From Prosopocoilus inquinatus (taxonomy: Eukaryota > Arthropoda > Insecta > Coleoptera > Lucanidae), in NCBI GenBank assembly GCA_036172665.1, contig CM069870.1, forward strand, positions 20,558,001 through 20,622,000: DNA of 64,000 nt, read 5' to 3'. The position numbers and the translations under genes were made by a program. Below, piece by piece: positions 1 to 64,000 of this stretch; the stretch's first letter is position 1; the number at the start of each line of letters is the position of its first letter. The notes below the pieces were generated by a model that ran no database searches, was not told the origin of the DNA, and saw nothing but the letters and a program-made list of their open reading frames with translations.

Positions 1-1329
1 TTATGCTGGGGCCACATCTGTGTCTAATGACTCTTAACGTCATCTTTGACCTTTCACTTGGACATTGGAGTGTGGCCACAGATTAAAGTACTATTTTTTT
101 AACGGAATTATGAAAGACCGGGGCATTAGGCGATAGATAAGGCAGCATGTCAAAGATATTTACGTTCGATTAACTTAATTTTCTTTTTTTTATTTCGATA
201 AAAATTTACCCCAATAACTTCTTCCCCTCCTTAACTCTTTATATCGGGCACATATATGTACATACAAAGTTGAATGAACGTCCTTTTCCATTGTTGAAGG
301 AATCAATAAATATTTGGCATCACACAATACTTTTTTTCCACTCGGATACATAAAAAGAAATAATAAGAAAATTGTGCGATTGCGTCAAAAGCAAATTAAT
401 TTGATTGGTCGTGTATATTCGTAAATGCGTTGGTTTATTTACTTACGTTCTCTCTAGCTGATTGTTTGCTGCATTACGGCTCGAAATAATAGAAAATAAA
501 TATTATTTGTAGCGACAAATTAATCAAATGAGCGCGCTAAATAAATAAATAGACAACATATGCCATACACAGACAACATCTGCATTATGAACACTATTTA
601 ATCTGTTTTACGAGAAAAGAAAAACTATTGGAATTTACACATAATGACGCACGTTTTTAAAATATACTGACCTGTTACTGTCAGAGAAATACGTTTGCTA
701 GCTTCCTTTTCATAAGATAAACAGACCTATACATTATATTAAAAAAGAAAAGATCGGACTAATTCATTTATAAATAATTTTGATTGTTTAAGTTTTCCCT
801 ATTTATCAAGTTATTTAAAAAAACAAAAACATCTGCGCTGTGTACAATTTTTTTTTAATGAAATTTAGTTCTTCATCGACCTTTGAATAATACAGCGAAT
901 ATCTCCTACCAGTTTATTACAATTACGATACCTGGTGGCAGGATGTGCTGCGAAGTCACCCAGCTGTCCCGAGCTAGTCTCTGAAGGAGGAGGTTATGGG
1001 TAGAAACAGTTACAGGCGCCAGGGAGTAACCCCCGCTGAAATGCGCACTGTGGAACCGACTCCCAAGGATCCACTGCAGCAAAACACCACAACGTACTTA
1101 ATAATACACATATTTAGACACACGAAATCGTGGTACAGCAAACTGTTAGCCTTAAGGGCTAGACATAACCTAAATAATAAACAAAGAAAAAAGTTATTTA
1201 AAGTTAGCAACAATTGCATCCTTTCCACTTTTTGAAAAGCCTTCATAGTTGTATTTTGAGAAAATGTTCCCAGTTTGAGATTTTGCTTTTGTCAGGAAAC
1301 AAACAAGAAAAATTGACTGAATAAATTAA

Positions 1330-1426
1330 GAAGAATTGCAGAAAATTCACGTCGAGGAATAAAACACGTTAATATTTACAAGAAAAATGCAGGAAATTCA
1401 CGACGACGAATAAAGCACGTTATCAG
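1330..1426. repeat. 50-bp tandem duplication, related to a site at 41.15 kb
   Basis: Two adjacent copies share the core AAATTCACGNCGANGAATAA, with TTCACG spaced 50 bp apart. A third related copy (GCAGAAAATTCACGACGAGG) lies near 41152-41171, so this is a small dispersed repeat and not only a local duplication. Confidence 0.6.
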
Positions 1427-1740
1427 GTATAGCAAATCACGTCATTTTATCACTAGTTTTGTAACTGGATCCCGTTTAAAATATCCGTGTATGGGCGTTA
1501 CGGTCAGTCTAAGCTTTTAAAACTTTTGACCTTGGTGAAGTTCCTTTTCGAAATCTAGTCCTCGTTAAATGTAATAACTAAACGGGGGTTTCTTTTCTAT
1601 GTTTGCTTATAACTAAGGCCCGGATTTTAGGTAAAATGCCTTTCTTCAGTTTTTAAGCTTTTAAAGATCTCTTTGCATATATTTTCGTTTCATTAGAAAT
1701 AGAATCATTTTTCCAAACTTTATTTCACCTAAATTTTTCA

Positions 1741-1850
1741 ATTTTTTTCACCTGTTGCGACCTTTCTACCCTAAATGATACCTTTTTTCAATTTTTTTTT
1801 CACCTATTGTGACTTTTTCTACCTAATTTACATTTTATTTTTTAATTTGT
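1741..1850. repeat. 52-bp degenerate tandem duplication
   Basis: The block CACCTGTTGCGACC at 1749 recurs as CACCTATTGTGACT at 1801, each preceded by a T-rich run and followed by a TCTACC block. A weaker relative may lie near 2335-2375. Confidence 0.5.
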
Positions 1851-3149
1851 ATCTAAGTTCTTTTTGCTGTAGCCACTTAAAATAAATGTGGCTGACAATG
1901 GCCGCGTTCAGATAACCGAAGCACCCATCACGTTGACATTCGGCAAATGGTGTTCCTTAACGTGAAATCGAGCAAGCCAGTAAGTCAGCTGATCAAGATA
2001 TTAATTTTATACATTCATGATATTTTTCTTGTTTTGCGTGTGTAATAAACTCATTGTTAAATTATTTTATGGAAGTCTTTGAGCATATTCAGCCGGTGCC
2101 AACTTGTGTCTTGCCACACTCAACATATTAAGAGTGTTCTACCTATGTATGCGTTACTGCTTCGGCTGAACGATCTGATGACATGCAACGATTTAAAATA
2201 AGATGAAAAACATAGCCAATAAATATGCTCAATTTAATTATTTACAAAATTCAGAATGACGATTTTAATTTTTAAGTACCTGCCGTGAGAAAATAAAAAC
2301 CTAATTTTCTAATTACGTCTCCGTCATTAGATGCCTTTTTTCGACTTTTTTTACGACCTAAAGTCCGGTCTTTACTTATAACTTACATTTTATCTTTATC
2401 AAATTCTCGACATTTTATAATTTCAGAGGATATTAGGGTGAGAAAGTATGTTAACATAGCAAATCACATCACATGAATGTTTGCATTATACAGCTAGTTG
2501 AAATATATCCTTCAGAAACTAAGCGTGTTTGTGTGTAGTAGTCTACGTTAGTATAAACAACGAATTTAAGGGATGAAACGGTATTAGAGCAATTGGGTCA
2601 GGGCTGTATGAAATTAATTCTTAATACCTTTCGCTTGTAGGTACATGTTTCAGTCTTCTAGTTATATTATCATCAATACAAGATCTAAATCTATTGTGAA
2701 ATATCATACTAAGTAAAAACACAAGCTTGCGAGAAATGCAAAACGCAGCTGACATGGGTTATGTTACTGGTGATAATTTCGCGTTTTCAATTCATTGCTC
2801 TAGAGCATTCTGAGAAAACTTCATTCCTTTGTTATTACTACATAAGGTTAAAGCACGATGCTCTAGAACAGTCAGTTCAAAACGCTATTAGAATAAATTT
2901 CCGGAAGTCAATGAAAAAAACTTCTCCATGCATCATGTCGTCAGTAAAATGTTTTGTTAGTTGATAGCATCGAATCTTTTCTATCAAATTTCAATTGTAA
3001 CAGCACACAAAAATTGCTTGACGCCATTTAAAACGCTAATTACGAAAACAAGTTTAATATCCGCTCATCACATTCCTCCGAATCGTATTGCATGTACTAG
3101 ATTTTTTTCTTTTTTTGAAAAATAAACAAAAATAGTTTTTAATCCGCAC

Positions 3150-3800
3150 GCATTTTAAAACGCTGTGCTTTGCAGTGCATTTATCGACCGTCACTTGTTT
3201 TTAGCATTTTTGAAATTGAAAAAATGAAATCCCCTCGACACTGGCCTCAGAATTATAGTCGGTTTTGGTTTCGATTTATTATTTCGTTGACGAGATGAGA
3301 TTATGCTTTAGTTACGCATGCATTTTATGTAGGTTAAATTACTTCCGATGGTTTTCTTTTTCTTTCAATTGTTCCACTTGCACTAAAAAAACTAACGGGA
3401 CAGTATGTTTTAAATCTGTTTTGTAAAATCCATTTTTCGATTGCGGTTTTCACTTCTCCGCGACGCTTTCAAATTTCATATATGCCTCGGTATTACAGTC
3501 GGCTTTGCGTGACATGCTTTTCATTTTGAAGAATTAAAAAAAAATGTAATTATGTTACGGTGTGAAATCCCGTTAATTCCGATGCTGCGCTTTCTAGTGT
3601 AATGTTCGATCGTCATTCGCTATCGTCATCCCCTGGACACGCCTCTGTGTTAAAGTCAGTTTTTGTTCCAATTTTTTATTTGGAAAAAATATGATATTAA
3701 AAACTTGCAATTTAAATCCGCAAGCAGGTTTTAAAACTGTTTTGTAAAACGCATTTTTCGATCTTTCCCAAAAATTTACTTCCTTTCAAAACAGTTGTGA
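3150..3800. repeat. Degenerate tandem repeat, also at 5165-5360
   Basis: Blocks of the type GATGCTGCGCTTT, TTTCGATCGTCA, then GCCTCNGTNTTACAGTC recur near 3160, 3430, 3590, 3730, 5190 and 5340. Copies are heavily diverged and spaced about 150-270 bp. The 288-bp array at 3850-5050 separates the two parts. No coding potential seen. Confidence 0.5.
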
Positions 3801-3849
3801 TAATTTTCACTTTTCGAGATCTTCGTTAGACCATTTAAGATCTTAAACA

Positions 3850-5060
3850 TTTACTCCAAGACCCCTCCCTACTTTGGAAGCGACTTCCGAGTTCCCCGAC
3901 TAAGAGTCTCAAATACTCGTTCCAGTAATCTTTCCATTTTTTTTAATAGAGCGGTGCCTCAATTTCGAAACAATTTTGAAAACTACATTATTGGAACTCT
4001 AGCGCGTTCCTCAGAATCTCATAAATAGAGATGTTTTGCTTTTATAAACATTTTTGGAAGCCACATTTCCGAAGCTCCAGTAAAGAGCCCAACGAGGCTG
4101 CTATAAGTACAAAACACTTTCCAATGACGGAACTCCTGAAGTGACATTTCCAGATCTTCAAAACGCTCTTTGGAATCTCAGACAATCGCCCCAGTGGTCC
4201 TTCCATTGATTCAAAATACAGTGGACTCTCTGTTTCAAAACAGTTTTGAAAACCTAACTTCATTTTAGGAACTCCAATACTTTCTTCGGAATCTGTCTCA
4301 ATTATTCTAGAGATTTTTCGTTTTCTAAACATTTTTGGAAGCCACATTTTCGAAGCTCCAATAAAGACCCCAACTGAGCCTGCAGTAACGACTCTTGAAA
4401 AACATTTTCCAATGATAGAACTTAAGAAGTGACATATCCGGATTTACAAAGTGCTCTTTGGAACCTCGGACAGTCGTCCCATTGGTCCTTCCATTTATTT
4501 ATTTAATACAGTGAACCTTCTGTTTATTTCAAAACAATTTTGAAAATCTAAGTACATTTTTGGTACTCCAATACTTTTCACAGAATCTCAGTCTTATTCT
4601 AAAGATGTTCTGCTTTTCTAAACATTTTTGGAAGCCATATTTTGCAAGCTCCAATAAAGAGTCTAACTAGTCCTTCAATAAGGCTACCGGTAAACACTTT
4701 TCAATGGCAGATCTTCAGAAGTGACATTTCCAGATCTCCAAAACGATGTATGGAATCTCAGATGCTCGCCCCAGTAATCCTTCCATTTATTTAAAATACG
4801 TGGATCTTTCTAAACGTTTTTGAAAGCCACATTTCCAAAGCTCCAAGTGACTGTTCAGTAAGGACCCCTAGAAAAGACTTTCCAGGGGCGGAACTTCAGA
4901 AGTGACATTTCGAGATCTCCGTAAAGCCCTTTTAAATCTCAAACACTCGTCCCAGTTGTCCTTCCATTTTTAAAACATTTCTGAAAACACATTCCAGGAA
5001 CTCCAATGGTTCCCATGGGTTCTCAAACACTTATTCCAATGGTCCTTATTCCATTTGCGG
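3850..5060. repeat. Degenerate tandem array, period about 288 bp
   Basis: The anchor GAAGCCACATTT recurs near 4058, 4338, 4630 and 4823, and CCTTCCATT near 4200, 4487, 4781 and 4961. That gives periods of about 280-294 bp, with a shorter last unit. Each unit also carries AAGTGACATTTCCAGATCT and a GGAATCTCAGAC block. The minus-strand frame at 4042-4347 merely spans one unit; I do not consider it a gene. Confidence 0.75.
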
Positions 5061-5359
5061 AATATATTTTTTCCGCGGCCGTCATCTAATTCCACCCCCT
5101 TTCCTTCCAACGCCGCCGTTTTCAAATTTGAAAAATAAATGAAAGAATAAATAAATTGTGTTACGGTGGGAAACTCCATTAAATCCGATGCCGTGCTTTC
5201 AAGTGCAATTTTCGATCGTTATTTGTTTTCAGTTTTTTTTTAATTCGTCTGCCTTATGCCTCTGTATATTACAGACTTTTTGGGTACTATTTTTTATTTG
5301 AAATAAGAATTGAAAAAATTAAAAAAATTAAAGCCTTTGGTAAAATACGTTTTCGATTG

Positions 5360-7290
5360 TCACTTGTTTCCGACGTGTAATTCCAGGACCTCTGCTGACG
5401 TCAGGGGAATGATCAGGAGTGAAGTGACACAGCCTATATGTTTTACTTTCTCTCTTAGCGATGAACTAATGGTTGCACTTTTATACGTACATGTATCATT
5501 ATTTATATTTTTTTAACGATTATATTGATTTACTGATACATACTGTTGACTGTTTTCTCTTCTTTTTTGCTTTTTTGAAAAAGTGCGGTGACATAATTCT
5601 TGCTTCTATTGTAATCGATGAATTAATCAATTCAAGCAAACGCTCGCTCATTTTCTCAATGAACAATTTTATTTTTGTACAGCTTTTTAGTCTTGCGAAC
5701 ATATTTTAATGAACACCGAACAAAACACGAATAATTATTATATTCGCAGGAAATCAACAGGATCAATAACTCATCGATGATAAAAAATACACACGCACTG
5801 AGCCAGTCGGTAAAACAGATTCGCTGATGCGAAGTAATGTCGCTGGCGCTGCTTCCTCGCATAGCATAAGTTATTTTAATGTAAAGTGGTTTTTAATAAT
5901 TATCAATATGAAATAAAAAATTCGAAACTCAGTTGAAAGCAAAAAGAAAAAAAAACACTTTCCTGTTGCTCTTTTTCAAAATGACATTGTTTAAAGACTT
6001 CACAGATTTTAGTCTTAAGCTTGTTAAATTTGTAAGCTTTCATCATATTTTTTAAATGTAATCTGTGAAGTCGTCTTTGATCAATAGCAGTTTGAGAACA
6101 AAGATCAATTACAGGAAACTGTAACTAATATACGATATTCAGTCCCTATTATCGGCCCCTGTAGTTGTTAAAAATCACTTTCGTTAACTTTTCAATTTCA
6201 TGACACGTGATACTAGTTCTATTAAAGCAATTTATGTAAAAGTTGGCATTCGTAAAACGGTTTCAACCGCCGCCGTTTCCTGCATCTTTCGTTTAATGTG
6301 ACCGGTTTTAGAACTGCACAGATAAAGCTTTTAATTTCACTGGCAGGACCAGTGAAAGGAAACGAAAGCTCCTGGTCAATAAATATCCGACGAGCTTTCA
6401 ACAACAAGCAAACGTTGCACACACGGACGTCCGGTGAAACAAAACACTTTTGTTCCTCGACTTGATTAAGCCTTCCCTCTACTTCACTCGCCACATAAAT
6501 TAGGTCTGCTTTTTAAAACTCTAGGAGAAAAAAAACGTTAATTAAATCCGCCGACATTAATTCACATCACGCGTAATTACGATAAAGGCAAAATTAAAAA
6601 AAAATCGTGCTCTTATCTGATTAATTTCAATACTTGTTAATTTATTAAAAACTAATTAAAATATTTAATACTCAGTTCTTTTTTTTTGTTGCGTTTAATT
6701 TATTCGCTTTTCGCCGGGGCACGTTAAATTCCCGATAAACTTCGAAATGAATCGACAAGTATATGCAAATTGTTGAATTTACGCGCCCGCATTTGTGCAT
6801 TTTAAACAGCGACGCCAACGGACGCAATCCGCACGAACAAGCGAAGGAACTTCGGAAAAACTTCGGAAAAATCGGAACGCTAAAAATTAGAGAGCTTTGT
6901 CGGATAACGCTTTATTGGATTGCGATTTTTTTTATGTCGCAATCAGAGATTCAATCGCTTTATGGAAATATCCGGTTATTTCATATTCCGCGAGAGATTT
7001 GGAATTTTCCAGAACTATACGGAATATGTAGTCCCCCGATCCCGTTTCGACTTCGCCAGTATTTATTTTTATTCGATTTAAACGATCGCCCTTCTCCTGC
7101 ATCCCTTGTAATCTCTCGCGTAAAACGAGGGCCGTAAATTCCAATTGTGTTTTTATTTCTGCTTCAAGCAGCTGATGCACGCATTAAAGTAACATTTTGA
7201 TTCGTGGTACTATTAGTTTTGTTACCCATTCTTTATTTTTTTTGTGACGGATCTTTAAAAGAAAATTATCACTTCAAGGACCCGTCGTTT
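5360..7290. other. Noncoding stretch, nothing recognised
   Basis: The stretch 6220-7140 is somewhat richer in CpG and has two mid-sized open frames (minus 6222-6494, 90 codons; plus 6763-7137, 124 codons). Neither shows a domain, and the second has a competing minus-strand frame. A short inverted repeat (GACTTCACAGATT at about 5997, complement at about 6061) could be a small hairpin element. A diverged exon at 6.7-7.1 kb cannot be excluded. Confidence 0.4.
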
Positions 7291-7294
7291 TTAG

Positions 7295-7425
7295 CTTTTT
7301 TGGAATGAGCAACAAAATGAGTCATTGTGACATGTACCGCGGTTCCTATTTCACTTAGTTCATAACAACTCACAGGTGAAGTATTAAGTTACGATAAAGT
7401 ACTGTTTATACGCTGGCGTGGCAAT
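7295..7425 (+). repeat. Direct repeat, partner at 10065-10198
   Basis: Both copies share ACATGTAYCGCGGYTCCTAT, then TTTCACTTAGT, GTTACGATAA and TTTATACGCTG. The partner lies in the same orientation about 2.77 kb downstream. Together with the duplications at 7550/8298 and 9700/10200 it suggests repeated local duplication across 7.3-10.4 kb. Confidence 0.7.
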
Positions 7426-7589
7426 TATTTTTTTTCCCCTAAGAAATCCATAACAGTTGCTTTTTTCGTCAATAATTACTTTTAGTTACTTTTTATTTTC
7501 CACATTGGTAACATTAATACACTGCTTGCCATTTAGTGATTGTTATTGGTTCTGGTGATTTTCTTTTCAAATTTCAAACAAGTTCAGAC

Positions 7590-8115
7590 ATGTCGTCGAA
7601 AATCTAGTGTATCGGCTAATATGAGACGTTGACTTTCAATTGTTTTTTTTTTATTATCTTTAGATATTTTATTTTTATTTCTTTTATTCTAACTCGAGTT
7701 GGGTTGACCTTATTTGTACTACATGCGGGCTGGATATAATTTGAATTGAAATCAATTGAATCAACCTTAAATTAGATTGAGTTTAATTTTAATTAATTTT
7801 TTGAGTTTTAATTTTTTTTAATTTTAATCCTGAGTTTTAATTTTTAATTCAATTCAATTAAAAATTAAAACTCAGGATTAAAATTAAAAAAATTAAAACT
7901 CAAAAAATTAATTAAAATTGAACTCAATCTAATTTAAAGTTGATCCAATTGATTTCAATTCAAATTATATCCAGCCCGCATGTAGTACAAATAAGGTCAA
8001 CCCAACTCGAGTTAGAATAAAAGAAATAAAAATAAAATATCTAAAGATAATAAAAAAAAAAACAATTGAAAGTCAACGTCTCATATTAGCCGATACACTA
8101 GATTTTCGACGACAT
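7590..8115. repeat. Long palindrome with 260-bp arms
   Basis: Left arm 7590-7849 and right arm 7856-8115 are near-perfect reverse complements with only a few mismatches, separated by a 6-bp loop. The left arm is the 5' part of a segment that occurs again in direct orientation from about 8298. The right arm therefore looks like a fold-back copy made by template switching, not the arm of a conventional transposon. No target duplication seen. An assembly artefact should be excluded. Confidence 0.85.
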
Positions 8116-8131
8116 CTCTGTTTAATCCTGA

Positions 8132-8274
8132 GTTTTAATTTTTAATTGGTAACATTTAAATTTTGTTCATTATTTCAAGCACTTTTGCCATTTCACTAAA
8201 TGCCATTTAGTGAAATGGCAAAAGTGCTTGAAATAATGAACAAAATTTAAATGTTACCAATTAAAAATTAAAAC
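8132..8274. repeat. Perfect palindrome with 71-bp arms
   Basis: The arms 8132-8202 and 8204-8274 are exact reverse complements around a single base at 8203. It starts with the block TCCTGAGTTTTAATTTTTAA that also lies just before the centre of the preceding palindrome, so the two are linked in origin. Confidence 0.85.
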
Positions 8275-8297
8275 AAAAAATTAATTAAATCTGTCAT

Positions 8298-8540
8298 TAA
8301 TTCTGGTGATTTTCTCTTCAAATTTTCGAACAAGTTCAGACAATCGAAAATTTAGTGTGTCGGTTTCAATTGTTCTTCTTAATTGTCCTTATTTTTTTTT
8401 ATTTTTATTTCTTTTATTCTAACTTGAGTCGGGGTTGACCTAGATTCTGATACATGCGGGCTGAATAGAGTTACTTTGAATTGAGTTCGATCAACCTTAA
8501 GTTACATTGGATTTAATTTTAATTGAGTTTCAATTTTAAA
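8298..8540 (+). repeat. Direct copy of the 7548-7830 segment
   Basis: Shared blocks in the same order include TTCTGGTGATTTTC, ACAAGTTCAGACA, TTTTATTTCTTTTATTCTAA, TACATGCGGGCTG and GATCAACCTTAA. The copy is diverged by substitutions and small indels, offset about 750 bp. It shows which arm of the nearby palindrome keeps the original orientation. Confidence 0.7.
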
Positions 8541-9239
8541 AATTTTTTAAAATGTTAAATTTTTTTTTTGAATTTCAAGTTTTAATTTTTCAAGTATTCA
8601 TTTTTTTGTGTGTGTTAATTAATTCCTTCTTTTAAGTTCCTTGTTTTAAATTGGTTTTAACTTTTTTATTGTGTTCAGGATTGAGTGGAGTTGAATTCGT
8701 CTTGCTTCTTGCGTTCGACTTAATTCTATTTGAGTTTTGTTTATAGTAACTTGTTAGTTTTAATTACTTTACCGTTTTTAATTATTTGTTTGAGCTGAGT
8801 ACAGCTAGAGCTAGGTTGAGTGATGTTGAATTAATTTTGAGTTGGGTTGGGCTAAATTTTAATTATTATTGTTTTAACTTTTAAGTTCACTTTTTTGCAT
8901 TTTGACGGTTTTTGGTTATTGAGTTTCCGATTTTTAAATCTTTATGTTTCTAACTTTTTGAATTTCAATTTTACAAATTTTAATACTTTCAAGTATCAAC
9001 TTTATCCATCGGTTGAGTCAGAATTAAGTTTAGTTGACCTTAATTCCAATTGAATTTAAATACTTCGGTATTATGAGGGACTTTGAAATTATTACGTTTT
9101 AGTATTTAATTTTTGATGATTTTAATTTTTTCCTCGAGTTACAGTTTTTTACTTCGGTTGAGTTAAGTTAAGCTCATTTGAATAATCGACCTTGTATGGA
9201 ATGAGCTTAATTTTTCGGAGTTCTATTTTTTAGATTTAA

Positions 9240-9595
9240 CTTTGAATTTTAATTTTTTAAAGTGTTAATTTTTTTTCGTGAGTTACTAGAGGTAAACTTG
9301 CTTAGATTAGAAACCAATTACTTATTGAGTTTTGATTTTTTGAGTTTACTACAGTTTTTTTTTAATTTTAAGTCCTTTTAGTTCTGTTTTTCGAGATGTG
9401 ATTTTTTAGCGTTTTAACTTTGAATTTTAATTTTTTTTTATGTTCATTTTTTCTCGTGTGTTAGTAGAGGTAGGCTTGCTTAGATCAGAAACCAATTACT
9501 TATTGAGTTTTGATTTTTTGTGTTTACTACAGTTGTTTATTTTAAGTTTAACTTTTAAATTTTAACAATTTTTTGCTTGGGCTTTCATGTTTTGA
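9240..9595 (+). repeat. Tandem duplication, period about 178 bp
   Basis: The block TACTAGAGGTAAACTTGCTT at 9283 returns as TAGTAGAGGTAGGCTTGCTT near 9462, each followed by AGAAACCAATTACTTATTGA. The surrounding 8.6-9.7 kb is T-rich with diffuse TTGAGTT-type repetition and no gene. Confidence 0.7.
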
Positions 9596-9699
9596 GGTAT
9601 TTTAGTTTTTAATTCTTTATTTTTAACTTTTTAAATTTCAATTTTATAAATTTCATTTCATTTTTTGTGTCTAAATATTATGCATTGGTTGAGTGGAGT

Positions 9700-10400
9700 T
9701 AAATGGTCTTAAATAAAAGCTCATCTCAGACCGGAACATCAAATGAGATTATTATTTTTGTATTTGCGTGCCGTTATAAATTCGAAACCTTATTACATTT
9801 ATTCTCAAAATTTCTAATTTTGCTTAAAACCGAAATTAACAGACTAACAGACCCTTTTTGCAAACTCTTTTTCTTAAGCTTTTGAATCCACGAAAAAACT
9901 GAGCGCATCTCAAATATCAGAGGTTTCTATAGATTCCGGTCACGCTAAAAAATCAGAGCGTCTATTCAACACATTTTCCAAGGTAGATGGTGCTGCGGTT
10001 CAGGTTGGCACTATTTTTGAAACTCCAACAGGTGCATGCATGCAGTTTAGAAGTGATTTTTAATAATGCATGCATCAAGCGACAAATTGAGTTACTGTAA
10101 CATGTATCGCGGCTCCTATTTCACTTAGTACATGACATCTTACAAACAAGTGAGATGTTATGTTACGATAAGGTATTATTTATACGCTGCCGTTGCAAAT
10201 CTTAAATGAAAGCTTGTCTCAGGCCAGAACATATAATAATATTTTTTGGTTCTTGCATACCACTAGAAAATTGGAATCCTTACACTTATATTAAAATTAA
10301 TCGACTGTTTTCACCCCCTTTCTTTTCACTCTTTTTCCAAAATTTTAATCAACCCTTAACGACCCTCTTCTTTGAACGATTCTGGTTTCAGTTTAGAAAC
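9700..10400 (+). repeat. Diverged direct duplication (9700/10200)
   Basis: TCTTAAATAAAAGCTCATCT near 9709 returns as TCTTAAATGAAAGCTTGTCT near 10199. Both are followed by CAGRCCRGAACAT and further shared blocks. The small plus-strand frames at 9703-9885 and 10206-10403 are the duplicated segments read open and show no domain. Confidence 0.55.
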
Positions 10401-10419
10401 TAGCCAGGAATCGCTCTCT

Positions 10420-11110
10420 GCCCGTTTCTTAGTGGAATGAGATTTTGGCCCTCAGTATACAATATTTTTCGGGATGAACGAAATAACCTGTCAGAAATGT
10501 TTTTATCAACAGTCAAGCAAATAACAAATTAAGATTGAAATAAATTAATTTCAGAATGTGATTCGGCATAAATAATTTCGAATATTAATCTACAAGATTA
10601 CAAAATATGTAAATCAAGAGAGATTTTAAGAAAATGCAATAATTTAACAAATTATATAAGATATTTTAAACAATTTAGAAAATTTAAATTAATTAAAAAA
10701 AAATCCGTTACGATTAAATTGACACACCGTGAAGAATTGTATCTCAATTCGTGAAATTAATTTCAAACTGAGAAAACTGACCGATTGCAGAAAAAATAAA
10801 ATTCAACGAGGAACGCAGCAGCGCATAGTTAAGTCTAGAGGCTTCACTTGAGAGACCTGGAAGATCGATTTCTTGTACGGTCCAACTCTACTTAAGCACT
10901 TGTCCCTTCCCGATTGTTAAGTAAATGGGAATGTCGCATTTGTTAAGCAAAAAACATCCTTAATTGAGTGCATAAATTGGGTGCATTGCAGCTTTCGCAC
11001 TCTCTATCTCATTCTCCTACGAACGAGCGCTGCGCGTCACGTGTAAAATTCGATGGAATCCTGCCTCTGTTACTTACGTTTCTGAGTACTAAATATCCGA
11101 ACCTTTATAC
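10420..11110. other. AT-rich DNA, nothing recognised
   Basis: No open frame of note, no inverted repeat and no known motif found. A short CpG-containing stretch near 10990-11045 is the only compositional change. Confidence 0.5.
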
Positions 11111-11690
11111 ATGTATTTTTTGTTAAACCAATTTATTAGACTAATCGATAAGTTAACTTCAATAAAGTGTGATGAAAAATAAAAGACAGCAGTGCAAATA
11201 ATTGTGGAAAAAAATTGTACAGTGTAAACCATTACTTGACTTTCCAAGGTCAAAAATGTTTTAAGAATGTTGAGGGAAGCTGAGAGTTAAAAGGGAATAC
11301 CGAATTGCTTGAATTATTTGACGAATCCCATCCAATTTTTGATATAGCTATCAAAATTACTCTGTACACGTAATTTTTTTTTAGTAAACCGATTTACTAT
11401 ACTAATCGTTAAATTAACTTCAATACAGTGCAAAGTAAAAATAAAAGACCGACAAATTATTCTGAAAAAAGGAATTGTACAGCGTAAATCGGTTTTTCCC
11501 CCAAATATGTGAAACTATCGACCTCCATTTAACTTTCCAAGATCAAAGCTATTAAAAAGAAACGTTAAAGGAAGCTGGAACTTAAAAAAGAGCACCGCAT
11601 CGTTGAAATTATTTGACACATCCTATTCGATTTTTAAAATAGCTATCAAAATCACCCTTTATACACAGGGTGAATCATAATTAGGTGTAA
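11110..11690 (+). repeat. Diverged tandem duplication, period about 260 bp
   Basis: ACTAATCGATAAGTTAACTT near 11142 returns as ACTAATCGTTAAATTAACTT near 11402. Both continue with CAATANAGTG, AATAAAAGAC, TTGTACAG, AACTTTCCAAG-type blocks and ATAGCTATCAAAAT. The second copy runs into a CACAGGGTG terminus near 11665, a typical end of small DNA transposons. Confidence 0.65.
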
Positions 11691-11725
11691 AAATTCTTCT
11701 TTATGCCGAAACAAAGCAATTAACC

Positions 11726-13438
11726 TAATAAATAATATATACCGGGTGTTTCAAGATTGGCGGCGACAGGCGGTATATAGTTAACCGTAATACCTACAGC
11801 TTCGGGAGAAAAAAAATTATAGTTAAAGTGACCAAGACAAATTCAAAGAAAATATTTTTAAGTATCTGAGTTGACCGCAAGGGAGCACAATCAATAGGGC
11901 TATAAATAAAAATCAATTTTATTAGCAAAAGTCTCAAAATAAGTTACAGCTTTGATAGCGTCATTAAAAAGCTCAATTAATTCTGCACAACTTTCATTTT
12001 AGACTTGTTATCGTATTACCGTTAATAAGGGTGGAGGAAACAGTTGAATTATTTACTTTAAAAAATACCATAACTTCGGTACTCTTTGTCAGAAATTAAT
12101 GAGTTTCGGCTCATTTGAAAGGGAATTTTAAGCTGATTTAAAGTTTCTATTCAACGACTACGGCTAATTTGTTATAAAGTGGCTAGAGGGCGCCATTTAC
12201 GAAAGCAATAGTTTTTCACGGTTTTCCAAAAAGGATTAAATGGAAAGGTGTGTTTCTTTTGCAACAGTTGCAAAGCCCATAAAATTGAGAAAGTTCAAAC
12301 AAGTGCTATCGAGTAACACTTTTAATTTTAAGGTTAAATAATGCCTATAAAAGTTTTTATTAATGTTAGGACATTATTTAGAAGCATTTAATTGTTAATA
12401 ATAATAACAATTAAGTTTCACTGTGCCGCTGTACAATACTTTTTTTAATGTCCGCTTAGAGTTGTGTAGAAATTATTATTGATATCCTTACGGATAGTAA
12501 ACGGCTATTTCGAAATGAAAGATGGATAATATTTTGAAAACATTTTAGGTGCAGACCTTCAATCATTGTTGATTACAATATGTTTCATAATTGCTCAAAG
12601 TACTTTCCGTCATTTAAAATTTTAATGTTCGTTACTTTCATTTAGTGCCTGTGTTTTTCTCATTTATATGTTTGCTTGCTGTATTGTTCTTTTATTTAAG
12701 TATTAGGCTCTCAAAAACAACGTAGTGCATTTAAAATAGATTAATGTCTTTCTATTTACCTCAAAATGAAAAGTTCACTCGATGGAATTTGTTTGAGCTT
12801 ATAGATTCGGTTTTATATTTAGTTAATAGACTCATTTGGTAATAACTCGAGAACGAAAAAAGTTAGCAATGTCGGGTTTTCACCAAAATGTTCTCCTGAT
12901 TGAATTATTTGTAATCACTGTAAAAGAAATACCCCTTTTCATTTAAATTTTTTTTGGGAAACTGAGAAGAACTATCACTTTTGCAAATAACGCCCTCTAA
13001 CTAGTTTATAACAAAGTAGCCGGAGTCGTTCAATAGAAACTTTAAATCAGCATAAAATTCCCTTCCAAGCGAGCCGAAGTTCGTTAATTTCTGATAAAGA
13101 GGACAGAAGTTATGATATTTTTTAAGTAAATAATTCAACTGTTTTTTCCACCCTTATTAACGGTGATACGATAATAAGTCTAAAATGAAAGGTGTGCAAA
13201 ATGAATTCAGCTTTCTAATGGCGACTGCACCTTATTCTGAGACTTTTGCTAGTAAAATTCATTTTTATTGTTGAGTCTATTGATTGCGCCCTCTTGCGAC
13301 CAACTCAGATACTTATATTTTCATTGAATTTCTCTTTACCACTTTACAATAATTTTTTTTCTCCTGAAGCTGTAGGTATTACGGTGAGCTGTATATCGTC
13401 CGGTCGCCGCCCATCCTGAGACACTCGGTATAATAAAT
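11726..13438. mobile_element. Foldback/TIR element with arms of about 0.5 kb
   Basis: The outer ends ATACCGGGTGTTTCAAGATT (left) and the complement of a CACTCGGTAT end (right) begin inverted arms of roughly 500 bp (about 11740-12250 and 12930-13430). They share blocks such as CGTAATACCTACAGCTTC and TTCAACTGTTT. The internal 0.7 kb has no coding sequence, so it is non-autonomous. TAATAAAT flanks both sides (11726-11733, 13431-13438), a possible 8-bp target duplication, though the left flank leaves a few AT bases unexplained. Superfamily not assigned. Confidence 0.75.
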
Positions 13439-13439
13439 T

Positions 13440-15545
13440 CGTGTGTCGTAATCGTAAAAATCAGCTGTAATACGATTTATTGCGACGGTAAAAAGAACGC
13501 TGTTATTGACCTCTCGACTTCGACAAAGATCACTACTCTTCTGTTTTTTATTCCAGAGAAATTTTCTTTTCTTGACCTACCTCAAAAACATATACGTACG
13601 ATTATTTCTTACCCGATTTTCAACTGCCATATTCTCGAAATGTGTAAAAGTTTTGTTAAGGAAATGTAAGTTCTCATTTATGGTGATGTATTTCAGGTTT
13701 AAATTTCTGCACTTATTTTACAAACACCCGTTATATGAGTTTTCGCTTATTCAGTCGCACTCTAAATGACATGAGGCGTTTTCTTTTTACCGCGCACATC
13801 CTGTATAAGATGGAACGAAATAAAAAGTTACATTTACTTCAGTAGCACTTTAGTTCTAAGAAAAAAAAAGGGGGCAGGGGTGAGGTAGATTTTCATTAAA
13901 TTTTCCTAGACAGCTGTGCTTCTCACATTTCTGGCCGGTCTGAAACATTATCCCTCCGAAAAAGTGCGGTAATTTCTGCGCTGGCAACCAACCAAAAAAC
14001 AAAAACTAAAGTTTCCTAATGAAATGACGAAGTCCTAAGTAAAAGAAATTTGAAACGCGCAACTTGAAGATGAAGAAAAAAGCAGCTGTTTCGAATCAAA
14101 CTTCCCCCCCGAATCTCATCGCCGCCGTTTTCATTTTTAAGCAAGCGTTTGAAGTTAAAATGTAAGAGAAACAGGTTGCGTGAATGTGAATAATTGCACT
14201 TAAAATACAATTTGGAAACCGTTTGATGATACCGATGGCGCGCGCGTACAAAATAGAAAGAATAAATAACATCCTGTTTGTCAAGTTGCGTGTTTGGGTG
14301 CGTGCGTGCGTTTGTGCGGAAATTGATTCCGAAAATACCGCAGCAACAACAACAAAAACAACGGACGTTTTAATTTCCCGAATGCCCCCAAGGCGAAGAC
14401 GAAAGAGAGATTTAATGCGACTTCCATGTTGCGAATTACCGATTCATAGAACGAAAATTGTTGGGCGAAATATTTTACGGCCCGCCCTGTAACGAACAGC
14501 ATAAATGAATTATATTTCCATTACATTTAATGGACGTTGTTCGGGGCTCTGAAACGCCACGTCTGATATTATACTATATCGGGCGGGCTTTAATTTATGA
14601 TTTGCAAACAATAAGTTCGGCTCTTATGTTCGTCCTGTCGAGGGGGGGCTGCGGCGCGCACAAATTTAATTACGCGTGTACAAATTATTTGCATGCCATT
14701 TATTATTGCGAGGCGGAAGAAAGGACGAAGTTTGCTGCTGCTGCTGCCGCTGCCGCTGCTTGACAGTCCCCAAGAAAATTCATTCCGTACCAAACACAAA
14801 ATTAAAATTAGTAAAATTTTCTTTTTCATTTCAAGTTGAAATTGAAATGTCAAGGTGTAACTTGAAAATCCGAGAAATAAGCTTATTATAAACGTACACC
14901 CGTGGGCAGTTAACAGAACAAGACACTTGTACGTACTCGCTTAGCACCAACGATAAAGCAGAAAAAGAAAATGCGTTTGTTACATCGTCATCTCAAACAG
15001 TCACATTTGACATCCCTTTGTAATTTAAATTATTTTAAAAAAAAGAAATCTAAAATTATCAACAAACAGTTTCCACATCTTATTACAACAAAGCCATTTC
15101 GAGACTATTTTTTCTTCCCCTTCATTTTTCAATCGAACTTTCTGCAACGCCGCTTAAAGCAATCGCGCAGCGCTTTGTAGTTGTGGAACTTTCCCTTTTC
15201 CCAAAGGCAGATACCGACTCGTAATGAACTTTTCTTTCATCTGAGAACTGGAAGAGAGGGGCTTACGCGTAAGTGATTCCCGGCGGAGTGCTCTCGTCTC
15301 CTGGTTTTTACAGAAATTGACAGCCGGATCCTTTATGATGATACTCCACCGGATCAAGTGCATCAAAGTAATTTGTTTCCCCCTTTAATTTCGGAAACTG
15401 AGAGAAAATTAAACGACATGCCATGCCGCCCCGATGAAAAATAGAAGCGACACTAAATGCAATGTTAATTTTAACGTATAGAAAACAAAATTTTGTTTTG
15501 CTGATAACAGTTGGTAACATTAGTTGAGGCTTAAAATAATAGACT
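13440..15545. other. Noncoding stretch with a short GCTGC/GCCGC microsatellite
   Basis: Mixed composition; 14.1-14.8 kb is GC-richer, with overlapping open frames on both strands of 60-90 codons that I take as chance. A trinucleotide run (GCTGCTGCTGCTGCCGCTGC) lies near 14733-14760, and a CAACAACAACAAAAACAAC stretch near 14342. Conserved noncoding or promoter-proximal DNA is possible but unproven. Confidence 0.4.
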
Positions 15546-15778
15546 GCATATTAGCTGTTCAACTTTTTTTTAGATTCTATAGGGCTGTCTTTTTTTTCGT
15601 TAAGTTACATGCAGGTATTTTGAACGAAGTCAAAATCTGACATGAAAGAAATAATGACAGTGTCACTTCAGCGATACTGACTGTGTTGCCGATACGTAGA
15701 CAACGTGGACTGCGGCGGCATAATTAAAGTAAAAAGTAAGTTAAAACAAATATAATTTTTATTATAATGTCGTCAAAA

Positions 15779-15990
15779 TGCCAAAAGTTATAAGTGACGA
15801 AACTAAACGTGCAATAGTCAAGGCGTTTAATTATTGTATAAAGGACCGCCCAAATTTAAAAAACGAAGCGGATTTGTAGAACTGCCTTGTTAGAAGAAGA
15901 GTCTAAAGGTATGCACGTTGTAGGAGGTGGTGAAAGAAGTGGAATTTTAAATGAGGTCCAAATGACCATGGAAAAAGTTCTAAGTCATAA
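15779..15990 (+). pseudogene. N-terminal fragment of a DNA-transposon protein, frameshifted
   Basis: Translation starts MPKVISDETKRAIVKAF and stops after about 33 codons. A second frame then runs TALLEEESKGMHVVGGGERS and on until the nested hAT at 15992. After that element the frame continues as KQLQEDPAI near 16973. The opening resembles the N-terminal DNA-binding part of insect transposases, but I cannot name the family. A frameshift near 15875 plus the insertion make it dead. It lies between the termini of the 15549-17243 element, so it is probably that element's own protein. Confidence 0.5.
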
Positions 15991-16975
15991 CCAGACTGCG
16001 GAAGTTTAGGCGTTTGCCTTTTCTATTTGTTAAACACTACTTTGATAGGACCCAGTTATAAATACGTTTCATGTAGTTACTGTTCAAATGGTAAAGTTTT
16101 ATAATGCCTATTTTTGCCTATTTACGGGTAAATGCCTATTTCAGACAAATGTCTATAATATGCCTTTTTCCTAAAAATTTTCGGAATAAAATTTTAATTT
16201 GGATAATTTAGCATTAAACCTTTGTTTCTATAAATATTTTCGTTGATATAGGCCGAACTCATGGGATCCAATTGAATTATTAAAATTAATTAAAAGAAAA
16301 ATTAAAACCTCTCTCTTTCAACCTTCTTATAGGAAATTTATTTATATTATTTATGTTTAAACGATTCTAAACAGATAACCTCGAATTTTTATTAAAAAAA
16401 AATGCCAACGGGGCAAGCAAGTAAGTGCTATAGATCGAGAAAGAATTAAAAATTCACCTTGGTTTGCAACTGACGAAAAAGTAAAATTTTTCTTACGTTC
16501 GATGCTATTAAAAGTTAGCCAATGATAAAAGACATCATGTGCAGCAGAACGAAAAAAGAGAAATGCATCAATTTTATATTAAAAGAAAGCTGACATCATT
16601 TCATCAGACATTATTTACGCAATTTATTTCTGGAAAACAGGATCGGTTCGGTTCTATGCAGACTTGTGTAAAGTATTTGTACCTTGGAAAAACTCGAAAA
16701 CCAATTTTCAAACAATTGTTTAGAAAAATGTTTAGGTAAATGTTCGGGACTATTAACTTTTTCTATTCGAAAAGACTGTTTAAAATAAATAATAAAACAT
16801 GTTTGTAGTTTACTTGATTCTCTGAATCTGAATTTTAATCTGAAATACTCCTATTATGTGAATATTTCGGAGACTATTTATATTTTATTTGTAGCTATTC
16901 TGCACGTATATGAGCCTTTTTAGACGTCTAAAGTCGAATTTTTTAGTGCCTGAACTTCCACAGTCTAATCATAAG
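15984..16975 (+). mobile_element. Nested hAT element, 976 bp
   Basis: Termini CAGACTGCGGAAGTTTAGGC (15992) and the complement of TAGACTGTGGAAGTTCAGGC (ending 16967) are inverted repeats with the CAG/TAG start common in hAT elements. The 8 bases outside are GTCATAAC and ATCATAAG, 6 of 8 identical, consistent with an aged 8-bp hAT target duplication. The insertion splits the older transposon's coding remnant. Internal sequence holds a piece of hAT-like coding sequence (16652-16723). Confidence 0.75.
16652..16723 (+). pseudogene. hAT transposase N-terminal remnant
   Basis: One frame reads FYADLCKVFVPWKNSKTNFQ and then stops. It resembles the segment after the BED finger in many hAT transposases, with the pattern F-x-x-x-LC-x-x-F-V followed by PW and NxxF. 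It is short, without initiation or continuation, and lies inside the 976-bp hAT element, so it is a residue of the parental transposase gene. Similarity was judged by eye. Confidence 0.4.
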
Positions 16976-17249
16976 CAACTGCAAGAAGATCCTGCTATTT
17001 AAATTCCCATGAATATATATTTACTTTTTTAATGAAAAAATAAATAATTATCAATTGTTTGCTGGGGACGATACATCTCGTTTTAACGGAACGCTCAGTC
17101 TTGCTGTAGTCGAGCTGGCAACAGTGGCAGTGGCAGTTTTCAAAAATATAACCATAAAATTAAAAATAATCATTGTGATACCAACAAAAATGTCACCCTA
17201 ACAGGGCGTACTCTGAGTCTATAAAGAATATGAACAGCTAATAGGAAAG

Positions 17250-17820
17250 TAAGCATCATAGAAAGCAGAACCGACTCGTTAACTATCTTCCTCTAGTACA
17301 TTTACGGCCCTTGAAAAGTGGTACACTAAGAATTGATATCAATGTCAAAAATTTATAATTTTGTAATGTGTAAATCAAACCCTCATCTATCATCTTGATG
17401 TCAGTGTCAAATTTGACAAATCCGTAGCATGATTAAAATTAAAATGATTTGAGGGACGTTTAAGAACTTCACATTCAGGATCAGTTTACACAGCCGAAAC
17501 ATTGTAGCTGTCAAAATGTACCAGTTTTCAAAGGCCACAACTATACCATCGGGTGTAAAGAAAAGTAAACTAATTTTTTTGGCTATTGTATGTCTGACTT
17601 TGATTTGCCAATGTTTTATAATGGGCCAATGTTACTTGATTCTCAGAAATATTTGTCAAAAGTGTACTGAAATTGGTTTTACAAAACTAAAATAACGCAA
17701 AACTTTCCCTTGGAAATCGTTTACTTTTCTTTGCATCCGATTGTATACATCGGAGGTGTGTCGTGAATTATTGCTGCAGTAACGGCGAGTATTTGAATTT
17801 TGAAACGATATTTTTTTTTC
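17250..17820. other. Noncoding stretch, nothing recognised
   Basis: No open frame, repeat or motif found that is shared with the rest of the window. Confidence 0.5.
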
Positions 17821-18185
17821 AAATTAAACGTAAAACTAAAATAGTAAAGGAGACTGTGGTTTAAGAGATAATTGAAATTAACCTCCGCCCACAATAATTT
17901 TTATATCCGTAGATCCGTATATCGGCAGCATTGCTGGCATCTTCAGTACGCTACCAATTTAAAAGCACTAAAAAAATGTCTAAAAAGAACCTAATCACAC
18001 TGAAAAAATCATAAAAATGTTAAACCTTTTTATGATTTTGTCAGTGTGATTAGGTTGTTTTTAGACATTTTTTAGTGCTTTTAAGTTGGTAGCGTACTGA
18101 ATATGCCATCAATGCTGCCGAAATACGTATCTACGGATATAAAAATTATTGTGGGCGGAGGTTAATTTCAATTAAATTAAACGTA
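17821..18185. mobile_element. Palindromic element with hammerhead-like arms, copy 1
   Basis: A 12-bp exact duplication AAATTAAACGTA (17821-17832, 18174-18185) flanks two inverted arms meeting near 18015. Read outward, each arm carries GGTAGCGTACTGAA, a helix-II-like hairpin, a GAAA-type block and TACGTATCTACGG. The left arm reads CTGAAGA but GATA in place of GAAA; the right reads CTGAATA then GAAA. The left arm extends further (to CTATTTTAGTTT, read outward) than the right (to TTTCAATT). The same family is at 46721-47081. Both ribozyme-like cores are damaged here. Confidence 0.8.
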
Positions 18186-18189
18186 GTGG

Positions 18190-19875
18190 AGAAAAAAATA
18201 TCATCCAATAAAATAAATGTTCCCATACCGATCGAAGACTTATTTTAGCTAATATAGTGATTTTGTAGTACCCGTACGACCGGGGGTTGGAAACTCACTT
18301 TTCATCCCCTTGCGCCCCAGTTCTTTTAACAATTCGTATGATGTTGAATTTCGATTTCTTTGTTAGTAGCGCCCTGATTTTAGCATGGACAGCCCGAAAT
18401 TAATTTCCAAATCGTTTTCCACGAATAGCTCGAATGGCGTCTTTTTATATTTTTTGGAATTGTCGAAAACGGTCCATTCCCTCTCTCTTTCTACGTTTAC
18501 TTAATAGTCCTTCCTCATTATTGTTTAAGTAAAAAAATCCGAAGCTTTAAATTACAAAATATATTCAAACAAAAGAAATTTTAGTACAATCCAAAAGATT
18601 ATAAGCAAAATAATGTGTGAATTTTATTAAATTAAATGACGAATTGAAATTTAACAACTGACATAAAATTAAAACTAGAATATAAAAGAGAGAAAGAAAG
18701 ATTAACAAAAATCACTTTACACTCCCTGAAACTTTTGCTAGAAGCTTAATTTTAAGCAATAAAGATTCTATTCTGTTTAAACTCAGCTTCGCCGATGATG
18801 GACACGTATGATACACAAAACTAAATGACATTCGGAATAATCGGCGAAGTACTTTTCTGGGTGAAAGTTCGTGCCTCGGACAACTATCTTGACGAACTCC
18901 CTTCTGATTAGAAAAGCTACCTATTTATTTGGATTGGATGACCTACTTTAGTTTAAAAAAAAAGAATCTATGGGCCGTTTTTCTGATGTGGATATATCAT
19001 TTGAAGTGAATTTATTCTTTATCAAATGGTTTATTCCACTTACCGTTACCTGAGTTGTACAACGCGTCGGTTTGAAAAACAGTTTCGAAATTGTGACCAC
19101 AAACTATACGTGATAATAAAAATAAAAATTAAAATCTAAAAAAAAAATAATAAAATAATCATTTATCATCATTTTAGAAAATACAGTAAGAAATTTAAAA
19201 AAAAAAATGAGAAAGCAAAGAAATAAAAATAAAAGAAAATTTAAATAAAAATAAAAGAAAATTTAAATAAAAATAAAAGACAATCGCTTTTACACCACAA
19301 ACGACACCATGGATTAATAAATTTAAAAAAAAAGTTTTTGTAAAGAAAGATGACAAAACCAAAAAAAAAGAAAGAAATCAACAGTATTTTAAAAAATAGA
19401 TAACCATAACATGTATTAAAAAATTACCAACAAAAGACAATCGACTTTAGAATACAATTCAGTCATACGTTAAAAGAGAAACAATTTAAAACGAACTGTG
19501 AGTAAACAAACAGTTATTTGTCTTTGCACAGGACAGTCCCATCTTGATATGTCATATACGGTCGGTCTGTTGTAAATATAACCTAAAATGAAGAATGTTA
19601 ATAAGACAACGAGAATCGTCCAGGACTCACAGTTGTAAAAGTTGAAATCTTGTATATTTTATCGAAAAATACCTAATAAATTCATTTCCCACGAAAATTT
19701 TCACCCAATTATTTTAATTTTGACTTGTTAGGTTACGTTTGTTAATGGTTTGTTGACGTACAGAATTCACTTAGCTCAGACCACGGCAAAAAAAAAACAT
19801 TAAAATATTTTAGTAAAAAATGAAAAGCGTACGTCAGATGTCTCCCTCAAATTCAAAACTGATTTAAATTTTTAA
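18190..19875. other. Noncoding, A-rich toward the right
   Basis: No gene recognised. From about 19100 the plus strand becomes A-rich, including a short minisatellite at about 19222-19285 with units like AATAAAAGAAAATTTAAATA. An old insert or low-complexity expansion is the simplest reading. Confidence 0.5.
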
Positions 19876-20074
19876 TTTTAAATTTTTGATGAACATATAA
19901 AATAGCGACATCTTACTATCGCTTTTTGACCTAACATTGCAGTAGGATAGACAAATTGAAGCGGGATTTGCTCCTAATGAGTCCCCCATGCAAGGCGGCC
20001 ATGCTTGCTGTCAAAGCATAATGAAAGATTTTAGAAAATTTTTGTGCAAATCGTTTTTGATTGCAGTGAGAACC

Positions 20075-20139
20075 TCGAGCAGCCTCTGGACAGCTGTTTC
20101 AGCCCTGCTTGGGGCTTCTTCAGCAGAAACGTAGCTCGA
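20075..20139 (-). ncRNA. Hammerhead ribozyme A (type I)
   Basis: Read on the minus strand: core CTGAAGA, helix II AGCCC/GGGCT closed by CAAGCA, then GAAA. Helix III is four base pairs without a loop (ACAG/CTGT), followed by C17. Helix I has proximal pairs CTG/CAG and a distal helix TCGAGC/GCTCGA. Predicted cleavage falls between 20088 and 20089. All invariant core positions of the hammerhead consensus are present. The very short helix III often means activity is best as a dimer, which fits the tandem arrangement. Confidence 0.85.
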
Positions 20140-20386
20140 CATTCCCACTGCAGACCAAAAACGACTTGCCCAATTTATTCGCAAATGCGATGTAAGAATG
20201 ATGAACATATAAAATAGCGACATCTTACTATCGCTTTTTGACCTAACATTGCAGTAGGATAGACAAATTGAAGCGGGATTTGCTCCTAATGAGTCCCCCA
20301 TGCAAGGCGGCCATGCTTGCTGTCAAAGCATAATGAAAGATTTTAGAAAATTTTTGTGCAAATCGTTTTTGATTGCAGTGAGAACC

Positions 20387-20451
20387 TCGAGCAGCCTCTG
20401 GACAGCTGTTTCAGCCCTGCTTGGGGCTTCTTCAGCAGAAACGTAGCTCGA
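20387..20451 (-). ncRNA. Hammerhead ribozyme B (type I)
   Basis: Same sequence as ribozyme A, in the neighbouring minus-strand unit, with the predicted cleavage between 20400 and 20401, exactly 312 bp from A. Core, helix II, helix III and distal helix I are all intact. The unit is cut off just beyond it at about 20486 by the head-to-head junction. Confidence 0.85.
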
Positions 20452-20651
20452 CATTCCCACTGCAGACCAAAAACGACTTGCCCAATTGCATGGGGGACTC
20501 ATTAGGAGCAAATCCCGCTTCAATTTGTCTATCCTACTGCAATGTTAGGTCAAAAAGCGATAGTAAGATGTCGCTATTTTATATGTTCATCATTCTTACA
20601 TCGCATTTGCGAATAAATTGGGCAAGTCGTTTTTGGTCTGCAGTGGGAATG

Positions 20652-20716
20652 TCGAGCTACGTTTCTGCTGAAGAAGCCCCAAGCAGGGCTGAAACAGCTG
20701 TCCAGAGGCTGCTCGA
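20652..20716 (+). ncRNA. Hammerhead ribozyme C (type I)
   Basis: Plus strand: CTGAAGA 20668-20674, helix II 20675-20690, GAAA from 20691, helix III 20694-20701, C17 at 20702. Distal helix I pairs TCGAGC (20652-20657) with GCTCGA (20711-20716). Beyond it TGCAGTG pairs with CACTGCA and CGTTTTTG with CAAAAACG, giving a long rod. Confidence 0.88.
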
Positions 20717-20963
20717 GGTTCTCACTGCAATCAAAAACGATTTGCACAAAAATTTTCTAAAATCTTTCATTATGCTTTGACAGCAAGCATGGCCGCCTTG
20801 CATGGGGGACTCATTAGGAGCAAATCCCGCTTCAATTTGTCTATCCTACTGCAATGTTAGGTCAAAAAGCGATAGTAAGATGTCGCTATTTTATATGTTC
20901 ATCATTCTTACATCGCATTTGCGAATAAATTGGGCAAGTCGTTTTTGGTCTGCAGTGGGAATG

Positions 20964-21028
20964 TCGAGCTACGTTTCTGCTGAAGAAGCCCCAAGCAGGG
21001 CTGAAACAGCTGTCCAGAGGCTGCTCGA
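20964..21028 (+). ncRNA. Hammerhead ribozyme D (type I)
   Basis: Second plus-strand unit: CTGAAGA starts at 20980, GAAA at 21003, predicted cleavage after C21014, 312 bp from C. Sequence identical to C across the ribozyme. The element ends about 50 bp further on. Confidence 0.88.
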
Positions 21029-21080
21029 GGTTCTCACTGCAATCAAAAACGATTTGCACAAAATTTTTTTAAATTTTTGA

Positions 21081-22785
21081 ATATGAATAATGTCACTTCG
21101 ATTTCATATTTCAGTTGTCAAAATAAGTATCAGTATCGTAACCATAGTAACACCTTAATGAGTGTGACTAACCGCGTAAAATAAAAAATTTTATTGGAGC
21201 TTTTCATAAGTTTTGGTAATAAGCAATAGTTGAGCAAGTATTTTTAGTTTATTTAGTCTAGCACATGCATCTTTCCAGTCCAATAGACTTAATTTTAAAT
21301 TTCGTGGCATCTTTAAGACCTTCTTCTTTCCTAATCTATTTTAAACAAATGTCAGTTTAGAGGTTATGTTTATAATTACATGTTTTGCGAAAATTTATCT
21401 ACCAAGTAATAAAAAACTACTAGGCTTTGGAAGAAAATATTTTAAAGATATAATTAATATGACGTTCTGAACGCGGTGCGATGATAAAAAAAATTGTGTT
21501 TTATTAAAAAACGTTAAAAACAATTGAAAATTTCAAAAAACTGACGGTCATTTGTTTTTCCAATATTGCTGTAAAATTGGGCAAGACAGGTCCTGAAACT
21601 TTTCCAATATAAGTTACTTGGTAAAAATTCAAATAAGCCAGTTAAGTGTTATTACAGCTTTCCGTGAACACCCTATATACATGTTTATATGAAGTTTTTT
21701 CATTCTTTTGATCTGTAAAATACGTCCGTGAAGTAGCGGCCTGTATTTTTGTTACAGCCTGTATACTACTCCATAATATGCAATGCGAACATAATTTCAA
21801 ACATAATTTGGAAGTAGGTTATTTGTAACTTTTAAACAAATATAGCTGCGTATGCCACCACCAACTTGACGAAATAAAATTTCCAATACTCTAACGAGTT
21901 ACCTACTTTACGAAACCGAAATGACTCTCAATCAGATGAGTTTCATAATGTAGTCCATTAAAGTACATACCAAAATAAAGAAAAAAGAAATCGTGAAAGG
22001 TTTTGGCTCTTCTTTTTCTTTCATAATTCAACTCAGACGATAACGTTTAAAACATTATTTCCGACAAAATATTTTTAGCAGGCAAAAGCTTTAGCAGATA
22101 CGGAGGAATCCGTTCCCGTTCTTAGGTAGGGGTTGTTAAGTTGGCGTTTTAGAATCCTCTTAAAAACTGATTGCATCCTTATCTTTCGGTTCGCCGCAGG
22201 AATTCTTTTGTGGTTTCCGTTATTTCGTTCGGCGTAAGCCCGTTTAAGTTTCATAATTTCGGGATGTTATTGGCTTTCGCGCGATTCTGTTTTTTTTTTT
22301 TTCGTTTTTTTTTTGGTGGTCGGGGTTCGAAATTGCGAAGGCGACGCCGACTCCCCCCGACTTTTTTAAGTGGAACTAAACCCCGGCGATAAAATTACGA
22401 ATTAAAGGTCGCCGTATAATCCGTGAACGACCGGATTTATGCGGAGAAGTGTTTTTCACGACCGCTTTTACAAATATTTTACCGAGCGCGATATACGTGT
22501 TGTTTTAGGGGGGAATCTCCGCCGAGAATTTATGAAGCGTGAGGTTTTTCACTTTAACATTTTTAGAATTTTTATGTTTTCTGTTTACGTTCGTTATCTT
22601 CTTTGGATAAAAGCCATACATCGTGTTTACGTTTTTTAAATAATGTTTTCGTGTTTTCGTTCATTTTATTTTTTAATCGATTGCCTGCGAGCCATTTTGT
22701 TGCTTTTACTTTTTGATAGGTAAGACCCGCTGGGTTGCAAAATTTCTGTCAGCGCCTTTACAATTATTTATTATTAACAAAACAA
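21081..22785. other. Noncoding stretch, no gene recognised
   Basis: 21.1-22.1 kb is AT-rich without structure. 22.15-22.65 kb is GC-richer with overlapping open frames (22171-22392, 22439-22639) that carry no domain I recognise. A CACCCTATATAC block near 21670 looks like a degraded end of a CAGGGTG-type element. Confidence 0.45.
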
Positions 22786-22789
22786 AAAT

Positions 22790-22950
22790 AAAACTATTTT
22801 ATTGCTTTTGGATTATCCTATTCTAAAGAGTGACAAGTGTGATAAATTTTAGGTTAGGAAAGCTCCTGAAAACTAGCGCTAAGCGGGGTACGCTTTAATT
22901 GTTTCTCAAAAAATTGGCTTTCTTGAAGAAATTTGATTTTAACTGTTAGT
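22790..22950. repeat. Inverted copy of part of the 56.4-58.0 kb hAT
   Basis: The segment with TTGCTTTTGGATTA, AACTAGCGCTAAGCGGGGTA and CTTTCTTGAAGAAATTTG matches the complement of about 57505-57655. That partner is inside the hAT element 56398-57980, so this is probably a fragment of another copy of the same element. Confidence 0.6.
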
Positions 22951-22999
22951 GTCTTTCGTAATACCAGCTTTGTCTCAACTGCTCGAAAAGCCGTTCGTT

Positions 23000-23099
23000 G
23001 TACGATTACGAACATGCGCAGTATACAAATCGTGTGTTGTTTTGTTTACTTCGCATGTACTTTTGTTTAACGCGCATGCTCGTGATCGTACAGTGTACG
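23000..23099. repeat. Short inverted repeat, about 20-bp arms
   Basis: TACGATTACGAACATGCGCA (about 23000) pairs with the complement of a GCGCATGCTCGTGATCGTA block (about 23081), 17 of 20 positions matching, around a T-rich loop. It could be a small transposon remnant or a cruciform-forming site. Confidence 0.45.
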
Positions 23100-23149
23100 G
23101 TTTCTCGAGAAATTGGAACAACGCTATCATTTCTTGAATATTTTGAGTT

Positions 23150-24180
23150 TCGACCCAAGGTAACAGATGGCGCTACGAATGCTAATAAATTAAGGCACTC
23201 GATCTCTGTCTAAAGACACAGGTACTGCCATCATATGTTTTGACAAGCGACAGTGGGTATTTGACCTTGAACAAATCAGTTGTCAAAAATGATAAATTAG
23301 AATATTTTATGTAATCAAGACGATAAAGTATAAATTTATAATAACGCTAAGCGTCTACGAAGCGATATGAGATAATAAATGGGAAAGTTCTGCCTAAAAA
23401 ATATCTCTTTTGTCAGGTACCACCTACGGTTTTTTGGACTGGGTCCTAAACCTCATTTTTATCCTAATCGTTTTTGGAATTTGCTAAATCCAATTATCTA
23501 GAACCTAATAGCTTACACATGGAACATGATGGAAAATTACAATTAGTCCGCAATTTTTAATTTCAAAGTTAACAGCTAAATTACTGAAATTGTTTAAAGA
23601 TTTATGCCTTGAAATAGTTTCGATGTTTAAGTATTAAGTATATTTTACCTGGAAAGCATCTAATATAATTACTCACGTATGCTTCTTGTTTACTTTTTCG
23701 GTTTATTATGTCTTATTCACGCCGTTAATGTCTAGATTCATTGTAAACTTTTTGACAACCCGCTTATTCAAGGTCAAATACCCACTGTCAAGTGTCAAAA
23801 CCATATGATGGCAGTACCTGTGTCTTTAGACAGAGATCGAGTGCCTTATAATAAATTTTATTTATTCGAAGTTTTCAATTGAAATTGTTTTCTCAAATAT
23901 GAAGGTGTTTCTCAAACGCTCTTTTTTAGAAGAAATTTTTTTTCAACTACTTTGAAACTGTTTCCCGAAAATTAAAGGAAAGAAAATTAATTACCACTAC
24001 AGATCAACAGATGGCGCTACATTTTTTCGAAACTTCCCACGTTCCGTGTTCAACTTTATTTATTCAAAATTGTGATTTTTTTCGTAATGTTTTCACAGCG
24101 TATTTCAATTGCTTCCCATAAATAAAAAGAACGAAGTTACGATCCAGGATAACAGATGGCGCCACAAATTGTAACAATAA
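23150..24180 (+). repeat. AGATGGCGCT repeat array 1, split by a TIR element
   Basis: The core AGATGGCGCY, preceded by AAC and followed by ACRAA-like sequence, occurs at 23165-23174, 24009-24018 and 24154-24163. Subtracting the inserted element at 23191-23848 and its duplication makes the spacing about 179 and 145 bp, like the arrays at 38.3 and 63.2 kb. The rest of each unit is poorly conserved. A weak fourth unit may lie near 24342. Confidence 0.6.
23183..23856. mobile_element. TIR element with roughly 100-bp termini, 8-bp duplication
   Basis: Left end TAAGGCACTCGATCTCTGTC (23191) and the right end (finishing GTGCCTTA at 23848) are nearly exact inverted repeats for about 100 bp. The 8-bp sequence TAATAAAT directly repeats at 23183-23190 and 23849-23856. 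The 0.45-kb interior has no coding sequence, so it is a non-autonomous element. An 8-bp duplication fits hAT or a few other superfamilies; no superfamily-specific motif seen. Confidence 0.8.
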
Positions 24181-24733
24181 TAATAAATTCTTTCACTTGG
24201 CGTTTAAATATTTTCTTTATTCGAAGATATTTTCGGAACGTTGTTTTCGAACGTTGGTAACCTAACAGTGTTGTATTCAGTGTTTTAAAATCTTTTCCGG
24301 CAAATCACAAACCTAAAGCGCAGGTTTTATCGTTTATCAGCTGACGCCACAAATGTCATTAGTTCAAAATTAACGCTTGAAAGGTATTCCTCGAGTTCCT
24401 TTCAGTAAATTTCTTTTTCTTCATTTTCATTGTTTTCTTACTTTTTTCAGACATTACTCTTACTTATGTCAGACGTACAGTTTCAAGTATTAAATTTTGG
24501 TCGTCTCTGCCAATCAAAACGTCAGTTTCAATTCCAGAAGTTAAAAATTTTCAAATAAATATCTTATTTTCTTCATGTTTACCAACAAAGGGTCGAAAAT
24601 AACTTGTAATTTTTAAGAAATTACTCGCAGTATTCATAAGTAAAACGTCAAAATGCTTAGTTTTAGTAAAATGCAAGTCAAGCACCAAATTCTGAAAATG
24701 TGCCAATGACTGCCAAAATTTATTGCTCGCGAC

Positions 24734-26212
24734 TGTACAGAGTGGACCATTTTTGATGGTCTTGCAGGGTTTCTCAGTTATTTATAGAAGTAGAAGAAAA
24801 TCGTTTTCGCGACCCAATGCTACTTTCTCGAGAAAAACACAGTGGGGAAAACAAAAGTTAGCTACCTCGATTCATTCGGGAAATATCGGTCGAAAACGAA
24901 TTTTTCCGAAAAATTATTTTGCACAATATCTCAGTTGTTTGACAACATAATTTGAAAATTCAAAAACTATTTTATTCAGAAATTAATGTAGATTTAACCA
25001 ACGTTATTATCTTTTGCTGGAACTGCACCAGTTCTGCGAAACAGACTATAACTTCGTGGTTTTCAATAAAAACCGCAGTTGGCTAAATAAATAGTTTGTT
25101 TAATGAGGTTTTCAAAAATATAAAGTTTGATATAATTATTTTTTTTAATAACAGAGATACTAACTTTTATTACTTTGCAGTAGCTATCAAGATATTTATG
25201 ACACTAGAAACAAAGGAAAATTCAGTTGTTTTCCTCAAAAATCCATTCTTAGAATAAATAATACAGGTAATTAAATTTAAAAAAATAAATAAATAACTGG
25301 AAATACATAATGCTTTTAGAGAACTCATTAAACTACTATTATTATCAATGCAGTTTTGAAGAATTATATGTTACATGCTCCTTTGAAATTATTAAATCTT
25401 AAATTTTGAATTATCAAAAATGCTTAGATGTGTTTATTTCACTTTTACCCGTGATTAAATTTGTTAACATATAAAAGTTCTTGAAAGCATTTTTAAACTT
25501 AAGAAATATCTGATACTTCAATAATTTCTTAAAGAAACACACTAATTAATACAATTTAAAATATATAAAAATCTGTTAGCTGTTCAAATGGATTTAATTC
25601 ATTTTTACATATTTGTGGTTTTATATCAGTATCTAATAGATACATGAAGCTATTTATTTATTGAATTAAGTTAGGTTTTACTTAATAATAATTCACTTTT
25701 TGTGGAAAAAAACTGAACTCATTTTTTGTTTTTGTTGCCATGGGTGACTTGTTAGCTACCGAAAACAAAAAATAATTAGTAGCTTTATTTTTTGTAAAAA
25801 TAATTATATCAAACTTTATATTTTTGAAAACCTCATTAAACAAGCCATTTATTTGTGTCATAACCAACTGCGGTTCCAATTTAAAATTAGAAAGTTATAA
25901 TCTGTTTCGCAGAACTGATGCAATTTCTACAAAAGGTAATAATGTCAGTGAAATCTGCGTTAATTGCTGAATAAAATGGTTTTTTAATTTTCAAAATATC
26001 TTGTCAAACAACTGAGATATTGTGAAAAATAATTTTTCGGAAAAATTCGTTTTCGGCCGATATTTCCCGAACGAATCGAGATAGTTAACTTTAGTTTTCT
26101 CCACTGAGTTTTTCTCGAAAAAGTAGCATTGGGTCGCGAAAACAGTTTTGTTCTGTTCCTATAAACAACTGAGAAACCCTGCAAAACCATCAAAAAAGGT
26201 CCACTCTGTACA
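24734..26212. mobile_element. Foldback element with arms of about 420 bp
   Basis: Outer ends TGTACAGAGTGGACCATTTT (24734) and its complement (ending 26212) open inverted arms reaching to about 25150 and 25795. Shared blocks include CGACCCAATGCTAC and CCGAAAAATTATTTT. The roughly 0.65-kb interior has no coding sequence. The matching short open frames in both arms (24723-24950 plus, 25984-26217 minus) are the same DNA read twice and are not evidence of a gene. I could not find a clear target duplication. Confidence 0.75.
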
Positions 26213-28305
26213 TACATATATTCTGGATTCGAAAAATGCGTTTATCAGAAATCTCTGAAGTGGACTGACTTGGAAATAAACATCTTTATGCTTGCTAATA
26301 ATAATTCGAACAGGCGCCAATGGCGTATTAGTTGGGGCTTGCTTAACAATCCCTGCAACCCCTATGGCTGCCACTGCGCCCCGTACTTGTTGAAGTTTAA
26401 AATAACGGTATTACAACGGGAATAGTAACGATCGCAGGAAAAAAATTAAAATGGAAATAGCATATTATAAAATTTTTAGGTTAACTAGGTACTTACTGTG
26501 AAGTAAATTTGCGAAGAGTAAACTGACGACGTACATTGTGTAGTCGCACACACGAAAATGTATTGATTTATATAAAACCATTAAATAAGGTAACGTTAAG
26601 AACACTAATACACACACAGCAGATAAACCAAGAAATTAAATTAAATAAAATGCAGGACTTCAACAAAATGGCGTATTAAGGTTACCAACCTTAACCTCTA
26701 ACATATAGCATAATCTAACTTACCAACTATGAATCTCACACGAGGAATTATAATTAACAATTTTCGAAAATTAAATTGAGATAAGCATATCGAAGTGAAA
26801 GTGTTAATTAAATTGTTGCATCAGTTTTGAATTTCACAGTGTTTTTATTCTTGTGACATTCCAAGGAATAAAGCCGCATTCACAGACTTGCAGTTAGTAA
26901 TTTGAATCATTTATATTATTCAAAATAATTCAAATTAATAATTAGTAATTAAGTGTAGCAGAAAGTTAGTCAAAACTTCTCGTTCTGCTAAAAATTAGTA
27001 TCTACCTTAGGACAAACGCATGCGCGGGTGCTGTTCTGAAATTCTTTCTTTTTTGTAAGTTGAAAGGTGACAAATAAAGAGTGATTTTTTTTTAATCTGA
27101 CGTCAAAATTGATTATGGCTGCGGTAAGTGAACGGTCGAAGTGGTCAGACCAATCCACGTGATCACTTTTCTCAGTTGGTGATTGGTCAGAGGGTTTAGT
27201 TGGACCGTTGACTTGACGATTTTGTGCAATTTGACCGTTCACTTAACTCGGCCTAAGAAAGTTTAATTGTGAACCATCATCAAAATAACAGTTTTGTCAA
27301 TTTGAGATTATACGAACTTACCGCGAACCATATCTAACCTAATTTTCAAAATTTTTCAAAACAACTTTCGACTCCACCATGAAAATTTTGTCGAGAAAAT
27401 AGATGTTTCAAAAATTGTGCTGCAATTACAATAAACACGTCACCGCCAACTTCCTCGCCAAAGTTATAAAACAAAAATATCATAATCAGTTATGAGCAGT
27501 CAAAAACAGTAGAAAAAGAAGTTGCGTTTGTCCAGTTTAGGTTTGATTATAGGTGCTTTCTTTCGCTCACAAAATCGTGATCCAAACGAGTTTTGATTCA
27601 AAAACAAACATTCTTTTCTTTAAATTTCTCTATGTTTAAAACTTGTTCGGATTGAATTATGTTTATTTACAAATGCACTGTCAATCAAAAATTTAAATCA
27701 GGTGTTTTGTTGCAACAACTACGAAATTCAGGTCTAAACTGTTCGAAACACGATTCAAACTTTTAAGCGAAAGAAAGCACCTAATAATAGCGTTTTTAAT
27801 GAAATTAAAGCGGAGTTAAGTGACAAAATGGACATATAGCTCCATTCATAGATAATAGAGGGCGTTGTATTAATTTTAATTTTGTTTGACATTGTGAACG
27901 CTAGAATTTCACTGCAAATATTGCACTTTTACGTCTTAATTTATGTATAAATTACTTAGGTTGTTGTAAATCTAGCTTACGTGCGCACCTTAAATGCATT
28001 TACAACATGACATTTCTGTGTGCCTGTTAAGTCTTAAGGATGAAGTGATCCACAACAATTGTGCAACGAGAGAAGCTATGGTAAGCTTCCACAATCCCGG
28101 CGCACAGGCAGGCAGCACTTGGAATCCTATTCGTGATTGATTGATTTAAAATTTCTGAACGTTTCAGAAAATTTAAATGAACCAATCACGAATAGGATGA
28201 TTCCGAATGCCTCATACCGTATGCCAGGGGTGTGGAAACCCGGCATTAATAATTGTGAATTCGTAGGGATGAAAAAGAAAGAGAAACGATTACTGCAAAT
28301 AAAGT
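26213..28305. other. Noncoding stretch with a small hairpin element
   Basis: No gene recognised. At 28121-28204 two arms of about 40 bp (CCTATTCGTGATTG and complement) fold into a hairpin, GGAAT at one end and ATTCC at the other, looking like a miniature element. The open frames at 26159-26374 and 26988-27242 (minus) show no domain. Confidence 0.5.
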
Positions 28306-28309
28306 GAAT

Positions 28310-28520
28310 TTGTGGCTGCGGTACGTTCCAAGATTCGCATTCCGTGGCCGAGGTACGTTTCAATATGCGGGTGTTTGAACATAATCAAGCTTGGGATGTT
28401 TCGGGTTTCCCCGATTCCCAACTTCTAAGTTTCGTAAATCGGGACTTTATCTTTGAAAAATCGGGACGCGTCCAATAAACTTTTTAAATACTTATTTTAA
28501 AAAGTTAAACTCGCTAACCA
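28310..28520 (+). repeat. Duplicated segment, partner at 29395-29600
   Basis: Shared blocks in order: GGTACRTTCCAAGATTCG, GAACATAATCAAGCTTG-type, TAAGTTTCGTAAATCGGGA-type, TCTTTGAAAAATCGGGAC, TCCAA. The two copies, about 1.1 kb apart, lie on either side of the ribozyme-carrying insertion at 28581-29284. That element entered the spacer after or between duplicated units. Confidence 0.65.
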
Positions 28521-28637
28521 CTAAAACGGAATATTGTAAGTGTCGGCTGCAGACAGACTGCTGTACTCGTGTATTCGAACAATAAATTTAATAAAAAAAT
28601 TTTTTTGTGCAAATCGTCTTTGATTGCAGTGAGAACC

Positions 28638-28702
28638 TCGAGCAGCCTCTGGACAGCTGTTTCAGCCCTGCTTGGGGCTTCTTCAGCAGAAACGTAGCTC
28701 GA
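28638..28702 (-). ncRNA. Hammerhead ribozyme E (type I)
   Basis: Minus strand: CTGAAGA, helix II AGCCC/GGGCT, GAAA, loopless helix III and C17 all intact. Distal helix I TCGAGC/GCTCGA present. Predicted cleavage between 28651 and 28652. The unit differs from the 20-kb copies by a few substitutions outside the ribozyme. Confidence 0.85.
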
Positions 28703-28950
28703 CATTCCCACCGCAGACCAAAAACGACTTGCCCAATTTATTCGCAAATGCGATGTAAGAATGATGAACATATAAAATAGCGACATCTTACTATCGCTTT
28801 TTGACCTAACATTGCAGTAGGATAGACAAATTGAAGCGGTATTTGCTCCTAATAAATCCCCCATGTAAGGCGGCCATGCTTGCTGTCAAAGCATAATGAA
28901 AGATTTTAGAAAAATTTTTGTGCAAATCGTTTTTGATTGCAGTGAGAACC

Positions 28951-29008
28951 TCGAGCAGCCTCTGGACAGCTGTTTCAGCCCTGCTTGGGGCTTCTTCAGC
29001 AGAAACGT
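28951..29008 (-). ncRNA. Truncated hammerhead ribozyme F
   Basis: Minus strand core CTGAAGA, helices II and III and C17 are present (cleavage would fall between 28964 and 28965). The 5' strand of distal helix I is lost at the inversion junction near 29008. Proximal pairing CTG/CAG remains. Confidence 0.7.
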
Positions 29009-29022
29009 CTGCGGTGGGAATG

Positions 29023-29087
29023 TCGAGCTACGTTTCTGCTGAAGAAGCCCCAAGCAGGGCTGAAACAGCTGTCCAGAGGCTGCTCGA
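29023..29087 (+). ncRNA. Hammerhead ribozyme G (type I)
   Basis: Plus strand: CTGAAGA 29039-29045, GAAA from 29062, cleavage predicted after C29073, helix I TCGAGC/GCTCGA (29023-29028, 29082-29087). Core complete. Only 14 bp separate it from the inversion point with ribozyme F, so F and G together form a long palindrome. Confidence 0.85.
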
Positions 29088-29394
29088 GGTTCTCACTGCA
29101 ATCAAAAACGATTTGCACAAAAAATTTTCTAAAATCTTTCATTATGCTTTGACAGCAAGCATGGCCGCCTTGCATGGGGGACTCATTAGGAGCAAATCCC
29201 GCTTCAATTTGTCTATCCTACTGCAATGTTAGGTCAAAAAGCGATAGTAAGATGTCGCTATTTTATATGTAAATAAATTTAATATTATCATTGCTCCAAA
29301 ACTGCCAATTCGAAGAACAACGTCACCTTTCACCGGTTGCCTACAGGCATCAAGTTATTTCTCTAAAAATATTTACGAATGACTCTGTTAAAAT

Positions 29395-29600
29395 GGTGCC
29401 TACGCTGTAGCTGAGGTGCGTTTCAAGATTATAATGTCGTGCCCAAGGTACATTCCAAGATTCGCGTGTTTAGACATAATCATGCTTGAGACGCTGCGGT
29501 TAGGGTTGCCAACTTTTATGTTTCGTAAATCGAGATGTTGTCTTTGAAAAATCGGGACATTTCCAAAAAAAATGAGACTTTTTGAAACGTCACTAACTGT
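29395..29600 (+). repeat. Duplicated segment, partner at 28310-28520
   Basis: See partner for the shared blocks. This copy has AAATCGAGATGTTGTCTTTG where the other has AAATCGGGACTTTATCTTTG. Confidence 0.65.
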
Positions 29601-29810
29601 AGATTTCTAATTTTTGATAGCAAATAATAAAATATAAAGATAAATGTGTCTCAGAAGTTATTGAACTTTGTGTAGTGCCTTCAAATGAATTCTTAATTAA
29701 AATAGGCCGTGACGTTTTTATGAAGTTGGTGACACCTAATACAAGAGTGAGGGGACAGTTAGTTGTTGTCAACAACTGATAGTGATTATTTCTTATAGTC
29801 TAAGAATTTA

Positions 29811-29890
29811 AAAACGACTTTCAATAATAATAAAAAGAAAATTGTAATCAAAAACAACTTTCAATAATAATAAAAAGAAAATTGTAATTC
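29811..29890 (+). repeat. 40-bp near-perfect tandem duplication
   Basis: Two adjacent copies of a 40-bp unit starting AAAACGACTT and AAAACAACTT, both with TTTCAATAATAATAAAAAGA and ATTGTAAT. Recent slippage or replication duplication. Confidence 0.8.
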
Positions 29891-30029
29891 GAACATTTTA
29901 TAAATTGGAAATACAAAGTATCACAATTGGACATTTATTTAATGTAAATAATTGAATAATAAACAGCTGTCAGTGTCAGACTAAATATTTCGAAGAAAAA
30001 ACACTGAAATCATAGCACACTTTAATTAG

Positions 30030-31230
30030 GAGTTTAATTGAATGCATGCTATAATGAATCTTATCGTCAAATCAATTACAAAAGAGCTCTACTGGCACGT
30101 CCCCAAAACAACACGTAGAGTTACCAATCAATCACCCTGTACAGTATCGAACAGATTAAAACAAAATTACCTTAGATTTTAAAAACTCATTAATTAGTAC
30201 ATATTATCAGCGGCGCCTGCGGCCCGTCTTTTGGAGTATTTTAAATAAATGATGGTCAGGCCTAGGCGCATTTTAGGCGGATAATAATAGGCTAATATGC
30301 TGAAGCCATCATAGGCGGAAAAAGTTCGAATCTTTAAAGTGTCTGCCCTGTAAAAACAAAACAATAAACCAGTCGAAGCCCGAGAAATCTATGCGGCACG
30401 CAGTAACCACTACAGTTCTGGTCGACTAGATATAAAAACTTGTTTACATAACCGAATGATTTCCAAATGAGCTCGCATTTTTTTGCCGTGACCGCGCTAT
30501 AATTAATATGAATTAAATGTATTATGTCAGTCTCTTTAAAAGTTACATTAAAGAATTATAAGGTTTTCATAATTATTAATTTGAAAGAAACTGTAAAAGC
30601 AATTATGTTACACACGTAATTTACATCAAACGGTTGCTTCTGATGCAATGAACGCGAGGGTTAAAGTACCTTGGGCATAAAAGCCGTTTAGCGGCGACGT
30701 TGAAATCTACGCCGCTGCTTTGTTTATCTTTATACTGGTTTTTACCAGATATTCTAGGAATGTCCGACCCTTAATGATGGTAGTAAGGGGCGCATTTCAA
30801 AAAAATAAAAACAGGAATCAACATGTCTCAAAAACTACTAAACTTCGTATAATGAATGTTATGGTCAAATCAGTTACAAATTAGCTCCACTGACTCATTT
30901 CCAAAGGTCGAGTTACCATTAACCCTGTATAGTATCGAATAAATTAAAATTAAAAAAATATGTGAAATTTAAAAGAAAATTATGGATTACATCAGTGGCA
31001 GCCCGCTTTCGGAGTATTTCAAATAAATTGGGTATTTAAGAAAATAAAAAAGAAAACAAAAATTTAAATATCTCAGAAACTATTGTACTTTGTGTAATAG
31101 ATATTACGTTCAAAACGTTGGACGCCCTATTGACACGTCCCGAAAGAAATACGTTACCAACCACCCTGTATAACATCAACAAATTAAAATAAAATTACGT
31201 GAAATTTAAAAAAATTATAAATCATGACGG
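30030..31230 (+). repeat. Degenerate tandem repeats with CACCCTGTA block
   Basis: Three diverged units (about 30030-30250, 30800-31035, 31060-31230) share GTTACCAAYCACCCTGTANA, then TATCGAANARATTAAAA, CGGCCCGTC-type and GGAGTATTTNAAATAAAT. The first and second are separated by another repeat (30250-30780). The open frames near 31215-31476 on both strands cover the array edge and are not recognised as genes. Confidence 0.55.
30541..30773. repeat. Inverted partner of 33291-33505
   Basis: Shared blocks (in complement) include AAGGGTCGGACATTCC, ATCTGGTAAAAACCAGTATA, GGCGTAGATTTCAACGTCGC and TTCTTTAATGTA. The two copies lie inverted, 2.5 kb apart. They could be arms of one large element with outer ends near 30541 and 33505, or two insertions of a 230-bp element. 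The block TACTGGTTTTTACCAG is itself palindromic. Confidence 0.7.
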
Positions 31231-31234
31231 CCCG

Positions 31235-33285
31235 TCGGGGTGGGTAAGATGGGTAACTGTTGCGATATTGAAAATATTGAAACTCCTTCATTCCCGTCCC
31301 CTGTCAGGACAGTTCCGCGGGTGGCGGAGGTGCGGAGGAAGGAGGAGATTAATAAATATTTCTGCGAAAGATTTTTAAAAAAAACGAATGCACTAAAAAA
31401 GCCAATGCAGAGCAACGCAACAGGACATAAAAACGCTGCGCTTTTTATTTTCTTGCAACAGCGCACCACAAAATAAAAATGCCATCAAATATTTTACTGC
31501 AGTTTTTATTATCAATTTTGATTATTTATCGCAGTATGATGACAGGATTATTAGCTAACAAATCGTCTCGTAAAACGAGAGAAATGTTTTCACAGAGAAG
31601 AGTTTTCCAGTCTCGCACAGAAAACTTTCTTTTCTAAGAATCAGCTTTTTCTAAATAGCATTTTTGTATTTTCCCAAAACAATGAAAATTTATTAAAGAA
31701 TATTAAAGCTTTGTGAAAAAAAATAATTATTTACATCGTTTTTATTATCTTTAACTGAGGAGTACCTATTGTTTTTGGTTCTACAAGAAGCATAAATTCC
31801 AACAAACAGTAACTAACTAACAACAAGTGATGTCGGCATTTTTTTTTTTAAATCATTAAGAGAACCGTTTACTTTTGAAAACTAAAACAAAAGCAAAATG
31901 AACGAATGAGTGAGTAAAGTATTTAAAAGTAGTATGGAAAGCAATCACCTGAAATATTTCTTTTATGATTTTTCCCACAAGGAAATTTTGAAACATTGTC
32001 GTAATTCCTGATAATGCCAAGTTCAGTAATACAGAGTGATTATTATGACATAAAAATTAAGAGAATATTAAAAAGAAAAATTCTTACAATCTCCACTTAC
32101 ACTTTGTAATAGCTCGTGTAAATAAAAAAAAGTTTAAGTCCACGACGATGCATTATTTACATGTTCACGAAGAAAAGTCACAAAAATAACAACAACCGCA
32201 CTCGAAAATCAATTTCACATAAATAAACGTCAGAGGCGCACGAAAAGTTTGTCTCATTTATTGCTGCATCTCTCGTCATATCACGCCCTCACAGGAGGTC
32301 CGGTGCGAATCTACAAGTTCAACAATACCGACGCTCTTGTATACGCCGTCGCGACGCGTACGCAAGCGTAATTTATTTTCTCTCCCTTTCGTTCGGACCT
32401 ACCCCTCTCGCTCGGCACATATTCGGGCTTCGCTCTGCACATAGGCGCTTCTCTGTTCATCTCGAAGGGCCTTTACCTGTTAACGTCACTCTTGTTGCAG
32501 TTTCCCCGCCTTTTTCGGCCTATGACGTCTTTCGAACCACCGATTTTTATATTAGGCGATGTAGACGAGACTAATTGATTAATAATAATAATTGAAAATA
32601 ATGCGCGTCCCACACAACAGATTCATTCAAGAGTCATCTCGTCAACAACGAAACTCGTTAATTAGCTGAAAACTCACAAAGTCGCTTCCTTAAATTAGAA
32701 GGGTGTTCGAAAAGCGCCTCTCCTTTTAGATTAGAAGGAGAAGAAGAAGAATCAGCAAGACGTATTTTAACAAATTGAAAGTTAAAACACGTATTTATTC
32801 GGAAATTTCGATTTATACGTCGCTTGCTTAAGAATTACAAGAGAAATGTACAGTGAAAAACAACAGTAATGTCTCCCAAAAGAAATTTTAATATAAGCGG
32901 GGCCTTTAATTAGTTTTTTGGTTTCATCTGAAAAAGTAGTGTAAGATTCCAGATTTTTTAGGATAATTATTTCTATAATTCAGTACGCTTATTTCATTTG
33001 GATATTTTATTAAATCAGAATTCGTATCATGACTCATGGGAAATACAAAACACGCGCAGCGTTATGCAACGAAAGCATTCGTCAAGCTTGCGATGTATGT
33101 ACCGAGAAATTAGATCAAGGTCACTAATATCGCTGGAACATCGGCGATAAAAGAAATAATTATGCAAGGAGGATGAATCATGCAAAAAAGCCTTGATCGA
33201 ACCATGGCGCTAGCAAAAATAGAATTAGTCATCAAGGTTGTTCTCCAATTACCAAACCTGACGTAGACTAAAGGTGGTCATCTGA
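31235..33285. other. Noncoding stretch, GC-richer at 32260-32560
   Basis: Mostly AT-rich without open frames of note. 32260-32560 stands out with many CpG steps and pyrimidine-rich blocks such as CTCTCCCTTTCGTTCGGACC. It might be a promoter or first-exon region, but I find no initiator or coding evidence that would settle this. Confidence 0.4.
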
Positions 33286-33290
33286 TCACT

Positions 33291-33505
33291 AAGGGTCGGA
33301 CATTCCCAGGATATCTGGTAAAAACCAGTATAAAGATAAAAAAAAAAACAGCGGCGTAGATTTCAACGTCGCCACTGAGCGGCTTATAGGCCCGAGGCAC
33401 TCTCACTCTCGCCCTCATTACGTAAGAAGCAACCGTAACATAATTGCCTTTATAGCTTCTTTCAAATTAATAATTATCAAAACATTATATTTCTTTAATG
33501 TAGCT
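33291..33505. repeat. Inverted partner of 30541-30773
   Basis: Starts AAGGGTCGGACATTCCCAGG and ends TTCTTTAATGTAGCT, matching the left copy in reverse complement with a few small indels. Confidence 0.7.
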
Positions 33506-33535
33506 AGTTTGGGAAACGCTGTCTTAAATACTTAT

Positions 33536-34990
33536 TTAGAAAGCTAAGCTGATACTCTCACAAGTTAAGAACAGTTCCTAGAATCATTGGTTTCTATGAA
33601 CCGAAACATATTTTCTTCGCCAAATCTGGACTGGAAATCCTTTGCTATTATTACTTCAGCAAAATGCATCAAGTCTCTATGTTACGTTAAGTGTATGATC
33701 AGTATTGATAGAATTTATTTTTATTCTTAAGTCTTATTTCATCTTGTTCTTTAATTAATTTATTATTATTATTTAAATACATAGATATAACTAAAAAAAT
33801 CAATTGCCTTTGATTAAAACATAATATATAAATAATTATTTAAAATTATTTAAAACCACCTTGTTTGTAAATTTTATTTCAACAGGATTAATATTTTTCA
33901 AAGTACTTTTTATTTTAGAATTTTAATTTAGTTTTTTGTGATTTTTTTTATTCACTTGGTTTGAGTTCACTTACGTTCAATTCCAGTTGCATGGAATTCA
34001 CTTAGCCTCTCTGCAATTGGATTAGGTTGACCTTGAACTGCTTTTTAATTTTGAAAACGAAAATTAAAAGTGTGTATTTATTGCTACAAACCGCGTGTAG
34101 AAGCAAGATTTGTGCTGAGAAAATTGACTTACTTAACTTACTGTACTTACAGTACAGTCAGCAGCTTCAGTCGTGAAGGGTGCGGGTGTTAACTAAACGC
34201 GACAATAAAGAAAAAAGAAATGACTCACTTTATACAACAATCAAGCATGTCAACAATCATAGTGCGTGCGCATCCTTAATATCACCCTAATATGTGCGCA
34301 TCTTAAAATTGTTCACGTTATTAAAACCATGTAAGTAAAAGCAAAAATGTTTGCAAATCTGACACCTTCAAAGGACTTCAACAAATGGCGGATAGGTCAC
34401 TTGCTTTACAGACAAAATAGACACATAATATTTTAAATTTTAAAATGTATTTCACTTGGCATGAAGCGTCCAAGGACAACATTGTGAAACTCTAATACAG
34501 TCGTCGGGGTAAGGGCATAGCGCTCCCGAAGGTAAGGTTTGCGCGAATCGGAAACACTGTGACATCAATACGAACCAACCGCATGTATAATGACATAAAG
34601 AAGGCCCCTATAGCGTTAAAGGTCGAATGTGAGCGCAATTTAATCTCTTGGTCATTTTCTTAAAATTTTTATTTTTTTAAGTTTTGGACAGTTTTTTTTG
34701 TTTGATTCTTTCTTATTCTCTTCTTTGTTTGGATTCACATTTAAATTTTTTATTTTTGTTTTGCAGGAAAGGTTTGCGCAAATCGGAAATACCGTGATAT
34801 TATTAGGAAACAACCGCGTGTATGATGACATAAAGAAGGCCCGATAGCGTTAATGGTCGAGTGTGAACGCAATTTAATATCTTCGTAATTTTCTTGAAAT
34901 TTTTAATTTTTTAAGTTTGGGACAGTTTTTTTGTTTGATTTTTGTTATTCTCTTCTTGGTTTGGGTTCACATTAAAATTTTTTATTTTTG
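33536..34990 (+). repeat. 1.4-kb dispersed repeat, copy 1
   Basis: Collinear with 54908-56236: shared blocks include GCTGATACTCTCACAAGTTA, CGCCAAATCTGGACTGGAAA, GACCGCGTGTAGAAGCAAGA-like and AATCGGAAACACTGTGACAT. Each copy has an internal tandem duplication of about 235 bp marked by AAAGGTTTGCGCRAATCGGA and GGACAGTTTTTTTTGTTTGA. This copy holds about 100 bp (near 34400-34510) missing from the other. The other carries extra sequence near 55030-55150. No coding sequence or terminal repeat found; a long noncoding retroelement or decayed transposon is possible. Confidence 0.8.
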
Positions 34991-34999
34991 TTTTAATTT

Positions 35000-36000
35000 T
35001 GAACACTTTTTAAAAATGTAAACAGATATGTTCATGAAAGAGCGTCAAAATATGTTCTGCACAAGGAAGCTTGAAAATTTAACAGCGGGCCTGTATAGCA
35101 TTTTAACCTGAGGACCTTTACTTTTGCATTTCACTGTACATACTCTTAGTTGCCATCGGAACATTTAAATGTATAGAGGATGAAACTTAAAAATCAGCAT
35201 CAATTTTTTATATAATTGTCAGAAACAATTGTGCTTATTAAATACTACATATTATTAAAGAAAGAAAGTATACACCGTAATTCAGAAATGATATTTCCAG
35301 AGAAAATAGAACATCAAAAAAAAAGGTCTCCTTTTTATGTAATTTTTGAAGGAGAGGTGAAAAATTTTGTTTTTTGGCAATATCTTCTGGATCCTTTAAC
35401 TCATCAAACTAATATTTTAAACATAAGTAAAAGGCAGCCAACTGCGCATTAACAACATATTTGTTAGATCCTCCGTCCTTTTTAAAGGGTGCTTTTGTAA
35501 GGGTAGCTTTTAGTATTTTATCTCTAACTTTTTATTTTTTACATATTTCGTCAAAAATTGGTGAAGGAAATAATTTTTTGGATTATTTGGCACAAAAAAG
35601 GTTCTCTTATTGCATTTCGATAAACTCAACCGTTTTGAATCAATTGAGGTTTAAAATTTACGATGCAACTATTACGTAATGTTAATACCCTAAAATTTTG
35701 GCAATTTCTTATTTTTCACTTTTCGAAAAAAAATATATAAAAAACTGTTCTTATTTTTGATGTTCTGTTTACCCTGAAAATATCAGGAGACATTACTGAA
35801 TCACGGTATATTTAGGTACTCCAGTTTAGTTAAGTAAGTTAATTAATTTCTCAGAACTCTAACCTATCCCATTTATAAAAAAAAAACAAAGACAAATTAA
35901 ACAAATTACCAAAAAAATTTGCCTGTTGCGATAATTTTTTGCAGAGTGGTAAAATTCGTTTATACATTTCAAAAGTCACGGTAAAAGATATAAAGGTGTT
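35000..36000. other. AT-rich DNA, nothing recognised
   Basis: Two plus-strand open frames of 70-80 codons (35216-35452, 35461-35679) follow one another, without a recognisable domain. The second begins at a non-ATG codon. A decayed coding exon is conceivable but not supported. Confidence 0.4.
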
Positions 36001-37850
36001 CCGACGTGGCATGTGTTATGGGCACCGAAAGTAAGATTAGTGTGCGAGAGAAGCGTCTGATCACGAGAAGGCTGTTGACCGTCGAACATGCCGTAGAAAA
36101 GAAATCCGCTAGATGAGTCAACAATGTTTACGACTCGATCGCATTTTTTTATGACATAACATCGCGTATATACCTGCGGCACGCGCAAAAACGCAAGTGT
36201 TCGACTCTATCGGCCCTCTTTTCTTATTATCTTTTCGCATATTCTACTGTAACTAGAAGTAACCAACGCAACTTAAACACATTCTCATTTTTTTACAAAT
36301 TTTAATAATTACGACCTGCCACATTCAGATTTGCAATCACTCCGATATTACTCGAGCTTCAGCAATCCGTATCGAACAAGCAAATTCCATTGTGACATTT
36401 TAATCCGCGTGCAGATTATTGCCAAATGAAACTGCAGCGTCGCGGCGCGGCGCTTACACTTACTCGACGCGATCGGCTTTTGATGATCGGGCTTATTTGT
36501 AAAACGTTCCTCGGAACTGCTCGAAGTAAATTACGCGAGATTCACGTCAATCTTAATCAGGTGTCATTATGTATACAACGCCATGTGAGCCCGGGCGATG
36601 GTTTTAACTCCGCAATCTTAATTCGACTTAATGTGTTTGTTTGGTTCATCAGTCATAATGTTTGCAGGAGCTGCGTCTGGCAGGAAAATTATTTCAGTAT
36701 AATGCCAAAGCGTCGCAAGATTGATTCGTTTATTGTAAACAATATTGTCGGACGATTAGATTTTCTATAAAACCATTTAAAGTTTACGGATATAATTAAC
36801 ACGCTTGATCACATTCCAGAGTTATGAAATCATAGAGATCGGCGAAAAGCGACGCGCGGATGTTGAAACTGGAACGCATACATGCAAGCTTTTTGCAAAC
36901 TCAAGTACGACCTAGTTAAATGAGCAGATTTTTGTAAAAAAACGCGTGTAAATAGACCGAGCCGAATTCGGAACTTCAATCGTTAACTAAATCGTTAGTC
37001 CAATTCGCATCTTTAACCCTTATAGACGCCGCCGTCATTTTCCCAGGACTGCACTGACGTCGCCGCGCGATGTATTCGCCGCCCTTGGACGGTACATCCG
37101 CTCCGTGTAAGTCGAAGCCGTCGCCAGCAACACAAGTAATTGTCCGACCCGGTCCATCGTCCACCCCATTCCAAAAACGCAGGAGTTTTCATCGCGACGT
37201 TCCCAGCGAGAGAAAACCTCCGACCCCCAAAGATCGATTAACTCTAATCTAAATCAAACAAAAAGATATGTGTATTTTTGAAATTAAATTGTTTTAAAAG
37301 CTCTACCTACGCCCCTACAAACCGGAAGTCTCCTCGTGACATGGTCAAGGACATTCGTGACCTGGCGGAGTTTCTTCGTAACAACGTAGCCTCTGTTACA
37401 TGGTTGCAAACTGCAACTCGTTTAATTAAATGTTGCAAGAAGATTGTTCATGTTAGGAACACGCGACAAAAATATATCTGCTAAAGTGATACGGTGTAAG
37501 TTCACGTTAAAGTTAAGGTGTCTGACGGTAGGGTCGTGAGACAGTCTGCATATCGGAAGATTTAAGAATGAACTGATTAGTATTAGAAGAAAACAATACC
37601 AAGTGCTTCCTCAAGTTTTTTTGGGAGGCATCGCACCAAATTGCCCTAAGATCCCTGCGCCATTAAACTTGCAAGACGCTGGAGGATTGAAAAAGGGTGA
37701 CAAAAACAAACAAAAATAAAGAAAACTTGATTTTGGCCGTGATCAAAAGTAAATATTCTTTTTTTCTTCATCGCTATGTCCTATTTCTTTTAGCAAAACG
37801 TGTAAACTCCGGTTCACGATCTTTTGGTTTGAGATGAAGCCAAAAATCTT
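36000..37850. other. Locally GC-richer noncoding stretch
   Basis: 36.4-37.25 kb is richer in G, C and CpG than its surroundings. It carries overlapping open frames on opposite strands at 36976-37164 (minus) and 37070-37252 (plus), and a 114-codon plus frame at 36426-36770. None shows a domain or clear splice-flanked exon structure. A CpG-rich regulatory region or an exon of a rapidly evolving protein are both possible. Confidence 0.35.
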
Positions 37851-38210
37851 TCCCCTAACTTGTTTTCTACAAATATTTCAAGTATTATCAAAAATCACTT
37901 CTTTTTTATATCAAGTAGATTGTCTTTCTTCTAAGATTACACTTACTCTTCTAACACAAGGGTTCGATATTGAACCCCCAAGGGATCGATGAAAACTTGG
38001 AAAGGACTTCCCCTAACTTGTTTTCTTCACACGTCGACGGAATAGTGTTACAAATATTTTATGTTTTATCAAAAATTACTACTTTTTTCTATCAAGTAGA
38101 TTGTCTTTCTTCTAAAATTTCACTTACTCTTCTAACACAAGGGTGTTCGATATTGATCCCCCAAGGGATCGATGAAAATTTAGAAAGAACTTCTAGGGGT
38201 TCATGAAGGG
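37850..38210 (+). repeat. Tandem duplication, unit about 160-180 bp
   Basis: TCCCCTAACTTGTTTTCT (37851) returns at 38009. TATCAAGTAGATTGTCTTTC then CTTACTCTTCTAACACAAGG and CCCAAGGGATCGATGAAAA recur about 181 bp apart. The last block resembles the GGGTCGATGAACCT motif near 43.48 and 48.98 kb. Confidence 0.75.
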
Positions 38211-38299
38211 TCATATAACCTCTACGCTATTAATTATTAAAAAATAAGTCCATCAATAAACAAGAAAACATTATTCGATTAAAATTGTTTTTCCTTTTG

Positions 38300-38970
38300 G
38301 TCAAGAGATGGTGCTCTAAATGGTGATATGATGGTGAGTCGAGATTTGATTTTACATTTTTCGATTTAATTCTGAAGAAAACATTTTTATTACTACTAGC
38401 ACCTACATAGTATTAAGACAAAATCAATGGAACTCGATTAAGACAACTTTCGCTTTAAACGAATTGAAATAAATAAGCGGAGAGATGGCACTTTAAATTT
38501 AGAAATTCTTAGTAATTCGGACTTAGTTCCAACTTTCGATTAAACTAAATGCAAAGCAGGAGACGAAGTTGCTTGAAGTGTCAACGTGAATACGATATCT
38601 TGCTGTTTGCGTGAAATTAAAGATTAAGACGGCTTTCATTTTTGGTCGAGAGATGGCGCTCTGAATAATTTCCCTCACACCGTTTATATATGTATTTTCA
38701 ATTTAATTTTTAGATACAATCGTTGCGAAGTTAATAGTCAAGGTGCGGTCTGAGAACGTCAGAATGCTGTCATAGCAGTTTGCTTTTAATCAAGAGATGG
38801 CGCTGTGAATGATTCCGTTTACGCCGTTGGTTTTATACTTTGAAATTGAAATCATTGCGCGAAGTCAGAGTTAAGCTGGGAAGGTAGACGTGAAAATGAA
38901 ATGCTATTGTGGGAATTCTCATCAAAATCGTATTTTCTTTCTCTCAAGAGATGGCGCTGTGTGCGACTCC
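38300..38970 (+). repeat. AGATGGCGCT repeat array 2, five units
   Basis: The core is at 38306 (AGATGGTGCT), 38483 (AGATGGCACT), 38651, 38795 and 38949 (all AGATGGCGCT), spaced 177, 168, 144 and 154 bp. A preceding TGGTCRAG or TNTCAAG block is partly shared. The rest of the unit is much less conserved than the 10-bp core. The core fits the degenerate CTCF consensus AGRKGGCRSY as I know it, which raises a possible insulator-protein site; that is inference only. Confidence 0.65.
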
Positions 38971-39524
38971 TATTACGCAATGATTTAGCGTTTACAAAAT
39001 AATACCTACTCTTGAAGTTAGAATGCAAAATGACGGAAGAAAAAGAGAGAGTATTTTTAACTCAACAAATTATGGTCTAAATCTAAAACTAATCGCGGAT
39101 GCTTAAACAAGGTTAGGAATTCCTACTCTGGCAGTTCAAATTAAAAAAAAAATTAATCTTTTAAAAGGAGATATATTAGAATAAAATATAATTACTGCAA
39201 AACATGAAAATGATGAATAAGCAAATTTAGAACACGATTTAGGAAATATAAAGATTTTGACAGTCATAATAAATTTGAATCAAGGTTAGAATAATTAACA
39301 TACTGTTTGTTCTCGTGATGGCCCAACATTGGGCGCCAATTTGTGTAGAGTACAGATTATATGGTTTATCCTCGTGGTGGCTTCATGTCGGGTGCCGCCT
39401 TCATCAACATATAACTAAGAGGTCTGATGCAGAAATTCAAAAGAAAAAGTAAACACGTTTAAGATTTTAAATTAAATTTAAATTACTCCGACAAAATCAT
39501 TTATTTTATATGCGAATTTGTACA
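38970..39524. other. Noncoding, nothing recognised
   Basis: AT-rich. A short direct resemblance (CTCGTGATGGCCCAACATTG near 39314 and CTCGTGGTGGCTTCATGTCG near 39372) suggests an old 58-bp duplication. Confidence 0.45.
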
Positions 39525-39690
39525 TGAATCGAGGAATTGATGCATCGATCAAGCAATAGAACGTTGAAGCAGTGTACTGATGGAACGATGAAACGATGAA
39601 GTGATGCGTAGATGGATTGATAAAGTGATGCATCGATTGATCGATGAAGCAATAAATCGACTAAGCGATGGATCGATAATGAATTAATCG
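39525..39690 (+). repeat. Degenerate GATGAAGYGATG minisatellite
   Basis: A run of related units such as GATGCATCGATCAAGCAATA, GATGAAACGATGAAGTGATG and GATCGATGAAGCAATAAATC, built on about 8-12 bp steps. Confidence 0.65.
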
Positions 39691-39706
39691 TAATTTATTA
39701 CGTTGA

Positions 39707-40640
39707 TAATCATCCTCGTCGCAAAATAATCGTATAAATTGTCCCACGCCCAGATATAGTTTTGTGATGCAATTCGCAGACTGATTTTTCTGTAAATCTC
39801 ATGGCATTCCGGCAATAAATTATTAAATTTTGCTGTTTGGGCATTTCTAATTGCCTTAAGTAAACTTTTATCGGCCCGGAATTTCTATTTTTGCATTGGT
39901 TGCACAATCCTGGAGAAGCGTCTGCAAACTGCGTTTCCCAAGCATTTCGTGGGGATTAAATTGGATGTTTATTCTAAACAGCGAGACTGGCCAAACAATT
40001 CAGCAACCAAAGTCTAAATTTTTGTGTTATATGGTCCCTGCGGTTTACATTTTTTTGTCCACTTGTTATCTCGACAAAAAAATAATTTAAATTAAATTTC
40101 GATCACACTACTTGAAGTTTGACGCCATTGTTGGTGGATTTTGCTTATGTAACGATGATTTCGATTCGTCCAAACCCTTCCGTCGATAGGGGTAAAGCCT
40201 AAGTTTCCTAGGATAACAGCATCGTAATATGGCAGTCTTAATATGAGGTGAATGACGTCATGTAACGTAGAAAAATGATGTACATTCGCGTAAAGCAATC
40301 AAGAAAAAGCGATGTGTATTTATTTTATATATTACATAATGATCTATCTGGATTTGACGTTACTCACATATTTAGAAAGCGAGGAGCCACCAAAAGAGGG
40401 TTCCAAATGTTTAGAAAACCTTTTACGTATTTTTAGATGACGGTGACGTTTGCCGTTTTCTAGAAAACCAAATATACTTAATGTTCTTAGCACGTTTTGT
40501 GTGACGTCATTCACCGCCAAATTACGGCCGCTATTTTACGGCAGCGTTATCCTAGGAAACCGAGGCTTTAGGCCAAATTTGGCTTTATTAATTTGTGACG
40601 TGCAATGATCGTTGTGATATCCTCAAGGCACGGTGGTGAT
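39707..40640 (+). repeat. Dispersed repeat copy, partner 61355-61930
   Basis: Shared with 61.36-61.93 kb: GTCGCAAAATRATCGTAT, TTGCCTTAAGTNAAACTTT-like, TCGGCCCGGARTTT, TTGCACAATC, GATTCGTCCAARCCCTTC and TTTGGCTTTATTAATTTGTG. This copy is interrupted by a 0.38-kb insertion at 40193-40570 that the partner lacks. No coding sequence recognised. Confidence 0.75.
40193..40570. mobile_element. Small TA-duplicating element (MITE), 0.37 kb
   Basis: Inverted ends AAGCCTAAGTTTCCTAGGAT and complement of GTTATCCTAGGAAACCGAGG, followed inside by TGACGTCA-containing blocks on both sides. TA flanks both ends (40193-40194, 40569-40570). The paralogous repeat at 61.86 kb has a single TA at this point, an empty site that confirms the insertion limits. 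A related right end is at about 56940-57000, inside the hAT there. Tc1/mariner-type is likely. Confidence 0.8.
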
Positions 40641-40825
40641 TGTGGCGATGCGTTCGTCTGGAACACGGTACACAATTTTGTGTTGACGAGAAACCTCGGG
40701 GATGAATTCCTATATTAAACGAAATTTGTCGGCTTTTAACTGACTGTCTTGGTGGATGGAAACTCTTTCGAGTTGTCTCAGCCTGTCCCCGTTGCCATGG
40801 ATACGTATGTTTGCGATTGATATAG

Positions 40826-41088
40826 GCTTTTACTTACTATATTTTAGAAAAATTTTGTGCAAATCGTTTTTGATTGCAGTGAGAACCTCGAGCAGCCTCT
40901 GGACAGCTGTTTCAGCCCTGCTTGGGGCTTCTTCAGCAGAAATCTTTCATTATGCTTTGACAGCAAGCATGGCCGCCTTGCATGGGGGACTCATTAGGAG
41001 CAAATCCCGCTTCAATTTGTCTATCCTACTGCAATGTTAGGTCAAAAAGCGATAGTAAGATGTCGCTATTTTATATGCTTTTACTTAC
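40826..41088. mobile_element. Retrozyme-like element, short inverted copy
   Basis: Exact 12-bp duplication GCTTTTACTTAC at 40826-40837 and 41077-41088. The minus-strand arm (about 40838-40941) runs from the ribozyme region outward to GCACAAAATTTTTCTAAAAT. The plus-strand arm (about 40942-41076) starts at ATCTTTCATTATGC and ends at GTCGCTATTTTATAT. Together they make up less than one 312-bp unit, joined head-to-head with part of helix I deleted. The outer ends match those of the longer copies. Confidence 0.85.
40888..40941 (-). ncRNA. Truncated hammerhead ribozyme H
   Basis: Minus strand core CTGAAGA (plus positions 40930-40936), helices II and III and C17 (complement of 40902) are intact. 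The 5' strand of distal helix I is missing at the inversion junction, leaving only proximal CTG/CAG pairs. Cleavage would fall between 40901 and 40902. Confidence 0.7.
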
Positions 41089-41089
41089 G

Positions 41090-42850
41090 TATTGGAACAG
41101 TGTATAAGCATAAGAAAATGGGAAAATTTATTGATTTAATTAAACGAAAATTGCAGAAAATTCACGACGAGGAAAAAGATAAGTTTTTAAATGAGAAGTG
41201 TAAAAGTACTTCTATTTTAATAATAAACGCAAAGTCATTGCGCAACTTAAATTGTGTGCAAGTAAGTATGTAAGTACATACTAGTACATCCTCGTGATAT
41301 TTCATAAAGCATGAAATACACACGTTATTACGCTGATATTCCCCAAATGAGCAGCTCACCACTATCAACAATAATTCTTATCACCTACATAGATAGGTTT
41401 GCTTTACATAAACACTGAGCAAATAATTTTACTGTCTGCATTATCTGCAATTTCACTCTATCAAAATGTTTACCCGACGAGATCATTGATAAAGGTCTGT
41501 TGCTGCAAGGTATTAAATTAAAATCGAGCGCACCTACTTTTATAAAACGGTGTTAATTAATAATGCCTGTAACCGGGGGCTCGATATTTCGATGAGTTTG
41601 CATTTCTTGATCGTCATCGTCACCTCCATCGTCATTAGTGTCGTCCTTTATTTAATTAACACGGCTATACTTTATTTAGGACAAAAAAAGGCAGCTAATT
41701 CGTTTGCAAGTTTATTACTTCGCCAGTAATTGACTTCCCATAAAACTTATAAAACCAATTATTGGTTATCCTCTTTTATTGTTTGATCCAAGTATATACT
41801 ATACATACATATACCTTTTGATGGCCGACGTTTATTTCATCAGGAAATCATGCGGCTTAAATAAAGGCATCAAAAATATACTACCGTTTCCTTTATTAAA
41901 ATGAATATACTGGTGATCAGTGATCAGTGAGGGCAATAAAAAGCGACCTAAATTTGGGGAGCGACAACGCGACGAGCGGCCATAAAACCTTCATAACCTT
42001 CATGCATGTTTATTTTACTTTATTGCTTCGCCCGTCCTTGTTAAAAGGATGTGATGTCCTTTTGATTGATGATTATTATTATTATTATTATTCTGTGGCA
42101 AATAATTTATCGTTTTATTGCCGAAATTCTCATTAGGTAGACATTCTCGATACGCAAAGAACTGAAAGAATTACATCATTAATATCGGTTGCCACTATAC
42201 ATATCAATTCTGTATCAAAGAAGCATAATCTTTCATGTTAACAAGGCCAAATTTCAATATTAAAAAACATCAGTTCAAGTTCGGGTAACAAATGGTGCCA
42301 AATGAAAAAAATGAATCGAACTTTTAACGACTTATGGTCTTCCAGACCATAACAACGTGCTTAAAGAGGTAGCCCCACACTTCTCATTGCACAAGACCAG
42401 CTCTATATATTAATAATTATTTTCATAAATGTTTGTCTGCAAATAAAGTTAGGGAAACGGCAGGAAGCAAGAGTTTTGTTGTTGATAACATATGTGTTAA
42501 GTCTTTGTAAAGACAGAGCCAATGCAATGGTATCTAAGGAGACGACCTCCGTTCCGCCATACTGGTGTACGCACTGCGTCCCTTCTGTCAAATTGAGAGT
42601 GCAATTAATCTCTTTTTTCCTGCAATAAAACCCAATCGGGTTAGTTTTTTTATTAGTTTTTTAAGACAAAAATATGGAATCTTGTGTTATTCGTGTTTGT
42701 AGCATAGCAGGAAAGGAACATACCATAGGCAATTATCGAAAATGTAATCATTTGATAAGCGACTACAAAAAAAGGAAATATAAAAATAAATAGTATTATT
42801 TAATAATTTAATGTTACGGGCTCTTTTTGCGCTAAAAACTTTACACCTGA
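41090..42850. other. Noncoding, with an ATT microsatellite
   Basis: No gene recognised. A trinucleotide run of GATTATTATTATTATTATTA type lies near 42067-42092. The 41.10-41.27 kb open frame contains the short repeat shared with 1.33 kb and has no domain. Confidence 0.45.
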
Positions 42851-42854
42851 TTTC

Positions 42855-43440
42855 GTTAGGTAAGAATTACTTTTGCAGGCCACGGACTTGTCCTCAATCC
42901 GTCTCTGCCCGACGTTTTTACGGGCATTGCCACTTGCCAATTTTTTTGAAGCGTTCTCTTTCTACGTTCTGATTTCAAATTCTGTTTAGTCCACACCGTC
43001 TTTACTGAATAATGTTGACGCCTCCTTTAAAAGGATTCTTTTAAATTGAGAATTACCAACGGCCCAGATTTGCCTTGAATCCGTCTCTGTCCATCGTTTT
43101 CGCGGGCAGTGTCAGTTGTCATTTTTTTTTCTTGAACCGCTCTCTTTCTATGTTCTGAAATCAAATTCCATTTAGTCGACACCGTCGTTACTGAACAATT
43201 TTGACGCCTCCTTTAAAAGGATTCTTTTAAACTGAGAATTACCAACGGAACAGACTAGCCTTGAATCCATCTCTGTCCATCGTTTTCGCGAGCAGTGTCA
43301 GTTGTCAGTTTGAACCGCTCTTTTTTTAAGTTCTGATATCAAATTCCTTTTGGTCCGCTCTCCTTACTGAATGATTTTCGCGCCTTCTTTCAAAGGATTC
43401 TTTTTAATCAGGAATTACCAACGGAGTCGATATCAACCCG
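42855..43440 (+). repeat. Tandem array, period about 176-186 bp, three units
   Basis: GGATTCTTTTAAAYTGAGAA occurs at 43033 and 43219 and in altered form at 43395. Each unit has CTTGAATCCRTCTCTGTCCA, CGTTTTCGCGGGCAGTGTCA, then GTTCTGAAATCAAATTCC and GACGCCTCCTTTAAAAGG. The first unit, from about 42859, is the most diverged. No coding potential. Confidence 0.8.
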
Positions 43441-43469
43441 TTGGCAGTCAAGGAATACTTGAAAGGGGT

Positions 43470-43510
43470 TGGCTGGGGGGTCGATGAACCTTTATAGATC
43501 TTCTAGGAAG
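43470..43510 (+). repeat. GGGTCGATGAACCT motif, also near 48950-49045
   Basis: GGGGTCGATGAACCTTTATA near 43479 is echoed in a run of four at 48950-49045 (GGGGTCGATGAACATATAG, GGGTCGATGTACCT, AGGTCGATGTATCT, AGGTCGATGAACTG) and more weakly near 37980 and 38165. Copies lie at the edges of the A-rich tracts, suggesting a common composite repeat. Confidence 0.55.
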
Positions 43511-43559
43511 TCGGAGTTGAATGATGTAGAAAAATTACAAATAATATTAAATGAATTTG

Positions 43560-45560
43560 ATTTACACATTGTACAGTGACGAACATAGAAAACGTGATAC
43601 GTTATTATTATTATTTATAATTATTATTATTATTATTAAGAACATTGTTTTTAACAGTTAACCGGACACTATTAAAGTGGAGGTCACTCAACGTCTCGCG
43701 ATCACTTTCGGCAATTTTAAAAGCTTTCGGCTGCTTTCGGTTAAAGATTTTTTTTATTTTCTTTTAATTTTTTTATTTTCTTACGAATTTCATCGGACAG
43801 GACTCGACCTCTAGTATTATTATTTTTACGCTTTTTTTTTTGAAAGAGTAAGGTAAACAAGAATTATATTTTCAACTCAATCTCAAGTGTAAAACAAAAA
43901 CAATTCAAATCGAGATAAAAATGAAAAACAAAAGATGATCAATTGATAGTTAAAAAGTAAAAACAAATCGAATAAAAATGATCTATTGATTCAATTTTAG
44001 TGAAACATTAACTCGGTCGAATAAAATAACCTAAGGCTATCGGGACTGATAATTAAAAAATCTTGTCAAAATCAAATCAAAGAAGAAACAAAAACAAAAG
44101 GCGATCAAAGTTAGAAATAAAAACAAATCGAATACTGTACGAGTACAGTGACGAATACAGAAAACGGGATACTGTTATTTATTATTATTTATTTGTTATT
44201 ATTATTTATTTATTATTATTATTGTTTATTTATTACTAATATGAGTTTTTTTTTTAAACGGGCAATCTGGAAACGTCAAGATAAGGTAAATAAAAATTAT
44301 ATTTTCAGCTCATTCTAAAGAAAATTCTAAAGAAAAAAAAATACTTCAAATCGAGTAAAAAACAAAAACAAAAGATGATCAATTGTTAGTTAGAAAGTAA
44401 AAACGAATGAAAAAGAAGAGAGCTGATGGATTGATTGCATTAAAAATTTTAATAAAATGAAGACGAAGAAGGAAAAAATAAATGTATTAAAATATAATAT
44501 AAAATTAACTATGTACAGTTCAGTAAAAACTAAAACAAAAGCAAAAGATGATCAATTGATAATTAAAAAATGAGGTCAAATGAAATCAAACCAAGGAAGA
44601 AACAAAAACAAATGACGATCAAGTGCTAGAAACAAAAGCAAATCAAATGAGATAGAATATACAAAAATTAAATAAAAATAAAAATAAAACACAGAAATTA
44701 AATAAAATTAAATCAAAAAGAGAAAAAAATAAAAGTTGGTGACATCAAAATCAAACCGATGAAGAAACAAAAACAAAAGACGATCAAATGCCAGAAATAA
44801 AAACAAATCGAATGAACAGCGAAAAGAACAACAGCCGATCAATTATGTTAAACATTAAATAAAATTAAATCAAAGGAGGGAAAAATAATAGTTAGTGATA
44901 TAGGACGAATATAAAAATTAAATTAAATCAAAATGGAAAGAATAAGCAAGAGTAGGTGATATAGGACAATGATAAAAAAATTGTAAAATAACAAATACGT
45001 CAATACGACGACCAATTAAAATTAAAATATAAAATCATGTCAAAAAATCAAACAAAAGTTGATAAACTGATAGTTAAAAAGTAGAAACAAATTTTGTTAT
45101 TATATTTTTGATGTTAATACATGTTAAAAATGTCGATCGTATTAGAAAAAAAGAACAAAGGTTTGATCGAATTAAAAAAAAAAACAAGGGTCGATTATAT
45201 CAAAAATTGAATTAAATAAAGTCAAATACAGAACAAAAAATCAAAAACGATTGCTGATGAAAGTAAAACAAGACTAAAAATTTTATAAAACGAGGTAAAA
45301 CGAATAAAATCAAGAATTTTTAATGGAAAGTTTAAACAAAAGGGACACAAATTTAAATAAAGTCAAACGGAATTAAGAGAAGACAAGAAACGATCGGTTT
45401 ATAACTTTTAAAAAAGCAAAATAATGTCAAATAGAATAACATATTGCAAATTAATGCAAAGGTAAATTTAACTCTTTTTAGTACATCAGGACGCACTTTT
45501 TAGAAATATTAATTAAATTTAAAAGGAAAAATTTTAATTATTTGTTGTGAGAGGTCGACG
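43560..45560 (+). repeat. A-rich degenerate tandem tract, unit about 170 bp
   Basis: The block ACAAAAGATGATCAATTGAT recurs with GATNATC near 43934, 44101, 44374, 44548, 44614 and 44779, many steps being 165-175 bp. AAAAACAAATCGAAT follows in several units. ATT microsatellites interrupt it near 43599-43640 and 44177-44240. The plus strand is strongly purine-rich with no open frame. Related A-rich sequence lies at 49060-49800, and a T-rich counterpart at 50570-52080. Confidence 0.65.
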
Positions 45561-45632
45561 CCTAGAAAAGATTCGGGAACCCCAGTTTTAGATTTTCACG
45601 AAAGTGATCAAGTTTTAAAAGAAGCTCTCACC

Positions 45633-46620
45633 ATATCGTAACTCTATTCCAGGAAGGCCCCCAGGCTCCAGGCCCGAAGGTTGGACTATAACACGTTCCT
45701 TCCTTTGTTTTCTTTTTTGTTATGATTCGATATGCTTCGGTCATATTTAATTTCAGGGTCAACCATATTTTGACTGTCGATTATACACAGTCACTTTTCA
45801 TGTTTTTACGTACCATCGTCCTGATTGATTCGTGACTCACACTTTCACCATCAAGTCAGTATCGATTTAGTTTTGACGTCAAACGGATGCGTTTCGTCCT
45901 CGTTTTATGAAAAAAAAAAATAACTCAACTCAACTCAACTCAACATATCGTAACTCTACTCCAGGCCCAAAGGTTGGACTGTAGCACATTCCTTCCTTAT
46001 TTTGTTTTCTTTTTGTTATGATTCGATATGCTCCGGCCATATTTAATTTCAGGGTCAACCCTTAACTATATTTTGACTGTCGATTATACACAGCCACTTA
46101 AGGCTTTTTAATGCTTTTGACGTACCATCATCCTGATTCATCCGTGACTCACAGCGCCGCTCTCACCATCAAATGAGTACCAATTTAGCCTTGACATCAA
46201 ACCTATTATGGAAAAGAAAGTAATTTAACTGACATGAGTGTAATTCTAAACTAATCTGCAGAGACGCACCCTGGTTGAAGCGTGGTTACTTCTTTCGCTT
46301 AGGAGCAAAGATATTCACTCCCATTTCACTAAATACCACCAATCGATCCCTGGTATCATTTTTGATTTTGTAGATTTCATCGAATTGTTTGGGCAAGTTA
46401 ACATTGTCTTTTGTTTGGTACCATTACTCAGGCGTTATATGATCGATTGTAGGCAAGTCTCGTTCACTTTAAGGCGATTATTTATTTGCATTCATGTTCC
46501 GATTGGTTGCAAACAGACAACAGGCAGGTTTTTTCAAGTTTTAAAGAAAGTTCCCGACTGTCGCAACTCTACTCCAGGCCCAAAAGTTGGACTATAACAC
46601 GTGCTGCGTGTGTTTAACTT
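45633..46620 (+). repeat. Tandem repeat, period about 312 bp, two and a fraction units
   Basis: ATATCGTAACTCTAYTCCAG starts at 45633 and 45945. Both units contain AAGGTTGGACTRTARCACRT, TTATGATTCGATATGCTYCG, TTTCAGGGTCAACC, ATTTTGACTGTCGATTATAC and CCGTGACTCAC-type blocks. The start block returns once more at 46560. A CTCAA pentanucleotide run separates units near 45922-45944. Unrelated in sequence to the 312-bp ribozyme units. Confidence 0.8.
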
Positions 46621-46770
46621 CGCGCTCACCTCCAGTCTTCCTGTTTACAAATTGTTCCTTGCGTTTAATACTTAATTTCAGCTCTCGAAATTATTTATTA
46701 TCAAAACAATGATAGTTACATTCAATTTACTATAATTGAAATTAACCTCCGCCCACAATAATTTCTATAT

Positions 46771-46814
46771 CCGTAGATACGTATTTCGGCAGCTAAGCTG
46801 CCATCTTCAGTACG
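46771..46814 (-). ncRNA. Hammerhead-like motif with one extra base after A9
   Basis: Minus strand: CTGAAGA, an extra T, then helix II GGCAGC/GCTGCC with a TTA loop, GAAA, a four-pair loopless helix III (ATAC/GTAT), and C17. Proximal helix I is CGTA/TACG. All invariant residues are present, but the extra base between A9 and helix II is not part of the standard core, so activity is uncertain. It has the same short helix III as the 312-bp family. Confidence 0.6.
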
Positions 46815-46955
46815 CTACCAACTTAAAAGCACTAAGAAAGATTTAAAAACTACCTAATCACACTGATAAAATCATAAAAATATTGAAGCTTTTTATGATT
46901 TTATCAGTGTGATTAGGTAATTTTTAAATCTTTCTTAGTGCTTTTAAGTTGGTAG

Positions 46956-46999
46956 CGTACTGAATATGGCAGCTTAGCTGCCGAAATACGTATCTACGG
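46956..46999 (+). ncRNA. Decayed hammerhead-like motif (right arm)
   Basis: Same structure as the left arm, but the core reads CTGAATA: the invariant G8 is replaced by T, which should abolish catalysis. GAAA (46983-46986), helix III and C46994 are intact. The right arm of copy 1 has the same CTGAATA change. Confidence 0.55.
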
Positions 47000-47081
47000 A
47001 TATAAAAATTATTGTGGGCGGAGGTTAATTTCAATTATCTCTTAAACCACAGTCTCCTTTACTATTTTAGTTCAATTTACT

Positions 47082-48660
47082 GTTTCTTCCATTTAAGTTA
47101 AACAAATTTAATTGATCATATTTAATCGTTGTTGTTGCTTTCTTTTTTTAAATAAAGTTTTGAATCTAAACTTAATTATTTTTGAACTGTTGAAATTTAC
47201 GTGCGACAAGAAAGAAATTTCTGAATACGTTTAATTTGATTAATTCTCGTTCGTGTATAACAATCCTAACCCCCCGTTCACGTTCTATTTTTGCGGTCGT
47301 ATCGTTCACATTAATTTCGGTGAGTGCTCCCCGTATTACAAACCAGTAGTTTCCACATCACCTGCTGCTGGAAATCTGAGAAAATTTGATTTCCAATCAA
47401 TTAATAGCATGCCCACCCTAATCGAATTAAATTACACCAATGTACAGGTGTGCTTTATTACTATAACAAAAGTCTCACAAAAAAAATTGTCTCTGAAATC
47501 ATAAAAGGCTTGTACAGAAAGCGCTGAAAATCGATGGAACGTGAAAGTAATATTTGTAGTTGAATTAATTAATTTTTTTTATCTATGGTGTTTGCCCAAC
47601 GGGGTTAAATTAAATTAATTAATTAATTACTAGATTTCTGTAATTATATTATTTAGTTCTTTCTCTGTAGTAATGAAATGCCTTAATTTTAAATTCCATC
47701 TACTTTATGACGTGTAGTTTGGTGGATGCGCCGCGTCGGTTACACTTCTACGCACACAAATAATAGAAACGCTTGTACGTGCGATTTAATTTAATTTAAT
47801 TGAATTTAATTGCCTTGTATACATACCTTCCTTAAATCATCACTAATTGTAAGAAAATAACGTTTTGTTATTTCGGGTTTATCCAAGACGCGCGTACATT
47901 ACATTGATTAACCAAGTACAAGGAGCTGTACTGTCTGCTTGCAAAACGTAAATTAAATGTGGTCTCTTTGAAATGTAGATTGTTAGAGAAAAAAAATATG
48001 TAAATCAAGACCAGAACCAGACAGGAACTCAGACACTTCATAAAAAAAAGTACAACGAAGAATGTATTTTTCTTTTCTAAGCGCTTGCAAATCAGAGTGA
48101 GGAATTTGTTGTACGTGTAGAGCGGAAATGTTTAAACTAAAATTACTATTCAAAGTCATTTGTTAACGTTTCATTTTAGCAAATTAACTGAATGAATGTC
48201 GTGAAGACATTAAATCAAATATAAAAATAAAATATTAAAGTTAAGAGAAATAAATACGCGAACGATCGGATATAAACCAGCACGATTTTGTTGTCATTAA
48301 GATACAGTCACATTCATCAATCATTATCATTGAATCTATAAAAGCGAAGGAAACAAAGCATAAAACATCATGAAACGAAATATGATCAAAAAAAAAGTCG
48401 GTAAAAAAAACGAAAACTAAACAAAATAAACGAGTACGAAAAAAAAGAGAAAAGGAAGAACGGCAAATTTCCGACGCGGCGGAGTGGAAAATAATCATGC
48501 CGTCATAACGTCGATAAAAAAGGAAACTCTCCTAATAAAAATGTGCTAAGTCAACGCCGTCTTCAAACAAAGGCCTGAGTCGTCGCGTGGGAATATCAAA
48601 CCTCAAGGCTTTATGCAGTGTCTGGTGACTTCGACAAAAGCGTTTCTCAGTTCCCAGAAA
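47082..48660. other. Noncoding, nothing recognised
   Basis: AT-rich. Short AATT-repeat runs occur near 47610 and 47785. The open frames at 47253-47504 (plus) and 48241-48498 (minus) show no domain; the latter is low-complexity. Confidence 0.45.
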
Positions 48661-48667
48661 TAGATAT

Positions 48668-48857
48668 TTATAAACTTTAAGTGGTGAATAGATAAAACAG
48701 CGACATCCTACGATCGCTTTTTGACCTGACATTATAGTTTTTGGTTTGCAGTGAGAATTTCGAGCGCCTCTGCTGACGAAGCCCCAAGCAGGGCTGAAAC
48801 AGCTGTACAGAGGCTGCTCGAGGTTTTCACTGCAAAAAAAATTTTATAAATATTAAG
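48668..48857. mobile_element. Diverged retrozyme-like element
   Basis: A short minus-strand arm (about 48682-48737) resembling the AAAATAGCGACATCTTAC segment is joined to a plus-strand arm holding a full ribozyme and ending GCAAAAAAAATTTT. Flanks TTATAAACTTTAAG (48668-48681) and TTATAAATATTAAG (48844-48857) match at 12 of 14 positions, a plausible aged target duplication. Sequence differs from the other copies by many substitutions, so it is older or from a sister subfamily. Confidence 0.75.
48760..48821 (+). ncRNA. Hammerhead ribozyme I, fully paired helix I
   Basis: CTGACGA (48773-48779), helix II AGCCC/GGGCT, GAAA from 48796, helix III ACAG/CTGT, and A at position 17 (48807), still a permitted H17. 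Helix I is GCCTCTG/CAGAGGC plus TCGAGC/GCTCGA with a single bulged T, so it lacks the open internal loop of the other copies. The compensated pairing in helix I despite divergence supports a real RNA structure. Confidence 0.82.
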
Positions 48858-49059
48858 GGTTAATATTTAATACTAATCAAAATTGGGATGAGTGCATGAT
48901 GCCTCTACCAAGGATGAGAAAAAAACAGATTCGATACCAACCCCTTCAGGTTCACTGAAGATCTTGAAGGGGTCGATGAACATATAGAGGAAGCTGAGGG
49001 TCGATGTACCTCTAGGAGGTCGATGTATCTGTAGAAGGTCGATGAACTGTTAGTGCTAA

Positions 49060-49800
49060 ATTAAAATAAAATAAACTTATATCGAAAAATAAAAGCGAAA
49101 AAAAGCAAGAGACGTTTAATTGATAGTTAAACAAAATTTAAAATGCCAATTAAAATGAAACGAAAGAAAACACAAAAGAACACGATGATGATGATAATGA
49201 TCAATTTACGTTTAAAAAATAAAAACAAATCAAATTAAATCATAAAGTCAAATGCGGAATAAAAAAAAAGTAAAAGATGATAATGAAATAAAAAATGTAA
49301 TTAAAAATTAATTAATTTTGTCATAACTCAAAAATTAGACCAAATATTTAGCAAGAAGAATGATCAATTAATAATTAAAAAATAAACGGAAGTCGGGTTG
49401 AAGAGAGAACCAAAAGAGATCAAACGAGCGATGACATGAAAATGTAAAATAAATTACACTGAAATCGAGGGAAAGAAAGAAAAACAAAAGAAGATCGAGT
49501 AATAACTAAAAAAATTAAAAATCATGTCGTGGAAAATCAAACAAAAGACGTTAAATTGATATGAAGAAAATTAGGTCAAAAAATTGGCCGCAAAATTAAA
49601 AAAAAATTAAAACAATCACAGATCGTCACAAGTTAAAGAAAAGAAGAAAAATAAGAGAATCGAATTTATAAATCAAATACAAAATAAAGGCAAATCGAAT
49701 CAAGAATATAGGTTTTAGAAATATGAATTAAATTTGAAAGGGTGTCGATGGAATTTTTTATTTTCTTGTGAAGGGTCGTCGCTCAAAAAAGTTTGAGATG
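49060..49800 (+). repeat. A-rich tract related to 43560-45560
   Basis: Contains TTAATTGATAGTTAAACAAA, GATGATGATGATAATGATCA and AAAATAAAAACAAATCAAAT blocks like the larger tract. No open frame. The GTCGATGAAC motif run at 48950-49045 leads into it. Confidence 0.55.
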
Positions 49801-50570
49801 AATGAAAAAAAAAGGTCAATGATTATTGGGCAGATTTTTTAAATATGTTAAAACTGACAGTTTTTTGTTTTCATGTTTTGAATCAGAAACGACGATCTTC
49901 TTTTATTTTTTGTTCATCCAAAGACGCGGTTCGTTGTCGCTTGTTTCAATTATCTTTTGTTTCTTCTGGCCCTACTAATTCTTATATGTGTAGAATCCAC
50001 GAGCGAGACTTTTATTTCTTGAACTTTTAATTTATTATTTAATTAATTAATATTTATTACACACGCCCATTAAAGTTTAATTAATTTCAGTTAATTTGTT
50101 TTCGTTTTGCGCATTACATGACGTTGGTAAATTACATTTTAAAATATTTTCATCTTTCTGTAAATTTTTATTTTTTAAATTGAAAGGAGCGCCAGCTTTC
50201 GCGCCTGCGCATTGTTTGCAGCTGAATGGAAGGGTGGAAGTCTTATGCCCGGTTTCTGAAACAATCAATAACTTTATGGAAGAGATAAATATTAATGAGA
50301 GGTAACTTTATAAAAATCATTAATTGTTTAGGTCGGTACGTCTTTACTTAATCAATAGATAAATGTTTTAAGAAATGGGTTTTAGAAGACGAAAATATTC
50401 GAACATCGTCTTCTTTAGTTTTTTGTTCATTACACTACTAGTATTGTGAAATAGTGCCTATCACTTCCTATTATGCTTTTTTTATCACATGTACATTCTT
50501 TAAATAATTAACTAATCTTATATTTAATTTTGACTCGAGCTCCTATTTTGTACATGATGCTTAAAATAAA
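49800..50570. other. Noncoding, nothing recognised
   Basis: AT-rich to mixed. Opposing open frames at about 50077-50305 overlap on both strands, with no domain. Confidence 0.45.
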
Positions 50571-52080
50571 ATGACTTGATTTGATTTGATTTTGATTTGA
50601 TTTTTGATTTTTGTTCATTCTTTTTTGTTTTTGTTTCTTGTTTTGCATTTTATTCACGGTTCGTTTCCTTTATTTTTCCCCTTTGTTTCCTAGCAGTTTC
50701 TTTTGTCTTGCAAAAGTTTTAGACAGGAGAATCGTCGTCTTTCATTTTTTCTTGTACATTCATGTTTTTTCTTTTGTTTTCGCATTTATCTTTGTTTCAA
50801 TCAAATTGGCTTTCTGCCTTTTATTTCGACTCGTTTTTGCAGTTCTCATTTGTTTTCTTCTTTTTTTGTCCATAGTGGTAGGTATTTTTTTTAATTCATT
50901 TTATACTTTTTATTCTTTTGTTCATTTTTACCTAATTGATTTTTCACATTTTATTGGTTGACTCTTTTTTACAGTTGTCTTTTCTTTTCTACTAGTTTTG
51001 TTCGTCTGGAGATTCATTTGGTTTTGGTTAATACATGTAAACAGTCGATCTTCTTTTGTTTTTTTTTCTGTTCTTTATGCTTTTGGACTATATATTTCCA
51101 TTTTGTTTTTGTTTTGTTCTTAACATCGTGGTACTTCTATTTTTTTTAATTCATTTTATGCTTTGATTTTTCTTTTGTTTATTTCTATCTAATTTATTTT
51201 TATTTATATGCTATTTATGACGGTTGACGCTTTGTGGCTTTTGTTTTTTTTACTAGTTTCCTCTGGAGATTCATATGTCTTTGGGTTTTTGGTTCATCTA
51301 AGCAGTCGATCCTCTTTTGTTCTTTATTTTGTTCCTTATGCCTTTGTACTATGTATTTCTCTTTTGTTTTTAACTCCTTTTTACAGTTGCAGTTACTCTT
51401 TTGTGTCCTACATGTTTCCTTTTATTCGCAAAAGTTTTCGACGATTTGCATTTCTTTTTTTTTCTTGTTCGCCTTAGTATCCTGGTACTTCTGCTTTTCT
51501 AAAATTCACTTTATGCTGTGATATTTATCTTTTGTTTATATTTATCAAATTAATTTTTCACATTTTATTCATCGACGTTTTTGTATGTACAGTTATCTAT
51601 TGTTTCTTGTTAGACTTTTTTTTTTTTTAATTTTTCGTCTTGAGATTAATTTGGTTTTTGTTTATCTTAGTCATCAATCTTCGTTTGTCTTTTGATTGTT
51701 TTTTTATGCTTTAGTACCTACTGTTTATTTATTTTTCTTTTCTTATAAAATTTATTTTGCGCATTGTATTGACGCTTGTTTTGTAGTTCGTCGTCTTTCC
51801 TTTGTTTTGTGTCTCATTGTTGATCTTTTGTTTTGCGCACTGTATTTCGTTTTAAAGTTTTTTTTTTATTTTATTACATTTCTACAGATTGCTTTAATTT
51901 TCTACGAATTGGTATTACCGATCCTCTTTTGTTTTTGTTTTTGTTTTTGTTCACCTAATGCCTTATATTTTCTTGCAGCTGCTGTTTTCATTTCTATTTT
52001 GTTTCAGACTATTTAGCAAGTTTCATTTGTTTCTTCTTAATTTGTTCTGATTTTTGATATACCAAATCACCGATTTTCTG
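50570..52080 (-). repeat. T-rich degenerate tandem tract, unit about 257 bp
   Basis: GGAGATTCATNTG at 51008 and 51265, with a weaker copy near 51641. CAGTCGATCYTCTTTTGTT has its GATC at 51047 and 51308, with weaker copies at 51674 and 51920. Read in complement it resembles the A-rich tracts (AACAAAAGANGATC), so it is probably the same family inverted. The long plus-strand frames rich in Phe, Leu, Ser and Val (for example 50611-50961, 51696-52016) reflect the T-rich composition and are not genes. Confidence 0.6.
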
Positions 52081-52084
52081 TTTT

Positions 52085-53770
52085 TTGTTTGTGACTTTAG
52101 AAAAAATGGCTACATTTTGTCGACAATTTGACGACATTGCCTGCAGAAAAATCTGACAACTCTGGTTATTCGAGCAGTTGGAACGAGGGTAATATTATTA
52201 AATAAAAATATCAATTATAATCTATTTTTTATTGATAGGCGGATTTTACAGATTGGTATAATTTATTACGTAACCAACAGACGACAAAAAAATATAAAGT
52301 TGACCTCAATCGTTTGCTAACTGGTTGCTATTTTAATAAAATAATAGAAAGAACAGGAATAAATGATCAATACGAGGACCACATTCTTTTGTAACTTCGG
52401 ATTTACCGCCTATCAATAAAAAATAATTTGATGTTATTATATAATCCTACCGCCTTAAATAACTCAAAATCAATTAGTTAACGACAGTATTAGGTAATGA
52501 AGCACGGCCAAATTTAATTACAGTGATGTATTGCCTATAGGCTTTTTCCTTTTTTCTTTTTTTCTTTGTAACGGGGAAATCATTTTCCAGAATGTAACCA
52601 ATACACTTACTACCCCCGGCGATAATAACAGAGCCCGTTGGCCATAAATCATCGCGTAGCTTACATTCGTGTATCACGCTATGTCATCCTTTCACACATT
52701 GTTCCCTGCTGTGCCTCTAATAATGAAATTCTTCCTGCTGATTGCATCTGGTATTGTACGTACAAGGGCCCAGGCTACGCATGGACGTTTGCATTTGCAA
52801 ATAATAGTGCATGCAGTTCGTTGTGCGCGCACAAATTCCGTTTACGGTATTATAAAATAGTATCATGAAATGAAATGATTTGCAGTTTGAAAAATTGCTG
52901 GAGAAATATTATGGAACCTCCTCAACGTAGAGGTCTTAATGATTCAGGATAATTTGACTTTTAGTGCATTTCACGTTTTAAATGTGGCTACGACGAAAAA
53001 CATACGATACTGATTATTCAGTGTTTAGTACAGAGATGGCACTGTTTTGACAACTGAGTGTAATAACGGTTTAGTTTGGCTGTAAATTCAAAATAAGTCA
53101 TTAACAATTTATTTTTTCATTTATTTCGGACTTCGGTTGGACATATGTCATCGACGTGTCCCAGGATTCCGATAGCTATACTACCCTGCATGCTTTTAAA
53201 CAATTCAATAACATTGCCAGTTCTGACAGTTCTACAAACTTAATTTACTTGAAATGATTATAGCATTTTTATTCAATACCGGCGTATATTTTATAAGACA
53301 GTTAGTTTTCCATTATAACTTCTCAGTTGTTAGTGAACCTATATAACATGTTCATGTTGTGTAGCGTGTCACATGCAAATTGTTTCGTCCTTGTCCCAAA
53401 TTTACTTTACCCGAGCGAGAGGAGAACTCTCCAGAAATTCCCATGCCAGAATCTCGAACGAGGAAAACAATTTCAGTTTAATGTGCTTGTAGTTTCGTTT
53501 AGAGGAACTAAAACGAATTTTAATTAGAATTTAAGTTCGGTAAGACAGGTGAGGCGCGCTCTTATCGCGGGGCGAACTTCGCTCCAACTCAACTTCTTTA
53601 TAATATAATTAATGATTTATAGCTGCAGGCGAAACAGTCGAGGTGGCGCTCTAGATTGGCGGCTTATATCAATTAAAATTCTCATTTGGAAGTTTGCGTG
53701 TTTGGGATTATTTCGAATTTAGGAGGCATTTTTCTCGAGCGCCGCCGTCTGCCAACTTCGGATCGAATTA
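52085..53770. other. Noncoding, with an inverted repeat at 52193-52445
   Basis: Arms containing ATTTTTTATTGATAGGCGG (about 52226-52245) and its complement (about 52396-52424) enclose about 150 bp, probably a miniature transposon. No gene recognised elsewhere. AGGTGGCGCT at about 53639 is a single instance of the AGRKGGCGCT core. Confidence 0.5.
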
Positions 53771-53772
53771 AA

Positions 53773-53845
53773 GGTCCGAAAGTTCTTCTTTCTTTACTGG
53801 TGACCGGCGATATCCTAGGAATCTGATTAAAAGAAAAAACAGATA
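53773..53845 (+). repeat. Terminal fragment shared with 56238-56310
   Basis: GGTCCGAAAGTTCTTCTTTC then ACTGGTGACCGGCGATATCC and TAGGAATCTGATTAAA match 56238 onward almost exactly, including the boundary of the ATCCTAGG composite repeat. Here only one ATCCTAGG unit is present. Confidence 0.75.
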
Positions 53846-53849
53846 TATA

Positions 53850-54905
53850 TAAGTAGGCACCATTCAAGCTATTCGGGGCAAACGATTTGGACATCGATTT
53901 CTTGCTTTTCGTGCTAAAACCATGGCCCTACTAACAAGGAAATCGAAATTCAATGTCGTAGGAATTGCTTAAAAAAAATTAGGACAAAAGGGGATGAAAA
54001 GCGAGCTTCCAATCTCCGTCCGGACATGCGTTTTACAACAGACTAAATAAAAGAATCCCAACACTTACCTGTAATTTACTATTCAAGCAGGTAGCGTCCT
54101 TTGAACAAATTTAAAGACAATTTTGAATAATAGGATTAGGTAATTTTTAGAAAATTACCTAACCTGTTTAATTGACTCTTTGTAGCTCTTTCGGAGGTGG
54201 GTCTTGAACTCCGAACTATACAAATAAATAAAATCCCTCATGTGCTACAATATACAATATTGACCACTAATTTAAATTAATTGCTACAAGAAAGAATAGA
54301 CAAGTACAAAAAAAAATTAAATGAAATTTAGTTTAAAGAAATTTTGAGAAGAAAATGTTGCATGACAATTACAATACCTTATCAGGCGGAATATTAACAG
54401 AGATTCCGGGATGCCATGGAGAGATTTTTATTGAATTCTGGACGTCGAGACTTGCTTTCCCCGCTTTTTCACACACACACTCATATTGCCCTGAAGGGAT
54501 TTCAACCGCATGGTTGATCGATTATAAATATGGATAACTATTTAATTTTGCATTTTCTCAAGCCTGGATGCGTGAATGTTCAACATTAAAAAAAATGTCA
54601 CCTTCGCTTGACTTGCAGGCGTTACAAAATTTGCTTAAGATCAGGAGCAACTTTAACAAGCTTTTAACTTTTTTAATTTGGCACGGTGGGGAAGGAAAGA
54701 ACGTAGTCGCACGGTTTCTGCGGGTATTGCGATCTTAATTATTACTGTTATGACTACAGTATCTCCTGTTAGACAAAGAGATTAAATACCACCCGCAGTA
54801 ATCAAACTAAATTAAAATTTGAAATGAAATATAAAATTAACTTTCCGAGTGTTTACATTAAATTGCAGTCGAATTCCTTCTGATCCTCTTTAACTGCGTA
54901 TTTCG
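53850..54905. other. Noncoding, nothing recognised
   Basis: AT-rich. A small imperfect hairpin (GATTAGGTAATTTTTAGAAA and ATTACCTAACC) lies at about 54134-54170. No open frame with a domain. Confidence 0.45.
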
Positions 54906-54907
54906 AC

Positions 54908-56236
54908 AGCTAAGCTGATACTCTCACAAGTTAAGAAGAGTCCATGAAATCTTTGATTTTTGTGAACCAAAACATATTCTCTTCGCCAAATCTGGACTGG
55001 AAATCTTTTGCTATTATTACTTCAGCAAAATGTAATGTGTTCTCGTTCGCCTACTCGTAACAGTGTTCAGATTTGCCACTGCCTGCCAATTGCAAATTAT
55101 GCGAGGCACAAGGGCGCCTGGTCAGAGGGCTGCCCAATTGTGTGCAATATAGGTGCGCCATCATCAAGTCTTTATGTTACGGTAAGTGTACGATGTGTAT
55201 TGATAGAATTTATTTTTATTCTTAAGTCTTATTTCGCCTTGTTCTTTAATTAATTAATTATTTAAATACATAGATATAATTAAAAAAATAAATTGCCTTT
55301 GATTAAAACATAATATATAAATAATTATTTAAAATTATTTAAAACCACCTTGTTTGTAATCTTCATTTCAACAGGATTAATATTTTTCAAAGTACTTTTT
55401 ATTTTAGAATTTTAATTTAATTTTTTGTGATTTTTTTTATTCACTTGGTTTGAGTTCACTTACGTCCAATTCGGTTGGAAAGTTAATTAAAAGTGTGTAT
55501 TTATTGCTACAGACCGCGTGTAGAAGCAAGATTTGTGCTGAGAAAATTGACTTACTTAACTTACTGTACTTAGAGTATAGTCAGCAGCTTCAGTCGTGAA
55601 GGGAGCGGGTGTTAACTAAACGCTACAATAAAGAAAAGAGAAATGACTCACTTTCTGCAACAATCAAGCATGTCAACAATCATAGTGCGTGCGCATCCTT
55701 AATATCACCCTAATATGTGCGCATCTTAAAATTGTTCACGTTATTAAAACCATGTAAGTAAAAGCAAAAATGTTTGCAAATCTGACACCTTCAAAGGACT
55801 TCAGCAAATGGCGAATAGGTCACTGGGCATAGCGCTCCCGAAGGTAAGGTTTGCGCGAATCGGAAACACTGTGACATCAATACGAACCAACCGCCTGTAT
55901 GAACATAAAAAAGGCCCCTATAGCGTTAAAGGTCGAATGTGAGCGCAATTTAATCTCTTGGTCATTTTCTTGAAATTTTTATTTTTTTAAGTTTTGGACA
56001 GTTTTTTTTGTTTGATTCTTTCTTATTCTCTTCTTAGTTTGGATTCACATTTAAATTTTTTATTTTTGTTTTGCAGGAAAGGTTTGCGCAAATCGGAAAC
56101 ACCGTGACATCATTAGGAACCAACCGCGTGTATGATGACATAAAGAAGGCCCGATAGCGTTAATGGTCGAGTGTGAACGCAATTTAATCTCTTCGTAATT
56201 TTCTTGAAATTTTTTATTTTTTAAGTTTTGGACAGC
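54908..56236 (+). repeat. 1.4-kb dispersed repeat, copy 2
   Basis: Collinear with 33536-34990, including the internal duplication of about 235 bp. It ends abruptly at TTTTGGACAG (56236), where the sequence joins the GGTCCGAAAG segment. An additional segment (about 55030-55150) is absent from copy 1. The open frame 55008-55253 lies mainly in that extra segment and shows no domain. Confidence 0.8.
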
Positions 56237-56389
56237 AAGGTCCGAAAGTTCTTCTTTCTTTACTGGCGACCGGCGATATCCTAGGAATCTGATTAAAAAA
56301 AGAAACAGATATCCTAGGTAACAACCAGGTATCCTAGGTAAGAAACAGATATCCTAGGTAAAAACCAAGTATCCAAAGTATAATCAGAT

Positions 56390-57988
56390 ATCCTAGGTAG
56401 GGATAGCAACGATATAGCGATATATTAGATATACCGATATATTCGCGTAATAATAATAATTTCGATATACAGGGTGATCAAAGTTACTGCCGCACTACTG
56501 CTAACTTCGTTATTATTGGAGCTACAAAGTCGTTCAAATTAGCAAGAATGGACTGTTTTTACTCGGAATTATAGTGGTGATATCAGAAAAACAATTGCGC
56601 AACGTATTGTCGAAATACTTGACTATGTAAAGTTTTCTTTAAAGAAACACCCTGTACTTTTTATTGACAAATGAAAGAACACCAAATTCTAAATATAAAT
56701 AATCATTACTTACTGTTTCATACTTAAACGAATAATAAAGGAATTATTGTGGTATCTGTAGCCATCATTTACAAAAAAGTTCAATAAAAATTTACTAAAT
56801 TGCAACCGGGTATCGCATTGCAGCGATTTCGGCCCTAAATTGAGATCTTATCAGCAGAAGAGCAGTTCTATAATTTCATGGTAATCTGACCTATCTGGCG
56901 TTCTTACTTAGACTTTATAATACCATTGCTTAGCTCGCCTGTGACGTCATTCACCGCAAACTACAGCCGCTCTTTTACGGTACTGCTATCCTAGGAAACC
57001 GGAAAATTGTAGTATAGGCCAGTGTAAGGCATCAATCAACTAAAATTCCTACTAATTAATCAATTGATTGAATTAATTAAATTAAGTGCAATTTACATCA
57101 ATTGTAAATTTTCAATTAAATTTAATTGCAATTAATTAGTTTAATTTGAGATCACAATCAAATTTAACTAGAATTAAATTTAGGTATAACTAAACTAATT
57201 GTCAACTGCAGTTAATGACTTTAATGACAGCAGAGTTAAAAAAAAGTTGTCGTTAACCATTAAATAAGTTTTTTTTTTATATATTCGGAGTAAACACTCA
57301 CGTTTTTATTGTCTTACAAAATGTTATATCCGCTCATAAAGAATCAATTATTAATTGCAAGGACCAAACAATCCCAATTGAGTAATTGTGAATGTGAACA
57401 ATTAACAATCGCTGAAAAAAATTAAGGAAAAGTTTAACAGAAATGGAAAAGAAAGTATCAAACATATGCAATTCATTTTGTTCCCTTTAAATTCCGGAAG
57501 ACATTTTCAAAACAGCTGAAAACAAATTTCTTCAAGAAAGCATTCGAGGAATAGTTTGAGCGTGCTCCGCTTAGCGCTAGTTTTCGGAAGCGTTTCTAAC
57601 GTAAAATTTTGACACCTCTCGTCGCTTTTAAGAAACAAGGTAATCCAAAAGCAATTAAGTAGTCCTGATTTATTTAGCATCGAAAGTAAGCAGCTAAATA
57701 TTTTTTTTCATTCTTAATAAAAAAATATTATAAGTACAAAGTTTTTTTAATCTTGAACCGAACGGAAATATGATGGGAACACACTCGACGTTTCGCTATA
57801 GATTTATAGCTTCCTGACGAAGCTTACTTACTTTTATTTATCTTTATTACAATCAGTTCAATATATCAATATATGAATATATCGATATATTTGTAACGAT
57901 ATATCGAATGTATCGATGCATAGTCAATGATATAACATATGAGCCGATACATCGATGTATAAATTCTTTTGCCATCCCTAATCCTAGA
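56390..57988. mobile_element. hAT element, 1583 bp, non-autonomous
   Basis: Terminal repeats TAGGGATAGCAACG (56398) and, in complement, TAGGGATGGCAAAA (ending 57980). Duplications ATCCTAGG (56390-56397) and ATCCTAGA (57981-57988) match at 7 of 8; the host array itself contains ATCCTAGG, so this alone is weaker than usual. Subterminal GATATATCGATATA-type repeats at both ends suit hAT. No transposase seen. It contains a nested 0.19-kb TA element (56468-56656), a partial copy of the 40.2-kb MITE right end (about 56940-57000) and a segment shared with 22.8 kb. Confidence 0.72.
56468..56656. mobile_element. MITE with CAGGGTG termini, TA duplication
   Basis: TACAGGGTGATCAAAG and the complement of CTTTAAAGAAACACCCTGTA form inverted ends with TA on each side; 0.19 kb, no coding sequence. 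Similar CACCCTGTA ends are scattered in the window (30.13, 30.91, 31.16 kb), consistent with a common family. Confidence 0.65.
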
Positions 57989-58560
57989 TAAAACCAGATA
58001 TCCTAAGTAAAAACCAAGTATCCTAGTAGGGTATCCTAGAAATCACCGGCCTTTGTTAATTATACAGTACGCCTCTGAAGTTTAAGGACGTAGCACAACT
58101 AGTGATGTAAAATTTCATGAAATTTATAAATAATGAAATATTTCATGAAACTTTTCATGAAATTTTTCCTTTTTTCAAAATTTAATGAAATTTTCGAAAT
58201 TTCCGAAACTTTCAGCAATTCTGGACATTTTCATAAAACGTTTTCAAGGTTTTAAATTTAGCACTCATTTGAACTTGTATTTTCATGGTGACATGTTAGT
58301 GTCATGTTCAAAGATAAATGATAAATGTTCTCTGAAAAATTAAAAAAATTGTTGTATTCTAATATTTATTAATAATAAATGAATAAATAATACATCTATC
58401 CTACAAAAACTAAAATTCACAAATTCATCTTCAATTTCTTTGTTGGGCCTTCATCAGTATCATCTTCGTCATAATCACCGGAACTGCTGCTATTTTCCAC
58501 CTAAAATTATAATAGAATTTAACAAGTAATTGTAACGATTATATTATTTTATTAAGCAAA

Positions 58561-60018
58561 TTATACTTCGACCTCATCATTTGAATTTACACTTTCCAGT
58601 TCTGATATAGGAGCATTTGGTTGTTCAGTAAGTTGAATTTTATCACCGATAATCTTCTTAATATGGATTATAAAATTTAATTTTGTAGCTCTATCCGTGG
58701 TTAGCCTATTTCTTCTTTTACAATGAATGATGCTCTGTGTACTGAAAGATCTTTCTACAGAGGCCGATGTAGCAGGCATACATAAGATTCGTTATGCTAC
58801 CATTGCAAGAGGAGTTTCTTTATGTAACCCTTTCCAAAATAGCAAAGCATTTATTTTTTCTGATACCTCCCAAATATAATTAGCTTGAAAAACTCCTTCT
58901 TTTGCGCAAAAATTCCAAGTTTCTACACATATATCATCTGGATTTAAATTTAAATTTGCAGCTACTGTTTTTATAAAATTCATTGCCATATCTTTCTCAT
59001 GTATCTTAATGTAAGTATCTACTGATTTAGGATTCAATAAATCGGCAGCAAAATGTATAGGCTGCAATGCTTCGGATTTTCTTTCAGTGTATTTATCTGT
59101 AAGTATTTTGAACTCTTGTTTAGACAACCAGTCTCCTGCAGCTAAATCAATTTTTACCTCTACGTCACTGAATGCTTGGCAAGAAAGGATAATTGTTGGT
59201 TCATCTGATTCCAACTTCGTAATCCAAAGAGAAATAGGTTCCAAAAGAATTGTTAAATTTGAAATCAAGTTCCAAAAATGTTCATCCAAAATTGTATTTT
59301 CATGTTTTGTTCAATTTTTTTTTTTTTTTCATGTTTTGTTCAATTATTAGAGCGATCGTCCATGACAACTCTTTTTAAAATAAGTTTTGTTTCGGTCATA
59401 CTCTTCAGTGACTGATAGTGAGAACTCTATCTCGTTTTTACAGGAAGATGCAATGATTGATTAATTTTTAGTTCTCTTTTTGTTTCATTAGATAGTGCTA
59501 CCAAAATTTGTGATTTTGGTATTGTTTTTATAATTTTTTGCATTTGATCAGTTACGTCTTTTACTGTAGGACTTTTTTAATAAGTCTCCGCATATTAAGT
59601 GAAAAGTATGCGCATGACAACCAAATGATGTAATATGGGGAAATGCTATTTCCAAATCTTTAGCAGCCTTGCACATATTTCTTGCGCTATCTGTGTTAAT
59701 TAGGGGTCGGAATTATATATTTTGTTCGGTTTATTTCGAACGAGGCGACAACGAGCGTGTGTGCATTCATACGTCACTACAGCGCTATACGTTTGCCGCT
59801 TCGTTTGTATTTAATTGAACAAAATATATACAAAATATATAATTCCGTTCCCTGGTGATAATACATAAGAATTTTGATGGATTATATTTTTCAAGAATTT
59901 CTTTTAATAGTTCTCTTAAATAATCTGCTGTATGTTTCTCCGTTTGTGTTGCAATTGATTTAACATATAAAGGCGTTGGCGTCGTTACAATGATATTGAT
60001 GATTCCTTCATTTCCATA
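58561..60018 (-). pseudogene. hAT transposase pseudogene (DUF659-like, RNase H fold, hATC)
   Basis: Read from 60018 leftward: GIINIIVTTPTPLYVKSI and HTADYLRELLKEILEKY (DUF659-like part). After a nested element at 59702-59862 the frame resumes NTDSARNMCKAAKDLEIAF and ITSFGCHAHTFHLICGDLL, with the conserved D and CxxH of hAT transposases. A frameshift lies near 59575, then SPTVKDVTDQMQKIIKTI and LHLPVKTR followed by TAG at 59427-59429 where the family has Trp (TRW). Next come SHYQSLKSMTETKL, a poly-A interruption near 59310-59335, an open part 58795-59289, an in-frame TAA at 58792-58794, and the dimerisation domain (ILCMPATSASVERSF). No start codon or BED finger identified upstream. Several independent lesions make it inactive. 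Confidence 0.9.
59702..59862. mobile_element. MITE of about 160 bp nested in the hAT transposase
   Basis: Left AGGGGTCGGAATTATATATT and right, in complement, AGGGAACGGAATTATATATT form inverted ends of about 23 bp. The interruption falls exactly between the two parts of a continuous transposase reading frame, which confirms the insert. Target duplication not clear. Confidence 0.75.
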
Positions 60019-60980
60019 ATATAAATGTATCTTAGAATTATGATGAAGTTAACAATAAGAATAACATACATGAACATTTTTAAGCAATTACAAAATATAT
60101 TTAATTGTATCAAGAGAACATTTTTTTGGGTAAGATGAAAAAAAAGATATATTGGAATGCACAAACGGTACTTACATTTAAGCATCTGTTAAAGAAAAAA
60201 TTGCAGTGACTAGTAGAAAGTTAAATACATATGAAAGGTACAGGAACAAAAAAGTAAAATTGTTCAAGAAACGAACTTTAAGTACGTATATTCCTTTTCT
60301 TGCTTGTAGTTTTTTTTTAATTGATTACTTCATAATTCTTTCTTAGTTTGCAATGGAAAATAGTGGTAAAACCAAAATTTTCGACTCTTTATACTCCTTC
60401 TTTCCCTGTATGCTTCATATGTAAAATACCGAGGAGAGTAGAATAAAAAAATATTTATAATTTTACTATACCTAATCTAAATACAAGAAAATTGAGGAAT
60501 TTGTTTTTTTTACCACAAATAGCCATTATTTCATATTTTTCCATATGTGTCCTAAAATTCGACTTTTGTAATTAAAATAATAAATCCTTAATGAAAAAAT
60601 CTTTAATCTTATCTGTACTATTGTTGTAAAAGCTATGATGTATTATTAGCACAACACAAAAGAGTAAAAGTAAAAACTAATTCAGTGTAGTACGAATAAT
60701 GCTACTTTCGGCGAGTTCGAATTCAGTACATAGCCCAAACTCGTATGAATACAACTGTAGGATTCGACACGAAACCCTTACACGTCAATAAAAAATGCGG
60801 GAAATTTGAAATATTTGTGAAAATTTCGAAAGTTTCAGAAATTTTTGGAACATTTCGAAAGTTTCATAAATTTCAAAAATTTTTGAAATTTACCACAAGG
60901 TTTTTGAAATGCCAAAACTTTCAGTGTCATTTTGAAAGTTTCAAAATGAAACTTTCAGCACTCACATCACTAAGCACAAC

Positions 60981-61354
60981 CTCAGACTAATAAAACCATT
61001 CACTTCGCTGCAGCTAGGGATTCATGCGATGCTTCGATATTTTTATAAGTATCGATATTTTTTGGGTATCGAATGGCATCGGAACATCGAAATCTTCGTT
61101 TCGATACTTTTAAAGTACCGATAATCTCATTTGGGAATCGGAAAGTATCGCAATCGCCAATAATGACAATCTATTGTAAAAAAAAATAATAATCTCGTCT
61201 TCCCGCTTCAATTACTCAACTTGTTACGGTTTGGAAAACCGGTTTTAAACGTCATCCTGTACATTTAAAGTTTTAAATCGCATAAATTTACCTCGGAAAA
61301 TAACACAGACAAGCGGCGCAGTTTCTCGCTTGCTTTTATTATTTATTCATCATA
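60981..61354. other. Short repeats based on TATCGATA/TATCGAAT
   Basis: TAGGGATTCATGCGATGCTT at 61016 resembles a hAT-type end, followed by repeated ATCGATA/ATCGAAT motifs to about 61160. Similar motifs occur at 61990-62105. A second end could not be placed, so I do not call an element. Confidence 0.4.
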
Positions 61355-61930
61355 ATTTTTCGTCGCAAAATGATCGTATTTTTATAACACAAAATTGCGT
61401 CCCACACCCTGATCTAATTTTGTGGTGCAAGTCACATACTGTTTCTTTTTGCGCATCTCAAAACGCTTCGGCAATCAATCTTACGACTTTGCAGTTTCGC
61501 TCTTATTATTGCCTTAAGTTAAACTTTCATCGGCCCGGAGTTTATATTTTTAGCCTAGATTGCACAATCGTTCTCAGGCGTCCGTAGCCATATTTCATCA
61601 TATTTCTTGAGAATTAAATCGAATGTTTATTGTAACCGTCGAGACTGGCCGTAAAACTCTGCGACGCGTTAGCTTTTTGTTTCACCTAGTTCCTGCGATT
61701 TACGTTGTTTTTCTGACCACTTGTTATTTCGAGGGAAATATAAATTACGTTCAGACTTGACATTTGACGCCATTGGTTATTCCTAATATCATCTTGTACA
61801 AGGTTGGCTTTTGTTTAGTTCACGTTGGTTTTGATTCGTCCAAGCCCTTCTCTTCGTAGGTTTGGGCGTAGCCAAGTTTGGCTTTATTAATTTGTGACGT
61901 GCATGTAGCATTCAGTCTGGTTGTGATATA
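61355..61930 (+). repeat. Dispersed repeat copy with empty insertion site
   Basis: Collinear with 39707-40640 (shared blocks listed there). At about 61866 it reads GGGCGTAGCCAAG where the partner has the TA-flanked element of 0.37 kb, so this copy preserves the unoccupied target. Confidence 0.75.
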
Positions 61931-61934
61931 AATT

Positions 61935-62540
61935 TTTTTTAATGATTTTCTATTTTTCCTTCGTGAATTAATAATGCAATTTAATTGGTACTGTTACAGC
62001 ACAACGATACGATATTTCAAAATATCGATACTTCTTGCCAGGTATCGTATGGTATCGATACTATTAAAAAAAAAGCATCATTTAATACAAAGTGTCGATA
62101 CTGCGTTTAAATTACAGTTAATATCAGACTTATTTGCGGCGTACTTGAGTTTAAAAAGACGTAAATGTGGCTGCCGGCGGCAAATTAGAGCTGACCGCAG
62201 ACGTCGTTGTGATGCGTGGCGGTTGGCAACAATTATCCGCATGACGTAACGCGAATTGCAGAGAGCCAAACCGAAGCGTTCTTGTTGGACGCTCGCTTTA
62301 TCAGATTTTGTTGCATTAAGCGTGAAACTGTAAAGTCCTATCCTTAACTCAACCACTTTATCTGTCTCGAAAAACGTACAAAGTTGGCGCCCTGACTTGA
62401 AAAAGTATTTCCATTGTTTTAGGTTCTCAGCCTCAACTATCGTAGTTCTTCTTGGCTTAAATTACATTGACTTTTCTTGTCAATTATAGTCGGCATGCGG
62501 CGTTCTTCTCCGTTGCGTTTCCTCTATGATTTCTCTAACT
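61935..62540. other. Noncoding, nothing recognised
   Basis: AT-rich at the start with TATCGATA motifs, then mixed. Overlapping open frames on both strands at 61974-62356 with Arg-rich content and no domain. Confidence 0.4.
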
Positions 62541-62554
62541 TTTAAACATCATGG

Positions 62555-63006
62555 TGATCTATTCGTAAGATTAAGGAAACGTGCACTAATTAGTGGAACC
62601 TCTGGATACGGCAAAAGTAACCGTTTAATCGCCTTCATTACCCATCCTCACCAAACGTGCGCAAATTATTGGAACCTCTGGTTAGGGCAAAAGTAACCTT
62701 TTAATAGCCTTCATTACCCATCCTCAGCAAACGTGCACTAATTAGTGGAACCTCGGGTTCCGGCAAAAATAACTTTTCAATGGGGTTCATTACTCATCGT
62801 CATGCACTAGTTTCAAAGTTTGAAGTTTAAACAAAAGTATTTACAATTACCAGCACAAATCTTCAATGGTGCGATCACAAACGAAATCGTTAAACGTTTG
62901 TAGTGATCTATTCGAAAGATCAAACAAACGTGCAGTCATTAGTGGAACTTCAGATTCCGGAAAAAGTAATATCTTAATGACATTGATTACTCATCCAAAT
63001 GAATAG
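62555..63006 (+). pseudogene. Tandem fragments of a P-loop ATPase coding sequence
   Basis: Three units with a 76-bp period (AAACGTGC at 62577, 62653, 62729) and a separate fourth (62926). Each translates to a Walker A loop and following strand: unit 1 ALISGTSGYGKSN then FITHP; unit 2 has a stop inside the loop; unit 3 ISGTSGSGKNN; unit 4 VISGTSDSGKSN then LITHPNE. Units 1 and 4 share an upstream DLF block. Because 76 is not a multiple of 3, the units lie in different frames and cannot form one protein. The loop resembles the packaging-type or other P-loop ATPases found in large insect mobile or virus-derived elements. Family assignment is by eye and tentative. Confidence 0.55.
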
Positions 63007-63189
63007 CATTTCAAAGTGTTGCGTTCAAAGCATTTTGCCTTTGTTGCTGAAGTAGGTTGGCTTTTGGCCCATATCGACATCAGGTCAGGACTTTTACTTT
63101 TTTACGCTGTGTTGCCTTTGAGAGGATGACGAAATTTTCTGCACACATTCTGAAAATAAAAATTACTATGATAATAAGGATTACAAATT

Positions 63190-63900
63190 TTTAACAGATA
63201 AGAAACGACGAACGCCATCTCTTGGTCAAAAAGGAAAATTATGTTAATCAAATTTTAAAGCACATTTCATTTCTCTGTGAAAGTGATTTTTTCCACATTA
63301 AATCGAAGCAGAATCAAATTTTGCTTGAAATAACTTAGAACACCATCTCTTGACCAAAAAGAAAATCATAATCATGTAAACGTACTTCATCATCGACTTT
63401 TCCATCTCATCTTTTAACTGTATTAAAACGACGGGAAAACAATGATTCAAATTAAATCGAAAATATAACTCGCTTGTAAGAGTTATTTCGAGCGCCATCT
63501 GTTGTTCAAAACGTGAAAAATCTTTTATCTCCTGTAACCTCCTCACGCTTGCGGTCCAGCAAAATCCCCGCCTTCTAACTGCGCAGTGAAATTAATTTCA
63601 AAATTAGATTGAAAATTTTAAAGGTCTAATAGAAATTTTTCATCTATTAACCAAAAGTCATATTCAAATTTTAACCAAAGCAACAAGTTCGTCTTCTCGT
63701 CATTTATTTCTATAATTTATTTTATTTATGTTTTAAGGAAGAGAAAGTTAAAACGAAATGCGTCCATCAAAAATGAAAGTCGCCTTAAAAACAGGATTTC
63801 GTTTATTTTCTTCAAAATTAAACGAAAAAACGTAGAATCAAAGCGCACCAGGAATCATCGTCGTTTAGAGCGCCATCTCTTGGTTGGAAGGTACATTTCA
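63190..63900 (-). repeat. AGATGGCGCT repeat array 3 (minus orientation)
   Basis: In complement: AACGCCATCT at 63211, AACACCATCT at 63339, AGCGCCATCT at 63491 and at 63869. A decayed unit near 63640-63655 (CATCTATTAACCAAAAG) bridges the last gap. Spacing is about 128-190 bp. CTCTTGGTCAAAAAGG beside the core matches the complement of CCTTTTGGTCAAGAG at 38294, tying this array to array 2 in inverted orientation. Confidence 0.65.
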
Positions 63901-64000
63901 GTGTTGACGTTCTCATCTCATTTTTTAACTTTATTTTCAATCAATTTATTTTTTTTTCAACGACCAATTATTATCATGGGAAAGTTGGCATCATCAACGC

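What the first reader, a model, noticed from the sequence alone, without database searches (positions are those of the whole stretch)
19876..21080. Four-unit hammerhead ribozyme element with exact target duplication
Two head-to-tail pairs of 312-bp units, joined head-to-head, each unit with a complete type I hammerhead (CTGAAGA, helix II, GAAA, loopless helix III, C17, extended helix I). A 14-bp direct repeat TTTTAAATTTTTGA surrounds the whole block. Seen directly: motifs, pairing, spacing and flanks. Known: small non-autonomous retroelements with hammerheads (retrozymes) exist in plants and animals, and Penelope-like elements also carry hammerheads. Inference: this is an insect retrozyme integrated by reverse transcription, with an RNA that self-cleaves to unit-length 312-nt molecules that may be circularised.
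Basis: partly seen in the sequence, partly recalled or inferred. Interest (0 to 1): 0.95.

Follow-up and report, generated by a model that had tools for sequence, protein, structure and literature searches.

The report
Hammerhead retrozyme with Penelope-like insertion scar
A tiny insect mobile element that encodes no protein, only a predicted self-cutting RNA, carries the same unusual insertion scar as the genome's own Penelope retrotransposons, which points to how such elements move.

Summary
Block 19876-21080 is two arms of a 312-nt unit (1.93 and about 1.86 units, not four whole ones), joined head-to-head, with four complete type I hammerheads inside an exact 14-bp target duplication. It is a metazoan-type non-LTR retrozyme in an insect genome.

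The window holds three more inserts of the family. In 288 kb of the same genome (64 kb of it the window), 23 of 37 copy groups have two arms, and all 23 are head-to-head. Their outer ends fall near two RNA positions: A (mostly +50 to +61 from the ribozyme cut) and B (mostly +195 to +204). Of 21 classifiable inserts, 19 pair one A end with one B end.

The genome also carries a recently amplified Penelope-like element. In 12 of 12 Penelope insert pairs examined (two families), arms are head-to-head, one starts at the 'tail' site and the other at the 'no-tail' site, with 11-14 bp shared flanks.

Best explanation: Penelope enzymes cut both target strands and extend both on the ribozyme RNA, probably a circle, from two start sites. 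Papers seen had left the mobiliser open, with Penelopes a strong candidate. RNA cleavage, circularity and mobilisation are untested.

The parts
19876..19889 (.). Insert 1, left copy of the 14-bp target duplication TTTTAAATTTTTGA
   Evidence: TSD score above the 99% null
21067..21080 (.). Insert 1, right copy of the 14-bp target duplication
19887..20487 (-). Insert 1, left arm (sense on -), starts at site B (BLAST 202; 199 after the duplication), 601 nt
20486..21066 (+). Insert 1, right arm (sense on +), starts at site A (about 49-53), ~581 nt
20486..20487 (.). Insert 1, head-to-head junction, 2-nt overlap of the two arms
20081..20131 (-). Hammerhead 1 of insert 1 (predicted C17 at 20089)
   Evidence: (60.4 bits)
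20393..20443 (-). Hammerhead 2 of insert 1 (predicted C17 at 20401)
   Evidence: (60.4 bits)
20660..20710 (+). Hammerhead 3 of insert 1 (predicted C17 at 20702)
   Evidence: (60.4 bits)
20972..21022 (+). Hammerhead 4 of insert 1 (predicted C17 at 21014)
   Evidence: (60.4 bits)
28581..29284 (.). Insert 2: 13-bp duplication AATAAATTTAATA at 28581-28593 and 29272-29284; left arm 28602-29008 (-, A start), right arm 29007-29270 (+, B start); three hammerheads
40826..41088 (.). Insert 3: 12-bp duplication GCTTTTACTTAC at 40826-40837 and 41077-41088; left arm 40841-40942 (-, A start), right arm 40940-41077 (+, B start); one hammerhead
48667..48857 (.). Insert 4, older (86-88% identity): duplication 13 of 15 matching at 48667-48681 and 48843-48857; left arm 48682-48733 (-, B start), right arm 48737-48841 (+, A start); one hammerhead
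   Evidence: (above the 95% null only)
17821..18185 (.). Comparison: Penelope terminal-repeat pair, head-to-head, tail on the left only, 12-bp duplication AAATTAAACGTA
46721..47081 (.). Comparison: Penelope terminal-repeat pair, head-to-head, tail on the right only, 11-bp duplication TTCAATTTACT

Best explanation
A non-autonomous, non-LTR retrozyme of an insect, mobilised in trans by the enzymes of a Penelope-like element (PLE). Transcripts of an arm would be cut at successive hammerheads into 312-nt units that are ligated into circles (inferred). A PLE endonuclease/RT, probably a dimer, makes a staggered cut of about 12-14 bp at an AT-rich site. Both DNA 3' ends are extended on the ribozyme RNA, one from internal start site A (mostly +50 to +61 after the cut) and the other from site B (mostly +195 to +204). 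The two cDNAs run along the RNA past the ribozyme cut site, often more than once round, and their free ends are joined, often through short microhomology, giving a head-to-head insert inside a target duplication. Shown from sequence: anatomy, A/B ends, pairing of one A with one B end, duplications, and the same scar in PLE inserts of this genome. Inferred: RNA cleavage, circularity, the enzyme, its dimeric action, and use of one circle.
For: All 23 two-armed groups of 37 are antisense-then-sense along the chromosome. Outer ends: 19 A/B, 2 A/A, 0 B/B, 2 unclear; P = 9.5e-5 for 19 or more of 21 if arms chose independently. 15 of 23 have a duplication above the 95% null, 12 above 99%, and all 15 are A/B. 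PLE inserts: 10 of 10 plus two window pairs have one tail and one no-tail end with 11-14 bp shared flank. First start site lies at a similar distance from the ribozyme cut: +49-53 (PLE1), +48-49 (window pairs), about +50-61 (retrozyme). The GIY-YIG search scored 150 matches, about 130 at the same 33.4 bits, frames up to 788 codons; one frame has RVT_1 and GIY-YIG. A published PLE protein cuts and extends both strands of AT-rich DNA and starts internally at two sites (PMC11167929, parts 1-2 of 4 read). Inner arm ends do not pile up at the ribozyme cut and arms run past it, so templates were mostly not the cleaved monomer. A and B lie in AT-rich, mostly unpaired loops of the predicted fold.
Against: No significant sequence similarity between PLE1 and the unit (307 of 500 shuffles score as high). 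The A-to-B distance (~140 nt) exceeds the tails seen (35, 42, ~60 nt). Two inserts are A/A, without significant duplication. The lizard study saw no difference in start site between strands and no need for ribozyme activity in vitro. Whether both arms copied one RNA is unresolved (within-insert difference 2.0%, between inserts 2.8%). The A and B windows were set after seeing the first copies.
Confidence: 0.8

Rival explanations
1. Twin priming by a LINE-type machinery: one cDNA starts at the RNA 3' end, a second primes internally from the other strand, giving an inverted 5' piece.
For: Also gives head-to-head inserts with target duplications and microhomology (PMC2837659, listing and start of abstract; details recalled).
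Against: Both outer ends are internal positions of the unit, neither is the ribozyme 3' end or a poly(A), and one of each kind is used in 19 of 21. The tail/no-tail rule in 12 of 12 PLE inserts fits better.
Confidence: 0.08
2. Self-priming: the first cDNA folds back and copies itself, as proposed earlier for Penelope palindromes on an antisense template.
For: Proposed for rotifer Penelopes (PMC3846280, passages); would give inverted arms.
Against: Predicts identical outer ends and matching inner ends; here outer ends differ in 19 of 21 and the inner ends of the two arms are unrelated in most inserts (e.g. 226/96, 272/58, 151/239).
Confidence: 0.04
3. A DNA transposon or fold-back element with long inverted repeats.
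For: Palindromic, with target duplications; the window has other inverted-repeat elements.
Against: Outer ends are two different sequences, not inverted copies; interiors differ in length and junction from copy to copy; duplications vary in length.
Confidence: 0.01
4. Assembly artefact (fold-back chimeric reads).
For: Near-perfect inverted arms are a known form of chimera (recalled).
Against: Target duplications outside many inserts, different junctions in each, decayed old copies, and coupled but different outer ends.
Confidence: 0.01
5. A satellite-type repeat spread by recombination, not by reverse transcription.
For: Hammerhead satellites are known in cave crickets (PMC2837043, listing and start of abstract).
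Against: Dispersed short inserts with target duplications and fixed outer ends in the 288 kb examined; no long head-to-tail array was met there (longest arm about 1.2 kb).
Confidence: 0.02

Closest known systems
Metazoan non-LTR retrozymes (Cervera and de la Pena 2020, PMC7229834; outline, discussion and results parts 1-2 of 3 read)
   Same: Type I hammerhead, unit of 170-400 nt, GC below 50%, duplications longer than 4 bp, highly self-paired RNA, helix III of two pairs plus tetraloop, reported to occur in insects among others.
   Different: They are described as head-to-tail tandem copies; the main text has no 'inverted' or 'head-to-head'. Here two-armed inserts are head-to-head with two fixed outer ends. 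RNA forms were shown there, not here.
Penelope-like element of Anolis (PAc; PMC11167929, parts 1-2 of 4 read, passages elsewhere)
   Same: Two internal RT start sites downstream of a hammerhead, both strands cut and extended, AT-rich targets, predicted dimer.
   Different: Codes for a protein; its two sites are 30-40 nt apart against ~140 nt here; no circular RNA or retrozyme is mentioned.
Rotifer Penelopes with inverted pLTRs (PMC3846280, passages)
   Same: Head-to-head inverted ends, 8-10 bp duplications in the examples seen, optional tail on one of the inverted ends.
   Different: Codes for RT and endonuclease; read there as self-priming on an antisense template.
Dolichopoda pDo500 hammerhead satellite (PMC2837043; listing and start of abstract only)
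   Same: Insect repeat with a hammerhead.
   Different: Described as satellite DNA; here dispersed inserts with target duplications.

Membership tests
Metazoan non-LTR retrozyme | Type I hammerhead | tested here: met
   Descriptor, covariance model, pair counts; Rfam cut-off not reached in the window.
Metazoan non-LTR retrozyme | Unit of about 170-400 nt with GC below 50% | tested here: met
   312 nt, GC 43%.
Metazoan non-LTR retrozyme | Tandem copies that allow release of a monomer | tested here: met
   Two cut sites 312 nt apart in each arm of insert 1; inserts 3 and 4 have one hammerhead each.
Metazoan non-LTR retrozyme | Target duplications longer than 4 bp | tested here: met
   12-14 bp in inserts 1-3; 15 of 23 two-armed inserts above the 95% null.
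Metazoan non-LTR retrozyme | No LTR, primer binding site or polypurine tract | not tested
   No LTR is seen around the block; the other two were not searched for.
Metazoan non-LTR retrozyme | Highly self-paired RNA | tested here: met
   z -8.57, 0 of 100 shuffles fold as well.
Metazoan non-LTR retrozyme | Self-cleavage and circular RNA | not testable with these tools
   Needs RNA work.
Penelope-like element (as an autonomous member) | ORF with RT and GIY-YIG domains | tested here: not met
   The block's longest frame (20382-20780) has no Pfam match; so it is not itself an autonomous PLE.
Mobilised by Penelope machinery (works like) | Head-to-head arms with two start sites used one per arm | tested here: met
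   19 of 21 retrozyme inserts A/B; 12 of 12 PLE inserts tail/no-tail.
Mobilised by Penelope machinery (works like) | Target duplications of the same size | tested here: met
   12-14 bp in window inserts 1-3 and 11-14 bp shared flank in PLE inserts.
Mobilised by Penelope machinery (works like) | Sequence shared with a PLE at the start-site region | tested here: not met
   PLE1 against the unit: 307 of 500 shuffles score as high. Other PLE families were not compared.
Mobilised by Penelope machinery (works like) | PLE protein acts on this RNA | not testable with these tools
   Needs purified protein.

The most novel reading that the evidence does not exclude
A Penelope RT dimer reverse-transcribes one closed ribozyme RNA ring from two sides at once: each broken DNA end is seated at its own start site (A or B) in one of the ring's two single-stranded loops. 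This two-headed rolling-circle, target-primed reverse transcription regenerates multi-unit arms at insertion and would be a distinct way of writing circular RNA into a genome.
Probability: 0.45. Interest if true: 0.88.

Novelty: new variant of a known kind. Interest (0 to 1): 0.74.

Why it matters
Which machinery moves animal retrozymes was left open in the papers seen: a 2020 study names LINEs or PLEs and calls PLEs a strong candidate, and a 2024 review repeats LINEs or PLEs (passages). Here the retrozyme and the resident Penelopes share a specific scar (head-to-head arms, two start sites used one per arm, duplications of 11-14 bp), which turns that conjecture into a testable mechanism. Each insert also records where reverse transcription began and ended, so one assembly gives many natural experiments on Penelope integration, itself poorly understood. 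That most templates were not the cleaved monomer gives genomic support for circular (or multimeric) RNA as the transposition intermediate.

Tried and rejected
Rfam at gathering thresholds on the window gave nothing; the MIR169 and snoRNA matches at low threshold I read as effects of the palindrome or chance. Exact core patterns found nothing in viral contigs or genome contigs. Pfam on ten window ORFs gave no match above a cut-off. PLE1-retrozyme sequence homology: an eye-caught TCGAGG..TTCTCACT match was not significant. A supposed start-specific base change (A5T4 against A4T5) proved to be ordinary source variation. Same-RNA test by shared variants between arms: inconclusive. A search of solved structures with the PLE protein found none.

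Choices that bear on the counts: the A (34-72) and B (180-212) windows were set after seeing the first copies. In the first clustering test I entered 42 for the A end of insert 4 where BLAST gave 34, and 53 for insert 1's right end where BLAST ran on to 72; the observed total distance was 35 against a minimum of 98 in 300 uniform sets. L009-L011 were chosen because copies had been seen there; the 200 kb of C1 was taken blind at round coordinates, and in it alone 10 of 13 two-armed inserts are A/B, 1 A/A and 2 unclear. The composite C1 124850-126501 and 13 one-orientation groups are outside the coupling count; of those 13, seven have their start end at 196-204 and one at 52. The start-site microhomology test used 10 of the 12 inserts with the clearest duplications, leaving out C1 48542 and 55500, whose copies are imperfect. 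The ten PLE end pairs were chosen because the two endonuclease matches lay close together or because a whole insert was already in hand; none examined was dropped.

Full report
WHAT IS THERE. Block 19876-21080 contains a 312-nt unit arranged as two inverted arms. In sense numbering (position 1 = the base after the predicted ribozyme cut) the left arm, on the minus strand, starts as cDNA at about 202 and runs back past the cut twice to 226 (601 nt). The right arm starts at about 53 and runs back past the cut twice to 96 (~581 nt). The arms overlap by two bases at 20486-20487. An exact 14-bp repeat flanks the whole. So there are four ribozymes but not four whole units.

THE RIBOZYME. Each hammerhead has CUGAAGA, a five-pair helix II, GAAA, ACAGCUGU (two pairs plus a palindromic tetraloop), C17 and an extended helix I. 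A descriptor finds nine in the window and one in 100 shuffled windows. Rfam thresholds are not met in the window, but RF00163 gives eight matches elsewhere in the assembly, seven over the cut-off. A model built from seven of those eight loci (the eighth is a near-identical copy; two are ~85% relatives of the unit) recovers all nine window copies at E <= 2e-15, with the next match at 0.42. On ten hammerheads of several subfamilies 75.5% of cells pair against 32-44% with slid partners; 11 of 29 pairs have a change on both sides (28 of 500 shuffles reach that), and the number of further pair types is not above shuffles (324 of 500). The first helix II pair is A-U in five, G-C in three and unpaired in two. 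The distal part of helix I pairs in only 53% of cells, so it is not general. Insert 4 differs at N7 and position 17, both within what the motif allows. The unit folds better than shuffles (z -8.57).

MORE COPIES IN THE WINDOW. Self-comparison found three further inserts: 28602-29270, 40841-41077 and 48682-48841, all head-to-head, with duplications of 13, 12 and a decayed 13 of 15. Their outer ends fall near the same two RNA positions.

THE GENOME SAMPLE. The assembly is 650 Mb and is an insect by its odorant receptors (family specificity recalled). In 288 kb (200 kb of chromosome C1 taken blind, three regions near earlier matches, and the window) BLAST gives 37 groups of the family: 23 two-armed, 1 composite, 13 of one orientation. 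All 23 two-armed groups are antisense then sense along the chromosome. Outer ends: 19 A/B, 2 A/A, 0 B/B, 2 unclear. In the 19, 13 A ends lie at 50-61 (others 34-72) and 17 B ends at 195-204 (others 189 and 210). Fifteen of 23 have a target duplication above the 95% null (12 above 99%), and all fifteen are A/B; the two A/A inserts have none. With independent arms, 19 or more of 21 has P = 9.5e-5. In the 200 kb the family makes 24 groups and 6.4% of the bases, with 43 hammerhead matches at E <= 0.1. One stretch is not a census.

WHAT THE INNER ENDS SAY. The 46 inner ends of 23 two-piece inserts are scattered round the unit, two of them within 10 nt of the ribozyme cut. A cleaved linear monomer would end A arms by ~61 nt and B arms by ~200 nt; arms of 600 nt occur, and one insert (C1 123003) does have an A arm ending at position 1. 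Most templates were therefore circles or uncleaved multimers. Junctions show overlap of >=2 nt in 11 of 23 (17% expected) and >=5 nt in 5 (0.8% expected); ten have gaps instead. At arm starts of ten inserts, 7 of 20 are templated directly from the duplication, with mean microhomology 1.7 nt against 0.32 expected; 13 of 20 carry extra bases or A/T-run differences by this strict exact-match measure.

THE PENELOPE LINK. A GIY-YIG search of the assembly scored 150 of 2232 candidates, about 130 of them at the same 33.4 bits, in open frames of up to 788 codons, often as neighbouring minus-then-plus pairs. One frame has RVT_1 (2.6e-14) and GIY-YIG (2.9e-7). In ten pairs of insert ends (four whole inserts and six end pairs), 10 of 10 have one arm with a ~42-nt tail and one without, and share 11-14 bp of flank. 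Two window palindromes (17834-18181, 46726-47072) look like solo terminal-repeat pairs of a further Penelope family, by their minimal hammerhead (class recalled) and a 35-nt tail on one side only, with 11-12 bp duplications, making 12 of 12. Distances of start sites from the own hammerhead cut (placement of the minimal cut recalled) are +49-53/+89-95 (PLE1), +48-49/+83 (window pairs), roughly +86/+147 (PLE2, three loci) and mostly +50-61/+195-204 (retrozyme). For the Anolis element the paper gives a cut 26 nt and starts 111-118 nt into the ORF, i.e. +85-92 by my subtraction, with the tail lying between two starts. In that study the protein cut and extended both strands of AT-rich DNA.

WHAT DOES NOT FIT. 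No sequence homology between PLE1 and the retrozyme could be shown, so which Penelope family helps is unknown. The A-to-B distance is longer than any tail seen. The lizard study found no strand difference between the two starts and no need for ribozyme activity in vitro. The test for one shared RNA was inconclusive. Cleavage, circles and mobilisation are not shown by any result here.

READING. The element meets the tested features of metazoan non-LTR retrozymes, and it inserts like a Penelope element. The earlier self-priming idea for Penelope palindromes (passages) predicts identical outer ends and does not fit; extension of both target strands from two start sites does. The main text of the 2020 retrozyme paper has no occurrence of 'inverted' or 'head-to-head' and names LINEs or PLEs, PLEs as a strong candidate; a 2024 review repeats LINEs or PLEs. 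The listings seen from the paper searches show no title on head-to-head retrozyme inserts; only openly licensed papers are held and long listings were cut, so this is not proof of novelty.

Noticed in passing
17834-18181 and 46726-47072: Two Penelope terminal-repeat pairs, head-to-head, tail on one side only, with 11-12 bp duplications. In both, the right arm reads CTGAATA where the left arm keeps CTGAAGA, i.e. a damaged hammerhead core on the same side; unexplained.
   Followed up: partly
7585-8120: A 538-nt near-perfect palindrome (97%) with no clear flanking duplication in a quick scan.
   Followed up: no
11738-13432 and 24734-26212: Inverted-repeat pairs of ~530-570 nt at 82% identity that look like ends of DNA transposons.
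   Followed up: no
33667-34925 and 55162-56235: A repeated block, 85-97% identical, in two places of the window.
   Followed up: no
L005 and L006 (G000:C5, about 39.9 and 48.4 Mb): 3,046 nt 99.97% identical on one chromosome; odorant-receptor matches on C5 near 31.6-31.8 and 40.9-41.1 Mb also repeat with equal E-values. A large duplication or an uncollapsed haplotype in the assembly.
   Followed up: no
C1:30124850-30126501 (L024): A composite of the retrozyme with ten alternating pieces, perhaps several inserts or repeated template switching.
   Followed up: no
L003:1501-1546: A hammerhead relative over Rfam's cut-off with G at position 17, expected to be inactive (expectation recalled).
   Followed up: no
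13 one-orientation groups: Seven of 13 start at B (196-204) and one at A (52): B may be able to complete an insertion alone, or a short A arm escapes detection.
   Followed up: no
L001, L002, L004, L005, L007: Further hammerhead families of this genome share a conserved stretch just 3' of helix I (CAATC.AAACT.A.TTGCA), close to where site A lies in the 312-nt family; a possible RT recognition element.
   Followed up: no
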